The translations under genes and the position numbers were made by a program. Below are positions 1-55,586 of a DNA stretch of 55,586 bases, piece by piece. Source of the DNA: Phytoactinopolyspora halophila (lineage in GTDB: Bacteria; Actinomycetota; Actinomycetes; Jiangellales; Jiangellaceae); NCBI RefSeq assembly GCF_003287285.1, contig NZ_QMIG01000027.1, forward strand, positions 1 through 55,586. The letters are read 5' to 3'. Every line of letters starts with the position of its first letter. Position 1 is the stretch's first letter. The notes below the pieces were generated by a model, which was given only the letters and a program-made list of their open reading frames with translations, ran no database searches and was not told the origin of the DNA.

Positions 1-85
1 TGGACGCCGGGGCGGCAACGGCGGCGAGAGATGCGGCCGCGAGCATCGCAGCCGCCACGATACGGAGGAAACGTGTGAGACGCAT
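1..85 (-). CDS. N-terminus of a secreted protein (partial)
   Basis: Only the first 28 codons lie in the window; the gene runs off the left edge. The start ATG reads leftward from 85. The peptide begins MRLTRFLRIVAAAMLAAA and continues with an Ala-rich hydrophobic stretch ending AAPAS. This is a basic n-region, a hydrophobic core and a small-residue cleavage zone, which is a Sec signal peptide. A GAGG ribosome-binding site lies about 8 bases upstream on the minus strand. The mature protein is not visible, so no function can be given. Confidence 0.6.
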   Translation of the reverse strand, partial: MRLTRFLRIVAAAMLAAASLAAVAAPAS

Positions 86-244
86 GACGGCGATCCTCGT
101 GGTCTCGGATGAACACCCGAGTACCACCCGATGAACTCGGCTCGGACGGCATCTGTGCTCCCGGCAGAACCATCGAGGTCCCCGAGCATCCACAACGACG
201 TCCCCGAGCATCCAGCAGGGCCCGGATCTTCCTGTCCGAGCACC

Positions 245-275
245 TTGACCTGGACTGCACTCCAGATCGCAGCAT
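245..275 (+). promoter_or_regulatory. MerR-type promoter/operator of the aldo/keto reductase
   Basis: A -35 TTGACC (245-250) and a -10-like CAGCAT (270-275) are 19 bp apart, the long spacing typical of MerR-activated promoters. The spacer holds an imperfect dyad, ACCTGGACT-GC-ACTCCAGAT (248-267). It closely matches the dyad in front of the merR gene at 19667. The start codon is only 6 bases after the -10, so the transcript should be leaderless. Control by that MerR protein is an inference from the shared site. Confidence 0.6.
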
Positions 276-281
276 GCCGAC

Positions 282-1295
282 ATGACGACAACACAACGCA
301 CACTGGGACGCAGCGGAATCGAGGTCAGCGCACTCGGCATGGGTTGCTGGGCGATCGGCGGTCCCTTCTGGGCTGGCACCCAGCCATGTGGATGGGGCGA
401 GGTCGATGACGCCGAGTCGGTGCGCACCATACGCCGCGCTCTCGACCTGGGTGTCACGCTGTTCGACACGGCAGACGTGTACGGAACCGGGCACAGCGAG
501 CACATCCTCGGTCAGGCCCTGGCCGGGCACCGCGACGACGTGGTGATCGCCACCAAGTGGGGAAACACGTTCGACCCGGACACCCGCCAGATCACCGGCA
601 CCGACCCGACGCCCGGGTACGTACGCTCCGCCGTCGACGGATCGCTGCGCAGGCTGGGAACGGACTACATCGATCTGTATCAGCTTCACCTCAACGGGCT
701 GCCCCTCGACCAGGCAGAACCGCTGCTGGACACGCTTGAGGAGCTCGTCCAGGAGGGCAAGATCCGCTGGTACGGCTGGAGCACCGACTACGCCGATGGT
801 GCTGCGGCCTGGGCCGATCGCGGAACGCACTGCACCGCGATCCAGCACGCTTTCTCGGTGTTGCAGGATGCGCGCGAGGTCGTGCACGTATGCGAGACCC
901 GTGGGTTGGCCAGCCTCAACCGGAGCCCTCTCGGGATGGGGCTGCTCACCGGAAAGTTCACATCCGATTCCACGCTCGGCCCCGACGATGTGCGGGGGAT
1001 CGCGCCAGATTGGCTGCCCTACTTCCGCGACGGCAAGCCGGCGCAAGAGTGGCTCGATCGGGTGAGCGCCGTACGCGAGATCCTGACCAGCGGTGACCGC
1101 ACGCTGGGGCAGGGCGCCCTGGCCTGGATCTGGGCGCGCAGCGACGCCACCATACCCATCCCGGGTTGCCGGACCGTGGAGCAAGTCGAGGAGAACGCCG
1201 CGGCCATGGAGCACGGTCCGCTGAGCGCGGACGAGCTGGACGAGGTCGAAAGGCTGCTGGCGGACCTGCGCGCGCAACCAGCAGCCGCGATGTGA
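282..1295 (+). CDS. Aldo/keto reductase
   Basis: A 337-residue NAD(P)H-dependent aldo/keto reductase that should reduce aldehydes or ketones in the cytoplasm. The (beta/alpha)8 family tetrad is visible: Asp and Tyr in FDTADVYG, Lys in ATKWG, His in YQLHLNG. A C-terminal IPIPGCRTVEQVEEN segment matches the family's cofactor-binding region. There is no ribosome-binding site before ATG 282; instead a MerR-type promoter ends 6 bases upstream, so translation is probably leaderless. The operator resembles that of the distant merR at 19667, which suggests induction by a reactive carbonyl or similar stress (inference). The substrate cannot be read from the sequence. Confidence 0.9.
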   Translation: MTTTQRTLGRSGIEVSALGMGCWAIGGPFWAGTQPCGWGEVDDAESVRTIRRALDLGVTLFDTADVYGTGHSEHILGQALAGHRDDVVIATKWGNTFDPDTRQITGTDPTPGYVRSAVDGSLRRLGTDYIDLYQLHLNGLPLDQAEPLLDTLEELVQEGKIRWYGWSTDYADGAAAWADRGTHCTAIQHAFSVLQDAREVVHVCETRGLASLNRSPLGMGLLTGKFTSDSTLGPDDVRGIAPDWLPYFRDGKPAQEWLDRVSAVREILTSGDRTLGQGALAWIWARSDATIPIPGCRTVEQVEENAAAMEHGPLSADELDEVERLLADLRAQPAAAM

Positions 1296-1415
1296 CAGCC
1301 GCGCGTGACAGGCGCCCGTCGAGGGTACGGTTCGCCACGAGAGGATGCGGCATGTGCGATCGTAGTTCTTGCCGACGTGAAAGTAACGACAACCCGTAAA
1401 GGACACCTCAACGAC

Positions 1416-2249
1416 ATGAGTGCAGTTCCCAACCTCACACTCAACAATGGCGTCCAGATCCCCCAGTTCGGCTTCGGCACGTTCCAGATCGAGCCGGAGA
1501 AGACGAAGGAGACGACCCTCAAAGCGATCGAACTGGGCTACCGGCACATCGACACCGCCGAGATGTACCGGAACGAGAAGCAGGTCGGCGAGGCGGTGCG
1601 CGCTTCCGGCATCGACCGCAGCGAGTTCTTCGTCACCAGCAAGCTCAACAACGGCGCCCACGCCTACGACGACGCGCTCGCGGCGTTCGACCAGACGATG
1701 GCGGACCTCGACATCGAGTACCTCGACCTGTTCCTGGTCCACTGGCCGCTGCCGCAGGTGGGCGACTTCGTCGAGACGTGGCGGGCCATGGAGGAGATCT
1801 ACCGATCCGGTCGTTGCCGGGCCATCGGCGTGTCGAACTTCCAGCCGCATCACTTGCAGCGGCTGTTCGACGAGACCGAGATCGTTCCGGTGGTCAACCA
1901 AATCGAGGTTCACCCGTACCTGACGCAAGACGATGTCCGGGAGTTCGGCACCAAGAACGGCGTCCTCACCGAGTCCTGGGCACCGATCGCCAAGGGCAAG
2001 GTCGTCGACGATCCGACGATCACCCGGATCGCCGAGCAGCACGGCAAGACCGCGTCGCAGGTCACGTTGCGCTGGCACATCCAGCGCGGCGACATCGTGT
2101 TCCCGAAGTCGGTCAATCCCGATCGGATGCGGGAGAACATCGACATCTTCGACTTCGAGCTCAGCGACGACGAGGTGGCCACGATCAGCCAGCTGAACCG
2201 CGACGATCGCATGGGTCCGCACCCCGACGAGTTCAACTGGACGCCCTGA
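1416..2249 (+). CDS. Aldo/keto reductase, 2,5-diketo-D-gluconate reductase type
   Basis: A 277-residue AKR5-like enzyme. It starts MSAVPNLTLNNGVQIPQFGF; ATG 1416 follows an AGGA motif at 1400-1403, and the frame stays open upstream only through non-homologous sequence. Tetrad residues are Asp and Tyr in HIDTAEMYRNE, Lys in TSKLNNG and His in LVHWPLP. The C-terminal FPKSVNPDRMRENI is the usual NADPH 2'-phosphate-binding loop. It lies 120 bp after another reductase, which may be transcribed with it, but the two belong to different AKR subfamilies and are not a recent duplication. Confidence 0.9.
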   Translation: MSAVPNLTLNNGVQIPQFGFGTFQIEPEKTKETTLKAIELGYRHIDTAEMYRNEKQVGEAVRASGIDRSEFFVTSKLNNGAHAYDDALAAFDQTMADLDIEYLDLFLVHWPLPQVGDFVETWRAMEEIYRSGRCRAIGVSNFQPHHLQRLFDETEIVPVVNQIEVHPYLTQDDVREFGTKNGVLTESWAPIAKGKVVDDPTITRIAEQHGKTASQVTLRWHIQRGDIVFPKSVNPDRMRENIDIFDFELSDDEVATISQLNRDDRMGPHPDEFNWTP

Positions 2250-2330
2250 GCCTTTTCAACGAGACACCCTGCCCCGATCAGCACGAGTCCCGGACCTCAC
2301 GCTGGCCGAGGCGTTCTATCGGCGGATGTA

Positions 2331-2397
2331 CCGGGTGTCGTGCGGCCGAGAACGCGCGACCTCGAAATGGTCGGGCTTCGACACGCACGACACCCGG
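2331..2397 (+). terminator. Long inverted repeat after the reductase gene
   Basis: CCGGGTGTCGTGCG (2331-2344) is perfectly repeated in inverse at 2384-2397, a 14-bp stem. The 39-base loop contains a second small stem (GACC...GGTC). It lies between the reductase stop and the toxin-antitoxin operator, so a terminator or insulator is the likeliest role. It does not belong to the palindrome families A or B. No U-tract follows, as is common in actinobacteria. Confidence 0.4.
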
Positions 2398-2447
2398 CCC
2401 GCCAGACCCAGGCCGCAGGACAGCCGCTCCAGCTCGCGGTACCTGAT

Positions 2448-2467
2448 TGGTATCAGGATTGATACCA
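2448..2467 (+). promoter_or_regulatory. Toxin-antitoxin autoregulatory operator
   Basis: TGGTATCA-GGAT-TGATACCA is a perfect 8-bp inverted repeat whose last base is the A of the antitoxin start codon. It is the only strong dyad before the CopG/Doc pair. Ribbon-helix-helix antitoxins normally bind such dyads to repress their own operon. Overlap with the start codon would also block a near-leaderless transcript. Confidence 0.6.
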
Positions 2468-2679
2468 TGACGTCTATGGCGATGACGTTGAGGTTGAACG
2501 ACGAAGACGCGCAGGCACTGCGCCGCCGCGCCGAGCTCGAGGGCCGTTCGATGCAGGATGTCGCCCGGGAGGCCGTGCGGGAGTACGTCGAGAACCACAG
2601 CCGAGCCGATCTCCTCGACCGCGTCCTCGACGAAGATCTTCCTCGCTACGCCGAGGCACTCGAACGCCTCGGACAATGA
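2467..2679 (+). CDS. Ribbon-helix-helix antitoxin (CopG/Phd-like role)
   Basis: A 70-residue protein. TLRLNDEDAQALRRRAELEG followed by SMQDVAREAVREYVE is a ribbon-helix-helix DNA-binding fold: a beta strand, helix A, a turn and helix B. The acidic C-terminal tail (DLLDRVLDEDLPRYAEALE) is the part expected to wrap the toxin. The stop overlaps the toxin start as ATGA (2676-2679), the usual translational coupling. ATG 2467 begins inside the operator palindrome; an in-frame ATG at 2476 is an alternative start. The predicted job is to neutralise the Doc-like protein and repress the operon. Confidence 0.8.
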   Translation: MTSMAMTLRLNDEDAQALRRRAELEGRSMQDVAREAVREYVENHSRADLLDRVLDEDLPRYAEALERLGQ

Positions 2680-3053
2680 TCTACCTGACCCTGTCCGAGC
2701 TGCTGCACATTGCAGATCGCGCCCTCGACGGCCAGGTACCCGCCCGCGATCTGGGACTTCTCGAAGCCGCACTGGCCCGGCCACAGGCCAGCTTCTCGGG
2801 TCAGGACGCCTACCCTATGCTCGACCAGAAGGCCGCCGCGTTGCTCCACTCCCTCGCCCGGAATCGCGCCCTCGTCGACGGCAACAAACGTCTCGCTCTC
2901 GCGGCGCTCATCGCGTTCTACGGTTTGAACGGCCGGCAGCTAACTCTCACCAACGACGACGCATACGAGCTCGTCATGGCCGTCGCCTCCGGAGAACTCG
3001 ACGACGTTTCCGACATCGCCGGCCAGCTCGCATCCGCGACCAAGCCACGCTGA
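2676..3053 (+). CDS. doc: Doc-family (Fic fold) toxin with altered catalytic motif
   Basis: A 125-residue Fic/Doc protein. In P1 Doc this family phosphorylates and blocks EF-Tu. The signature normally reads H-x-[FL]-x-[DA]-[GA]-N-K-R. Here it is RALVDGNKR (residues 64-72), followed by the usual LALAALIAFYGLNGR helix and NDDAYELVMAVASGELD. The catalytic His is Arg64, codon CGC at 2865-2867, one transition away from CAC. The rest of the fold is intact. Because that His deprotonates the target hydroxyl, the toxin is probably inactive or much weakened. The gene is coupled to the upstream antitoxin by a 4-bp overlap. Confidence 0.85.
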   Translation: MIYLTLSELLHIADRALDGQVPARDLGLLEAALARPQASFSGQDAYPMLDQKAAALLHSLARNRALVDGNKRLALAALIAFYGLNGRQLTLTNDDAYELVMAVASGELDDVSDIAGQLASATKPR

Positions 3054-3176
3054 TCTACCGGACGTGGAGTCGTCGTCACGGAGGACCCGGCACATCGTCA
3101 TCGCGGACGACCACACGAGCGCGGCGTCACCGATAGCGTGACATGGCAATCAACCAGACTGTGATGAGGAGAGTCG

Positions 3177-4892
3177 ATGCCCGCGCGATCGTCCGCCCTG
3201 CAATGGATCGCCATCCCTCTGCTCGCCGCCTCGACAGCCGCTGCCACCGCTCTATCGGCCCAGGCCCAACCCGGCGAGCCTCCGCAACCGGCCGAGACAA
3301 CGGAATCGGACGGTCAGATCGAGGCACCCGTGCCCGAGCTGGACTGGCAATCATGCGGCGAGGGCCTCGAGCATTTCCTGTGCGCCACCGCGGAGGTGCC
3401 CACTGACTACGACGATCCGGCTGGTCCCACGACGAGCATCGCGCTGACGAAGCTTCCGGCGACCGAGCCGGACTCCCGCATCGGCACCCTGTTCACCAAT
3501 CCCGGTGGCCCGGGCGGCTCCGGCGTCGAGTTCGTCCACACGATGGGAACCATGGCGTTCACCGACGACGTCCGGCAACACTTCGACATCCTGGGCTTTG
3601 ACCCGCGGGGCGTGGCAGGCTCCGACCCCGCCACGTGCTACCGGACTCTCAACGATGAACTGGAAGCCACCGCGTCGCTGCCGGCCTTCCCGGTCACGGA
3701 CACCGAGGAACGGCGGTACCAGAGCACCAGCATCCGGCTTTCGGTGAACTGCCGGATGACGTCACGCGAGCGGTTCGAGCACGCCTCCACCGCCAACGTC
3801 GCCCGCGACATGGATCTCCTCCGCCAGGCCGTCGGCGATGATCAGCTGACCTACATGGGCTACTCCTACGGCACGTTCCTCGGAGCCACCTACGCCAAGC
3901 TCTTCCCGGATCAGGTGCGCGCGCTCGCGCTGGACGGCGCCATCGTTCCCGAGGACTACGCGGGCGAGCCGGGTGAGGAGTCGGCAACCGTCGGCGAGCG
4001 CTTGAAGCAGGGGCCCGGCGCCAGCGCGACGTTCGCCGAATTCCTCCGCCTGTGCGCGGACGCCGGCCCACAGCGATGCGCGCTCGCCGCACTCGGCGAC
4101 CCGGAGACCGTAGTGAACGACACCTTCGAGTGGCTCCGCACGGAGCCGGCCGAAATCCAGATGCCTGACGGCAGCACGATCACGGTGACGTACGCGACGG
4201 CGGTGACTCTCACGTTCCAGAACCTCTACGAGCCAGCCGGGTGGGCGGCGCACGCGGAACTGCTGGCCCAGCTGGCAACCGAGGACGCCGAGCTGAGCGA
4301 TGAGGCGGGAGCGCTGGTCGAGCGCTCGCTGCCCGATCCGTCGGATCGCCGGCGGCGCGGGGAGGACTACGACTCGGTCGGTTCGGCCCTGGCGTCCGTC
4401 TGCACCGACACCGGCACCACCGGCGATCCATTCAGCTACGCCGAGCGAGCCGACGCTGCCGACGAGAAGGCACCCCACTTCGGCCGGTTCCGGGCGTGGA
4501 CCGGGCTGAACTGCGAGTACATGCGCATCACCGACGACGACGCCTACACCGGCCCGTGGGAGCAGGACGTGGACAGCCCGGTGCTGGTGATCGGCACTCG
4601 GTTCGATCCGGCGACGCCGTACGAGAGCACCCAGCCGTATGCCGATCATTTCCCCGACGCGCACATCCTGACCGTGGACGGCTGGGGGCACACCATTCTG
4701 AACAAGAGCAGCTGCGCCGATGAAGCGGTCGGCGCATACCTCGTCGAGCTCGAGACACCGGAAGAGGGCAGTACGTGCCCGCAGGACATCACTCCCTTCG
4801 CCGGCGGACCTAGCACGCTCGACGAGCAGGCACCGCAGGTGCCACGCATCCCGCTCCCCCAGCTCACCACCCCAGCCACCACTTCCGAATGA
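3177..4892 (+). CDS. Secreted alpha/beta-hydrolase, tripeptidyl aminopeptidase (TAP) type
   Basis: A 571-residue exported serine peptidase of the Streptomyces SlpD/SlpE/Tap type. The N-terminus (MPARSSALQWIAIPLLAAST..., Ala-rich to AQAQ) is a signal peptide. The oxyanion region is NPGGPGGSG and the nucleophile elbow is GYSYGTFLGATYAKLFP. The catalytic Asp lies in GTRFDPATPYE and the His in VDGWGHTILN, both within the C-terminal TAP-like domain. A GAGGAGAG ribosome-binding site precedes ATG 3177. It should trim tripeptides from peptides outside the membrane. The stop codon TGA lies within palindromic element B1, so the last residues (TTSE) may derive partly from that element. Confidence 0.88.
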   Translation: MPARSSALQWIAIPLLAASTAAATALSAQAQPGEPPQPAETTESDGQIEAPVPELDWQSCGEGLEHFLCATAEVPTDYDDPAGPTTSIALTKLPATEPDSRIGTLFTNPGGPGGSGVEFVHTMGTMAFTDDVRQHFDILGFDPRGVAGSDPATCYRTLNDELEATASLPAFPVTDTEERRYQSTSIRLSVNCRMTSRERFEHASTANVARDMDLLRQAVGDDQLTYMGYSYGTFLGATYAKLFPDQVRALALDGAIVPEDYAGEPGEESATVGERLKQGPGASATFAEFLRLCADAGPQRCALAALGDPETVVNDTFEWLRTEPAEIQMPDGSTITVTYATAVTLTFQNLYEPAGWAAHAELLAQLATEDAELSDEAGALVERSLPDPSDRRRRGEDYDSVGSALASVCTDTGTTGDPFSYAERADAADEKAPHFGRFRAWTGLNCEYMRITDDDAYTGPWEQDVDSPVLVIGTRFDPATPYESTQPYADHFPDAHILTVDGWGHTILNKSSCADEAVGAYLVELETPEEGSTCPQDITPFAGGPSTLDEQAPQVPRIPLPQLTTPATTSE

Positions 4893-4950
4893 TCATGTTT
4901 GGTACGTTTCCTCGGGCCGTAACACGGCTGCAGACGTGTTACGGCCCGAG
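4883..4950 (+). terminator. Palindromic element B1 (truncated copy)
   Basis: The first 30 or so bases (TTCCGAATGATCATG, then TTTGGTACGTTTCC) match element B2 at 32817. A perfect 16-bp stem follows, CTCGGGCCGTAACACG (4911-4926) with its inverse at 4935-4950, around an 8-base loop. The outer right arm seen in B2 is missing here: the sequence departs after CCCGAG. The peptidase stop TGA (4890-4892) is inside the element. Termination is inferred from position and stem strength. Confidence 0.65.
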
Positions 4951-5136
4951 AAAGCCTCATGAGGCATAGCCGATTGACCTGGTAACGGCACCCTCGCTGG
5001 GCTGGCCGATCCCGTCCTGTGCCCGGTCGCTGCCAGATCTGTGACGACGACGTATCATGGTGACCAGTTACAGGGCTGACTGACGTGTCTGAGTGGCGGG
5101 GAGGCACGTCACCGTGTCGCACCCGAGGAAAGCCCT

Positions 5137-6441
5137 GTGTCGCCCATCACCTCCTACCGTCGGCTTCTCCGTCTAGCCGGTCCCGCCTACGTCCTCATCG
5201 CCTTTCTCGGCCGCCTGCCACTGGCCATGAGCCAGATGGGAACGCTCCTCCTGGTCGCCGACACCAGCGGCAGCTACGCCGCCGGTGGGCTCGCGGCCGG
5301 GACCGTCGCCGTCGCCAACGCCGTCGGCGCTCCCGTCGCCGGTGCGATCGCCGACCGGACGGGACAACGGCCCGTCGTCCTGGTGCAGTCACTGGCCGCC
5401 TCGGCGGGGCTGACGGCGCTCGTTGCGGCGAGCGCGGCGTCCGCCCCGGTCCCGCTGGTGGTCGTCATCGCCGCGTTGGCCGGAGTGTCGATACCGCAGG
5501 TGGGGCCGCTCGCCAGGGTGCGGTGGCGGCCCATCACCGAGCCGGCGGGTGAAGCTCAACCGCGACTCGTCGATGCCGCGTTCTCCTACGAGGGCGCCGC
5601 CGACGAGGCGTCGTTCGTCCTCGGACCCGCGCTGGTGGGCGTCCTCGCAGCCAGCGTCAACCCGGGCATAGCACTGATCACGGCAGCCGCGCTGCTCGCG
5701 GTGTTCGGCAGCTGGTTCGCCGCTCACCCATCGGCCGAGCTCACCCATACCCGACGCCGCGCCGCGGAGCATCGGCCCAGCCGCCTGATCACACCGGAGC
5801 TGGTCGTTCTCGCGACCGCGCAGCTGCTCATCGGCATGATCTTCGGTGCCACGCAGACCGGCACCACCGTGCTGGCCACCGTGGAGGGCAACGCCGGGCA
5901 CGCGGGCCTGGTGCATTCGTTGCTGGGGGTGGGAAGCGTCATCGCCGGGCTCTCCCTCGCCGCCGTTCCGGCCCGGATTGGCTACGAGCGGCGGATGGTG
6001 ATCGCGGCTTCCGCCCTGCTCGTCCTGTCCGCGCCGCTGCTGGCGGTCGGCTCGCTCGCCGCGCTCATTCCGGTGATCGTCGCTCTGGGGTTCGCCGTCG
6101 CCCCGTACATGATCAGCGTCTTCAGCCTGACCGAACGCGTCGTCGCGCCCAACCGCGTGGCTGCCTCGTTGACCCTGCTCGCCGGTGCCACCGGAATCGG
6201 ATACGCGCTCGGTGCCGCCATCGCAGGACGTCTCGCTGACGCCGGTGGACATCGCCCGGCATTCGCCGTCACGGTCACCGCTGCCGCGATCGCCCTCACC
6301 TTGGCTCTCACCGCACGTCGCCACCTCCGCACGGCCCTGGCACGCAAGCACACGGAGTATGCGGAGTACGCGGAGCACGCACACCGCAGGGCACGCCAGC
6401 ACCCGGAGCACACCGAGCACGACCACCGCCGTGCACGCTGA
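5137..6441 (+). CDS. MFS transporter with a His-rich C-terminal tail
   Basis: A 434-residue membrane protein with about twelve hydrophobic segments; AIADRTGQRPVV (near residue 70) is the loop 2-3 motif of the major facilitator superfamily. The GTG start at 5137 follows GAGGAAAG. It is probably a proton-driven efflux pump of unknown substrate; the closest general type is a sugar or drug MFS. After the last helix the protein ends in about 35 residues of degenerate repeats (EYAEYAEHAH, HPEHTEHDHRR) from 9-bp DNA units. That tail is rich in His and Glu and is not a usual MFS feature. The gene converges on pyruvate carboxylase. Confidence 0.82.
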   Translation: MSPITSYRRLLRLAGPAYVLIAFLGRLPLAMSQMGTLLLVADTSGSYAAGGLAAGTVAVANAVGAPVAGAIADRTGQRPVVLVQSLAASAGLTALVAASAASAPVPLVVVIAALAGVSIPQVGPLARVRWRPITEPAGEAQPRLVDAAFSYEGAADEASFVLGPALVGVLAASVNPGIALITAAALLAVFGSWFAAHPSAELTHTRRRAAEHRPSRLITPELVVLATAQLLIGMIFGATQTGTTVLATVEGNAGHAGLVHSLLGVGSVIAGLSLAAVPARIGYERRMVIAASALLVLSAPLLAVGSLAALIPVIVALGFAVAPYMISVFSLTERVVAPNRVAASLTLLAGATGIGYALGAAIAGRLADAGGHRPAFAVTVTAAAIALTLALTARRHLRTALARKHTEYAEYAEHAHRRARQHPEHTEHDHRRAR

Positions 6442-6479
6442 ATACCCCAGATTCGACCGCAGAGGGCGTTTTCTGGTGT

Positions 6480-6500
6480 GCGGCCAACGTGCACGGCCGC
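6480..6500 (+). terminator. Short GC hairpin between convergent genes
   Basis: GCGGCC (6480-6485) and GGCCGC (6495-6500) form a 6-bp all-GC stem around a 9-base loop, in the 72-bp gap between the MFS gene and the pyruvate carboxylase gene. It is the only stem seen there. Its role as a terminator is weakly supported. Confidence 0.3.
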
Positions 6501-6513
6501 GTGCCGAGCATGC

Positions 6514-9500
6514 TCAGCCGAGCTCCACGAGGAGGTCCCCGCCTTCGACCTGTTGTACCGCGGTGATCGCGAGACGGCGTACTGTCCCACCTTTCGGCGC
6601 GGTAATCGCCGCCTCCATCTTCATGGCCTCGACCGTCGCTACCGTGTCTCCGGCTGCGACGGTGTCGCCTTCGGCGACCGTCAGCGTGACCACTCCGGAG
6701 AACGGCGCGGCGATGTGGTCGGGGTTGGTCTTGTCTGCCTTCTCGACCGCTGGCAGGTCGGACGCCACGGAACGGTCCCGGATCTGCAACGGACGGAGCT
6801 GGCCGTTCAGCGTCGCCATCACGGTGCGCATGCCGCGCTCGTCGGCCTCCCCGATCGCCTCAAGCTCGATGAGCAGCCGCACACCCGGCTCGAGGTCGAC
6901 GGCGTGTTCCTCGCCCGGCCGCAGGCCGTAGAAGAAGTCCTTGCTGGGCAGCACGCTGGTGTCCCCGTAGGCCTCGCGGTGTGCCCGGAAGTCTTTCGTC
7001 GGTCCGGGAAACAGCAGGTGATTCAGGGTGGCCCGGCGATCGTTCCGCAGCCCATCGCGATCCTCATCGGAAAGCTCGATCACCCCGCGCGCCTCGGCCC
7101 GGCCTTCCAGTGCCTTGGTGCGGAACGGTTCGGGCCAGCCTCCCGGCGGGTCGCCCAGCTCGCCGCGCAGGAAACCGATCACCGAATCGGGAATGTCGTA
7201 GCGTCCAGGGTCGGCCTCGAAGTCTTCCGGCTTCACCCCCGCGCCAACCAGGTGCAGCGCGAGATCACCAACCACCTTCGACGACGGCGTGACCTTGACC
7301 AGGCGGCCCAACATTCGATCGGCCGCGGCATACATCTCTTCGATCTCTTCGAACTTGTCTCCCAGTCCCAGGGCAACCGCCTGAGTACGCAAGTTGGACA
7401 GCTGCCCGCCGGGGATCTCGTGGTGATACACCCGCCCGGTGGGCGAGGCAAGCCCGGCCTCGAACGGGGCGTAGATCTTGCGCACGATCTCCCAGTATGG
7501 CTCCAGCTCCCCCACCGCCCGCAGGTCCAGGCCCGTAGGCCGTTCGGAGTGGTCGGTGGCCGCCACGATTGCTGACAGCGGCGGTTGCGACGTCGTGCCC
7601 GCCATCGACGCCATCGCACCGTCGACGGCGTCGGCTCCGGCCTGTATCGCCGCGAGGTACGTGGCGAGCTGGCCACCCCCGGTGTCGTGCGTGTGGATGT
7701 GCACCGGAAGGTCGAACTCGGAGCGCAGCGCCTTCACCAGGCGGGCGGCCGCCGGTGCACGCAGGAGTCCAGCCATGTCCTTGATCGCCAACACGTGCGC
7801 CCCGGCGTCCACGATCTGCTCGGCAAGCCCGAGGTAGTAGTCCAGCGTGTACAGATTCTCGGCGGGATCGGACAGGTCAGCGGTGTAGCACAGTGCCACC
7901 TCCGCCACCGCCGTTCCCGTCTCCCGCACGGCTTCGATGGCCGGGCGCATCTGGCCGACGTCGTTGAGCGCATCGAAGATCCGGAAGATGTCGATCCCGG
8001 TCGACGCCGCCTCGTCGACGAACGCGCTGGTCACTTCCTCCGGGTAGGGCGTGTATCCGACCGTGTTGCGTCCGCGCAACAGCATCTGCAGGCAGATGTT
8101 CGGCACCGCTTCCCGCAACGCCGCGAGCCGCTCCCACGGATCTTCGGCGAGAAAGCGCAGCGCGACGTCGTACGTGGCCCCACCCCAGCACTCCAGCGAC
8201 AGCATCTGCGGCAGGGTCCGAGCCACGACCGGCGCCACGGCCAGCATGTCCTTGGTGCGTACCCGGGTGGCCAGCAGGGACTGGTGCGCGTCCCGAAACG
8301 TCGTGTCGGTGAGTCCCAATGTCGGCGACGAGCGCAGCCACTGCGCGAACCCGTCAGGTCCCAGTTCGGCCAGCTTTTGCCGGGAACCGGAAGGTGCCGG
8401 GCCGTCAGGCGTCGGCGGCAGCTTGCTCACCGGGTCGACGACGCGGGGACGTGGCCCGTTCGGCTTGTTGACCGTCGTGTCCACCAGGTACGTCAGCAGC
8501 CGCGTGCCCCGGTCCGCCGATTGGCGCGCCGTGAGCAGGTGAGGACGTTCGGCGATGAACGACGTCGTGACCCGCCCGGCCCGGAAGTCGGGATCATCCA
8601 GAACGGCTTGCAGGAACGGGATGTTCGTCGCGACACCGCGCAGCCGGAACTCGGTGACCGCACGCCGGGCCCGGCTCACGGCCGTCGCCAGATCCATTCC
8701 CCTGCACGTGAGCTTGACCAGCATCGAGTCGAAATAGGCACTGATCTCGGCCCCCGCAAACGCCGTACCACCGTCCAGGCGGATCCCGGAGCCGCCAGGC
8801 GAACGATAGGCACTGATCATTCCGGTGTCTGGACGGAAGCCGTTGGCGGGGTCCTCGGTGGTGATCCGGCACTGCAGCGCCGCGCCGCGCACTCTGATCG
8901 ACTCCTGCGCCAGCCCGAGTTCGCCCAGGCTCTGCCCCGCAGCGATCCGCAGCTGGGACTGCACCAGATCGACGTCGGTGACCTCTTCGGTGACCGTGTG
9001 CTCCACCTGGATCCGGGGGTTCATCTCGATGAACACGTGGTTGCCCTGCTCGTCGAGCAGGAATTCCACGGTCCCCGCGTTGACATACCCGATTTGCTCG
9101 GCCAGCCGAACCGCGTCAGCGCAGATCCGCTCCCGGATGTCCGGATCGAGATTCGGCGCCGGCGCCAGCTCGATCACCTTCTGATGCCGCCGCTGTACCG
9201 AGCAGTCCCGCTCGTAGAGATGCATGACGTTGCCGTGGCCGTCGGCAAGGATCTGCACTTCGATGTGGCGGGGGTTCACCACGGCCTTCTCCAGGAAGAC
9301 GGTGGGGTCGCCGAACGCGGATTCCGCCTCCCGCGAGGCCGCCTCGATCGCCTCACGCAACTGGGAACGCTCGGTGACCTGGCGCATGCCCCTACCACCG
9401 CCACCAGCGACGGCCTTCACGAACACCGGAAACCCGATGTCGTCGGCGGCGTCTACCAACTCGTCGACATCCGTCGAGGGTGGCGAGCAGCCGAGCACGG

Positions 9501-9888
9501 GAATTCCGGCCTCCATAGCTGCGGCGACGGCACGCGACTTGTTGCCCGTGAGCTCCAGGATCTCCGCGGTAGGGCCGACGAATGTCAGGCCTGCCCGCTC
9601 ACATGCCCGTGCCAGCTGCGGGTTCTCGGACAGGAACCCGTATCCGGGATACACCGCGTCAGCTCCGGCCCGGACGGCGACATCGACGATCTCCTCCACC
9701 GACAGGTATGCCCGGACCGGATGGCCACGCTCACCGATCTCGTACGCTTCGTCGGCCTTGAGCCGGTGCAGCGAATTGCGATCCTCATGCGGGAACACCG
9801 CGACGGTGCCCAGTCCCAGCTCGTATCCGGCGCGCAAGGCGCGGATCGCGATCTCACCTCGGTTGGCGACGAGCACCTTGCCAAACAT
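6514..9888 (-). CDS. pyc: Pyruvate carboxylase
   Basis: A 1124-residue single-chain, biotin-dependent enzyme that makes oxaloacetate from pyruvate, bicarbonate and ATP. Order of domains: biotin carboxylase (residues 1-450; MFGKVLVANRGEIA, the Gly-rich GGGGRGMR loop, EMNPRIQVEHTVTE), carboxyltransferase (about 530-800; DTTFRDAHQSLLATR, metal-binding HIHTHDT), the conserved PYC domain, and the biotinyl domain with EAMKME, whose Lys carries biotin. The length matches the family. ATG 9888 is chosen because GGAGGT lies 7 bases upstream; the GTG three codons earlier overlaps that site. It is the anaplerotic step feeding the TCA cycle. Confidence 0.97.
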   Translation of the reverse strand: MFGKVLVANRGEIAIRALRAGYELGLGTVAVFPHEDRNSLHRLKADEAYEIGERGHPVRAYLSVEEIVDVAVRAGADAVYPGYGFLSENPQLARACERAGLTFVGPTAEILELTGNKSRAVAAAMEAGIPVLGCSPPSTDVDELVDAADDIGFPVFVKAVAGGGGRGMRQVTERSQLREAIEAASREAESAFGDPTVFLEKAVVNPRHIEVQILADGHGNVMHLYERDCSVQRRHQKVIELAPAPNLDPDIRERICADAVRLAEQIGYVNAGTVEFLLDEQGNHVFIEMNPRIQVEHTVTEEVTDVDLVQSQLRIAAGQSLGELGLAQESIRVRGAALQCRITTEDPANGFRPDTGMISAYRSPGGSGIRLDGGTAFAGAEISAYFDSMLVKLTCRGMDLATAVSRARRAVTEFRLRGVATNIPFLQAVLDDPDFRAGRVTTSFIAERPHLLTARQSADRGTRLLTYLVDTTVNKPNGPRPRVVDPVSKLPPTPDGPAPSGSRQKLAELGPDGFAQWLRSSPTLGLTDTTFRDAHQSLLATRVRTKDMLAVAPVVARTLPQMLSLECWGGATYDVALRFLAEDPWERLAALREAVPNICLQMLLRGRNTVGYTPYPEEVTSAFVDEAASTGIDIFRIFDALNDVGQMRPAIEAVRETGTAVAEVALCYTADLSDPAENLYTLDYYLGLAEQIVDAGAHVLAIKDMAGLLRAPAAARLVKALRSEFDLPVHIHTHDTGGGQLATYLAAIQAGADAVDGAMASMAGTTSQPPLSAIVAATDHSERPTGLDLRAVGELEPYWEIVRKIYAPFEAGLASPTGRVYHHEIPGGQLSNLRTQAVALGLGDKFEEIEEMYAAADRMLGRLVKVTPSSKVVGDLALHLVGAGVKPEDFEADPGRYDIPDSVIGFLRGELGDPPGGWPEPFRTKALEGRAEARGVIELSDEDRDGLRNDRRATLNHLLFPGPTKDFRAHREAYGDTSVLPSKDFFYGLRPGEEHAVDLEPGVRLLIELEAIGEADERGMRTVMATLNGQLRPLQIRDRSVASDLPAVEKADKTNPDHIAAPFSGVVTLTVAEGDTVAAGDTVATVEAMKMEAAITAPKGGTVRRLAITAVQQVEGGDLLVELG

Positions 9889-10028
9889 GCGCAGCACCTC
9901 CCTGCTCCCGGCAGCGGATCAGCGCCCGAGCGACACCGGACGCGGCGAGGCGATGATAACGGTCCGGCGCCGCCCACACCGGAGACGTCCTCGTCGTGGA
10001 CACCAGACGGCATTCGACCAGCCGAGCC

Positions 10029-10103
10029 GAGGTCGGCACGGCCAAGATCGGCACGGCCGAGATCGGAACGATCGAAATCGGCCTCGTCGGGATCGGCGCG
10101 GGC
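10029..10103 (+). repeat. Five 15-bp degenerate tandem repeats upstream of pyc
   Basis: Five 15-base units share the pattern GAGATCGGCACGGCC with a few changes each: 10029-10043, 10044-10058, 10059-10073, 10074-10088 and 10089-10103. They lie in the 230-bp gap between pyc and the next minus-strand gene. Apart from these units I see no clear promoter in the gap. The function is unknown. Confidence 0.6.
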
Positions 10104-10118
10104 GAGAGCTGCCGCTGG

Positions 10119-11003
10119 TCAGCAGAAGATGTCGTCGATCGAGGTGGCCGTCGCCGCCCGCGAGAGCCACGCCTTCAGCTGGTCCAGATCCGTGCATTCG
10201 CTGATCCGCCGCCGGGCATCGTCGGGCACGCCAACACCGCGCGCCGCCAACACCGACAACACCGCGTCCGCCTCGGCCTCAAGCTGGCCCTGTGCCTTTC
10301 CCTCGGCACGGCCCTGGTTGACGTAGCGGCGGACAAAATCACTCTGGTATTCGCGAAGCTTGGTCGTCATCAATGCCTCCAGGTAGTGCCGGGCCGCCTC
10401 GGGCAAGGCGCCGAACACAACATCAGAATACAGGGCCGCGTGCTCGTCATCGACAATCGTGAAGGCACTCGCCACGGCGTCGAGCACCTTGTCACCGTCC
10501 GTTTCGGCACCATGTGCCATCGCCGACATGACCGCCAGCTCAGGGGAGCTTCGGGCCTGCTCGACGTCTGTGACCACCGGCACCCGGTGGGGCCCGAGTA
10601 CCAAGGGACGAAGGATCCACCCCGGATGGCCGAGATCGATGGGCGCACCACACCAATCGGCCGTCGCCGACTCGACGCAGACCACGAGCAGCGTGACAGC
10701 ACAGCGGAGTCGAGCACGCAGCGTCGTGAGGTACACGGGCCAGCTCCACCGTTTGCCCCCGTCCCGGCCGAGCTGAACCTCCACGACGATCGCTTGAACT
10801 GGCTCGTCGCTGGCCTCACAGAGGACGACGACCGCATCGGCCCGGTACTCCGTGGGTGCGAGGTCGGGCAGGTCACCCGGTTCGAGACGGATCTGCCGAT
10901 GGATCGGCACGGAAACGCCAAGGGACTCGCGGAGCAGCTCCACAGTGAGCGACGGCCGACTGCGGAACATCTCGATCAGTGCTTCGTGCATGGCGGATGG
11001 CAT
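10119..11003 (-). CDS. Rpn-like PD-(D/E)XK family protein of unknown role
   Basis: A 294-residue cytoplasmic protein of a type that is common and multi-copy in actinobacteria. Near residues 50-80 it has a PD-(D/E)XK-like core: Asp in EYRADAVVVL, then the conserved E-x-Q in IVVEVQLGRDGGKRWSW, in line with recombination-promoting nuclease (Rpn/transposase_31) relatives. SAMAHG and KLREYQSDFVRRY are the family's middle and C-terminal hallmarks. No ribosome-binding site is visible, but TACTCT lies 6 bases before ATG 11003, which is leaderless geometry. The function is not established; a nuclease role is inferred from the fold only. Confidence 0.65.
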   Translation of the reverse strand: MPSAMHEALIEMFRSRPSLTVELLRESLGVSVPIHRQIRLEPGDLPDLAPTEYRADAVVVLCEASDEPVQAIVVEVQLGRDGGKRWSWPVYLTTLRARLRCAVTLLVVCVESATADWCGAPIDLGHPGWILRPLVLGPHRVPVVTDVEQARSSPELAVMSAMAHGAETDGDKVLDAVASAFTIVDDEHAALYSDVVFGALPEAARHYLEALMTTKLREYQSDFVRRYVNQGRAEGKAQGQLEAEADAVLSVLAARGVGVPDDARRRISECTDLDQLKAWLSRAATATSIDDIFC

Positions 11004-11167
11004 GTGGTGAGAGTACGGCGCGGCACCGACAAAGTTGGATCGAACAAAAGATCGAATAAGAATATGTGAGCAGGAACGATATTTCTATCCCAGACTAGAC
11101 GCCACGCACCACGGGTCCGGTAGCCGGGTAGCTCATCCCGGCGGCCGGGAAAGCTCGCGCCACGCGC

Positions 11168-11383
11168 TCAGCCCTGGATCCGCACGTACCCGTACCGGGG
11201 CTTGAGCCGCGTGTTCAGGTACGCACCTCGGCTCTCGGCAGCCATGAAGCGCCGATACTCGGACGGGGGCACGCCGATGTACTGGTACACCGCGCCCGAG
11301 CGGAACTCGACCTCCAGCGTCCGGCTCGCCGCGTCGTAGCCGACCGAGGCGATCGCCGACGACGAAATCCGCTCCCGCCACAC
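11168..11383 (-). CDS. KTSC domain protein
   Basis: A 71-residue protein made almost wholly of a KTSC domain: SSAIASVGYDAASRTLEVEF, then FRSGAVYQYIGVPPSEY and AYLNTRLKPRYGYVRI. The domain is found alone or fused to lysyl-tRNA synthetases and others, and its role is unknown. GTG 11383 is chosen because AGGGGAG lies 9 bases upstream. The frame stays open for another 120 codons upstream, but that part is low-complexity and runs through the thiC leader, so it is not coding. The Ser of the SSS motif is conserved. Confidence 0.75.
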   Translation of the reverse strand: MWRERISSSAIASVGYDAASRTLEVEFRSGAVYQYIGVPPSEYRRFMAAESRGAYLNTRLKPRYGYVRIQG

Positions 11384-11418
11384 CGTCTCACGCTCCCCTG
11401 TGTGTCTGAGCCGGACGC

Positions 11419-11460
11419 CATGTCCACCATGCTCGCGGACATGTCCAGCATGCTCGCGGA
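11419..11460 (+). repeat. Two 21-bp tandem repeats
   Basis: CATGTCCACCATGCTCGCGGA (11419-11439) is repeated at 11440-11460 with one change. It lies just upstream of the KTSC gene (minus strand) and of the thiC leader (plus strand). No role can be assigned. Confidence 0.55.
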
Positions 11461-11580
11461 TCGGCGGGCGATACCACCGCCGCCGGTCGCGCTTGCCCGC
11501 GGGCGCGGTCACGCCCGGACCCACGGGCACACGAGCCACGTTGCGGCGGGCCCCACTTGTGGCCGCGTGGCGGGCATGGC

Positions 11581-11610
11581 AAGGTGTCAACCACAAAGGT
11601 GTCAAACACA
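11581..11610 (+). promoter_or_regulatory. 15-bp direct repeat ahead of the thiC leader
   Basis: AAGGTGTCAACCACA (11581-11595) and AAGGTGTCAAACACA (11596-11610) are tandem and differ at one base. They end about 6 bp before the riboswitch. On the minus strand each contains TTGACACC. They may be a regulator site or promoter elements for thiC; neither is shown by the sequence alone. Confidence 0.35.
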
Positions 11611-11615
11611 AGTGC

Positions 11616-13386
<1,771 letters not shown>

Positions 13387-13409
13387 ACTGGCTGCTCAAC
13401 CACGCCACT

Positions 13410-13471
13410 TCGATGCCGAGACGTGCGTTTACGGCGGCCTGTCGCGCCATTTCCGCACGTCTGGGCATCGA
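13410..13471 (+). terminator. Bidirectional hairpin between thiC and idi
   Basis: TCGATGCCGAGACGTGCG (13410-13427) pairs with 13454-13471 with a single mismatch, an 18-bp stem around a 26-base loop. It fills most of the gap between the convergent thiC and idi genes. Placement and stem length support an I-shaped (no U-tract) terminator serving both genes. Confidence 0.6.
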
Positions 13472-13482
13472 TGTCGCAACGC

Positions 13483-14082
13483 TCACGCCACAGCGGCCGG
13501 CGGCAGCTCCGCATCGTCGGCCACTGGCCATCCGAGTGGATCGTCACCGAGGCGCCACAATGCCATGACCTGCAACGCGCACCAGGGAGAGACCGACGAC
13601 GGGTCGTCGCCCACCGTTTCACAGAAGTCGAGCCACGGCACCCACGTGTACCGATCTACCTCGTCGGCCGCCGGCACTACCGATGCACCGCCGGACACGA
13701 CGACCCGCCATACCGGGCACATCTCGTGTTCGACGATCCCCGTCTCGGCCATGACTGCCCGGTACCGGAATCGTGGCAGCAAAAGATGTACCTGAGCACG
13801 CTCGACCACGAGTCCCAGCTCGTGCCACATCCGGCGCGCCACTGCGGCACGCATTTCCTCACCGGGCAGCGGGTGCCCGCAGCAGGTGTTGGTCCGTACG
13901 CCCGGCCAGGTGAGCTTGCTCTTCGCCCGCCACGTGACCAGAACCCGCCCCTGCTCATCGAAGGCGTAGCAGGAGAAGGCCAGATGGAGCGGCGTGTCCG
14001 TGTGGTGCACCGACCTCTTGGACATGGTACCCGCTGCATCACCATCTGGACCACACAGCACGACCCGCTCATCACCTGTCAT
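13483..14082 (-). CDS. idi: Isopentenyl-diphosphate delta-isomerase (type I)
   Basis: About 199 residues; interconverts IPP and DMAPP for isoprenoid synthesis. The Nudix-like core is visible: TNTCCGHPLPGEEM with the active-site Cys, then AVARRMWHELGL. EHEMCPVW carries the metal-binding and catalytic Glu, and YTWVPW follows. A metal-dependent Nudix hydrolase fold is expected. ATG 14082 is preferred; an in-frame GTG at 14091 is possible and neither has a clear ribosome-binding site. No isoprenoid genes adjoin it here. Confidence 0.92.
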   Translation of the reverse strand: MTGDERVVLCGPDGDAAGTMSKRSVHHTDTPLHLAFSCYAFDEQGRVLVTWRAKSKLTWPGVRTNTCCGHPLPGEEMRAAVARRMWHELGLVVERAQVHLLLPRFRYRAVMAETGIVEHEMCPVWRVVVSGGASVVPAADEVDRYTWVPWLDFCETVGDDPSSVSPWCALQVMALWRLGDDPLGWPVADDAELPPAAVA

Positions 14083-14268
14083 AATGTCCACTGCTACCCG
14101 ATGGCGAGAATTCTGGAAAGTCCCCCAGTTACGACACCATTTTTCGGCGTGGTGGTCACGTCATAATGATCTCGTCATAGCCGAAATTGCGCACCGGACG
14201 CGACGACTCTTGCGGGTACGATAAAGTAGGAAATCGCGCCGACTGCACGTAGTGAAAGGTAAAACCCG

Positions 14269-16653
14269 GTGAGTTCTGTCGAATATACCAGTCCTGTGGA
14301 TTTCATGTCAATGACGAGCACAGATGATGAAATCGCGACAGAACAAGACACCATCACGGCGATCTACAAACGATTCGACGCATTACGCGAGAAAGCCGAT
14401 CATCGCTTCTCTAGTGCGATTCAGCCGACGCAGGTTTCCACTCCCGGAGGAAAACTCGAGCGTAATATCCGGGCCCAGCATTTCTCCGAACGCGCCGCAC
14501 AGTTGTCCGCCGCCGAACACGGCTTGGTGATCGGGCGCCTCGACCTCGACCACGATGAACACTTCTACATCGGCCGAACCGGGCTGTACAGCGAAGATTA
14601 CGATCCCCTCCTGATCGACTGGCGTGCCCCGGCCGCCACCCCCTTCTACCGTGCCACGCCGATGGAACGCCTCGGCGTACGCCGGCGCCGGCACATCCAT
14701 CTCAAGGGACGCCGTGTTGTCCGGCTGGACGACGACATCCTGGCCATCGACGAGCTCGACGACGACGAGCGGCAGCACCTCACCGGGGAAGCCGCACTGC
14801 TGAGTTCGCTGCAGTCCGCCCGTACCGGGCGCATGGCAGACATCGTGGCGACCATCCAGGCCGAGCAGGACCGGATCATTCGCTCGGAGCTCGACGGCAT
14901 CCTCGTCGTCGAGGGCGGCCCGGGCACCGGCAAGACCGTCGTCGCCCTGCATCGCGCGGCCTACCTGCTGTACACCCACCGCGACCAGCTCGCCAAGAGC
15001 GGTGTGCTCGTCGTCGGCCCGAACGCGACCTTCCTGCGCTACATCGACCAGGTGCTGCCCGGGCTCGGTGAGACCGACGTGGTGCTGGCCTCCATGGGTG
15101 ACCTGTACCCCGGTGTCGAGACCAGCCGCACGGACGCCCCCTTCGCGGCAGCCGTGAAGGGGAGCTTGCGCATGGCCGACGTCCTGGAACAAGCGGTGAC
15201 GCGTCACGAGCGGATACCGCCGGGCAGCCTGAAGGTCACCACCGATCGCGACACGTACCTGCTCGACGAAGAAACGTGCCAGCGCATCCTCGACGAGACC
15301 CGCGAGCGCGCCGAACGCACGCGGCAGCCGCACAACCGGATGCGGCAGTTTGTCGCCAAGAAGGTGCTCAACGAGCTCGTGCGCCAGGAGTACGAACGGC
15401 TCGACTCGGTGCTCGACGGGATCGACATCCCGCTCGAAGCCGACGACGAGGAGGATCGCGACCTCGGCGAGCTCATCGACCAGAACGCCCTGTACCGGGA
15501 ATTTCGCACGTCGCCGTCAGTGCGCGAGGCCCTGGACATCCTGTGGCCCGAGCTCACACCCCAGCGGGTCCTCACCGACCTGTACACGGATCCCGACTTC
15601 CGCGCCGCGGTCACGCCCCAGCTCAGCCAGGCCGAGCGCGACGCATTGCACCGTGCCGACGCCACCGCATGGACGATCTCGGACGTGCCGCTCCTGGATG
15701 AGCTGGCCACCCTCGTCGGCGAGCTCGACGCGACGATCAACCGGGCGGAACGGCGGCGAAGGCAGGCCGAGGCCGCGCGCTCGCAGCACATCGAGGAGCA
15801 GCGCCAGCTGGTGCACGACGCCTACGACGTGGCCATGGACATGGCCATCGACGAAGAGGTCACGATGCCCGTCGACGCGTCCCTCGTGCTGGAGCGCTAC
15901 CACGACGTCGACGATCGCGGTTTCCTCGCCGAACGTGCCCGTCAGGACCGCGAATGGGAGTACGGTCACGTGATCGTCGACGAAGCGCAAGAGCTGTCTC
16001 CCATGGCGTGGCGGCTGCTGGTGCGCCGCTGTCCGAGCCGATCGATGACGGCCGTCGGCGACATCGCGCAGACGGGCGCACCCGACAGTCCCGGATCCTG
16101 GTCCGAGGTGCTCGACCCGGTCGCCCCGGGTCAGTGGCGCCGGGGCCAGCTCACCGTCAATTACCGCACCACCGAACAGATCATGAATGTGGCCGCCGAC
16201 GTCCTCGCCGCCAGCGGCGCCGATGCCGTCGCACCAAGGTCGGTCCGTCCCGACGGCGAGAAGCCGTGGGCCTGGCAGGTGACTGACGACGAGCTGGCGG
16301 ATGCGCTGCCCGGCCTCGTGCGCGAGGAGCGCGTTCACCTCGAGACGGGAACCATGGCTGTCCTGGCGCCACGGTCGCGCATCGACAGCGTGCTCGCCAG
16401 CGTGCGCCACGCCTGTCCCGAGGCGACAACCGGTGACGACGAGAACGTGTTGGACGCGCCGGTCGCCGTCCTGACTCCGGCTCAGGCCAAGGGTCTGGAG
16501 TTCGACGGCACGATCGTCGTGGCTCCGGACGAGATCGTGGCCGGTTCGTCGCGCGGCTACTCCGATCTCTACGTCGCGCTGACCCGGCCGACCCGCCGCC
16601 TCGGCGTCGTCGCCACCGGCCCCCTGCCCGACGGCCTCGCCCACCTCCGCTGA
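14269..16653 (+). CDS. helD: HelD-family RNA polymerase-recycling helicase
   Basis: A 794-residue SF1-type motor ATPase. An N-terminal coiled-coil arm (ITAIYKRFDALREKADHRFS) is followed by YIGRTGLYSEDYDPLLIDWR, Walker A GGPGTGKT (about residue 220) with VVALHRAAYLLY, an inserted clamp domain, DEAQELSPMAWR (motif II), and C-terminal motifs VNYRTTEQI and AQAKGLEFD. HelD frees stalled RNA polymerase from DNA, and some actinobacterial versions protect against rifampicin. The GTG start at 14269 follows GAAAGGT. The last codons and stop lie in palindrome A1. The preceding 177 bp are AT-rich for this genome and probably hold the promoter; no rifamycin-associated element was recognised. Confidence 0.9.
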   Translation: MSSVEYTSPVDFMSMTSTDDEIATEQDTITAIYKRFDALREKADHRFSSAIQPTQVSTPGGKLERNIRAQHFSERAAQLSAAEHGLVIGRLDLDHDEHFYIGRTGLYSEDYDPLLIDWRAPAATPFYRATPMERLGVRRRRHIHLKGRRVVRLDDDILAIDELDDDERQHLTGEAALLSSLQSARTGRMADIVATIQAEQDRIIRSELDGILVVEGGPGTGKTVVALHRAAYLLYTHRDQLAKSGVLVVGPNATFLRYIDQVLPGLGETDVVLASMGDLYPGVETSRTDAPFAAAVKGSLRMADVLEQAVTRHERIPPGSLKVTTDRDTYLLDEETCQRILDETRERAERTRQPHNRMRQFVAKKVLNELVRQEYERLDSVLDGIDIPLEADDEEDRDLGELIDQNALYREFRTSPSVREALDILWPELTPQRVLTDLYTDPDFRAAVTPQLSQAERDALHRADATAWTISDVPLLDELATLVGELDATINRAERRRRQAEAARSQHIEEQRQLVHDAYDVAMDMAIDEEVTMPVDASLVLERYHDVDDRGFLAERARQDREWEYGHVIVDEAQELSPMAWRLLVRRCPSRSMTAVGDIAQTGAPDSPGSWSEVLDPVAPGQWRRGQLTVNYRTTEQIMNVAADVLAASGADAVAPRSVRPDGEKPWAWQVTDDELADALPGLVREERVHLETGTMAVLAPRSRIDSVLASVRHACPEATTGDDENVLDAPVAVLTPAQAKGLEFDGTIVVAPDEIVAGSSRGYSDLYVALTRPTRRLGVVATGPLPDGLAHLR

Positions 16654-16706
16654 TCATGAACACTAGGCGACCACATAGTCCGCCTAGTGTTCATGATCAG
16701 CGGAGG
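16644..16706 (+). terminator. Palindromic element A1 between convergent genes
   Basis: A perfect 26-bp inverted repeat: left arm 16644-16669 (CCTCCGCTGATCATGAACAC, then TAGGCG), right arm 16681-16706, with an 11-base loop between. The helD stop (16651-16653) and the stop of the opposite arginase-fold gene (16697-16699) both lie in the arms, so both proteins end Leu-Arg-stop from the same bases. The core TGATCATGAACACT recurs at 17522, 29453 and 55531. It is well placed to stop transcription from both sides. Confidence 0.8.
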
Positions 16707-17464
16707 TTGCGGGCGGCGGCGAGCGCGTTCTCCAGATAAGGACGGACGCGCTCCGCCGCCTCCTTGCCCTGATTCACGTTCCACGTGCAGGCCAGACCGA
16801 CGGCGGCAACCCGGCCCGTCTCGAGCACCCGGTTGATGGCCGCGAACGTCGCGTCGAGCCCTGGACCACCCGCGACCGGGATAGTCTGGCCGGGAAGCTC
16901 GCTGGGATCAACGACGTCGAGGTCGACGTGCAGATACAGCGGCCCGTCCGGCAATTCTTGCGCGCTCAGCTCGTACACGCCGGATCGTCCGATGGCCGCC
17001 GTGGCCAGGTACTCGACTTCCGGTGGGTCCAGATCACGGGCATCGACCAAGACGGCCCGCTCCTCGGGGACCGCTCGCAGCCCAAGCGGCTCGGCCATCA
17101 GCTCGGGCCGGTACCCGACGAGCATCCGCAGCGGCATCCCGCCGAGGTATCCCGACGACGACGTCTCCAGCGTCTGCACATCGCCGTGCGCGTCGAACCA
17201 GACGATGCCGGGATCCACTCCCTCACGCTGCAATGCCGCCATGACGCCGAATGACGTGGTGCAATCTCCGGACAGGACTATCGGCGTGCCGCCGTCGCGG
17301 GCGTCGGCGGCCACGACGTCGGCGACCCGCCGATACAGGAATGCCATACGCTGCCAGGTGTCGCCCTCGGGCAGATCCACGACGACGGTGGAGTCGATGT
17401 CGAGCGGAACGTCCAGACCAGATAGGTACTCGTCGAGATGATACGGGACAAGAATGCGTGCCAT
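16697..17464 (-). CDS. Arginase/agmatinase-fold (ureohydrolase) protein
   Basis: A 255-residue ureohydrolase-fold protein. Metal-ligand motifs are VWFDAHGDVQTLE (Asp, His, Asp) and HVDLDVVDPSELPG (D-x-D-x-x-D). The first motif, GGDHS in arginases, reads SGDCTTSFG here, so the usual His metal ligand is Cys. The same change is known in other actinobacterial members whose substrates are undefined. It may therefore be an amidinohydrolase with an altered manganese site rather than a true arginase. ATG 17464 begins MARILVPYHLDEY. It lies between palindromes A2 (upstream) and A1 (overlapping its stop), so it is probably transcribed alone. Confidence 0.8.
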   Translation of the reverse strand: MARILVPYHLDEYLSGLDVPLDIDSTVVVDLPEGDTWQRMAFLYRRVADVVAADARDGGTPIVLSGDCTTSFGVMAALQREGVDPGIVWFDAHGDVQTLETSSSGYLGGMPLRMLVGYRPELMAEPLGLRAVPEERAVLVDARDLDPPEVEYLATAAIGRSGVYELSAQELPDGPLYLHVDLDVVDPSELPGQTIPVAGGPGLDATFAAINRVLETGRVAAVGLACTWNVNQGKEAAERVRPYLENALAAARNLR

Positions 17465-17505
17465 GAACTCACGCTAGACCATACTCGCCCGCCTGCGCCT
17501 TCTCG

Positions 17506-17590
17506 CCCGCCCCGCTTTTCCGCTGATCATGAACACTAAGCGACCTATGTAGCCGCTTAGTGTTCATGATCAGCGGAAAAGCGGGGCGGG
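17506..17590 (+). terminator. Palindromic element A2, 37-bp perfect stem
   Basis: Left arm 17506-17542 and right arm 17554-17590 are perfect inverse copies over 37 bp, with an 11-base loop (ACCTATGTAGC). The arms hold the family core TGATCATGAACACTAAGCG, and extend perfectly into a flank (CCCGCCCCGCTTTTCCGC) that other copies lack. It lies 5 bp past the stop of the minus-strand lipoprotein gene, and so works as that gene's terminator if it has that role. Confidence 0.8.
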
Positions 17591-17595
17591 TGGGT

Positions 17596-19509
17596 TCACT
17601 GGTAGGACACGAACCAGGGCGCCGGGTCGATGTCCATCGTCTCGGCGGGTGTGAACGTCGGCGTGTCCTCGTCGTAGAAGTTCTTCCAGCCCCACCACAC
17701 ATCATCGGGAGCATCGGCGCGCAGGCGATTCCACGTCTCGAACTTCAGGTCCGGCGTGCCGAATCCATCGGCGTGAATCAGCACCGCCAGCTCGTCGTGG
17801 CTGGTGTCGACCTCGTCCCGGTTATCGATCATCGACAGTTTGAACTGGTGCAACACCAGAAGCTTCTGCGGCAGCTGATGCTCCGCGGTGAGCTCCGCGA
17901 GCCACTCGGCCACCTCGTTGATCTCCTCGGCATCGACCGAGCCGATCTGCTCCAGGTGCCGCTGCCCTTCCCCGATCCGCCACTCCGGATCCAGGGCGAG
18001 GCCGACGTGTGGTTCCGCCAGCAGCTCCTCGTACTCTCGGGCCTGCGTCAGGAAGTCGGTGCGGCCAGGCTGCAAGTCCAGCACGACGTAGACACCCGCC
18101 TCGGCAGCCGCATCGACCCACGGCCGCACTTCCGACACCGGAGTCGTCAACGAGTAGGCACCTTCAGGGCCCGGCTCCGTGTGCGCGATGGTCGTGATGA
18201 GCTCCAACGTGGGAACGACCGGCTCGTCCACAACCGGCTCGTACTCGGCCGCGACCTCCTCGGCACGTTCAAAGGTCTCATCCATGGATTGCTCCCCCAA
18301 CGCACCCATGGCGGCGGAGCGTGGCGTTCCGTACAGGGCGATGAATCGGCGATGCGGCAGCAGCACCTGACCCCCACCGGGAAGCTCGGCCCCCGTGGCC
18401 GCCACATCCAACCGTGCCCGTAGCCGCTCCGCCGATTCGAACTCGCTTCCGATGGCCATGGTCGGGCCGGCCGGGCTTTCGGCCAGCTCGTCGATCAGTT
18501 CGCCGTCGGCCCGCGGATCGGATTCCTCGGTGACGAGCACCCGGGCGCCGCTCGCCCGCGCCGTCGCAACCGTGGCGGTGCCTTCAGCCTCGGGAGCAGC
18601 AAGAACCGTCAGGTCGTCCAACGGCTCCGGCGGTGTCATCGCCGGTAAGGTAGTGCCGTCACCGCCGCTCGCTGCATCGTCCTCGGATCCTTGCGTGGTA
18701 GGCGAACTCTCCGGCGGCTCGGCACCGTCGACAACGAGCCGCTGCACGCCGTCGGCCTCACTAGCAGCCACAGCGGCTACCAGGTCATCCTGCGTCACAT
18801 CCCGCTCGCCGTGCAGCTGCACACCGCTCACCTCGGCGAGCTCGTCGCGGTCCGATGGAGCTTCCACGACGATGTCCGCCTGCTCCATCTCCTCGGCCCG
18901 ACGCGTCGCCTCCGCGCCAAACGTCAGGATCGCCTCGGCGTCGAGGCGGCCGATCTCGTTCTCCACCGCGGACGTCTCAACCGCATCGTCGCCCGAGGCC
19001 CCAGCGTCGTTACTCGAGGCTCCCGAGGTCCCAGCGTCGTCGCCCGAGGTCCCAGCGTCGTCGCCCGAGGTCCCAGCGTCGTCGGCGGTCTCGCCCCCGT
19101 TCGAGGAGTCCGCGTTCTCCTGAGAGGAGCCGGTCCCGTCTCCGGTATCCGGCACCAGCAGGAGCGGCACACCAAGTGCGACGGCCACCGGCGCGGCCGC
19201 GGCCTGACTTGCGAGCTCATCCTCCTCGGCCAGCAGCACCACCGGTGCATGATCGTAGATCGCCTCGCTCATGGCGATCGCTTGTTCCGCGCCGTCGTCG
19301 GTGGAGAGAACGGTGACGTCGTCTCCACCGGCGGCCGGCATGCTCGTTGCGGATCGGGCAGGCTCCTCGGTTTCCGCGGTTCCCTCCTCACCCGGAGGCG
19401 CGCCGTCCGGGGCTTCTTCACCTTCGGGCGAACCGCTACATCCCGCCGCCAGACCCGCCCACACCCAGGCCATGACGACGACGGTACGTGTCCACTGTGT
19501 CACCGTCAC
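17596..19509 (-). CDS. Large lipoprotein with repeat linker and C-terminal TIM-barrel-like domain
   Basis: About 637 residues. GTG 19509 (or GTG 19503) gives a short lipoprotein signal, VVVMAWVWAGLAAGC, whose lipobox Cys would be lipidated; the open frame further upstream overlaps the merR promoter and is not coding. The N-terminal half resembles cell-wall-binding-repeat domains (VTVLSTDDGAEQAIAMSEA, then VALGVPLLLVP). It is interrupted by a DDAGTSG linker repeated from perfect 21-bp units at 19022-19084. The C-terminal 280 residues (RFIALYGTPRSAAMGALGEQ, VYVVLDLQPGRTDFLTQ, HVGLALDPEWR, WKNFYDED) look like a glycosidase-type barrel seen in actinobacterial surface proteins. No activity is established. 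Confidence 0.75.
   Translation of the reverse strand: MTVTQWTRTVVVMAWVWAGLAAGCSGSPEGEEAPDGAPPGEEGTAETEEPARSATSMPAAGGDDVTVLSTDDGAEQAIAMSEAIYDHAPVVLLAEEDELASQAAAAPVAVALGVPLLLVPDTGDGTGSSQENADSSNGGETADDAGTSGDDAGTSGDDAGTSGASSNDAGASGDDAVETSAVENEIGRLDAEAILTFGAEATRRAEEMEQADIVVEAPSDRDELAEVSGVQLHGERDVTQDDLVAAVAASEADGVQRLVVDGAEPPESSPTTQGSEDDAASGGDGTTLPAMTPPEPLDDLTVLAAPEAEGTATVATARASGARVLVTEESDPRADGELIDELAESPAGPTMAIGSEFESAERLRARLDVAATGAELPGGGQVLLPHRRFIALYGTPRSAAMGALGEQSMDETFERAEEVAAEYEPVVDEPVVPTLELITTIAHTEPGPEGAYSLTTPVSEVRPWVDAAAEAGVYVVLDLQPGRTDFLTQAREYEELLAEPHVGLALDPEWRIGEGQRHLEQIGSVDAEEINEVAEWLAELTAEHQLPQKLLVLHQFKLSMIDNRDEVDTSHDELAVLIHADGFGTPDLKFETWNRLRADAPDDVWWGWKNFYDEDTPTFTPAETMDIDPAPWFVSYQ
19022..19084 (-). 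repeat. Three perfect 21-bp repeats inside the lipoprotein gene
   Basis: The unit CCCGAGGTCCCAGCGTCGTC plus G occurs three times exactly, at 19022-19042, 19043-19063 and 19064-19084, with degenerate copies on the left. Translated on the minus strand it gives the heptad DDAGTSG, an acidic flexible linker. Perfect identity suggests recent expansion. Confidence 0.8.
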
Positions 19510-19629
19510 CAACGTAGCAACAGCAGATCGAATTATCGCCGGTGCGAGCACCACAAATCGTCGACTCTTCCGTTCGGCATGCGCGGGAACATTGCCGTCC
19601 CTGGATGGTCCACATACCCGGCGTGAAGC

Positions 19630-19660
19630 TTGACCTGGAGTACACTCCAGGTGCGATTCT
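19630..19660 (+). promoter_or_regulatory. MerR autoregulatory promoter/operator
   Basis: TTGACC (19630-19635), a 19-bp spacer and GATTCT (19655-19660) enclose the near-perfect dyad ACCTGGAGT-AC-ACTCCAGGT (19633-19652). GTG 19667 is 6 bases after the -10, as at the reductase promoter at 245-275. MerR regulators bind and untwist such long-spacer promoters. Autoregulation is inferred from position. Confidence 0.75.
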
Positions 19661-19666
19661 CGGATC

Positions 19667-20089
19667 GTGACGCAATACTCGCCGGCGCAGGTCGCCGAGA
19701 AGACCGGATTCAGCATCGACACGTTGCGCTACTACGAGCGCATCGGCCTCCTGCACCACGTCACTCGCACGACCGGTGGCAGGCGAATCTTCACCGACGA
19801 CGATCTCGGCTGGCTCGGCCTGGTGCGCTGTCTACGGGACACCGGTATGCCCATCGCGGACATGCTGCGCTTCGCAGAGCTGTGCCGGGCGGGTGACGAC
19901 ACGGTCCCGGCCCGGCTCGAGCTGCTCGAACAACACGACGCGGCGGTGCAGGAGAAGATCGCGCACCTGCGTGCTCAGCAGCGCCGCATTCGCGACAAGA
20001 TCCAGTGGTATCGAAACACCGAGGGGTGCCAGGTCGACCGCTCGGCACCGGCGGACCGCTCCGATTCCGCGGAGGCTGTGAGCCGCTGA
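19667..20089 (+). CDS. MerR-family transcriptional regulator
   Basis: A 140-residue regulator. The N-terminal winged helix-turn-helix reads SPAQVAEKTGFSIDTLRYYE, then RIGLLHHVTRTTGGRRIF. A dimerisation helix with LELLEQHDAAVQEKIAHLRAQQ follows, then IQWYRNTEGC. This architecture and the CTTGACCTGGAG-type operator fit the AdhR/NmlR-like branch that senses aldehydes or electrophiles. One Cys lies near the end (EGCQVD), a possible redox sensor. There is no ribosome-binding site; the GTG start fits a leaderless mRNA. Likely targets are its own gene and the reductase at 282, which has the sister operator (inference). Confidence 0.88.
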   Translation: MTQYSPAQVAEKTGFSIDTLRYYERIGLLHHVTRTTGGRRIFTDDDLGWLGLVRCLRDTGMPIADMLRFAELCRAGDDTVPARLELLEQHDAAVQEKIAHLRAQQRRIRDKIQWYRNTEGCQVDRSAPADRSDSAEAVSR

Positions 20090-20096
20090 CGGGTGT

Positions 20097-20154
20097 CCGG
20101 GGCCGCAGACCGTGAGCCGGGCGGAACGGCTCGAACGGACGATCCCGGCCCCGG
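20097..20154 (+). terminator. Cruciform-like inverted repeat between merR and the Eis gene
   Basis: CCGGGGCCG (20097-20105) pairs with CGGCCCCGG (20146-20154). An inner stem, GAGCCG/CGGCTC (20114-20119 and 20127-20132), lies in the loop. It sits between two convergent genes, so a shared terminator is likely. Confidence 0.4.
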
Positions 20155-20188
20155 CTACGCCTCGTGTCGTGGCTACGCCTGGTGTCGT
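20153..20188 (+). repeat. Two 18-bp tandem repeats
   Basis: GGCTACGCCTCGTGTCGT (20153-20170) is repeated at 20171-20188 with one change, just before the Eis-type stop codon. A more degenerate third unit continues into the end of that gene. The function is unknown. Confidence 0.5.
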
Positions 20189-20190
20189 GA

Positions 20191-21426
20191 TCAGAACGCC
20201 TCGTGTGACCAGGGTGCCCGGCGCCAACCGAACGCCGTCGTTGCCGCCGCCAGGCGACCGGGCCGGTGTTCCGTCACGAGTCCTGCCGCTGCCAGCGACT
20301 GCAACGACGTGCCCCCGAGGTAGGCGGCACCGAGCCCGCGGACGTCGAGCGAGAGGTCGGGCTCGGCCGTGGTCGCCTCGCAGGTGGCGGAGTCGGCATC
20401 ACCCCTGAGGTGCCAGCGCCCGGCGTTGTCCGGGAACATCGCGTCGGTGATTTCCAGAACGACGTCTATCGGTGCGGCATACCTCCGCCGGGCCAGCGCC
20501 GCGGGGACGTCCACCACGCGCACCCACAACCCGGGGCCCATCGGTGCCGTCAGGGCGTGAACGTTGGTGGCCATGTGCCGCAGCGGTTCGTCGACGGCCC
20601 CGAACGGGCACCGGACGGTACGCACGAGGTCGATCGACAGCAGGTAGCGCCACAGCGCCGCGTAAGCCTCGGTGTTCGTCGCCAGCATCTCGGTCACCAG
20701 CGCTTCGCCACCGGGACTGTTCATATTCCACTGCAGCTTGGTGCGCAGCAGCGCGTAGCCGTGCGCTCCGTCCTCGTCCTCGTATACGACGGCACGCTCG
20801 GCCGACATTCCTCGCCGGCGCGACTCCGGATCGAGTGTACGCATCTCCCACCAGCGACCAGGACGAGCTGACACACCCGGGCGCTCGTGGCGTGCCCGAT
20901 CGTGGATGTCGGCAAGCGTCTTGCTGATCTCAGCAGGCTGCTCGTGACGCAGCCGGCCAGGCGGCGTGGTTCCTGGCACCTCGGTCTCGAGGACAGGGAT
21001 CTCGTACTCGACGTTCCACGACGCGACGCCGTAGCCGTAGCGCCCGTAGATGCCGCCCTCGCTGGCCCACAACGCCGCGATCGGCTCGGTGCCGCGCTCG
21101 CGGATCGCGTGCAGCTGTTCGTTCATGATCCGCCTGAGCAGCCCGCGACGGCGATGCGTGGTGGCGACGGCGACGGCAGTCACATGAGCGGTGGGCATCG
21201 GTCCACCGGGAACGGTCATGTCCCTGGTCAGCACACCAGCACTGCCGACGAGACGGTCCCCGTCAACGGCGACGTGCCGGCGGTCCGGTTCGAACACTTT
21301 CGGAAGCGCCTCCAGCAACTCCTCCCGCGGATCGTTGAGGAAGGCGCGGGAGATGAGGGCCACCAGCTCGGGAAGATCGTCGTCAGTACAGGTGCGCACG
21401 GTCAGTTCGTCAATGGGGTCAGTCAC
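20191..21426 (-). CDS. Eis-type GNAT N-acetyltransferase
   Basis: A 411-residue enhanced-intracellular-survival family acetyltransferase. The N-terminal GNAT domain has VTAVAVATTHRRRGLLRRI (acetyl-CoA loop V-x-x-x-x-R-R-x-G). A second GNAT-like domain and a sterol-carrier-like C-terminal domain follow (APIDVVLEITDAMFPDN, DLSLDVRGLGAAYLGGTS). The protein ends in Phe, whose free carboxylate is the general base in Eis. WASEGGIYGRYGYG is a family marker. Mycobacterial Eis acetylates aminoglycosides at several positions, so this could confer such resistance; the native substrate is unknown. It starts with GTG 21426 with a weak ribosome-binding site. Confidence 0.88.
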   Translation of the reverse strand: MTDPIDELTVRTCTDDDLPELVALISRAFLNDPREELLEALPKVFEPDRRHVAVDGDRLVGSAGVLTRDMTVPGGPMPTAHVTAVAVATTHRRRGLLRRIMNEQLHAIRERGTEPIAALWASEGGIYGRYGYGVASWNVEYEIPVLETEVPGTTPPGRLRHEQPAEISKTLADIHDRARHERPGVSARPGRWWEMRTLDPESRRRGMSAERAVVYEDEDGAHGYALLRTKLQWNMNSPGGEALVTEMLATNTEAYAALWRYLLSIDLVRTVRCPFGAVDEPLRHMATNVHALTAPMGPGLWVRVVDVPAALARRRYAAPIDVVLEITDAMFPDNAGRWHLRGDADSATCEATTAEPDLSLDVRGLGAAYLGGTSLQSLAAAGLVTEHRPGRLAAATTAFGWRRAPWSHEAF

Positions 21427-21543
21427 GCTGCTTGTCTAACCGATTCCAGGTCGGCATGCCACGTGTTTTCCGGGCGCTCCGGTGGAGGCCACCCCCGGGG
21501 CCACTGCCGCGTATTCACGCGGAGATCGGGGTATCAAGGACAT

Positions 21544-23034
21544 ATGGTCCGCCTGATCGAACCCGAGCACCACCTTTCGCTCGGCGACTACGAAGCGGTT
21601 GCTCATCTTGGCGCCGCCGTGAGCGATCTGCGGCACGAGGCCGAATCATTGCGGTCAGCAGTCGGGACACGCCGGGTGTGGATGGTCAACAGCACGCCAC
21701 GCGGTGGCGGCGTGGCCGAAATGCTTCCACCTCTGATCAACTTGATGTCCGAGCTGGGCGTAGACGCGCGCTGGCTCGTCATGCAAACCGACGAGCCCGA
21801 CTTCTTCCGGCTCACCAAGCGGGTGCACAACCTCGTGCAGGGCCATGGCGAGCCCGAGATCACCGAGGACGAGCGCGGCCTGTACGAGAAGATCAGCTAC
21901 GAGACCGCCGAGGCCATCAGCGAGTACCTCGAAGCTGGCGACGTGCTCGTCGTCCATGACCCCCAGCCGCTGGCGGCCGGTGCCCTCATACGCCAGGAGC
22001 TGGGGCCGGACGGGCTCGTGGCGATCTGGCGCTGTCACATCGGCCTCGACGAGCACAGCCCGCAGACCCGGACCGCGTGGGACTTCCTGTGCCCGTATAC
22101 CGAACCGTATGACCACGCCGTGTTCAGCGCACCCGAATACATACCGGGGTGCCTGTCGGGAAAGTCGACGATCATCCATCCGGGCATCGACCCGCTGAGC
22201 CACAAGAACCGCGAGCTTCCCGTACACAAGATCGTCGGCATTCTCTCCAACGGCGGGCTCACCGGCTCCGCGGAGCTGGTGCCCAGTCCGTCCTTCGACC
22301 ACCGGGCCAAACGCCTGCAACCCGACGGGAGCTGGGCGGCGGCCACCGAGCCCGAGGATTTCGGCCTCCTGTACCGGCCCATCGTCAGCCAGGTGTCCCG
22401 CTGGGACCGCCTGAAAGGTTACGTCCCGCTCCTTCGAGGATTCTCCCGTTTCAAGGAAACCCTCGGCGACCTCGACGAGCTCGACGAACTACCTCGCCGA
22501 ACACTCGAGCGGGTCGGCCTGGTGCTGGCCGGCCCCGATCCCACCGGCGTCAGCGACGACCCCGAAGCACACGACGTTCTCGACGAGATACGCCAGGCCT
22601 ACATGAGTCTCTCCCCGGAGATCCGGGAAAGCATCGCCGTGATCACGCTTCCGATGGCGTCGGCGAAGGAGAACGCTCTGATTGTCAATGCCCTGCACCG
22701 CTGCTCGGACATCGTCGTCCAGAACTCGCTGCAGGAAGGCTTCGGATTGACGGCGACCGAGGCGATGTGGAAACAGACGGCCGTGATCACGTCCGAGGCG
22801 GCTGGCCTGCGGCAGCAAGTCCGGCCAGGGCTCGACGGTCACACTGTGCGAGACGCCGAGGACCCGGACGCGATCGCAGGAGCGCTCCACGCGATGCTGC
22901 GCGATCAGAAGCGGCGGGAGTTGCTCGGACACAACGCCCAGCAGCGGGTGTACAGCGACTTCCTGATCTTCACCCAGATTCGTTCGTGGCTCGAGTTGAT
23001 CGTCGGCACCCTGGCGAGCGAGCCCGACGGCTGA
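21544..23034 (+). CDS. GT4 glycosyltransferase, trehalose synthase (TreT) like
   Basis: A 496-residue GT-B retaining glycosyltransferase. MVNSTPRGGGVAEMLPPL is the N-terminal nucleotide-sugar/acceptor loop typical of trehalose glycosyltransferring synthase. IWRCHIGLDEHSPQ and STIIHPGIDPLS follow in the middle, and the C-terminal EGFGLTATEAMWKQTAV has the E-x7-E donor-binding motif. It would join NDP-glucose and glucose to trehalose (known for TreT), but the acceptor cannot be confirmed. ATG 21544 follows AAGGA; the frame open upstream overlaps the Eis gene and is not coding. It is divergent from that gene and alone on its strand. Confidence 0.8.
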   Translation: MVRLIEPEHHLSLGDYEAVAHLGAAVSDLRHEAESLRSAVGTRRVWMVNSTPRGGGVAEMLPPLINLMSELGVDARWLVMQTDEPDFFRLTKRVHNLVQGHGEPEITEDERGLYEKISYETAEAISEYLEAGDVLVVHDPQPLAAGALIRQELGPDGLVAIWRCHIGLDEHSPQTRTAWDFLCPYTEPYDHAVFSAPEYIPGCLSGKSTIIHPGIDPLSHKNRELPVHKIVGILSNGGLTGSAELVPSPSFDHRAKRLQPDGSWAAATEPEDFGLLYRPIVSQVSRWDRLKGYVPLLRGFSRFKETLGDLDELDELPRRTLERVGLVLAGPDPTGVSDDPEAHDVLDEIRQAYMSLSPEIRESIAVITLPMASAKENALIVNALHRCSDIVVQNSLQEGFGLTATEAMWKQTAVITSEAAGLRQQVRPGLDGHTVRDAEDPDAIAGALHAMLRDQKRRELLGHNAQQRVYSDFLIFTQIRSWLELIVGTLASEPDG

Positions 23035-23209
23035 GAAATCCATCCGCTCTGCCATCACGCGGGTTTGCGTTCCGCCACTGTCCCGACCGCTGCCAGCGGT
23101 CTGTGCCTGGACCCGATGTCCGAGGGCTCTGGTTAGATTGGAGCCAAGCACCGTCGGCAGGCCGCCGTCGGCAGGCCGCGGGGCGGGCCACGTCACGGAT
23201 GGAGACACG

Positions 23210-25594
<2,385 letters not shown>

Positions 25595-25689
25595 CCGAGG
25601 GCTGGCACGGGGTTCGGGCCGCCACGGGGCATCGCTCCGGCCCGCACGTCGGGCTTGGCCACGCAGGTCAGGCTGGCCGCACAGTGAGA

Positions 25690-26163
25690 CTACTCGATCT
25701 CGCTGCGCACGGTCGTGATGGCAGCATCCAGCCGGGTCCGCAGCTGCGGATCGTCGAGGTCCAGAGCCGCGTCGACGACGGCATTCCACACGAGGCTGCC
25801 GTCGGCCCGTCGCCGCCCGGTCACCTGGACCCCGTGCTCGCCGCTGAGCGGCACGTGCCGGGTGATGACGACGCTGGCCGTCACCTGCTCGCGGACCACG
25901 TCCACCAGCCGGGTCGGCTCGTTCAGGACAAGCCGGTACGGCCCGGCATGTTCCGATGTCGCCACCGGTGTCACCAGCAGGTGCGCAGCGTCGCCGTCCC
26001 ACGAAGCCCGCTCGATCTCGTACCAGTGGATCGAGCCGTCCGGCCAGATCAGGCGCCGGTTGGTGGCGCTCACCTCGCCATCCGGGCCACTGGCCCGGGC
26101 CAGCACCCGTTCTCCTGGCTCCAAGTTCGGCATGGACACGGTTCGCCGTCGACGTTGCAACAC
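25690..26163 (-). CDS. Conserved actinobacterial protein of unknown function
   Basis: About 157 residues, with no signal peptide or membrane helix. The N-terminal half reads LEPGERVLARASGPDGEV, then IHWYEIERASWDGDAAHLLV, alternating strands like a PH-type (bPH) barrel. The second half, VREQVTASVVITRHVPL and GSLVWNAVVDAALDLDD, is the conserved part in actinobacterial homologues. GTG 26163 is the longest start; ATG 26133 (MPNLEPGE) is equally possible. It ends 96 bp from the convergent UvrA-like gene. The function is unknown. Confidence 0.7.
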   Translation of the reverse strand: MLQRRRRTVSMPNLEPGERVLARASGPDGEVSATNRRLIWPDGSIHWYEIERASWDGDAAHLLVTPVATSEHAGPYRLVLNEPTRLVDVVREQVTASVVITRHVPLSGEHGVQVTGRRRADGSLVWNAVVDAALDLDDPQLRTRLDAAITTVRSEIE

Positions 26164-26189
26164 CCGTCAACTCTACGGTCTACCCACAG

Positions 26190-27257
26190 TCAGCGCAGAT
26201 ACTCCCGCAGTGCCGTCGCCGCCTTCTCCTGCCGCAGCTTGTTCAGCGTCCGCCGCTCGATCTGCCGGATCCGTTCCCGCGTCACACCGAGAATGCGCCC
26301 GACCTCTTCCAGCGTGCGCACCCGCCCGTCGTCGAGCCCGAACCGGAGCCGCACCACCCGGCGTTCGCGCTCGTTCAGGCACGACAGCGCGGCGAGCACC
26401 TGGTCACGCAACATCGACTGCGTCACGATCTCGGCAGGTGACAGCTCATCGGTGTCCTCAACCAGTTCACCGAAGGATTGCTCGGCGCGCTCGCCCACCG
26501 GTGCCTGCAAGCTCACCGGCTCATCGACGAACGTCAGCAGCTCGGTGACCCGCTCCGGCTCGATGCCGGACAACCGCGCGAGCTCCTCGGGCGAGGGATC
26601 ACGGGTCTGCGTCTGCCACATGGCGCGACGTGCTCGCAGCACCCGGTTGAGCTCGTCCACCACGTGCACGGGCAGCCGTATCGTCCGGCTCTGCTCGGCC
26701 AGGGCACGGCTAATCGCCTGGCGAATCCACCAGGTCGCATACGTGGAGAACTTGAACCCGCGGGTGTAGTCGAACCGCTCGACCGCACGCATCAAGCCGA
26801 CGTTTCCCTCTTGCACGAGGTCGAGCAAGGTCAATCCCCGTCGCATGTAGCGGCGGGCCACGGATACCACCAGCCGCAGGTTGGCCTCGGTCAGCCGGCG
26901 CTTGGCCGCCCGGCCGATCAGGACCAGCTGGTTGAGGTCGTCGTAGTCCGGATCCGCACGGCCGTTCTTCGCGATCCGTTCCTCCGCCAGCACACCCGCT
27001 TCGATCTCCCGGGCGAGCGTGACCTCTTCGGCCGCTGAAAGCAGCGGCACCCGGCCGATCTCGTCGAGATACCGGCGAACCAGATCCGGATTGACGCCCG
27101 GCGCCGCGTAATCCGCCGCACCGGGCACCTCGCTGGCTACCTCGGCGTCTTCGAACCCTGGATCGGGGCGCGCGTACGCGCCTGTACTCCCCCGTGCGTC
27201 ATCTGTCGTCCGGTCTTGTACCGGCACGGTCGCCCTTGCCGTGGTTGTCAATGCCAC
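26190..27257 (-). CDS. RNA polymerase sigma factor, group 2 (RpoD/HrdB/SigB-like)
   Basis: About 355 residues. Region 1.2 is [18 protein letters not shown]; region 2 is [39 protein letters not shown] and [15 protein letters not shown]; region 3 follows; region 4.2 is [19 protein letters not shown], which contacts the -35 box. It lacks the long acidic N-terminus of the housekeeping factor, so it is a non-essential group 2 sigma. GTG 27257 is preferred: GGAGG lies 9 bases upstream and overlaps the two earlier GTG codons. It is not next to an anti-sigma gene. Confidence 0.93.
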
Positions 27258-27364
27258 CGGCACCACCTCCGGGGGTCGGGACGAGACCCTCGACGGTGTC
27301 TAAGTCTGCCGTGTATTGCCCAACCTTTCTACCCGTTGACAAACGAGTGATGGCTTGTATGGAT

Positions 27365-28054
27365 TCAGGAATGGATTTCCGATTTGCCTTCGCCGCCTTG
27401 CCATGATGTGAGATCGACCAGCACATCGGCCTTGTCCCGTGTCTCCTGGATCATCCGGGCATTCGGCGCGTCGACTCGTTCCACCCACCTCGTTGCGAAT
27501 TCCGGCGACTTGCCGAATCGGACGTGCCGATCGACGAGCCGGCGCATCCGCGTCTCGTCGTCGGTGTGGACGAACCACACCTCATCCAGGCAGGAACGGA
27601 CGTCCCGCCACTCGGGGCGATCGAGCAGAAGGTAGTTTCCCTCGGTGATCACCACGTCGGGCTCCGGCCCGATCGGAATGGCGCCAGCGATCGGCTGTTC
27701 CAGCTCTCGCTCGAAGCCCGGCGCGTAGACGACGTGTGCGGGCCGCGCGCGGATCCGGGCCAGCAACGCCACGTAGCCGTAGGCGTCGAAAGTCTCCGGG
27801 GCCCCTTTCCGGTCACGCAGACCGAGCCGTTCCAGTTCGACGTCCGCGAGATGATAGCCGTCCATCGGCACCGATGCCGCGACCGAGCCGAGCGTCCTGT
27901 CCAGCGCCTCGGTAAACGTCGACTTGCCGGCACCGGGAACGCCGACGACGCCGACGACGACGCGAGCGGTGTCGCCGGAACGGCGGCGAAGCAGGCGATC
28001 CGCCAGATCCTCGAACTCGGCTCCTGACGGTGACATGACGACGCGGTGCTGCAT
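27365..28054 (-). CDS. P-loop nucleoside/pantothenate kinase-like protein
   Basis: A 229-residue kinase of the uridine kinase/PanK/FrcK-like group. Walker A is GVPGAGKST near residue 38; PMDGYHLADVELERLG is the substrate and Walker B-like region; APGFERELEQPIAG and VVITEGNYLLLDRPEW follow; DETRMRRLVDRHVRFGKS is the lid. The substrate may be a nucleoside or sugar; the sequence does not say. ATG 28054 follows GAGGGAG; 46 further codons are open upstream without homology. It lies downstream of a TetR gene on the same strand, with a 53-bp gap, so the two may form an operon. Confidence 0.83.
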   Translation of the reverse strand: MQHRVVMSPSGAEFEDLADRLLRRRSGDTARVVVGVVGVPGAGKSTFTEALDRTLGSVAASVPMDGYHLADVELERLGLRDRKGAPETFDAYGYVALLARIRARPAHVVYAPGFERELEQPIAGAIPIGPEPDVVITEGNYLLLDRPEWRDVRSCLDEVWFVHTDDETRMRRLVDRHVRFGKSPEFATRWVERVDAPNARMIQETRDKADVLVDLTSWQGGEGKSEIHS

Positions 28055-28107
28055 GTCACGGCTCCCTCTCTGCACGCCGGCCCGCTGCGGGGACGGGGCC
28101 GCGGCCT

Positions 28108-28668
28108 TCAGTCGTGAATGACGAACTCCAGGGCGGAGCGTACCGGGGCCACCGTAGCGCCCCCGGCCACGTTCAGCAGCGCCGAGCGCCACGCCGCGAC
28201 CAGCATGCCTGCCGCGTACTCGAGGTCTCTGGATAGCATCGCCCGCACCGTCACCTCGATCGGATCTGCGTCGTCGTGCGGCGGTGGCTCCCCCAGCACC
28301 CGGCAGGCATCAAACCGGACAGCGGCATCGAACGCGACGAGAACCGCCGAACGCACCGCCGCCCGGCAGGTGGCATCACCCGGAGTATCCGGAATGGCAT
28401 CCGACATTCCGGCCGACTCCGCCGCGCCCTCCATCCGGTCGGTCACCCGTCTCTCCAGGTCGGTCCGCACGACGGTGTAGAGGCCGAGCTTGGAACCGAA
28501 ATGGTGGTACAGCGAGCCGGTGGTCACGCTCGCCTTCGCCGCGATGTCGGTGACGTTGCTCCCTTCGAACCCAGCGCGTTCGAAGTGATGCAGCGCTGCC
28601 TCGATGAGCCGCGCCTTCGCCGAGCCCGGGACAGGGATCCATTCCGGCATACCCATAGGATAACGCAT
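28108..28668 (-). CDS. TetR-family transcriptional regulator
   Basis: A 187-residue regulator. The N-terminal helix-turn-helix reads LIEAALHHFERAGFEGSNVT, then DIAAKASVTTGSLYHHFGSK. The C-terminal ligand-binding domain is of the TetR_C type seen with FxDACRVLGEP. ATG 28668 has a -10 TATGAT 9 bases upstream (28683-28678) and no ribosome-binding site, so it may be near-leaderless; in-frame ATGs at 28656 and 28650 are alternatives. It is divergent from the VOC gene at 28704, with the two promoters interlocked around TAATCCGATTA, a likely operator that would control both. Confidence 0.87.
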   Translation of the reverse strand: MRYPMGMPEWIPVPGSAKARLIEAALHHFERAGFEGSNVTDIAAKASVTTGSLYHHFGSKLGLYTVVRTDLERRVTDRMEGAAESAGMSDAIPDTPGDATCRAAVRSAVLVAFDAAVRFDACRVLGEPPPHDDADPIEVTVRAMLSRDLEYAAGMLVAAWRSALLNVAGGATVAPVRSALEFVIHD

Positions 28669-28696
28669 TGACGGTATATCATAATCCGATTACGGT
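28668..28696 (+). promoter_or_regulatory. Divergent promoter and operator between tetR and the VOC gene
   Basis: On the plus strand TTGACG (28668-28673), a 17-bp spacer and TACGGT (28691-28696) precede ATG 28704 by 7 bases, giving a leaderless mRNA. The minus-strand -10 TATGAT lies within the same stretch. The 11-bp palindrome TAATCCGATTA (28682-28692) overlaps both and suits TetR repression. Confidence 0.55.
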
Positions 28697-28703
28697 TCTC
28701 GTC

Positions 28704-29054
28704 ATGAAGCTCACATTCATGTACCAGTCGGTCACCGATCTTCCCGCTGCGCTGGGGTTCTACCGGGATGAGCTCGGCCTCGTCGAAGCGTGGCGCGAAG
28801 GCGAGTCCACTGTCGCGTTCGAATTGCCCGGTTCACCCGTCCAGCTCATGGTCGACGTCGTCGCCGACGACCACCCGCGCTGGGCGTCCGGCATGTTCTT
28901 CGAGGTCGACGACGTCGACGCCTTCGTCAAGCAGCATTCCGCACTGCCCTTGGTCGGGGAGATCCTCGACATTCCCGACGGCAGGCTGGCCACATTCAAC
29001 GACCCGTCGGGCAACACCATCCACGTCTTCGACGAGAGCACCGCCGCGGACTAG
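28704..29054 (+). CDS. VOC (glyoxalase/bleomycin resistance) family protein
   Basis: A 116-residue protein with two beta-alpha-beta-beta-beta modules. MKLTFMYQSVTDLPAALGFY opens module 1 and SGMFFEVDDVDAFVKQHS opens module 2, which ends ATFNDPSGNTIHVFDE, where the Glu-type metal ligand is expected. Members bind metals to open rings, isomerise hemithioacetals, or sequester drugs; which applies here is unknown. There is no ribosome-binding site; a promoter ends 7 bases before the ATG. Divergent from a TetR gene, it is probably that regulator's target. Confidence 0.85.
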   Translation: MKLTFMYQSVTDLPAALGFYRDELGLVEAWREGESTVAFELPGSPVQLMVDVVADDHPRWASGMFFEVDDVDAFVKQHSALPLVGEILDIPDGRLATFNDPSGNTIHVFDESTAAD

Positions 29055-29099
29055 TACCACAGCCTCGGTCGATTACACCCGAGCCAGCTACGGGCGACC

Positions 29100-30050
29100 T
29101 CAGCCCGACCGGAGAGCGACGGCCGCGGCATCCTGCACGGCGGCGGTCAGGGCCGCGAGGGCAGGTGAGTCCAGTCGCCAGCGTTGCCAGAACAGCGGCA
29201 CGTCGAGATGGCGTCCAGGCACGAGCTCGACGAGGGAGCCGTCGTCGAGCGCGGGCCGCGCCATCTGTTCGGGCACCATTCCCCAGCCGAGTCCTAGCTG
29301 GGCAGCTTCCACGAATCCTCGTGACGACGGCAGGTAGGTCACCGGCAGCTCCTGCCGTGAGCCCGTCACCATCTCAGCGAAGCGATCTTGCAACGCGTCC
29401 TTGCGGTTGAACACGAGCATCGGTATCGACCCCAGCGCATCCGCCCCCTTCCGATGATCATGAACACTTGTCGACCTATGAGGTTGATAAGTGTTCGTGA
29501 TCATCGGAAGGGGGTCCACGCCGAGTGCGGGCGAGGCGACCGCCAGATAGCGCATCGCACCCAACCGCTCCGTACGGCACCCCTGGACGACCTGCGGCTC
29601 AGCCGTCACGGCGGCCATCACCGAGCCGTCTCGCAAGAGCGCTGCCGAATGATCCTGATCCTCCTGGCGGATGTCGAACGTGAGCCTGCTGTAGTGCTCC
29701 CCAAGGGCGGCAAGGGCCGGGAGAAACCACGTGGCCAGCGAGTCCGCGTTCACGGCGATCGGTATCTGCCGCGCGAGCCCCGCGCTCTCGCGGCCACCCG
29801 TCAACTCGGTCAACGCCTCGCTCTCCAGCAGCGAGATCTGCCCGGCTAGGCGTGCCAGCACGTGGCCGGCCTCGGTGGCCTGCGCCGGCTTCGTACGCCG
29901 CACGAGTATCTGGCCCATGCGGGATTCGAGCGCCTTGATTCGCTGGCTCACCGCCGACGGGGTGAGGTGCAGGCGCCGGGCAGCCGCGTCGAAGCTCCCC
30001 TCTTCGACGACCGCGGCGAAGGCGGTGAGGTGCGCGATGTCCAGCTCCAT
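29100..30050 (-). CDS. lysG: ArgP/LysG-type LysR regulator containing a palindrome-encoded insert
   Basis: A 316-residue regulator, about 20 longer than E. coli ArgP or C. glutamicum LysG. The N-terminal HTH is GSFDAAARRLHLTPSAVSQR with IKALESRMGQILVRR. The C-terminal LysR_substrate domain has the ArgP markers VFNRKDALQDRF and LGWGMVPEQMA. Residues 180-202 (PLPMITNTYQPHRSTSV, then HDHRKG) come entirely from palindromic element A3 and break the region between ASPAL and GSIPML, where the family normally has a short segment. The frame is kept. The gene is divergent from a LysE exporter, its expected target on lysine or arginine excess. Whether the insert is tolerated is not known. Confidence 0.85.
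   Translation of the reverse strand: MELDIAHLTAFAAVVEEGSFDAAARRLHLTPSAVSQRIKALESRMGQILVRRTKPAQATEAGHVLARLAGQISLLESEALTELTGGRESAGLARQIPIAVNADSLATWFLPALAALGEHYSRLTFDIRQEDQDHSAALLRDGSVMAAVTAEPQVVQGCRTERLGAMRYLAVASPALGVDPLPMITNTYQPHRSTSVHDHRKGADALGSIPMLVFNRKDALQDRFAEMVTGSRQELPVTYLPSSRGFVEAAQLGLGWGMVPEQMARPALDDGSLVELVPGRHLDVPLFWQRWRLDSPALAALTAAVQDAAAVALRSG
29444..29514 (-). repeat. Palindromic element A3 inside the lysG coding sequence
   Basis: Arms 29444-29469 and 29489-29514 (26 bp) are inverse copies with one mismatch, and the 19-base loop (GTCGACCTATGAGGTTGAT) has its own weak stem. The core GATGATCATGAACACTT and the loop motif GTCGACCTATG match family A. Unlike the other copies it lies in the middle of a gene and is translated in frame. 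Confidence 0.85.
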
Positions 30051-30058
30051 TAAGCAAT

Positions 30059-30084
30059 GCTAACTCAGCCTTAGAAAGATTAGC
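30059..30084 (+). promoter_or_regulatory. Candidate LysG operator in the lysG-lysE gap
   Basis: GCTAA (30059-30063) and TTAGC (30080-30084) form an inverted repeat with 16 bases between, in an AT-rich stretch just upstream of lysG. LysR regulators bind interrupted dyads of this kind between divergent genes. The assignment rests on position and symmetry only. Confidence 0.5.
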
Positions 30085-30142
30085 TGGATTCACTATCCGG
30101 GACCACATAGCGTCAGGTGTCGTGCTCCCCGCGCTCTTGCCG

Positions 30143-30214
30143 ACGTCTCCACCCATGTCTCTCGCGACGCCTCCACCCATGTCTCCAACTACGTCTCCAG
30201 CTATGTCCTTGCCG
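30143..30214 (+). repeat. Three 24-bp repeats at the start of lysE, each with an in-frame ATG
   Basis: Units 30143-30166, 30167-30190 and 30191-30214 share the pattern ACGTCTCCACCCATGTCTCC followed by four variable bases. Each carries an ATG in the lysE frame (30155, 30179, 30203). The repeat has therefore multiplied possible start codons. Confidence 0.65.
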
Positions 30215-30829
30215 CTTCCCGCACCCACCGCCACCGTGGCCGTCGGATTCGTCACCGGCCTCTCGCTGATCATCGCGATCGGTGCCCAGAACGCCTTCGT
30301 CCTTCGCCAGGGAATCCGACGCGAACACGTACTCGTCGTCATACTGCTGTGTTCCGCCGCCGACGCCCTGCTCATCACCGCCGGCGTCGCCGGCCTCGGA
30401 GCCGTCGTCACGGCACACCCCGCCGCCGTCGAGATCACCCGCTACGCGGGTGCGGCGTTCGTCCTGGGCTACGCGGTCCTCGCCACGCGCCGGGCACTTC
30501 GCCCGAACGTGTTGACCGTCGACGACGCGCCACCAGTGGCGGCCCGGCGCCGGGCCGCCATCATGGCCTGCCTCGGCTTCACCGTTCTCAACCCCCACGT
30601 CTACCTCGACACCATGATCTTGCTGGGTTCGCTCGCCAACCAGCACGGCAGCGGGCGCTGGCTGTACGGCATCGGCGCGACGCTGGCGAGCTTCGTGTGG
30701 TTCTTCGCGCTCGGCTACGGCGCCCGCACACTACGGCGATTCTTCGCACGCCCCAGGTCATGGCAGATTCTCGACGCTCTCATCGCCGCAGTGATGTTCG
30801 TCATCGGCGTCACCCTGCTGACCCGCTGA
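30203..30829 (+). CDS. lysE: LysE/ArgO-family basic amino acid exporter
   Basis: About 208 residues from ATG 30203, close to E. coli ArgO (211). Helix 1 with GFVTGLSLIIAIGAQNAFVL is the family signature, followed by RQGIRREHV, five further membrane segments, and FTVLNPHVYLDTMILLGS (the conserved NP-x-x-YLD). It exports lysine and/or arginine from the cytoplasm. In-frame GTG 30122 and ATGs 30155 and 30179 would add a Pro/Ser/Thr-rich repeat segment not found in homologues, so the shortest start is preferred. It is divergent from lysG, its expected activator. Confidence 0.87.
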   Translation: MSLPLPAPTATVAVGFVTGLSLIIAIGAQNAFVLRQGIRREHVLVVILLCSAADALLITAGVAGLGAVVTAHPAAVEITRYAGAAFVLGYAVLATRRALRPNVLTVDDAPPVAARRRAAIMACLGFTVLNPHVYLDTMILLGSLANQHGSGRWLYGIGATLASFVWFFALGYGARTLRRFFARPRSWQILDALIAAVMFVIGVTLLTR

Positions 30830-30895
30830 GTTGCCAGCCTTCCACGTGCCGAGCCGCTCGCGTCGCCGGCGGAACGCGACACTACACTCGGCCGC

Positions 30896-32785
30896 GTGGC
30901 ACGCATCCGTGACGAAGACATCGCCGCGGTACGCGAGCGCGCCCAGATCGAGGAGATCGTCTCGCAGTACGTGACCCTGCGTCCGGCCGGCGGCGGCTCC
31001 CTGAAGGGATTGTGCCCCTTCCACGACGAGAAGACGCCGTCGTTCAACGTCCGCTCACAGGTCAACCTGTTCCACTGCTTCGGGTGCGGCGAAGGCGGCG
31101 ACGTCATCTCGTTCCTGCAGAAATACGAACACCTGACCTTCACCGAAGCGGTCGAGCGGCTCGCCGACAAGGTCGGTATCCAGCTGCGCTACGAGGAGAG
31201 CAGAAGCGGCACCGCACCACGGCAGAGCCGGGAACAACGCACCCGGCTGATCGAGGCGCACCGGATAGCGGCCGAGTTCTACGCCGACATGCTGACGTCG
31301 TCGACGGAGGCCGTACCGGGGCGGCAGTTCCTCGACCAGCGCGGCTTCGACCGTTCGGCAGCCGAGCACTTCGGCATCGGCTACGCGCCCAGGGGCGGCG
31401 AGGTACTGCGGCGGCACCTGCTGCAGAAAGGGTTCAGCGATTCCGAGCTGATCACGGCCGGCCTCCTCGCGCAGGGACGCGGCGCCCCCTACGATCGCTT
31501 TCGCGGCCGGCTGATCTGGCCGATCCACGATCTGCTCGGCGACGTCGTCGGATTCGGCGCCCGCAGGCTGTACGACGACGATCGCATCGAGGCCAAGTAC
31601 CTCAACACGCCGGAAACACCCATCTACAAGAAAAGCCAGGTGCTCTACGGCGTCCACTACGCCAAGCGGGAGATAGCCCGCAGCTCGCAAGCCGTCGTCG
31701 TCGAGGGCTACACCGACGTCATGGCATGTCACCTCGCCGGCGTCACCACGGCCGTCGCCACGTGCGGCACGTCGTTCGGGGACGACCACGCCCGCCTGCT
31801 CCGGCGGCTGCTGCGTGACCAGGACGAATACCGGGGCCAGGTCATCTTCACCTTCGACGGCGACGAGGCCGGGCGCCAGGCCGCCATCCGCGCCTTCGAG
31901 GGTGACCAGCGCTTCGTCGGGCAGACGTACGTGGCTGTCGAACCCAACGGCCTCGACCCCTGCGAGCTACGGCAGCGTTCCGGAGACGCCTCGGTCCGCG
32001 AGCTGATCGCGCGGCATCGCCCGTTGTTCGAGTTCGCCATCCGCGCGCTCGTGGACGACTTCGATCTCGACCATCCCGAGGGGCGTACCCAGGCATTGGA
32101 CAAGGCACTGCCGCTCGTGGCCCGGATTCGCGATCGCGCGCTGCGAGACGAATACGCGCGCCGGCTGGCCGGCTGGGTCGGCGCGCCCGACGAGCTGTCC
32201 GTCATACGCCGGGCCCGCGCCGCGGCCGGTACCTCCGAGCGTGGCGGCCGCCGGACGGAGACGCCGCCGGCGGGCCAGCAAGCGCTGGGCGTGCCCGATC
32301 ACGGGTCCGCCGATCCGCAGACGCTGGCGCTCGAACGTGAGGTGCTGCGTGTTGCCGTGCAACGGCCTGCGCTCGCCGGACCCGGCTTCGACGCGATCGA
32401 ACCGGACGCCTTCCAGTCGCCCGTGTTCCGGGCAGTGCGCGAAACCATCGCCAAGGCGGGCGGTTGCGCCACGCAGCCGGGCGGCGCGAGCTGGATGGAC
32501 ACCCTCACGCGGGCCGCGGATCACGACGTGACCCGGCACATGCTCTCCGAGCTCGCAGTCGAGCCCATCCCTGCCGACGAAACGGACATACCGCGATACG
32601 TGGAGTCCGTGGTCTTGCGGCTCACCGAGGTGTGGGTGTCCCGCAAGCTTGTCGGGCTCAAGGCGCGCCTTCAGCGGACCGACCCGGCCGAGGACGTCGA
32701 GACCTACAACAAGCTGTTCGGTGAGCTCATGGCACTCGAAGTACACCGGCGCGACCTGCGTGAACGCGGCCTCGGCACCACCTGA
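30896..32785 (+). CDS. dnaG: DNA primase
   Basis: A 629-residue bacterial primase that lays RNA primers for replication. The N-terminal zinc-binding domain is CPFHDEKTPSF...FHCFGCGEGGDV (CHC2). The Toprim catalytic core has AVVVEGYTDVMACHLAGV, then FTFDGDEAGRQAA with the metal-binding acidic residues. The C-terminal helicase-binding domain follows about residue 450. The GTG start at 30896 gives VARIRDEDIAAVRERA, the usual N-terminus. Palindrome B2 lies 32 bp past the stop. Confidence 0.96.
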   Translation: MARIRDEDIAAVRERAQIEEIVSQYVTLRPAGGGSLKGLCPFHDEKTPSFNVRSQVNLFHCFGCGEGGDVISFLQKYEHLTFTEAVERLADKVGIQLRYEESRSGTAPRQSREQRTRLIEAHRIAAEFYADMLTSSTEAVPGRQFLDQRGFDRSAAEHFGIGYAPRGGEVLRRHLLQKGFSDSELITAGLLAQGRGAPYDRFRGRLIWPIHDLLGDVVGFGARRLYDDDRIEAKYLNTPETPIYKKSQVLYGVHYAKREIARSSQAVVVEGYTDVMACHLAGVTTAVATCGTSFGDDHARLLRRLLRDQDEYRGQVIFTFDGDEAGRQAAIRAFEGDQRFVGQTYVAVEPNGLDPCELRQRSGDASVRELIARHRPLFEFAIRALVDDFDLDHPEGRTQALDKALPLVARIRDRALRDEYARRLAGWVGAPDELSVIRRARAAAGTSERGGRRTETPPAGQQALGVPDHGSADPQTLALEREVLRVAVQRPALAGPGFDAIEPDAFQSPVFRAVRETIAKAGGCATQPGGASWMDTLTRAADHDVTRHMLSELAVEPIPADETDIPRYVESVVLRLTEVWVSRKLVGLKARLQRTDPAEDVETYNKLFGELMALEVHRRDLRERGLGTT

Positions 32786-32816
32786 CGTCTCCCCGCTGCA
32801 ACCACCTATCCCAGGG

Positions 32817-32912
32817 TTCCGAATGATCATGTTTGGTACGTTTCCTCGGGCCGTGACACGTCTGCAGACGTGTTATGGCCCGAGGAAACGTACCAAACAT
32901 GATCATTCGGAA
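32817..32912 (+). terminator. Palindromic element B2, 96-bp near-perfect palindrome
   Basis: Left half 32817-32864 and right half 32865-32912 are inverse copies with no loop (centre CGTCTG/CAGACG). The only two mismatches, near the centre, are G-U pairs in RNA. It contains TGATCATGTTTGGTACG and CTCGGGCC, shared with B1 at 4883. It lies between convergent dnaG and the next minus-strand gene, so it can act as a terminator for both. Confidence 0.85.
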
Positions 32913-32949
32913 AGGGTGGTCGGCCCGTACACGAACTGTTCATGCAGCT

Positions 32950-33393
32950 CTATGTCTCGCGACGCTCGAGATAGGCCCGCGGATCGAGCTGGTCGGGACG
33001 GCCGGCCAGCCAGCGGTCGAACGCTTCCGGATCGCGACGCTGCATCTCGTCGAGCAACGCTTGGCGCACGCAGGCCAGCGACGCGATGCTCGCCGGAAGG
33101 TACGATCGCCGAAGCTGCTCACCGGTTTGTTGCCACAGCTCGCCCAGCTGCTCGTTCGAAGTGCGGCTGACGGCCTCTTCCACGACCTCTCGTGGCTGGC
33201 CGGCGATCTCGTTGACTGACTCCAGGTTCGTCCCCTCCGGCATGATGCGCATCAGCCTCGCGACCAACCAGCCGATGCAGACGGCGAAGATCGGAAACCA
33301 GCCGAATCCGATGGTCGTCACGATGACGCCCACGGCCAGCAGCGGTGTCCACGCCCACCACGGAACACGTTTCAGATATTCGACGACCGACAT
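32950..33393 (-). CDS. Small membrane protein of unknown function
   Basis: A 147-residue protein. Residues 1-50 (MSVVEYLKRVPWWAWTPLLA, then VGVIVTTIGFGWFPIFAVCI) form two membrane helices or a hairpin. A cytoplasmic helical domain follows (REVVEEAVSRTSNEQLGELW, SIASLACVRQALLDEMQRRD) ending PRAYLERRET. ATG 33393 is chosen because the open frame upstream has no homology and runs into the CBS gene. I do not recognise the family. Confidence 0.7.
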   Translation of the reverse strand: MSVVEYLKRVPWWAWTPLLAVGVIVTTIGFGWFPIFAVCIGWLVARLMRIMPEGTNLESVNEIAGQPREVVEEAVSRTSNEQLGELWQQTGEQLRRSYLPASIASLACVRQALLDEMQRRDPEAFDRWLAGRPDQLDPRAYLERRET

Positions 33394-33490
33394 TGCAGAG
33401 GCACTACCTTCCGCTGTCGAATCGAGATAGGGGCACCGGCGGCGTGCCGCACACGAGCACGCCCCAAGCCGGCTGGTAGAAGTGCGACGA

Positions 33491-33910
33491 TCAACCGTTC
33501 GCCGGCGCCGCGCTGATGTCCGCCAACGCGGAGCGACGATCCTCTTCGACAGCGAGATCACCGATCGATACGACGCCGACCAGTTGCCCATCTCGTGCCA
33601 CGGGAAGCCGGCGCAGCGTGTTCTCGCGCATGAGCCGCACAGCGTCGTCGACGTTCGAGTCCGCGTCGACGCTCACCAGATCACGACTGCAGATCTCGCC
33701 AATCCGCATGCTCCTGGTATCACCATCTCGGGTCAGACCACGTACGACGATATCCCGGTCGGTGACCACGCCGCACAGGTTCCCGTCCTCGGTGACCAGC
33801 ACGTCGCCGATACCACGGTCACGCATCATCTCCGCGATCTCGGCAAGCGTGCGGTTCGCGTCCACCATCGTCGGGCCAGTGGTCATGACATCGCTGACCT
33901 TCTGTGCCAT
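33491..33910 (-). CDS. CBS-pair domain protein
   Basis: A 139-residue protein made of two CBS motifs. CBS1 is VSDVMTTGPTMVDANRTLAE with DGNLCGVVTDRDIVVRGL; CBS2 is ICSRDLVSVDADSNVDDAVR with DGQLVGVVSIGDLAVE. A pair forms a Bateman module that binds adenine nucleotides. Stand-alone CBS proteins of this size (hypoxic-response-protein-like) are common in actinobacteria. AGGGAGGAT precedes ATG 33910. No partner enzyme is adjacent; it is divergent from ku. Confidence 0.87.
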   Translation of the reverse strand: MAQKVSDVMTTGPTMVDANRTLAEIAEMMRDRGIGDVLVTEDGNLCGVVTDRDIVVRGLTRDGDTRSMRIGEICSRDLVSVDADSNVDDAVRLMRENTLRRLPVARDGQLVGVVSIGDLAVEEDRRSALADISAAPANG

Positions 33911-34216
33911 GGTTCTATCCTCCCTACAACGTTCCGCCTGCGTTGTGATCTGCGATACCCGATGGGCCGGAGGTCATGCCGGCGCCCGCTGACTCATTCG
34001 AGAAACCGAGCGGCGCCAGACGTGTCGATGGCTCGCCCGGACCCAAACCCCCACCCGGGCTCGAACGCTCTGCCAGGAATGACAGTCGCATACACCGGGT
34101 AATTGACGACGTGTCCGACGACGGATCCCAGGTACCGCTCCGCAAGGGCCGGCCTATCGTCGCAGCAATTTCCCAATCATCGCGGCGATTTCCGAGCTGG
34201 CCGGGAGGTGATTCTC
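33911..34216. other. Gap between the CBS gene and ku
   Basis: About 306 bp with no convincing gene; the minus-strand open frames here are low-complexity. It must hold the divergent promoters of the two genes. A TTGACG occurs at 34102-34107 but no good -10 box follows at the right spacing. No palindrome of family A or B is present. Confidence 0.5.
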
Positions 34217-35125
34217 GTGGCACGGCCGGTGTGGACGGGCACCATCAGTTTCGGTCTGGTGAACATCGGTGTCGGGCTCTTCGCGGCGACCGAGGCCCGT
34301 GGGGTTTCGTTCCGCCAGTTCGAGAAGGGCACCGACCAGCGGGTGCGGTACAAGCGCGTCGCGGAGGGAACCGATCGGGAGGTCGACTACGACGACATCG
34401 CCAAGGGCTACGAGACCGAGAGCGGGGATCACGTCGTCGTCACCCAGGAGGAACTGGCCAGCGTGCAGCCCGAGACGTCGCACACGCTCGCGATCGAGGA
34501 CTTCGTCGCACTTGCCGAGATCGATCCGATCCACTACCAGAAGGCCTACTACCTGGCGCCGCGCGGCGACGGCCAGGAATATCCCTACGCCTTGCTACGC
34601 GAGGCGATGAAGCAGACCGGGCTGGCCGGAATCGCGACGCTGGTCATGCGGAACAAGGAGCATCTGGCGGCCATCCGTGCCGACGGCGACGTCCTGGTAC
34701 TCAACACGATGTATTTCGCCGACGAGATCCGTGACCCGCACGAGATCGCGGACATTCCGGGGGACGTGGAACTCTCCACGAAGGAGCTCGACACGGCGAC
34801 CGACCTGATCGAACAGCTGAGCACCGCATGGAGACCGGAAGATTACCACGACACGCATCGTGAGCAGGTTCTCCGCCTGGTCGAACAGAAGGCCAGGGGC
34901 GAAGAGGTCGACGTCGAGGAGCCGGAGGAGGAACCCTCGGCCGACGTCATCGACCTCGTGTCCGCGCTGGAGCAAAGCATCGAACAGGCCCGCACCAGCG
35001 GCACACGCAAGAGTGGCAGGAGCAGCCAGAAGAGCAGAAGCAGCAAGAAGAACGGCAGCGCCCAGAAGAGCAGAAGCAGCAAGAAGAACGGCAGCGCCCA
35101 GATGAGCAGGAGTGGCCAGAGCTGA
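34217..35125 (+). CDS. ku: Ku protein of non-homologous end joining
   Basis: A 302-residue bacterial Ku that forms a ring on DNA double-strand ends and recruits LigD. The core begins ARPVWTGTISFGLVNIGVGL, with RYKRVAEGTDREVDYDDIAK, then PIHYQKAYYLAPRGDGQEYP and MYFADEIRDP. GTG 34217 follows GGGAGGTG. The C-terminal tail is built from two exact 36-bp repeats plus a partial third (35027-35125), giving QKSRSSKKNGSA twice; the Lys-rich extension matches the DNA-binding tails of some Ku proteins. No ligD lies in the window. Confidence 0.95.
   Translation: MARPVWTGTISFGLVNIGVGLFAATEARGVSFRQFEKGTDQRVRYKRVAEGTDREVDYDDIAKGYETESGDHVVVTQEELASVQPETSHTLAIEDFVALAEIDPIHYQKAYYLAPRGDGQEYPYALLREAMKQTGLAGIATLVMRNKEHLAAIRADGDVLVLNTMYFADEIRDPHEIADIPGDVELSTKELDTATDLIEQLSTAWRPEDYHDTHREQVLRLVEQKARGEEVDVEEPEEEPSADVIDLVSALEQSIEQARTSGTRKSGRSSQKSRSSKKNGSAQKSRSSKKNGSAQMSRSGQS
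35027..35125 (+). repeat. 36-bp tandem repeat encoding the Ku tail
   Basis: The unit 35027-35062 is repeated exactly at 35063-35098 and partly at 35099-35125, where the stop lies. It encodes the 12-residue basic unit QKSRSSKKNGSA. The lack of silent changes suggests recent duplication, so copy number may vary between strains. Confidence 0.85.
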
Positions 35126-35189
35126 CGCAGCTCGCCTGAAGGCTGCTCGACGATGCCCGGTGCGTGGCTCCGGCGGGCGGTGCGTGGCT

Positions 35190-35999
35190 CTAACCGGAGG
35201 TATGCACCGGGGCGTGCAGATCCCACGCGGACAGATGCCCGCACATACCGAAGGTTGCTGGCCGGGCGTCCGCGCTCGTGACACTGGAGGATGCCAGGTG
35301 GGGAGCGGCCCCGGACTCCAGGAGATCCAGGTGCGCGCCAGTCTTCACTGCCTGGCCCAGGGGCCGCAGCTGCCAGATCGACCTCCAGCCGGCGACGCGC
35401 CGGCGCACCAGGGCGGCCGCGGCCTCGTAGAGCGGGGTAAGCGCGGCCGGTCCATCGGCCGCGACCCGTTCGCGCAGCGCGAGGTATCCCTCGATCGCGA
35501 GGTCACGCCGGCGACGTGCCGCCTCGCTCCGCTCCTCCGCGTCGCCGGGCGGCAGTGCCGCCTCCCTGGTGTAACGTTCGGGGTCTTCGAGCACCTCGGG
35601 CGGGAAGGTGAACACCGCGTCGCCCGCCTCGGGAAGTCCGGCGTTTTGCATGACGACCAGGATGTCCAGGTCACCGCTGACATTGACCAGCCGGTGAATC
35701 GTCCCGGGCGTGAACCACAGCACGGTGTCCGGCGCGAGCCGGTACTCGGCATAGCCGTCACCCGACAGGGTTTCGAGGACTCCTTCGCCGCCCAGGACGA
35801 CGTAGCCCTCGGTCGAGGCCGTGTGCAGGTGCGGCGATCCACCTCGCTGCCCGTCCGGGGTGGGCCAGTCGTACACGCGGACCCGGGAGACGCCGGTGCC
35901 GCCGGGAAAGCCGGCCGCGCTCGGCGTACCCTCCCCATCCGGAACAGCTCCAGGGATGACCCCACCCGGAACGCGCATCCCATCGGGAGAATCCGCCAT
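35190..35999 (-). CDS. Cupin-domain protein
   Basis: A 269-residue protein with a cupin barrel. GSPHLHTASTEGYVVLGGEG holds the His metal ligands and Glu of motif 1, and VLWFTPGTIHRLVNVSGDLD holds the His of motif 2. A helical C-terminal domain follows (YLALRERVAADGPAALTPLY). AAAGGAGG precedes ATG 35999. It is the last gene of the minus-strand operon after GH3, the oxidoreductase and the PmoA-like protein. A role in sugar-acid metabolism or sensing is inferred from context. Upstream in-frame sequence overlaps the neighbour and is not coding. Confidence 0.8.
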   Translation of the reverse strand: MADSPDGMRVPGGVIPGAVPDGEGTPSAAGFPGGTGVSRVRVYDWPTPDGQRGGSPHLHTASTEGYVVLGGEGVLETLSGDGYAEYRLAPDTVLWFTPGTIHRLVNVSGDLDILVVMQNAGLPEAGDAVFTFPPEVLEDPERYTREAALPPGDAEERSEAARRRRDLAIEGYLALRERVAADGPAALTPLYEAAAALVRRRVAGWRSIWQLRPLGQAVKTGAHLDLLESGAAPHLASSSVTSADARPATFGMCGHLSAWDLHAPVHTSG

Positions 36000-36058
36000 C
36001 GCTGCCTCCTTTCGCTGAACGATCTCTTCGAGATGGACCGGGCACGCCGGGATCGGAT

Positions 36059-37105
36059 CTAGAAGGCGCCCAGATCCGAACTGGCCAGCGCGTCGAACCC
36101 GAGCTTGGCGAGCCCTTCGGCGCCATCCGCGCCCGGGTCGCCGTCGGCCACCACCACGGCGTAGCGACGCTCGATCGATTCGTCCGGCGCCACCTCGATC
36201 TCGGTGTTGAAGAACGGCGCCGGGCATACGCATGCGAACATCTGCGAGCGGACGAACCACTGCGTCGGATGCTGCGCGTTGGCCGGATCGTCGATGAACA
36301 CCAACGTCGACGCCCGGCCGTGCTCGTCGTGCACGCCGCTGAGGCCCAGCCATGGGGACCGGGTGCCCATCAGCTCGTCGCCCCCGGACGTGCCCGGCGC
36401 GTAGACGGTGCCACCGGTGAAGGAGCGGGGGCCACGCCAGAACAGGCCGCCGTATCCGGCGTTCTCCCGGCCCTGCGTGGTCGGGCTGCCGAAGGTGAGG
36501 TAGTGACCGCTGACGTTGGTCATCCGCGTACCGAACGTGAGCACCCACGCGGCCGGGCCCACGGTCGTGTCCGCCGCCGACTCCCCTGCCGGGATACCCA
36601 CGGGGCCGACGGTGATCGCGAACTCGCGTACCTCGTCAACCCAGCGGCGCCCGTCCTGGGTGAGCCAATCCAGACCGTGGGCGACGTCGACGTGCTCCCG
36701 GCTGGCGTCGAGCCGCGTGAATTCGCGATGGCGCATGGCGCCGTCGTTCTCCAGTTGCTGGTAGCCCGTGCCGCGGACGAAGGTGGTGCCGCCCCAGAAG
36801 TTCTCCTGCGGGGGATCGTCGGCCACCCGGCCGGCGCCGACGTTCGCGACCGACCAGGCGATGCCCTTGTGCCACACGTGGTCGTGCGGCCGGTACAGGC
36901 TCACCACATCGCCACGGAGCGTGCGGACCGGATGGAAGTAGGGACGCGGGGATTCCAGTTGCGGGTCCCACGGCTCGTAGACGTAGCGTGTGAGCTCGCG
37001 CTCGCCGTACCGGATCCGAAGCGATCGGCCGTGTTCGTGATCGAGATGCAGGCCCTCGCGGGCGGGCTCGGTCACGCCACCGTCGATCACGCGAGGTTCG
37101 GTCAT
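36059..37105 (-). CDS. PmoA-family (DUF6807) protein
   Basis: A 348-residue protein of the family called PmoA/DUF6807. Landmarks: RYVYEPWDPQLESPRPYFHP, VRTLRGDVVSLYRPHDHVWHKG (repeated His, typical metal or substrate site), FGSPTTQGRENAGYGGLFWR and FVRSQMFACVCPAPFF. In actinobacteria it sits with Gfo/Idh enzymes and LacI regulators in sugar loci; it is not methane monooxygenase, and the reaction is unknown. ATG 37105 overlaps the stop of the upstream oxidoreductase as ATGA, with GGAGGTG upstream, so the two are translationally coupled. Confidence 0.82.
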   Translation of the reverse strand: MTEPRVIDGGVTEPAREGLHLDHEHGRSLRIRYGERELTRYVYEPWDPQLESPRPYFHPVRTLRGDVVSLYRPHDHVWHKGIAWSVANVGAGRVADDPPQENFWGGTTFVRGTGYQQLENDGAMRHREFTRLDASREHVDVAHGLDWLTQDGRRWVDEVREFAITVGPVGIPAGESAADTTVGPAAWVLTFGTRMTNVSGHYLTFGSPTTQGRENAGYGGLFWRGPRSFTGGTVYAPGTSGGDELMGTRSPWLGLSGVHDEHGRASTLVFIDDPANAQHPTQWFVRSQMFACVCPAPFFNTEIEVAPDESIERRYAVVVADGDPGADGAEGLAKLGFDALASSDLGAF

Positions 37106-38241
37106 GCTGGCACCTCCGTTTCCTTCGCCGCCGCCCACGGCGCGCCGTCGCCGTTCATCCGGTCGTAGAAGGGTGAGCCCGGCCCGAGATCGCCACGGCG
37201 CACCGTCTGCCCGGTGAACGACGACGCGTAGATCGCTGCGACCAGCTCCATCGTGTCCCGCGCGTCCGCGGTGGTGACCGGGGGCGGCGCTCCGGCGTCC
37301 AGCGCGTCGAAGAGCGCCGTGTACTGGGCGGCGTGCCCGCTGCCGCGTCCCTTCGGCCCTTCGGCCCACGCCGCGGCCACGGTGTCCTCGTGCTCCGGCG
37401 CGGCGCTGACGCGCCAGCTCGCATCGTCGTAGCCGTAGAGATGCTCCAGCTCCACGGTCGCGTGGGCGAAGTCGAACCGCAGGTAGCTGGTCTCCCGTGG
37501 CGACAGCAGGCTGTTGACCACCGTCGCCACGACGCCGCTGTCGAACGTGACGAGTGCGGCCGAGAAGTCCTCGGTGTCGGTGGGCCGGGCTCGCCGGGCC
37601 GCCACGGCGCTGACGTCACGCCACGGTCCGAGCACGGAGAGCAGGAGGTCCATCTGGTGGATGCCGTGGCCCATGGTCGGGCCGCCACCTTCGACGCCCC
37701 AGACACCCCGCCACGGGGCGGCGAAGTAATCGTCGGGGCGATACCAGAGCGTGTGGCACACGGCCGTCATCGGCGGGCCGAGCCGCGGGTCTCCGACGAG
37801 CCGGCGCAACGACTCCGCGCCACTGCCGAACCGGTGCTGGAACACCGTCGCGAACCGGCCATCTCCGGCGTCCGCACGCTCTGCCCCGATGATGGTGTCC
37901 ATCTCGGCCAGGCTCAGGGCGGGCGGTTTCTCGCACAGCACGGTGACGCCATGTTCGAGGCAGGTCAGCGCCTGCCCGGTGTGCAGGCCCGGTGGCGTGC
38001 ACAGCACGACCACATCGGGACGCTCGAATTCCAGCATCGATTCCAGCGCCGCGTAGGTACGCGGCACGGACCAGCGCCGGGAGAAGTCGTCCAGCCGACC
38101 GGCGTCGGTGTCCACGGCGGTGACGATCCGTGCCCGCTCGCCCAGCTCGGCCAGATCACGCGCGTGAATGGCCGCGATCCCTCCGGTGCCCACGATGGCG
38201 ACGTCATACGCGGCGCCGGCGGCGCCAGACGTCGTACTCAT
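37102..38241 (-). CDS. Gfo/Idh/MocA-family oxidoreductase
   Basis: A 379-residue NAD(P)-dependent sugar oxidoreductase. The Rossmann fold is VAIVGTGGIAAIHARDLAEL; the catalytic E-K-P is in VLCEKPPALSLAEM; VEGGGPTMGHGIHQMDLLLS holds the active-site His region. It probably oxidises a hydroxyl of a sugar or glycoside (known for the family); the substrate is unknown. It is coupled by ATGA overlaps both to the GH3 gene before it and the PmoA-like gene after it, so these three work together on the same sugar. Confidence 0.88.
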   Translation of the reverse strand: MSTTSGAAGAAYDVAIVGTGGIAAIHARDLAELGERARIVTAVDTDAGRLDDFSRRWSVPRTYAALESMLEFERPDVVVLCTPPGLHTGQALTCLEHGVTVLCEKPPALSLAEMDTIIGAERADAGDGRFATVFQHRFGSGAESLRRLVGDPRLGPPMTAVCHTLWYRPDDYFAAPWRGVWGVEGGGPTMGHGIHQMDLLLSVLGPWRDVSAVAARRARPTDTEDFSAALVTFDSGVVATVVNSLLSPRETSYLRFDFAHATVELEHLYGYDDASWRVSAAPEHEDTVAAAWAEGPKGRGSGHAAQYTALFDALDAGAPPPVTTADARDTMELVAAIYASSFTGQTVRRGDLGPGSPFYDRMNGDGAPWAAAKETEVPA

Positions 38242-40676
38242 GACACGCTCACCTCCGCTGTCAACTCTCTCTCGTCTCCCACGACTCGTTCCGGGCCGGT
38301 CAGCGTGACATTGACGGTATGCCGCACGTCCTGGGCCGACCGGGCAAGCCGCAGCTCCAGGTCGCCCGGTTCGACGATGCGCCGTCCGCTGCGGCCCGTG
38401 AACGACACCAGGTCCGTATGCACGCGGAATGCAACGCGGCGCGTTTCGCCGGGTTCCAGCGGCACCTTGGCGTACCCGATCAACTGGACGACGGGACGAG
38501 TCACCTGTGCCACCGGGTCGTGCAGGTACAGCTGGACCACCTCGGAGCCGGCGCGCTCGCCCGTGTTGGCGATCCGTACGGAGACGGTGATCTCACCATC
38601 GGTGCCGACCTCGGCCGGGTCACCTGCAGCGGACCGAGCCGGACGTCCGGGCCCGTCGACACGGGGATCGTCCCAGGCGAAAGTCGTGTACGACGCGCCG
38701 TGCCCGAACGGGAACAGCGGCGTCGGGTCGATGGCACTGACCTCGCTGTGATGGCCGAGGGGCGGCGCCAGGTACGTCGTCGGCTGCCCACCCGGACGGC
38801 GTGGCACGCTGACGGGCAAGCTTCCCGACGGATTCACCCGCCCCGACAGGACACCGGCGACGGCGGCGCCGCCCTCTTCACCCGGGAAGAACGCCTGCAC
38901 GATCGCACCGGCACGATCCGCGATGGTGCCCAACGCATACGGGCGCCCGGACATCAAGAGCACGACGACAGGGGTGCCGGTGTCGAGCAGCGCCTCGATG
39001 AGATCCTCCTGAAGGCCCGGCAAGTGCAGATCTTCGGCGTCGCATCCTTCGCCGGAGGTGCCCCGGCCGAACAGCCCGGCGCGATCGCCCACGACGACGA
39101 CGCAGACATCGGCGGCCGCGGCAGCATCCACGGCCTCGGGGATCCCGGAGCCGTCGAGTTCCGTGACGTCGCACCCCCGCGCCTCGTCGATCCTCCCGCT
39201 GGTGAACTCGGCGCGCATTGCCTCGACCACGGTCGGGATCGTGACGCCAGCCGAGGCGGCCGGCATGCTCGTACCATCGGCCTTCGCACCATCGGCCGCT
39301 GCCGACTCGGCGCGAGCGACGTGGCTGGGAAACGCATAGCATCCCAGCATTGCGGTCGTCTCGTTCGCCAGCGGACCAACCACGGCGATCCTGCTCTCCG
39401 GAGCGAGCGGCAGCACGGACTCGTTGCTCAGCAGGACGATCGATTCCTCGGCGATCTGCCGGGCGAGGTCACGCGCCTCGGGCGGGTCAAGGTCGACCGG
39501 CGCCCCGTTCTCGTGGACACCGCTGGTGGCCGGCGTCCATGCCGGGTCCAGGAGGCCGAGCTCGCATTTCTGCCTGAGCACGCGGGCCGCCGCCTGGTCG
39601 ACAAGCGCTTCCGGAATCACGCCCGAGCGAACCGCTTCCAGCACTGGCTCGCCGTAACACCGTACCGACGGCAATTCCACGTCGATGCCGGCTGTGAGCG
39701 CGCTCACGGCGGCCTCACCCGGAGATCCCGCCACGCCGTGTGACAGTTCGAGAAAGGACACCGCGAAGTAGTCCGAGACGACCGTGCCGTCGAACGACCA
39801 GGTCTCGCGGAGAAGATCGGTCAGCAACGCCGGGTCGGCGGTAGCCGGCATCCCGTCGATCTCGGCGTACGACGGCATCACGGAGCCAGCCCCGCCGTAG
39901 CGGATGGCCATCTCGAACGGGGGAAGGATCACATCGGCGAGCTCGCGCGGTCCGCTACGCACGGGGGCGTGATTGCGTGCCGCGGTCGAGGCCGAGTATC
40001 CCGCGAAATGCTTGAGAGTCGCGATCACGCCGGCCGACCGCAGTCCCCGCGAATAGGCGGCACCCAGCGTGCCCACCAGATAGGGATCCTCGCCGATCGT
40101 CTCCTCGGTGCGCCCCCAGCGCGGATCCCGGGTAACGTCGACGACCGGTGCGAGCCCCTGGTGCACGCCGACGTCCCTCATCGCCCCGCCGATCTGAACT
40201 CCCATCTGTTCGATCAGCTGGGGGTTGAACGTGGCCCCCCATGCCAGAGGTGTCGGGTAGATGGTGGCTCCGAGCGTCATGAACCCGGTGAGGCACTCCT
40301 CGTGCACCACGGCCGGAATCCCGAAGCGGCTGGTCGCGACCACGTCTTCCTGAACCCGGGCCAGCGCCTTGGCTCCCTCGACGGGATCCACCGCAGCGGT
40401 GCCGAACGGGCGCGTCAGCTGGCCGAGCCCGTGCCGGATGAGGGTGTTGAAGTCCAGGTCAGCATCGGCCAGCGTGTGCTGGTGCGGAGCCACCTCGTCC
40501 CCGCTCGGATCCACGCCTACCCAGACGCCGTACAGTTGACCGACCTTCTCCTCGAGACTCATCGCTGCCAGCAATGCATCGATCCGCTCGGACACCGGCA
40601 GCGACGCATCGCGCCATGGACTGTGCTCGTCGGTCAGCGCATCAGCGACAGGATCACTTCCGTCGTGGGTCCGCAT
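38238..40676 (-). CDS. Glycoside hydrolase family 3 (beta-glucosidase/xylosidase type)
   Basis: An 812-residue enzyme without a signal peptide, so it probably acts in the cytoplasm. The N-terminal barrel includes LAPVVDVTRDPRWGRTEETI, IATLKHFAGYS and SDYFAV, whose Asp302 is the predicted nucleophile. The C-terminal sandwich (LPLAPESRIAVVGPLANETT, LFGRGTSGEGCDAEDLHLPG) carries the acid/base, and a fibronectin-like domain follows. ATG 40676 is chosen because GGAGCGGAG lies just upstream; a TTG ten codons earlier is weaker. It is the first gene of the operon and would split imported oligosaccharides. Confidence 0.9.
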   Translation of the reverse strand: MRTHDGSDPVADALTDEHSPWRDASLPVSERIDALLAAMSLEEKVGQLYGVWVGVDPSGDEVAPHQHTLADADLDFNTLIRHGLGQLTRPFGTAAVDPVEGAKALARVQEDVVATSRFGIPAVVHEECLTGFMTLGATIYPTPLAWGATFNPQLIEQMGVQIGGAMRDVGVHQGLAPVVDVTRDPRWGRTEETIGEDPYLVGTLGAAYSRGLRSAGVIATLKHFAGYSASTAARNHAPVRSGPRELADVILPPFEMAIRYGGAGSVMPSYAEIDGMPATADPALLTDLLRETWSFDGTVVSDYFAVSFLELSHGVAGSPGEAAVSALTAGIDVELPSVRCYGEPVLEAVRSGVIPEALVDQAAARVLRQKCELGLLDPAWTPATSGVHENGAPVDLDPPEARDLARQIAEESIVLLSNESVLPLAPESRIAVVGPLANETTAMLGCYAFPSHVARAESAAADGAKADGTSMPAASAGVTIPTVVEAMRAEFTSGRIDEARGCDVTELDGSGIPEAVDAAAAADVCVVVVGDRAGLFGRGTSGEGCDAEDLHLPGLQEDLIEALLDTGTPVVVLLMSGRPYALGTIADRAGAIVQAFFPGEEGGAAVAGVLSGRVNPSGSLPVSVPRRPGGQPTTYLAPPLGHHSEVSAIDPTPLFPFGHGASYTTFAWDDPRVDGPGRPARSAAGDPAEVGTDGEITVSVRIANTGERAGSEVVQLYLHDPVAQVTRPVVQLIGYAKVPLEPGETRRVAFRVHTDLVSFTGRSGRRIVEPGDLELRLARSAQDVRHTVNVTLTGPERVVGDERELTAEVSVS

Positions 40677-40721
40677 GTGCTCCGCTCCGTCGTTCCATTC
40701 CGACAATTTCCGGTCATTATG

Positions 40722-40737
40722 CCGGATGTTTCGATGA
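40722..40737 (-). promoter_or_regulatory. Candidate regulator half-site upstream of the GH3 gene
   Basis: On the minus strand the stretch reads TCATCGAAACATCCGG, which partly matches the CGAAAC-type sites before the two importers. It lies about 50 bp before the GH3 start, inside the gap shared with the LacI gene. Weak evidence. Confidence 0.25.
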
Positions 40738-40941
40738 ATTCGGCAACGCTATCATCCACGCAACAGCAGTAGATAGTGGATCATCGCTCCTCACCACGCC
40801 AGTTCCGCCTAGCCGGGTCGTCGCAATTTTCGCACATGAACCGGAAAACTGGCCCAACACATCCGTAGCACACCGGCCACAGCCCGGCCGGTGGCCCGGT
40901 GAACGCGACTCACCGCGGCCCTGCCACCGCTCACCAGGCAA

Positions 40942-41982
40942 ATGGGGGCGATAATGGGCGGCATGGACGCCAGCGCCGAACGTCGGGTCACCATCAGCGC
41001 CATCGCGCACGAGGCGGGGGTCTCGGTGCCCACCGTCTCGCGCGTGGTCAACGGCCGATCCGACGTCGCGCCCGAGACGCGCCAGCGAGTCGAGGAGCTG
41101 CTCCGCCGCCACGGCTATCAGCGGCGCACGTCTCGCACGCGCAGCACCGCACGGCTGATCGACCTGGTCTTCAACGACCTCGACAGCCCGTGGGCGGTGG
41201 AGATCATTCGAGGCGTGGAGGACGCCGCCCATGCTGCCGGTGTCGGCACGGTGGTGTCCGCCATCCATCGCAGCACCGAACCCGCCCGCCAGTGGCTGCA
41301 GAATTTGCGCGCCCGCGCATCCGACGGCGTCATACTGGTCAACTCGACCCTCGATCCCCGGATTCAGGACGAGTTGCGGCGCCTCAACGTGCCCATGGTC
41401 GTCGTCGACCCCGCCGGCGGGCCCACGCTCGACGCACCCACCATCGGAGCCACCAACTGGGCCGGCGGCCTCTCCGCCGTCGAGCACCTGCTCGAACTCG
41501 GACACCAGCGCATCGGGTTCATCACCGGCCCGCGCAACCGGCTGTGCAGCAGGGCACGGCTCGACGGGTACCGGGCCGCGCTGGAGTCCGCCCACCTCGA
41601 GCTTGCCGGCGACCTCACCTGGGAAGGCGACTTCTACCACGAGTCGGGCTATGACGGTGCGGCCGCACTGCTGGCCCGCCCCGAGCGGCCGACGGCCATC
41701 GCCGCCTCTAGTGACCAGATGGCCGTCGGCGCGTATGAAGCGGTACGCGTGCAGGGCCTCCGGGTGCCCGACGACGTCAGCATCGTCGGTTTCGACGATC
41801 TCCCCGAGGTGCGCTGGGCGTCTCCGCCCCTCACCACCGTGCGCCAGCCCCTCACCGAGATGGGCGCCGTCGCCGCCCGCACCGTTCTCCGGCTCGCCGC
41901 GGGCGAACACGTCGAGACCCCGCGGCTCGAACTCGCCACCACGCTCATCACGCGCGAAAGCACCGCGCCACCCAAGAGCTGA
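40942..41982 (+). CDS. LacI-family regulator 1
   Basis: About 346 residues. HTH: RVTISAIAHEAGVSVPTVSR, then VVNGRSDVAPETRQ; hinge helix and periplasmic-binding-like sensor follow (DSPWAVEIIRGVEDAAH, GATNWAGGLSAVEHLLELGH, VSIVGFDDLPEVRW). It represses sugar genes and is released by an imported sugar. The recognition helix is identical to that of LacI 2 at 54489. Starts at 40942, 40954 and 40963 are all possible. It is divergent from the GH3 operon and followed by the Dpp-type importer, both likely targets. Confidence 0.9.
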   Translation: MGAIMGGMDASAERRVTISAIAHEAGVSVPTVSRVVNGRSDVAPETRQRVEELLRRHGYQRRTSRTRSTARLIDLVFNDLDSPWAVEIIRGVEDAAHAAGVGTVVSAIHRSTEPARQWLQNLRARASDGVILVNSTLDPRIQDELRRLNVPMVVVDPAGGPTLDAPTIGATNWAGGLSAVEHLLELGHQRIGFITGPRNRLCSRARLDGYRAALESAHLELAGDLTWEGDFYHESGYDGAAALLARPERPTAIAASSDQMAVGAYEAVRVQGLRVPDDVSIVGFDDLPEVRWASPPLTTVRQPLTEMGAVAARTVLRLAAGEHVETPRLELATTLITRESTAPPKS

Positions 41983-42148
41983 ATCTGCCCTGCTGGTCTC
42001 GGCACGGGCCGCGTCGACGTCGATACCGAATACCCGCACGTTCTCGCTGTTCTCGCCGGGTTTCCGCTCGTCGCAGCGGTGCCGTCGACGCCCCGAGCGC
42101 GACCCGGTACGTGGCGCTGCCCCGGGCTCGTGCCGACACATCCGGGGG

Positions 42149-42177
42149 TTGACCCGCGACGTAACACCGCCTAATGT
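42149..42177 (+). promoter_or_regulatory. Promoter of the Dpp-type importer operon
   Basis: TTGACC (42149-42154), a 17-bp spacer and TAATGT (42172-42177) form a good sigma-70-like promoter in the 384-bp gap after LacI 1. The predicted transcript has a leader of about 180 bases that contains both candidate LacI sites. The gap holds no gene. Confidence 0.55.
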
Positions 42178-42199
42178 GCAGCGACAAGCTCGGTAGTTG

Positions 42200-42212
42200 C
42201 TGAAACTTTCGG
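42200..42212 (+). promoter_or_regulatory. Candidate LacI operator (GAAACTTTC)
   Basis: CTGAAACTTTCGG is a near-palindrome of the actinobacterial LacI type, placed about 16 bp past the predicted transcript start. A closely similar site lies at the promoter of the second importer (51175). Confidence 0.5.
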
Positions 42213-42301
42213 CCGGTTCCACGGCGAATTCCGGCCGCGAGCCACGATCTCATCGCAACGGATCCCGGTCCATGACAGCCCGCTACGCACCCGACCAGGA
42301 G

Positions 42302-42315
42302 GGAAAGCGCTTTCC
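42302..42315 (+). promoter_or_regulatory. Perfect 14-bp palindrome GGAAAGCGCTTTCC
   Basis: A perfect LacI/CRE-like palindrome 52 bp before the solute-binding-protein start. Its central CG and GAAAGCGCTTTC core are the classic LacI-family operator form. In the leader it would act as a roadblock. Confidence 0.6.
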
Positions 42316-42366
42316 ATCCCGCGCACACGCAGGAGCTCGGAACACACGGAGGAGGGAGTCTCACCC

Positions 42367-44379
42367 ATGAACCACCAACGCCCCACATCTCCCCTGCTTT
42401 CCCGGCGGCGGCTGCTGTACGGGGGCGGCCTCGTCGTGGTCTCGGCCGCAGCCAGTGGATGCGGCTTCTTCGAAACCGATCCCGGCGGCGAGGGCGATGG
42501 CGCTGACCCCAGCGTCGACAAGGGGCCCGAAGCCCCCATGCTCGCCGAACAGGTGGACGCCGGTGATCTCCCGCCCGTCGACGAGCGCCTCCCGGTCAAT
42601 CCCCTGGTCGTGGAACCCACCGAGCGCATCGGTACGTACGGAGGGACCTGGCGCACCGCCGTCACCGGGGAGGGCGACGGGCCGTGGATGCACCGCACCA
42701 TCGGCTACGAGAGCCTGCTGCGCTGGACACGGGACTGGGACGAGCCCATCCTCAACGTGGCGGAGTCGTTCGAGGTCTCCGACGACGGGCGAGAGTTCAC
42801 CATCCGGCTGCGCGAGGGGCACCGGTGGTCCGATGGTGAACCGTTGACCACCGAAGACGTTCAGTTCGCCTTCGACATCCTCACCAACCGCGACATCAAT
42901 CAGTCCGTCCACTCGATGCTGCAACACGAAGGCGAGATCGCCGAGCTCGACATCCTCGACGATTACACATTCGTCGTCCGGTTCGCCTCGCCGCACGGCC
43001 TGTGGCGGATCAACAACGCCAACGTCGTCGACGGCGATCGGCTGATCTCCTTCCCCAAGCACTACCTGGAGAACTTCCTCCCCGAGAACAATCCCGATAT
43101 CGAGGACGAAGCGCGAGAAGCCGGCTTCGAGAGCTGGCAGGAGTATTTCAACTCCATCGGCAACGGTTTCTCCGTGACGTGGAACAACCTCGACCTGCCG
43201 ACCCTCAACCCGTTCATCGTCGTCGAACCGCTGCAAGGAGCCACCGACCGGGCGCTGTTCCGGCGCAACCCGTACTACTTCAAGGTCGATCCCGACGGCA
43301 GCCAGCTACCGTACCTAGACGAGGTCCGCTACGACATCATCGCGGACGAAGAAGCCATGCTCCTGCGCGCCACCAACGGCGAGTTCGACCTGCACACCCG
43401 CCACTTCAACACGCTCGAGAACCGGCCCGTCGTCGCCGAGAACCAGGAGGACGGCAACTACCGCATCCTGGAGCTCGACAGCACGTGGCACAACCAGATG
43501 ACCATCATGCTCAACCTGCACCACCGCGACGAGGCCGTGCGGGAGCTGTATCAGGACCGGAACTTCCGCATCGCGCTCTCCCACGCGATCGACCGCCAGC
43601 GCCTCGTCGACGCGGTGTGGAATCGCCAGGGCGAGCCCTACCAGGCGGCGCCCGTTCCCGGGTCAGAATTCTACGACGAGGAGTTCGCTACCCAGTACCT
43701 CGAACACGATCCGGACCTGGCCAACGAGATCCTCGACGACGCCGGTTACGACGAACGCGACGGCGATGGCTACCGGCTGCGGGCGGACGGCGGACGCCTC
43801 AGCGTCCGGGTGTCGATCGCCGATCCCGGTCCCGTCGACGGATGGGTACAGGCCATGGAACTCGTCGCCGACGACTGGGAACAGATCGGCGTCGAATGCA
43901 CCCTCGATCCCAAGCCTCGCGAAGCGTTCGAGACGGAGAAGAGCGAACGGGACCACGACGCCACCGTGTGGGTGGGCGAAGGCGGGCACAACGACGCGCT
44001 CATCCTCCCCCGGCAATATTTCGCGTTCGACTTCGAGTCGCACTTCGGTAACAGCTGGGCCACCGTGTGGGAAGGCGGGGAATTCGACGATCCGGACGAC
44101 GTGCCCCCGCCGATGCCCGAGCCGATGGCCGAGCAGCAGCGCCTCTATGACGAGCTGACGGCCGAGCCGGACGAAGCGGCGCGCAATGAGATCTTCCAGG
44201 AGATTCTCGAGATCGCCAAGGAACAGTTCTGGTGCATCGGCACGGTCCGCTTGGAGGGTACATACGGGATCGTGCACGACCGCTTCCAGAACGTCGGCGG
44301 TCCCATGCCCGAGTCCAGCGTGCTCAACACCCCGGCACCGGCCAATGCCGAGCAGTTCTTCGTCGATGAGGACGCCTGA
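42367..44379 (+). CDS. ABC importer solute-binding lipoprotein (SBP_bac_5 family)
   Basis: A 670-residue exported protein. The N-terminus has a twin-arginine RRRLLYGGG, a hydrophobic core and lipobox AAASGC, so it is probably Tat-exported and lipid-anchored. The body is of the Dpp/Opp type (LREGHRWSDGEPLTTEDVQFAFD, then ALSHAIDRQRLVDAVW). This family binds peptides, but in actinobacteria and thermophiles many bind oligosaccharides; the length and glycosidase neighbours favour that here (inference). ATG 42367 follows GGAGGAGGGAG. It heads the five-gene importer operon. Confidence 0.88.
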   Translation: MNHQRPTSPLLSRRRLLYGGGLVVVSAAASGCGFFETDPGGEGDGADPSVDKGPEAPMLAEQVDAGDLPPVDERLPVNPLVVEPTERIGTYGGTWRTAVTGEGDGPWMHRTIGYESLLRWTRDWDEPILNVAESFEVSDDGREFTIRLREGHRWSDGEPLTTEDVQFAFDILTNRDINQSVHSMLQHEGEIAELDILDDYTFVVRFASPHGLWRINNANVVDGDRLISFPKHYLENFLPENNPDIEDEAREAGFESWQEYFNSIGNGFSVTWNNLDLPTLNPFIVVEPLQGATDRALFRRNPYYFKVDPDGSQLPYLDEVRYDIIADEEAMLLRATNGEFDLHTRHFNTLENRPVVAENQEDGNYRILELDSTWHNQMTIMLNLHHRDEAVRELYQDRNFRIALSHAIDRQRLVDAVWNRQGEPYQAAPVPGSEFYDEEFATQYLEHDPDLANEILDDAGYDERDGDGYRLRADGGRLSVRVSIADPGPVDGWVQAMELVADDWEQIGVECTLDPKPREAFETEKSERDHDATVWVGEGGHNDALILPRQYFAFDFESHFGNSWATVWEGGEFDDPDDVPPPMPEPMAEQQRLYDELTAEPDEAARNEIFQEILEIAKEQFWCIGTVRLEGTYGIVHDRFQNVGGPMPESSVLNTPAPANAEQFFVDEDA

Positions 44380-44457
44380 CGCGCTGTCCGCGACGAGCTG
44401 TCAGTGCGACGAGCAGTCAGCGCCCCGACGCCGACGGATTGATCGGGTGATCAGCCG

Positions 44458-45447
44458 ATGCTGAAGTTCGTAGGCCGCCGGACCCTGTACATGGTCCCCA
44501 CGCTGCTGGCCATCTCGGTGGTGATCTTCGTGGTCATCAACTTGCCCCCGGGCGACTACGTCACGTCGCTGGTGGCCGAACTGCGGGGCCAGGGACAGGT
44601 GGTGTCGATGGAGCGCGAACGCGGGCTCCGCGAGCTGTACGGGCTGAACCGGCCGCTGTGGGAGCAATACGTCGCCTGGGTCTCCGACCTCCTCCGGGGT
44701 GATCTCGGCCGCTCGTTCGACCTGCAGCAACCCGTCGCGGAGGTGATCCGCGAGCGGTTGCCGATCACGGTGGCGCTCGCCGGCGTCACCTTGCTGTTCA
44801 CCTGGATCGTCGCGTTCCCGATCGGGGTGTACGCCGCCGTCAAGCAATACTCGATCGGCGACTACCTGGCCACGACGTTCGGTTTCCTGGGCCTGGCCAT
44901 CCCGAACTTCCTGCTGGCGTTGCTCCTCATGACCGTGAGCGTGCAGTACTTCGGCTACGTCCCCGAAGGGTTGTGCTCGCCGGAGTACTGCGACGCCAGC
45001 TGGAATCTCGGCAAGGTCCTCGATGCGCTGAAACACTGGTGGCTTCCGGTGATCGTGATCGGGACGGCAGGCACCGCCGGACTGATCCGTATCCTGCGCG
45101 CGAACCTGCTCGACGAGCTCCGCAAGCCGTATGTGGTCGCGGCTCGTGCCCGCGGGGTTCCGAAACGACGCCTGGTCGCGCGCTATCCGCTGCGGGTGGC
45201 GATGAACCCGTTCGTCTCCACCGTCGGATGGGTGCTGCCGCTACTGCTCGCCGGCGACGTCATCGTCGCGCAGATCCTCTCGTTGCCGACCCTCGGCCGG
45301 GTGTTCCTGACGTCGCTCCAGCAACAGGACATGTACCTGGCGGGCTCGATCCTCATGATCTACAGCCTGCTGACGGTGATCGGCACGATGATCTCGGACC
45401 TGCTACTGGCCTGGCTGGACCCCCGGGTCCGCCTCGGATACCAGTGA
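44458..45447 (+). CDS. ABC importer permease, DppB type
   Basis: A 329-residue integral membrane protein. MLKFVGRRTLYMVPTLLAIS is the typical first helix, LNRPLWEQYVAWVSDLLRGD the periplasmic loop, and YVVAARARGVPKRRLVARY the EAA loop that meets the ATPases. Five further helices follow and it ends LLAWLDPRVRLGYQ. It pairs with the DppC-type subunit 10 bp downstream to form the channel of the importer. The ribosome-binding site is weak. Confidence 0.93.
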   Translation: MLKFVGRRTLYMVPTLLAISVVIFVVINLPPGDYVTSLVAELRGQGQVVSMERERGLRELYGLNRPLWEQYVAWVSDLLRGDLGRSFDLQQPVAEVIRERLPITVALAGVTLLFTWIVAFPIGVYAAVKQYSIGDYLATTFGFLGLAIPNFLLALLLMTVSVQYFGYVPEGLCSPEYCDASWNLGKVLDALKHWWLPVIVIGTAGTAGLIRILRANLLDELRKPYVVAARARGVPKRRLVARYPLRVAMNPFVSTVGWVLPLLLAGDVIVAQILSLPTLGRVFLTSLQQQDMYLAGSILMIYSLLTVIGTMISDLLLAWLDPRVRLGYQ

Positions 45448-45457
45448 GGGAGGACCC

Positions 45458-46570
45458 ATGAGCGAGGGCACGCCCACCACCACGGAGCACTCGGCGTCGC
45501 AAGCCAGGCTGGTCTGGTGGAATTTCCGCAAGCACAAGCTCGCCGTCACCGGGGCCGTCGTGACGGTCGCCTTCTTTCTCATCGCGATCTTCGCCGAATT
45601 TCTCGCCCCGTTCAGCCCCGGGCGGGTCAACGAGGAGTACACCTACGCGCCACCCCAGATACCTCGCATCGTGGACACGAGCGGGGAGAGCTGGGACTGG
45701 GGGCTGCACGTGTACGGGTACAGCGCCGAGCAGGATCCGGAGACGCTGCGTGTCACCTACACGACGGACGAGACGCAAAAGATCCCCTTGCAGTTCTTCG
45801 CCAAGGGCGAGGAGTACAAGCTGTTCGGCTTGATCCCGTGGGATCGTCATCTGATCGGCCCGGCGAACCCGGACGATCCGATGTACCTGCTCGGCTCCGA
45901 CGGGACCGGGCGTGATCAGCTGAGCAGGCTGATGCATGCCACCCGGATCTCGATGACGGTCGGGCTCGTTGGCGTCGCACTGGCATTCCTGCTGGGTGTC
46001 ACGCTCGGCGGCATCTCCGGATACTTCGGTGGCCGGGTCGACACGTTCATCCAGAGGTTCATCGAGTTCGTAATGTCGATCCCCACGCTGCCGCTATGGC
46101 TCGGGCTGACCGCAGCGATCCCGGTAACCGTGGGTCCGGTGAAACGCTACTTCCTCATCAGCGTGATCCTGGCGATCATCGCCTGGACCACGCTCGCCCG
46201 CGAGGTGCGGGGACGCTTCCTCGCACTGCGCAACGAGGACTACGTGACCTCGGCCTGGCTCGACGGGTCGAGCCGCCGCAGGGTCATGTTCCGGCACATG
46301 CTGCCATCGACGACGAGTCACCTGATCGCGGCGCTCACCCTCTCCATTCCCGGGGTGATCCTCGCCGAGACGGCCCTGAGCTGGCTCGGTCTCGGGCTTC
46401 AGGCACCCGTGGTGAGCTGGGGTGTCTTGCTGATCGACGCCCAGAGCGTGCGCGTGATCTCCCATGCGCCCTGGTTGCTGCTGCCCGGTCTGGCGGTGGT
46501 GATCGCAGTTCTCGCACTCAACTTCGTCGGTGACGGCCTGCGGGATGCGGCGGATCCATACCGATCGTGA
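45458..46570 (+). CDS. ABC importer permease, DppC type
   Basis: A 370-residue second channel subunit. Helix 1 follows RLVWWNFRKHKLAVTGAVVT. A large external domain between helices 1 and 2 (about residues 50-150) is longer than in classic DppC. LLGSDGTGRDQLSRLMHATR is the family signature and SAWLDGSSRRRVMFRHMLPS the EAA loop. GAGGGAGGA precedes ATG 45458. It shares the operon with the binding protein and two ATPases. Confidence 0.93.
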   Translation: MSEGTPTTTEHSASQARLVWWNFRKHKLAVTGAVVTVAFFLIAIFAEFLAPFSPGRVNEEYTYAPPQIPRIVDTSGESWDWGLHVYGYSAEQDPETLRVTYTTDETQKIPLQFFAKGEEYKLFGLIPWDRHLIGPANPDDPMYLLGSDGTGRDQLSRLMHATRISMTVGLVGVALAFLLGVTLGGISGYFGGRVDTFIQRFIEFVMSIPTLPLWLGLTAAIPVTVGPVKRYFLISVILAIIAWTTLAREVRGRFLALRNEDYVTSAWLDGSSRRRVMFRHMLPSTTSHLIAALTLSIPGVILAETALSWLGLGLQAPVVSWGVLLIDAQSVRVISHAPWLLLPGLAVVIAVLALNFVGDGLRDAADPYRS

Positions 46571-46648
46571 TCGATCACCACCCACCCGGAATCGCCCGGC
46601 TGACGAGCACCCACCGGCCCATCGAGGTAGCACGCACGAGGAGGAGCA

Positions 46649-47752
46649 GTGACCGAATCCGACGCGCTGCTTGAGGTCAACGGCCTGAAGACGCATTTCT
46701 TCACCCCCGATGGCGTGGTCCGCGCCGTCGACGGCGTGGACTTGACGGTGCCCCGAGCGCGGACCGTGTGCATCGTCGGCGAGTCCGGCTGCGGCAAGAG
46801 CATCACGTCCCGCTCCATCCTGCGGCTCATCGACCCGCCGGGGCGCATCGTCGATGGCGAGATCGTGTGGCGGGGCGGGCAGCAGAGCGGCCGCACACCC
46901 GGCGACGGTGCGGCCGTCGATCTCGTCTCGCTGGATCCGGACGGCGAGCGCATCCGCCGGATACGCGGCAACGAGATCTCGATGATCTTTCAAGAGCCGA
47001 TGGCGTCACTGTCACCCATGTACACCGTCGGTGCACAAATGATCGAAACGATCCGCCTGCACCGTTCCATGAGCAAGGACGAGGCCCGCGAACACGCCAC
47101 CGCCATGCTGGCCAGGGTCGGCATTCCCCAACCCGAGCGCCGCATCGATGCCTACTCGTTCCAGCTCTCGGGTGGCATGTCCCAGCGCGTCATGATCGCC
47201 ATGGCGCTGGCCTGTCAGCCCGATCTGCTCATCGCCGACGAGCCCACCACGGCGCTCGACGTGACCACGCAGGCGAGGATCCTCGACCTCATCCGCGAGC
47301 TGCAAGCCGACACCCACATGTCAGTCCTGTTCATCACGCACGATCTCGGGGTGGTCGCCGAGCTCGCCGACGACGTCGTCGTCATGTATCTCGGCACCGT
47401 CGTCGAGACCGGCAGCGTCGACGACGTCTTCCACGATCCGAAGCACCCGTACACGAGGGCACTGCTGCGTTCCATTCCGACCATGGGCCGCGGAACCCGC
47501 GAACGCCTGCCGTCGATCCGGGGCATGGTTCCACATCCCTCCCAGCGCCCACCTGGATGTCCCTACCATCCGCGTTGCGACGAGGCCATCGCCGGCCGCT
47601 GCGACCAGGAGGATCCGCCGGTCGTCGCGCTCGGCCCGCGGCGCACGGCCCGGTGCGTGCTCTACGACCCGTCCGGCGGTCCGCCCGGGCCGTCCCCGGC
47701 CAGCGCTGGAGCGTCCGGCACAGCTGAAGCAGGCATGGAGGACACACCATGA
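46649..47752 (+). CDS. ABC importer ATPase, DppD type
   Basis: A 367-residue ATPase. Walker [10 protein letters not shown]-loop [12 protein letters not shown], signature [16 protein letters not shown], Walker [13 protein letters not shown], switch His in [11 protein letters not shown]. The C-terminal oligopeptide-transporter domain ([30 protein letters not shown]) carries the Cys cluster that may hold an iron-sulfur centre. GTG 46649 follows AGGAGGAG. It overlaps the next ATPase gene by 4 bases. Confidence 0.95.
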
Positions 47753-48822
47753 ACGACGACGTCCCGCTGCTCGACATCCGCGGCCTGACCATGCGGTTTC
47801 CGGTCAAGAAGAACATGTTCGGGAGGGTGACCCGGTACGCGCGGGCTGTCGAGAACGTCGACCTGGCCATCGCCCGGGGCGAGACCCTCGGGCTGGTCGG
47901 CGAGTCCGGGTGCGGCAAGACCACATTGGGACGTTGCATCGTGCGGACGCACCGGCCCGTCGGTGGCTCGATCTTCTACCGGAACGACGACGGCTCAGCG
48001 GCCGACCTCGCGGCGCTCACCACCAAGCAACTGCGCCCGTACCAGCGTGAGGTGCGGCTGATCTTCCAGGACCCGTTCTCTTCGCTCAATCCCCGCATGA
48101 CGCTCCTGCAGATCGTCGGCGAGCCGCTGCACACCCAGGGCATCGCCCGGGGATCCGAACTGGAAGACCGCGTGGCGGAGATGCTGCGCCGGGTGGGCCT
48201 CCGGCCGGAGTACATGCGGCGCTATCCCCACGCGTTCTCCGGAGGGGAGCGCCAGCGGGTGAACATCGCCCGGGCGCTGATCCCGCAGCCACGGCTCGTG
48301 GTGGCCGACGAGCCGGTCTCGGCGCTCGACGTCTCGGTCCGTGCGCAGATCCTCAACCTGTTGCTGGAGCTCCAGGAGGAGCTGGACCTGACCTATCTGT
48401 TCATCTCGCACGACCTTTCCGTGGTGGAGAGTATCTGCCACCGGGTCGCCGTCATGTACTTCGGCTCGATCGTCGAGACTGCCGCCACGAGCGATCTCTA
48501 CACGCAGCCCCAGCACCCGTACACCGAGGCGCTGTTGTCCGCGGTTCCCCAGCCCGATCCCCGGCTACGCGGGTCGGGCCGGATCCGGCTCCCCGACGAT
48601 CTGCCGGACCCCACCGATCCGCCTGCAGGTTGCTCGTTCCACACCCGCTGTCCCTACGCCCGTCCCGACACCTGTGCGGTGGGAGACCCGCCGGGGCTGC
48701 ACGCGGCCGCGCAGGATCACGAGGCGGCCTGCCACTTCTCCAGTCAGCTGCACCTGACCGGTGTCGCATCCGGCCCGGAGGGGCTCGCACCACAAAAGGA
48801 CCTCGCACAACAATACGAGTGA
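47749..48822 (+). CDS. ABC importer ATPase, DppF type
   Basis: A 357-residue partner ATPase. Walker A GESGCGKT, Q-loop IFQDPFSSLNPRM, signature FSGGERQRVNIARAL, Walker B LVVADEPVSALDVS, switch His in FISHDLSVVESI. The C-terminal domain has CSFHTRCPYARPDTC. The start ATG overlaps the stop of the first ATPase (ATGA). It forms the heterodimeric motor of the importer. Terminator C lies 39 bp after the stop. Confidence 0.95.
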   Translation: MNDDVPLLDIRGLTMRFPVKKNMFGRVTRYARAVENVDLAIARGETLGLVGESGCGKTTLGRCIVRTHRPVGGSIFYRNDDGSAADLAALTTKQLRPYQREVRLIFQDPFSSLNPRMTLLQIVGEPLHTQGIARGSELEDRVAEMLRRVGLRPEYMRRYPHAFSGGERQRVNIARALIPQPRLVVADEPVSALDVSVRAQILNLLLELQEELDLTYLFISHDLSVVESICHRVAVMYFGSIVETAATSDLYTQPQHPYTEALLSAVPQPDPRLRGSGRIRLPDDLPDPTDPPAGCSFHTRCPYARPDTCAVGDPPGLHAAAQDHEAACHFSSQLHLTGVASGPEGLAPQKDLAQQYE

Positions 48823-48860
48823 TCTCTCCCGGAGCATTCACCCGCGGGAGCCGGGCGAGA

Positions 48861-48900
48861 AACCGACATTGTCGAGGCCATGACCTCGACAATGTCGGTT
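48861..48900 (+). terminator. Bidirectional hairpin (17-bp perfect stem)
   Basis: AACCGACATTGTCGAGG (48861-48877) and its exact inverse (48884-48900) enclose a 6-base loop (CCATGA). It lies between the convergent importer operon and the GH30 gene. It is not of family A or B but has the same design, symmetric and loop-poor. It probably terminates both transcripts. Confidence 0.8.
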
Positions 48901-48962
48901 CCTTCCCGCTTGTAGCCGCACGGCACGGAAGGCGTGTGCCTGGAGCTCACATCCTCGCCGGA

Positions 48963-51002
48963 TCAGTCGCTGAACTCGACCGCGTCGAGGTTGAACATCT
49001 TCAGATTCGCCCGCGGGTGGTTCTCGAACACTAGATACATGTCGTGGAACCCGTACGCGCCGTCGTCGGGATCGGTGTCGATGTCCGTCGAGACGGTGAT
49101 CCACTCACTGGGGCACCAGCCGGCCCACGGGCGTGCGCACGCGTGAGGATCGTCAGCGGCGGGCACATCCAGCTCCCCCACCACCGGGCCGTTCCGCGGA
49201 TCGTCGAGGCGAACCTCGATGGTGCCGCCGCGCATGGGCGCGACCCGCGCGTGCATGCGCAGCTCCCCCTTCTGGTCGAGGAAGCCCGCAGCCGACCCGT
49301 CGGCGAAGTTCACGTTCGCGTATTCGACGTGGGTGCCGTGGCGGATGTTGGTGAGCATCGCCCCGCCGTCACCGTCGTCGCGGATCTTCAGCCCGCGGGA
49401 CATGCCGTCGTTTTCCTCCGCGGGGTACGTCGAGAAGACATCTCGCACCCTCGGCAGGTCCGGCAGCTCGGCCTCCTGCGGGACGAACGTGGTCACGCTG
49501 GAGCCGCGAAGCTTCACATCAAGGGTGCCGTCGACGACGTCGACGTCCTCCTGCTTCCACAGGTTCTCGCTGGCCGACGTCCGGTACGGCACGACGGAGT
49601 CGAGGTCCGACGGGAAACCGTCGAGGTCGAACCGGATGGCCCGATCGTCGTCGGCGTTGTTGACGGCGACGATCGCGAACTCCCCGGTCCCGGGATCCTT
49701 ATACGCGGTGACGAGGACATCGTCCGCCGGGCGCGCGTCGGTTCCGATGGCCACGTCTCCGGGTTCGATGAACCGGCTGTAGTTGCCGAAGGTGTAGTAG
49801 CGCTTGAACGTCCGGTACTCGCCGGTTTCGGTCGGGTTCCCCGACTGCGGTGAGCCATCGTTCATCAACCGGATGAGGTTGGAACCGTCCGCGCCGCTAT
49901 TGGACGCCGGCCACCACCAGAAGTAGGCGTTGAGATCCACCATCTCGATCATGTTCCCGATGACGTTGGCATAGCGCAGGCCATCGGTGATCGTGTTGTT
50001 CTCGAAGATCCGGTCCTGCGGCGCGCCCTGGTTCATGTACTCGGTCTGCCAGATCGTCTTGCCGAGATCGTTCGACGTCGTCCACTCGTCCGGATCCGGC
50101 GCCGTGGCATCGTCCACCAGGCCCGCGTACGCGTGCGCGGCGACCACGTCGACGTCGTCGACGGTGTCCGGGTCGTTCAGGGCGGGCCGCACGTACTCGT
50201 CACTGAACTCGATCGCCTCACCGAGCAGGATCTGGGCCGGGACGTCGCGTTCGTCGAACGTCGGCGCCAGGTAGTCGCGCACGAACTCGTTGAGCTCCTC
50301 GGGAGTCCAGAGGCTGCTGGAGTAGCCGCCGCTGAAGTCCGGTTCGTTGGCCGGAGAGATGTAGTCGATCTCGATGTCGAAGTGCTCCTCGTATCCGAGG
50401 ACGTATTCGGCCAGGTAGTCCGCGTACTCCTGGTACATGTCGTCGCGCAGCCGGTTGGGCCCGTCGCCGCCGCCGGTCACGCTCGCGTTCTCCTTCATCC
50501 AGGCGGGCGGGCTCCAGGCGCTGGCGACGAAGGTGTCGACGCCACGTTTCTTCGCCTCATTCATCAGCCAGATCTGGTAACGATCGAAGTCGTCCTTCTT
50601 CTCGTCCCAGTCCGGCTGGTCCCACACCAGCTCGCCGGGTTCGGGCATGATCGTGTCCGTGGGGCCGTCATAGACGTCATCGCCCCATTCGCCGAGACCG
50701 CCGTCACCCACCATGACCCGGACGATGTCCATGCCGATGCCGTTGTCCCGGTTGAAGATCATGTCCAGGATCCGCGTGCGGATCGGCTCATCCAGGCGCT
50801 GGATCGAGCCGGCCTTGTGGAACGCGAACGAGCCGCCGAACCCGTCCACGGTCTGCCGCTCGTCGTTCCAGTTCACCACGCTGATCGGCCGGTCATCTGG
50901 CTCGTGGCCGGGTTCCGTGCCGGCCGAGCTTGCCGCACCACCTCCGACCACCAGTGCCAGTCCGGAGCCAATGGCAAGGGCGCGAGAATGTTTCCGTCTC
51001 AC
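48963..51002 (-). CDS. Secreted glycoside hydrolase family 30 with C-terminal CBM6-like domain
   Basis: A 679-residue exported enzyme. GTG 51002 gives a Sec signal (RRKHSRALAIGSGLALVVGG) and has AGGAGG 9 bases upstream; the ATG further out overlaps that site. The barrel shows GFGGSFAFHKA and WSPPAWMKEN. The acid/base is Glu220 in SPANEPDFSGG and the nucleophile is Glu321 in IWQTEYMNQG. A beta-sandwich and a C-terminal CBM6-like domain follow (VEYANVNFADGSAAGF, FENHPRANLKMFNLDAVEF). GH30 members act on glucuronoxylan, beta-1,6-glucan or galactan; which applies here is unclear. It is divergent from the CUT1 importer. Confidence 0.88.
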   Translation of the reverse strand: MRRKHSRALAIGSGLALVVGGGAASSAGTEPGHEPDDRPISVVNWNDERQTVDGFGGSFAFHKAGSIQRLDEPIRTRILDMIFNRDNGIGMDIVRVMVGDGGLGEWGDDVYDGPTDTIMPEPGELVWDQPDWDEKKDDFDRYQIWLMNEAKKRGVDTFVASAWSPPAWMKENASVTGGGDGPNRLRDDMYQEYADYLAEYVLGYEEHFDIEIDYISPANEPDFSGGYSSSLWTPEELNEFVRDYLAPTFDERDVPAQILLGEAIEFSDEYVRPALNDPDTVDDVDVVAAHAYAGLVDDATAPDPDEWTTSNDLGKTIWQTEYMNQGAPQDRIFENNTITDGLRYANVIGNMIEMVDLNAYFWWWPASNSGADGSNLIRLMNDGSPQSGNPTETGEYRTFKRYYTFGNYSRFIEPGDVAIGTDARPADDVLVTAYKDPGTGEFAIVAVNNADDDRAIRFDLDGFPSDLDSVVPYRTSASENLWKQEDVDVVDGTLDVKLRGSSVTTFVPQEAELPDLPRVRDVFSTYPAEENDGMSRGLKIRDDGDGGAMLTNIRHGTHVEYANVNFADGSAAGFLDQKGELRMHARVAPMRGGTIEVRLDDPRNGPVVGELDVPAADDPHACARPWAGWCPSEWITVSTDIDTDPDDGAYGFHDMYLVFENHPRANLKMFNLDAVEFSD

Positions 51003-51042
51003 GTCGATCGACCTCCTCGGCGTCATCGGTTACGCCCTCGGT

Positions 51043-51062
51043 CCGATATCGATAACTTCCGG
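51043..51062 (-). promoter_or_regulatory. Candidate operator of the GH30 gene
   Basis: On the minus strand CCGGAAGTTATCGATATCGG, which contains TATCGATA and shares GAA-N2-TATCGA with the site at 51175. It lies about 40 bp before the GH30 start. Weak to moderate support. Confidence 0.3.
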
Positions 51063-51141
51063 AACAGTGTGCCGGAGACAGGGCATTTCTACTACCCCTA
51101 ATAACGACCTGATCTCACTTCCAATACGCCTCTGAGGAGGG

Positions 51142-51193
51142 TTGACCGGCGTGGAAGAGCGACTGTAACGTACCCGAAACTATCGAAAGTTCG
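51142..51193 (+). promoter_or_regulatory. Promoter and operator of the CUT1 importer
   Basis: TTGACC (51142-51147), an 18-bp spacer and TAACGT (51166-51171) form the promoter. CGAAACTATCGAAAGTTCG (51175-51193) lies at the predicted transcript start, where a bound LacI protein would repress. Its first half, GAAACTATCG, differs at one base from the site before the other importer. Confidence 0.5.
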
Positions 51194-51276
51194 TTGCCGC
51201 ACGGCCGTTCGGCATAAGCCCCATCGACGTCGGCCGCGGGTGACGCGGCCCGAGGAGCCTCATCAGGAGGACGGAG

Positions 51277-52614
51277 ATGACAGCATCCAGCCCCATCCGC
51301 CGCCGGACGTTTCTGGCGGCTATCGGCGCCAGCGCGACGGCGCTGGCCACTGGCGCTTGCGGGAGCGACGACTCGGACAACTCCGGTGCCGAGACCGTCG
51401 ATCCCGCTGATGCCAGCGGCGAGATCGACGTGTGGGCCCTCACCGAGGACGCACTCAACCCGGTCAGTCAGGACTCGCTCGATCGGTTCTTCCACACCGA
51501 AGAGTCGAACGTGACGGCCAACCTGATCACCGAGTCCAACGACAGCTATCGAGACGTTCTGCAAACGATCATCGACACCGACCAACGCCCCGACATCTTC
51601 TTCAACTGGGGCGGTGGCAGCATCCGTTCCTACGTCCAGGCGGGGCTGGTCGAGGATCTCACGCCGTACCTCGAAAACGATCCGGAATTCCGGGACACCT
51701 TCCTGCCGTCCGTACTCGAAGCGGGCCAGATCGACGGCGCCTACTACGGCATTCCGATGCGGACGATGCAGCCCAAACTCATGTTCTACAACACGGCTGT
51801 TTTCGACGACGTCGGCGTCAGCGTTCCCACCACGTGGCAGGAGTTCCTCGATGCCGCGGATGCGTTCAACGACGCCGGCATCACTCCGGTCGCCGTCGCC
51901 GGCGCCGACTCGTGGACCCTGCTCATGTGGGTCGAGTACCTGACCGATCGGCTCGGCGGCGCGCAGGTCTTCCGCGACATCACCGAGGGCACCGGAGAAG
52001 GCTGGCGGCATCCGGCCATCACCGAGATGGTCAACACCATCCGGGATCTGGTCGACCGGGGCGTGTTCGGCAACGCGTTCGCCTCCGTGCAGTACGACGA
52101 TTCGGGACCGCTGCTCGAAGACGGCATGGCGGCCATGATGCTCTCGGGGAGCTGGGAGTACACGAACTTCCTCAACAGCAATCCCGACTTCGTCCAGAAC
52201 AGTCTCGAATGGGGCCCGTTCCCGGCCATCGAGGGTGGTGAGGGCGACCCCGACAACGTCGCCGGCAACCCGACCAACTACTTCTCCGTGCACGCCAATT
52301 CGCCACTCAAGGAAGTGGCCATCGAGTACCTCAAACAGGAGATGGGCTCCGACGAGTACGTCCAGGATCTCCTCGACATCGGAGACATCCCGGCGGTGGC
52401 CGACATCGAGCCGCTCATCGAAGGACACGAACACGAGGAATACTTCAGCTTCGTCTACAACATGGCCGCGAACGCGCCGAACTTCCAGCTGTCCTGGGAC
52501 CAGGCGATCGATCGCCCGCAGGCCGAACCCATGCTCGAAGCCATAGAGAACGTGTTCCTCGGCAACCTCGACGCGGAAGGCTTCATCCAAGCCAATGAAG
52601 ACGCCGCAAGCTGA
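51277..52614 (+). CDS. CUT1 sugar importer solute-binding lipoprotein
   Basis: A 445-residue extracellular sugar-binding protein (SBP_bac_1). RRRTFLAAIGASATALATGAC has a twin-arginine n-region and lipobox TGAC, so it is probably Tat-exported and lipid-anchored. PDIFFNWGGGSIRSYVQAG and AYYGIPMRTMQPKLMFYN are the family's hinge region, and AAMMLSGSWEYTNFL the second lobe. AGGAGGACGGAG precedes ATG 51277. It binds an oligosaccharide, probably a product of the divergent GH30. No ATPase lies in the operon; a shared MsiK/MsmK-type ATPase elsewhere is expected. Confidence 0.9.
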   Translation: MTASSPIRRRTFLAAIGASATALATGACGSDDSDNSGAETVDPADASGEIDVWALTEDALNPVSQDSLDRFFHTEESNVTANLITESNDSYRDVLQTIIDTDQRPDIFFNWGGGSIRSYVQAGLVEDLTPYLENDPEFRDTFLPSVLEAGQIDGAYYGIPMRTMQPKLMFYNTAVFDDVGVSVPTTWQEFLDAADAFNDAGITPVAVAGADSWTLLMWVEYLTDRLGGAQVFRDITEGTGEGWRHPAITEMVNTIRDLVDRGVFGNAFASVQYDDSGPLLEDGMAAMMLSGSWEYTNFLNSNPDFVQNSLEWGPFPAIEGGEGDPDNVAGNPTNYFSVHANSPLKEVAIEYLKQEMGSDEYVQDLLDIGDIPAVADIEPLIEGHEHEEYFSFVYNMAANAPNFQLSWDQAIDRPQAEPMLEAIENVFLGNLDAEGFIQANEDAAS

Positions 52615-53563
52615 ACGTGAGCGCTCGCTTCCGGACTCGCGGCTGCCTCACCGGAAGCGAGCGCTCCGCACCAAGTCCGATTCGGACACCCTGCCCCGTC
52701 CGGGCGCGGCCTACCTCCTGCCCGCTGTCATCTTCTTCGGCGTGTTCGCCGTGGTGCCGCTCGCCCTCGTGGTGGTGCTGTCGTTCTCGTCGTGGCCAGG
52801 CTTCGGCGAGATCCAGTGGACCGGCCTCGACAACTGGGAACGGCTGCTCGGCGACAGCCGGGTGTGGGAATCCACCCGGATCACGCTGATGCTGACGGCG
52901 CTGGGTTGGCTCACCCAGACGCCCATGGCTCTTCTCATCGGAGTCTGGGCGGCCGGCCCACAGCGCAACCGGGCGGTGCTGTCGTCGATCTTCTTCCTTC
53001 CCCTGTTGCTCTCGTCCGCGGCGATAGCCGTCCTCTTCCACCGGTTCCTCGATCCGAACTACGGCATGGCACGAGAGCTGGGCCCACTCTTCGGTTTGCC
53101 CGACGGCAACATCATCGGCTCGTCGCAGGGCGCGTTCATCACGATCGTGTTCGTCAGTGGGTGGCAGTGGATACCCTTCCACACTCTCCTCTACCAGGCC
53201 GGAGCACGGAACATCCCCACCGTGCTCTACGACGCCGCGACGATCGACGGGGCCAGCCGCTCCGCGATGTTCTGGCGGATCACCGTGCCACAGCTGCGGC
53301 ACACGATCGTGACGTCGTCGGTCATCATGGTCGTCGGCTCGCTGATCACTTTCGAAACGGTGCTGCTACTCACCGGCGGCGGGCCTGGTGGCGCTACCCG
53401 GATCCTGCCGTATCTCATGTACACCGCCGGGTTCGAGTCGTTCGAGATGGGCTACGCCGCCGCGATCGCGACCGTGCTCGTGGTCGTGGCCACCACGATG
53501 TCGCTCATCATCGTCAAGTTCTCCGGATTCGCCAAGATGCGCTCCACTCTGGAAGGTATGTAG
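52595..53563 (+). CDS. CUT1 sugar importer permease 1 (MsmF/UgpA type)
   Basis: A 322-residue membrane protein with about six helices. After a basic 35-residue N-terminus the first helix starts AAYLLPAVIFFGVFAVVPLA. The EAA loop is LYDAATIDGASRSAMFWRIT. ATG 52595 overlaps the end of the binding-protein gene by 20 bases and is the only Met before the helix. A 16-bp inverted repeat lies within codons 9-24, so a hairpin covers the early coding region and may lower or time its expression relative to the binding protein. Confidence 0.87.
   Translation: MKTPQAERERSLPDSRLPHRKRALRTKSDSDTLPRPGAAYLLPAVIFFGVFAVVPLALVVVLSFSSWPGFGEIQWTGLDNWERLLGDSRVWESTRITLMLTALGWLTQTPMALLIGVWAAGPQRNRAVLSSIFFLPLLLSSAAIAVLFHRFLDPNYGMARELGPLFGLPDGNIIGSSQGAFITIVFVSGWQWIPFHTLLYQAGARNIPTVLYDAATIDGASRSAMFWRITVPQLRHTIVTSSVIMVVGSLITFETVLLLTGGGPGGATRILPYLMYTAGFESFEMGYAAAIATVLVVVATTMSLIIVKFSGFAKMRSTLEGM
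52619..52666 (+). promoter_or_regulatory. Hairpin at the binding-protein/permease junction
   Basis: GAGCGCTCGCTTCCGG (52619-52634) and its exact inverse (52651-52666) enclose a 16-base loop. It begins 5 bases after the binding-protein stop but lies inside the permease reading frame. Such stems after binding-protein genes stabilise the 5' mRNA or attenuate read-through; here it also encodes protein. Confidence 0.6.
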
Positions 53564-53566
53564 CCG

Positions 53567-54397
53567 ATGGCTCGCGGATCGACGAATCGACCCAATTGGC
53601 TGGCCGGAGCATTCTCGCTCGTCTGGCTCATCATCATCAGCGTTCCGATCCTGAGCATGATCATATGGAGCCTGACCACCGAGCGCGCGTTCCGCGAGGC
53701 CGGTCCGCTGGCGTTGCCGACCGAGTGGACACTCGGCAACGTCGTCAACGTCATCGAACGCGGGTTCTTGCAGTATTACTGGAACACGGGAATCGTCACG
53801 GTCGGCAGCATCGTGCTGTCGCTCTCCCTGGCCCTGCCCGCGGCATACGCCATCGTCCGCTCGAAGAACTGGCTGGCCACCACATCGTTCCGGATGTTCC
53901 TGCTCGGGCTGGCCATCCCGGCGCAGGCCGTGATCATCCCCCTGTATCTGATCGTCACCGAGATGGGCCTGTACGACACGCTGATCGCGGTCATCCTGCC
54001 GACGGTGGCGTTCACGCTGCCGCTGGCCATCCTGATCCTGTCCGGTGCGCTACGAGACGTGCCGCGGGACGTGTACGAGGCCATGACTCTCGACGGCGCG
54101 GGAACGTTCCGTATCTTGATCAGCGGAGTCATCCCGGTTGCCCGTGGCAGCATCGCCGCCGTGGGTATCTTCATCGGCCTGCAAGCCTGGAACAACTTCA
54201 TCTTCCCGCTGATCTTCATCCGCAGCGAGGACAAGAAGGTCGTCACGCTCGGGTTGCGGGAGTTCCAGCAGGAGTTCGCGGTCGACATTCCCGGCCTGAT
54301 GATGGGCGTGTTGCTCTCGGCCGTTCCGGTGTTCCTGCTCTACCTGTTCGCCCGCCGGTGGCTCATCGCCGGGCTGGCGGGGCTCGGCGGCAAATGA
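53567..54397 (+). CDS. CUT1 sugar importer permease 2 (MsmG/UgpE type)
   Basis: A 276-residue second channel subunit. Helix 1 is AGAFSLVWLIIISVPILSMI, the EAA loop VYEAMTLDGAGTFRILISGV, and the last helix ends FLLYLFARRWLIAGLAG. It starts 3 bp after the first permease, so the genes are co-translated. It completes the CUT1 channel. Confidence 0.92.
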   Translation: MARGSTNRPNWLAGAFSLVWLIIISVPILSMIIWSLTTERAFREAGPLALPTEWTLGNVVNVIERGFLQYYWNTGIVTVGSIVLSLSLALPAAYAIVRSKNWLATTSFRMFLLGLAIPAQAVIIPLYLIVTEMGLYDTLIAVILPTVAFTLPLAILILSGALRDVPRDVYEAMTLDGAGTFRILISGVIPVARGSIAAVGIFIGLQAWNNFIFPLIFIRSEDKKVVTLGLREFQQEFAVDIPGLMMGVLLSAVPVFLLYLFARRWLIAGLAGLGGK

Positions 54398-54419
54398 GCA
54401 TGGTCGGTGATGCGATGTT

Positions 54420-54488
54420 CGAAACACCGTTGCGAACACCATTGCGGACACCGTTCCGGGCGCCATCCGAAACACCGTCCGGAACCGG
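54420..54488 (+). repeat. 12-bp tandem repeats directly before LacI 2
   Basis: About 5.75 units of a 12-base pattern (CGAAACACCGTT, GCGAACACCATT, GCGGACACCGTT and so on) run from 54420 up to the base before ATG 54489. They occupy the site where a ribosome-binding site would be; none is visible. The units contain GAAAC-type motifs, so a regulator site is possible. Confidence 0.65.
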
Positions 54489-55547
54489 ATGGCCATGCCC
54501 GTAGACGACACGAGCCGCGACGAGCGCCGGGTGACCATCAGCGCGATCGCCCGGGAAGCCGGGGTCTCCGTACCCACGGTTTCCCGGGTGGTCAACGGCC
54601 GCTCCGACGTCGCACCACAGACGCGGCAGCGGATCGAGGATCTCCTGCGTCGCTACGGCTACAGCAGGCGGACGAACCACAGCACCCCTACCGCCCGGCT
54701 CATCGACCTGGTATTCAACGATCTCGACAGCCCGTGGGCGGTCGAGATCATCCGCGGCGTGGAAGACGTCGCGCACGGTGCCGGCGTCGGGACCGTGGTC
54801 TCGGCCACCCACCGCGAACCCGCAGCGGCGCGGCAATGGCTGCAGAACCTGCGTGCCCGCGAATCCGACGGCGTGATCCTCGTGATCTCGCCGCTGGATT
54901 CGCCCATGCAAGAGGAATTGCACCGGCTCAACGTCCCGATGGTCGTGGTCGACCCGGCGGGAGGATCCCCGCTCGAAACCCCGACCATCGGCGCCAGCAA
55001 CTGGGCCGGCGGCCTGTCCGCCGTCGACCACCTGATCGAGCTCGGACACCGGCGGATCGGATTCGTCGCGGGACCCCGTACGCTGCTGTGCAGCCGTGCC
55101 CGGCTCGACGGCTACCGGGCCGGGCTGGAAGCCGCGGGCATCGGGATCGACGATGCGCTGATCCGGGAAGGCGACTTCTACCACGAGTCCGGCTTTCACG
55201 GCGGCCGTGAGCTGCTGGAGCTCGACGATCCACCCACGGCGATCTTCGCGTCGAGCGACCAGATGGCGTTCGGCGTCTACGAAGCGGTCCGCCAGCACGG
55301 GCTGCGCATTCCCGACGACGTCAGCGTCATCGGCTTCGACGACCTCCCGGAGGCGCGGTGGTCGTCGCCACCGCTCACCACCGTGCGCCAGCCACTCGCG
55401 CAGATGGGTGTGCTGGCAGCGCGCAACGTGCTGCGCCTGGCCAGCGGCGACGGTCTGGAGAGCCCTCGGGTGGAGCTCGCGACCAGCCTCACGGTCCGGG
55501 AGAGCACCACCTCCCCTCCCGCTCCTCCCGCTGATCATGAACACTAG
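54489..55547 (+). CDS. LacI-family regulator 2
   Basis: A 352-residue close paralogue of LacI 1. HTH: RVTISAIAREAGVSVPTVSR, then VVNGRSDVAPQTRQ; sensor domain with DSPWAVEIIRGVEDVAHGAG, GASNWAGGLSAVDHLIELGH and VSVIGFDDLPEARW. It differs from LacI 1 mainly in the sensor, so it may respond to a different sugar yet bind the same DNA. The start is ATG 54489 or 54495, without a ribosome-binding site. The last residues (DHEH-stop) come from palindromic element A4. It follows the CUT1 importer, its likely target. Confidence 0.9.
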   Translation: MAMPVDDTSRDERRVTISAIAREAGVSVPTVSRVVNGRSDVAPQTRQRIEDLLRRYGYSRRTNHSTPTARLIDLVFNDLDSPWAVEIIRGVEDVAHGAGVGTVVSATHREPAAARQWLQNLRARESDGVILVISPLDSPMQEELHRLNVPMVVVDPAGGSPLETPTIGASNWAGGLSAVDHLIELGHRRIGFVAGPRTLLCSRARLDGYRAGLEAAGIGIDDALIREGDFYHESGFHGGRELLELDDPPTAIFASSDQMAFGVYEAVRQHGLRIPDDVSVIGFDDLPEARWSSPPLTTVRQPLAQMGVLAARNVLRLASGDGLESPRVELATSLTVRESTTSPPAPPADHEH

Positions 55548-55586
55548 TCGACCTATGGGCAGGTTCAATCGGTGCTTGCAATGAGC
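55527..55586 (+). repeat. Palindromic element A4 (left arm; cut by window end)
   Basis: TCCCGCTGATCATGAACACT, then AGTCGACCTATG, matches family A, including the loop motif GTCGACCTATG of copy A3. No right arm follows before the window ends 26 bases later, so the copy is longer, truncated or degenerate. It supplies the TAG stop of LacI 2. Confidence 0.65.

Follow-up and report, generated by a model that had tools for sequence, protein, structure and literature searches.

A probable mobile palindrome read in frame within the lysG gene of the actinobacterium Phytoactinopolyspora halophila

How does a long, near-perfect palindrome come to lie within an intact protein gene? The question is raised by lysG of Phytoactinopolyspora halophila, an uninterrupted open reading frame (29100..30050, minus strand) for a LysR-type regulator of 316 amino acids. 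The gene lies in a stretch of 55,586 nucleotides, hereafter the window, which is contig C18 of a 5.04-Mb genome assembly in 77 contigs (G000). The product belongs to the ArgP/LysG family, matching NF002964 in a profile search at 358.7 bits against a cut-off of 197, and the gene called divergently from lysG (30203..30829, plus strand) presumably encodes a LysE-type exporter. In our opinion, the feature in lysG is very probably a copy of a non-autonomous mobile palindrome of an actinobacterial family, read in frame by the gene that holds it. The original prediction had offered a protein-coding mobile palindrome as a candidate, and this is still the best reading: the family is real, six in-gene copies share one frame, and both occupied and empty sites are found.

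The palindrome (29444..29514) spans 71 bp. Pairing and folding resolve it into two 34-nt arms (29444–29477 and 29481–29514), which are 91% complementary, and a 3-nt loop (29478–29480). Its RNA strand folds at −51.8 kcal/mol, compared with −20.5 ± 3.2 kcal/mol in shuffled sequences (z = −9.75), and none of 200 shuffles folds as well. The lysG frame reads across the palindrome without a stop, in agreement with the predicted in-frame translation into about 23 residues: 23 codons (29445..29513, minus strand) specify residues 180–202, PLPMITNTYQPHRSTSVHDHRKG. Within the palindrome lies the 49-bp core of the family (29455..29503), composed of a TGATCATGAACAC arm, 23 inner nucleotides, and a GTGTTCGTGATCA arm that departs from the family arm by one mismatch.

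The rest of LysG outside the insert is conserved, and over its full length the fold matches ArgP of M. tuberculosis (3isp_A; Z 31.1, rmsd 2.2, 286 aligned of 290). In the predicted structure, the mean pLDDT of which is 83.9, residues 183–200 are the only segment of at least three residues with a pLDDT below 50, a value that is expected for any segment without homologues and is thus weak evidence of disorder. These residues are the part of the insert encoded by the core. By analogy with similar repeats in Rickettsia, the insert probably appears in the protein as an additional flexible loop; the element would add this loop to the linker of the regulatory domain, after the conserved MRYLAVASP stretch.

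How much the protein has gained depends on the reference. It had been described as about 20 residues longer than its family, which is true with respect to the two best family profiles (292–297 positions) and does not extend to the 16 family relatives. Counted to the KD motif, the linker has 44 residues in the window protein versus 28 in 13 of these relatives (33, 36, and 56 residues in the remaining three). The net gain over the 28-residue linker is therefore 16 residues, not 23, though the palindrome spans 23 codons. The 71 bp of the palindrome are not divisible by three, the codons touched by the 49-bp core number 17, and the outer stem overlies positions that align with native residues. Insertion of the core, with its flanks then converted locally, would fit both the closeness of the net gain to the 17 core codons and the placement of the outer stem over native-aligned residues; other paths are possible. 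The linker of 56 residues belongs to P. endophytica, where no palindrome accompanies the extra length at this point, so the LysG loop tolerates length change in general.

Among 17 genomes, the lysG site is occupied in the window genome only, and none of the 16 family relatives presents an exact empty site. A paired copy is absent from all 20 named LysG loci, and the insert peptide is missing from 19 other aligned rows (seven named loci; the remainder come from genomes of the family, and some of these share a species). The same residues encoded without palindromic DNA in unrelated genera, an observation named beforehand as telling against a mobile palindrome, were seen in neither set.

The lysG core is a member of a repeat family with the pattern TGATCATGAACAC, 23 or 24 nucleotides, and GTGTTCATGATCA. 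Half-sites with up to three mismatches occur seven times in the window against 0.11 expected, and half-sites with at most one mismatch occur 149 + 162 times in the genome, compared with 0 + 0 for a reversed-pattern control. In a sample of 393 genomes of the class, exact-arm copies number 102 in the window genome, 86 in G020, 57 in G019, 40 in G021, and 6 in G018 (P. endophytica); the other 388 genomes contain none. The five carriers fall into two genera, one comprising G018–G021 and the other represented in the collection by the window genome alone. A looser DNA search added a single weak hit (G003, E = 7.4e-4), and the window has no Rfam match at the gathering score. Carriage by phages or plasmids was considered and rejected: the exact-arm pattern occurs in no viral contig, and plasmid and phage records contain no similar DNA.

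Three further copies lie in the window. The second, of 65 bp (16643..16707, core 16651–16699), separates convergent genes, each of which stops at the TGA opening the core arm that faces it. The third, of 85 bp (17506..17590, core 17524–17572), is intergenic, with the 17596–19554 gene ending (3′) 23 bp away. Only the left half is present of the fourth (55532..55557), which is cut at its center by the end of an insertion sequence (IS). For these copies (16651, 17524, and the half at 55532), the original prediction was right in placing all copies other than that of lysG at gene ends; genome-wide it is contradicted by five further in-gene copies.

For the genome as a whole, 125 paired copies (each arm with at most three mismatches, five in all) were mapped in stretches around 127 candidate sites; they represent part of the genome's set, and one candidate list was ranked by similarity to the lysG peptide. 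In the 103 of these copies with 23-nt spacing, the 13-bp arms are near-invariant, an observation to be read with the arm rule in mind, which itself restricts arm variation. Variation is seen in the outer stem (to approximately 8 bp) and where the inner stem begins, and yet both keep their pairing, which exceeds that in all 300 shuffles at outer-stem positions 1, 2, and 5–8 and at inner positions 0–3, and does not do so at outer positions 3 and 4 or beyond 8. The hairpins are 49–93 bp long, with a median of 59 bp.

Occurrence of the core within coding regions is not confined to lysG. According to a home-made gene caller, six of the 125 copies lie wholly within genes, namely lysG, cobG, glcE, cydD, the gene for an AMP-forming ligase, and thiO; five are internal, while that of thiO forms a C-terminal tail. 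All six are read in the frame in which the second codon is ATC. When the 125 copies are read on both strands (250 readings), this frame is open 170 times and the other two 0 and 14 times. The use of one frame by all in-gene copies follows from this bias, since in either orientation stops are usually absent from that frame alone, and survival within a gene requires it. A copy landing inside a gene would nearly always meet a stop in two of the three frames and would usually find the third open whichever way it faced, so the surviving in-gene copies all encode [LM]I[MT]NT...[IT][SG]VHD[HQ].

The six cases differ in how they were placed. The inserts of cobG, thiO, and the AMP-forming ligase were located by profile match only, and for the ligase a PDB alignment at E ≤ 1e-25 gave no match. 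In CydD the insert falls within the linker that joins the membrane part to the ATPase part. The cydD site is occupied in the window genome alone among the 20 genomes with a match, the other 19 having no copy there. The length of this linker varies widely without palindromes, and in several relatives a copy-free linker equals or exceeds it in length; the linker of G001 is long and holds no copy, and G002 has one loose pair elsewhere in the locus. Among 63 copies from relatives, three are in-gene, a figure that gives no rate, since the stretches were picked for long open frames; the glcE copy of G018 was found separately. A protein of G019 that we take to be magnesium-chelatase-like (G019:C1:91579, L245) carries a terminal tail encoded by a palindrome, and the frame used is that of the lysG insert.

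The exact empty site that had been sought for the lysG insert was found at glcE instead. The glcE site is occupied in three of eight aligned genomes (the window genome, G018, and G019). In G018 and G019 the insert measures 51 bp, i.e., 17 codons, and is in frame: the proteins read EWSGS, 17 residues, and ESGALL in G018, and EWSGS, 17 residues, and GSGALL in G019. Empty genes of matching length read EWASV followed directly by GRGALL in G002 and EWTSV followed by GGGVLL in G021. In the window genome the copy lies at the same point with longer flanks. Of the other copy-free homologues, that of G001 is one residue longer than those of G002 and G021, and that of G020 is shorter; a distant homologue in G008 (44% identity) has extra residues at the site without a palindrome, and a search of G017 for glcE gave no match at E ≤ 1e-60. 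The gain of 51 bp is thus seen, and the empty sites are too diverged at the DNA level to show a target-site duplication. In a tree of LysG and CydD, the window genome, G017, G018, and G019 are separated from the rest with support of 92, a grouping that excludes the empty G020 and G021; the window genome and G017 pair with support of 46. The simplest reading would be one old insertion in an ancestor of the carriers. The presence of the family, and of the same glcE site, in separately assembled genomes of other species also makes a misassembly, the other objection raised at the outset, unlikely.

Although the glcE insert would be old, its copies do not look simply inherited. In P. endophytica both arms of the glcE copy have changed together (AACAG/CTGTT), with pairing kept within the coding sequence, and the glcE copies of the window genome and of G019 each have the inner stem typical of their own species. 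By nearest neighbors, the inner stem groups with its own genome in 102 of 103 copies of the window genome, 38 of 38 of G019, and 8 of 9 of G021. This analysis covers 49-bp copies only (103 of 125 in the window genome, 38 of 39 in G019, 9 of 10 in G021, 7 of 7 in G018, and 0 of 6 in G020). All seven inner stems of G018 group with its sister G019, an assignment that says little, because the method favors larger sets. Copies at homologous sites thus bear species-typical inner stems, which simple inheritance does not predict. We prefer homogenization by recombination between copies as the explanation; the alternative is repeated insertion at one target. A more far-reaching version of the preferred reading holds that a palindrome system without RAYT, moved by some other factor, rewrites its copies in each species to that species' own inner stem, those within genes included, so that the protein segment evolves in concert with the genomic repeats. 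Under this version the glcE insert, found in three species of two genera, would be a segment kept as a hairpin for reasons of DNA or RNA across genus-level divergence. We put this forward tentatively, as a possibility that we consider rather doubtful.

Most copies lie outside genes, and their placement there bears on the most serious rival to mobility. The mapped stretches holding copies of the window genome are 89% coding. Leaving aside the six in-gene copies and two that lack one neighbor, 117 copies have both neighbors: convergent genes flank 39 of them, tandem genes 62, and divergent genes 16. Gene 3′ ends that face a copy (n = 141) do so at a median distance of 10 bp, and 130 of the 141 overlap the core or lie at most 40 bp away, whereas for gene starts facing a copy (n = 95) the median is 44 bp. 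Such a distribution, together with the compensating changes that keep the stem paired, is what would be expected of a hairpin useful to the host at gene 3′ ends, a terminator or a stabilizer of mRNA, which is maintained by selection and strays into genes as a by-product, with no selfish element involved. A U-tract terminator was not supported: at least five T in 10 nt were found in 7 of 250 hairpin tails, compared with 2 of 249 controls. Selection for a host hairpin is also at odds with the sharing of positions. Of 39 sampled copies of G019, only 4 have a counterpart among the 125 copies of the window genome that adjoins the same gene on the same side, and 3 of 7 copies of G018 match positions in G019; the sampled positions are mostly not common to the species. 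Moreover, G017, which belongs to the same genus as the four carriers G018–G021, has no copy at all, and selection at 3′ ends leaves the origin of new copies unexplained. We therefore regard this explanation as unlikely, though not negligible.

In 39 genes the stop is the TGA that opens the core, and in 19 it lies at core positions 14–16; of the long genes in the latter class, 15 of 17 end in DHEH. Unrelated proteins, for example those of L193:130-1581 (leuC) and L109:1547-2470, share a C-terminal tail and a stop supplied by the palindrome. Out of 45 long genes with the stop in a copy, 20 were searched; NCBIfam profiles matched 11 of them (E ≤ 1e-40) and gave nothing for the other 9. The end of the profile is reached within three positions in 8 of the 11 matched genes (tesB and pcaB among them, below cut-offs), and in the other three, also below cut-off, the match stops 35, 44, and 76 positions short. 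Given that 8 of the 11 reach the profile end, copies seem to arrive at gene ends rather than to cut genes midway.

In the mechanism that we favor, the jumping unit would be the core of about 49–51 bp, moved by a factor acting in trans. It would usually land at the 3′ end of a gene and often provide the stop codon there, either with its first TGA or with the stop at core positions 14–16, the hairpin lying downstream. The stem outside the core would form in place, and recombination would homogenize the copies within a genome. Several observations count against this reading: neither a transposase nor another moving factor was found, lysG lacks an exact empty site, and the LysG loop, the CydD linker, and, in one distant homologue, the GlcE site vary in length where there is no palindrome.

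A mobile unit need not be of this kind. The near-invariant inverted arms resemble terminal repeats, and most sampled positions differ between species; both features would suit a miniature derivative (MITE) of an insertion sequence with ends matching the 13-bp arms. The sole IS seen at the copies nevertheless has other ends (GGCRGGYTCAAKCGGTGCTTGCAA) and lies within the palindrome instead of enclosing it, and a duplicated target is not established. A MITE origin is improbable.

The IS in question is a second mobile element. One end of it, GGCAGGTTCAATCGGTGCTTGCAATGAGC, occupies 55558..55586 and adjoins the half copy, and the contig and the window stop there. With up to two mismatches, the end GGYTCAAKCGGTGCTTGCAA occurs 21 times, only in the window genome among six searched. 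Of these matches, 20 start at the center of a half-palindrome (one half being degenerate), and for 18 of the 21 a contig end is no more than 60 bases away, that of the window included. Assuming two such ends per IS, the number of copies interrupted at their center would be roughly ten. A 47-residue frame adjoining one end resembles transposases of the IS30 family, scoring 23.7 bits where the curated cut-off is 80. This IS30-like element uses the palindrome family as a landing site. For IS30 of E. coli, nearly palindromic hot spots are listed among the targets (PMC9333248), and REPs are likewise reported to be IS targets (PMC1525189). At L172:1562-1625 (G000:C3:4461), a palindrome center retains a short remnant of the IS end only, and the far arm is altered.

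The differences between copies raise a further alternative, namely that each arises in place, through template switching or recombination that makes its flanks palindromic, and not from an inserted unit. The outer stems vary from copy to copy and pair within each, and the outer stem in lysG overlies residues aligned with native ones, as such a process would predict. A near-invariant 13-bp arm in unrelated genes, however, needs a common source, and at glcE 51 bp have been gained. An origin in place may account for the outer stem only, and as an explanation of the whole palindrome it is very improbable.

An ordinary REP of the GTAG or CGTC superfamily mobilized by a RAYT, which is alike in location, repeat-supplied stop codons, and copies within open reading frames (PMC3733652), and whose tags occur anywhere inside 34 (GTAG) and 20 (CGTC) of the 125 cores, is extremely unlikely, since the family failed both defining features tested: in the 8 nt adjoining the core on the outside, GTAG occurs in 0 of 250 flanks (control 1 of 247) and CGTC in 14 of 250 (control 18 of 247), and the Y1_Tnp transposase domain (PF01797) is present in 0 of 22 family genomes compared with 5 of 14 control genomes.

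With non-autonomous mobility preferred, the closest known system is that of the Rickettsia palindromic elements (RPEs), to which the present family is likened by description. Many RPEs lie in frame within open reading frames of unrelated proteins in R. conorii (PMC3733652), and the proteins that bear them have been counted (PMC2635572). Both are interspersed palindromes found in frame in several unrelated protein genes, and both represent an in-frame gain relative to an empty homologous site, here that of glcE. They differ in host phylum, and the family described here is set apart by its near-invariant 13-bp arms and species-specific inner stem. The case is less singular than it was first thought to be, because palindromes in open reading frames are known outside Rickettsia: GTAG and CGTC REPs lie downstream of genes, can provide stop codons, and in some cases lie within open reading frames (PMC3733652). 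The present family shares with them the preference for gene 3′ ends, the repeat-supplied stops, and the in-gene copies; unlike them, it has no tag enrichment at the core ends and no Y1 transposase in the 22 family genomes, and its hairpins measure 49–93 bp versus the 20–40 bp given for those REPs in that source. Long inverted repeats are also tolerated inside coding genes of Nematomorpha mitochondria (PMC6649704), which differ in being organellar and are not described, in the accessible text, as one interspersed family. A search of open-license literature with narrow terms found no actinobacterial report of such coding palindromes, which is weak evidence of absence.

If our reading is true, protein-coding palindromes extend to a high-GC actinobacterium, in a family without the RAYT enzyme linked to REPs. 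Two matters would thereby become testable: what moves such repeats when no Y1 transposase is present, and how a coding insert can stay in step with other repeats of its genome. The family also provides natural insertions in well-known proteins, namely LysG, CydD, CobG, and GlcE, and a common C-terminal tail (DHEH) on several others.
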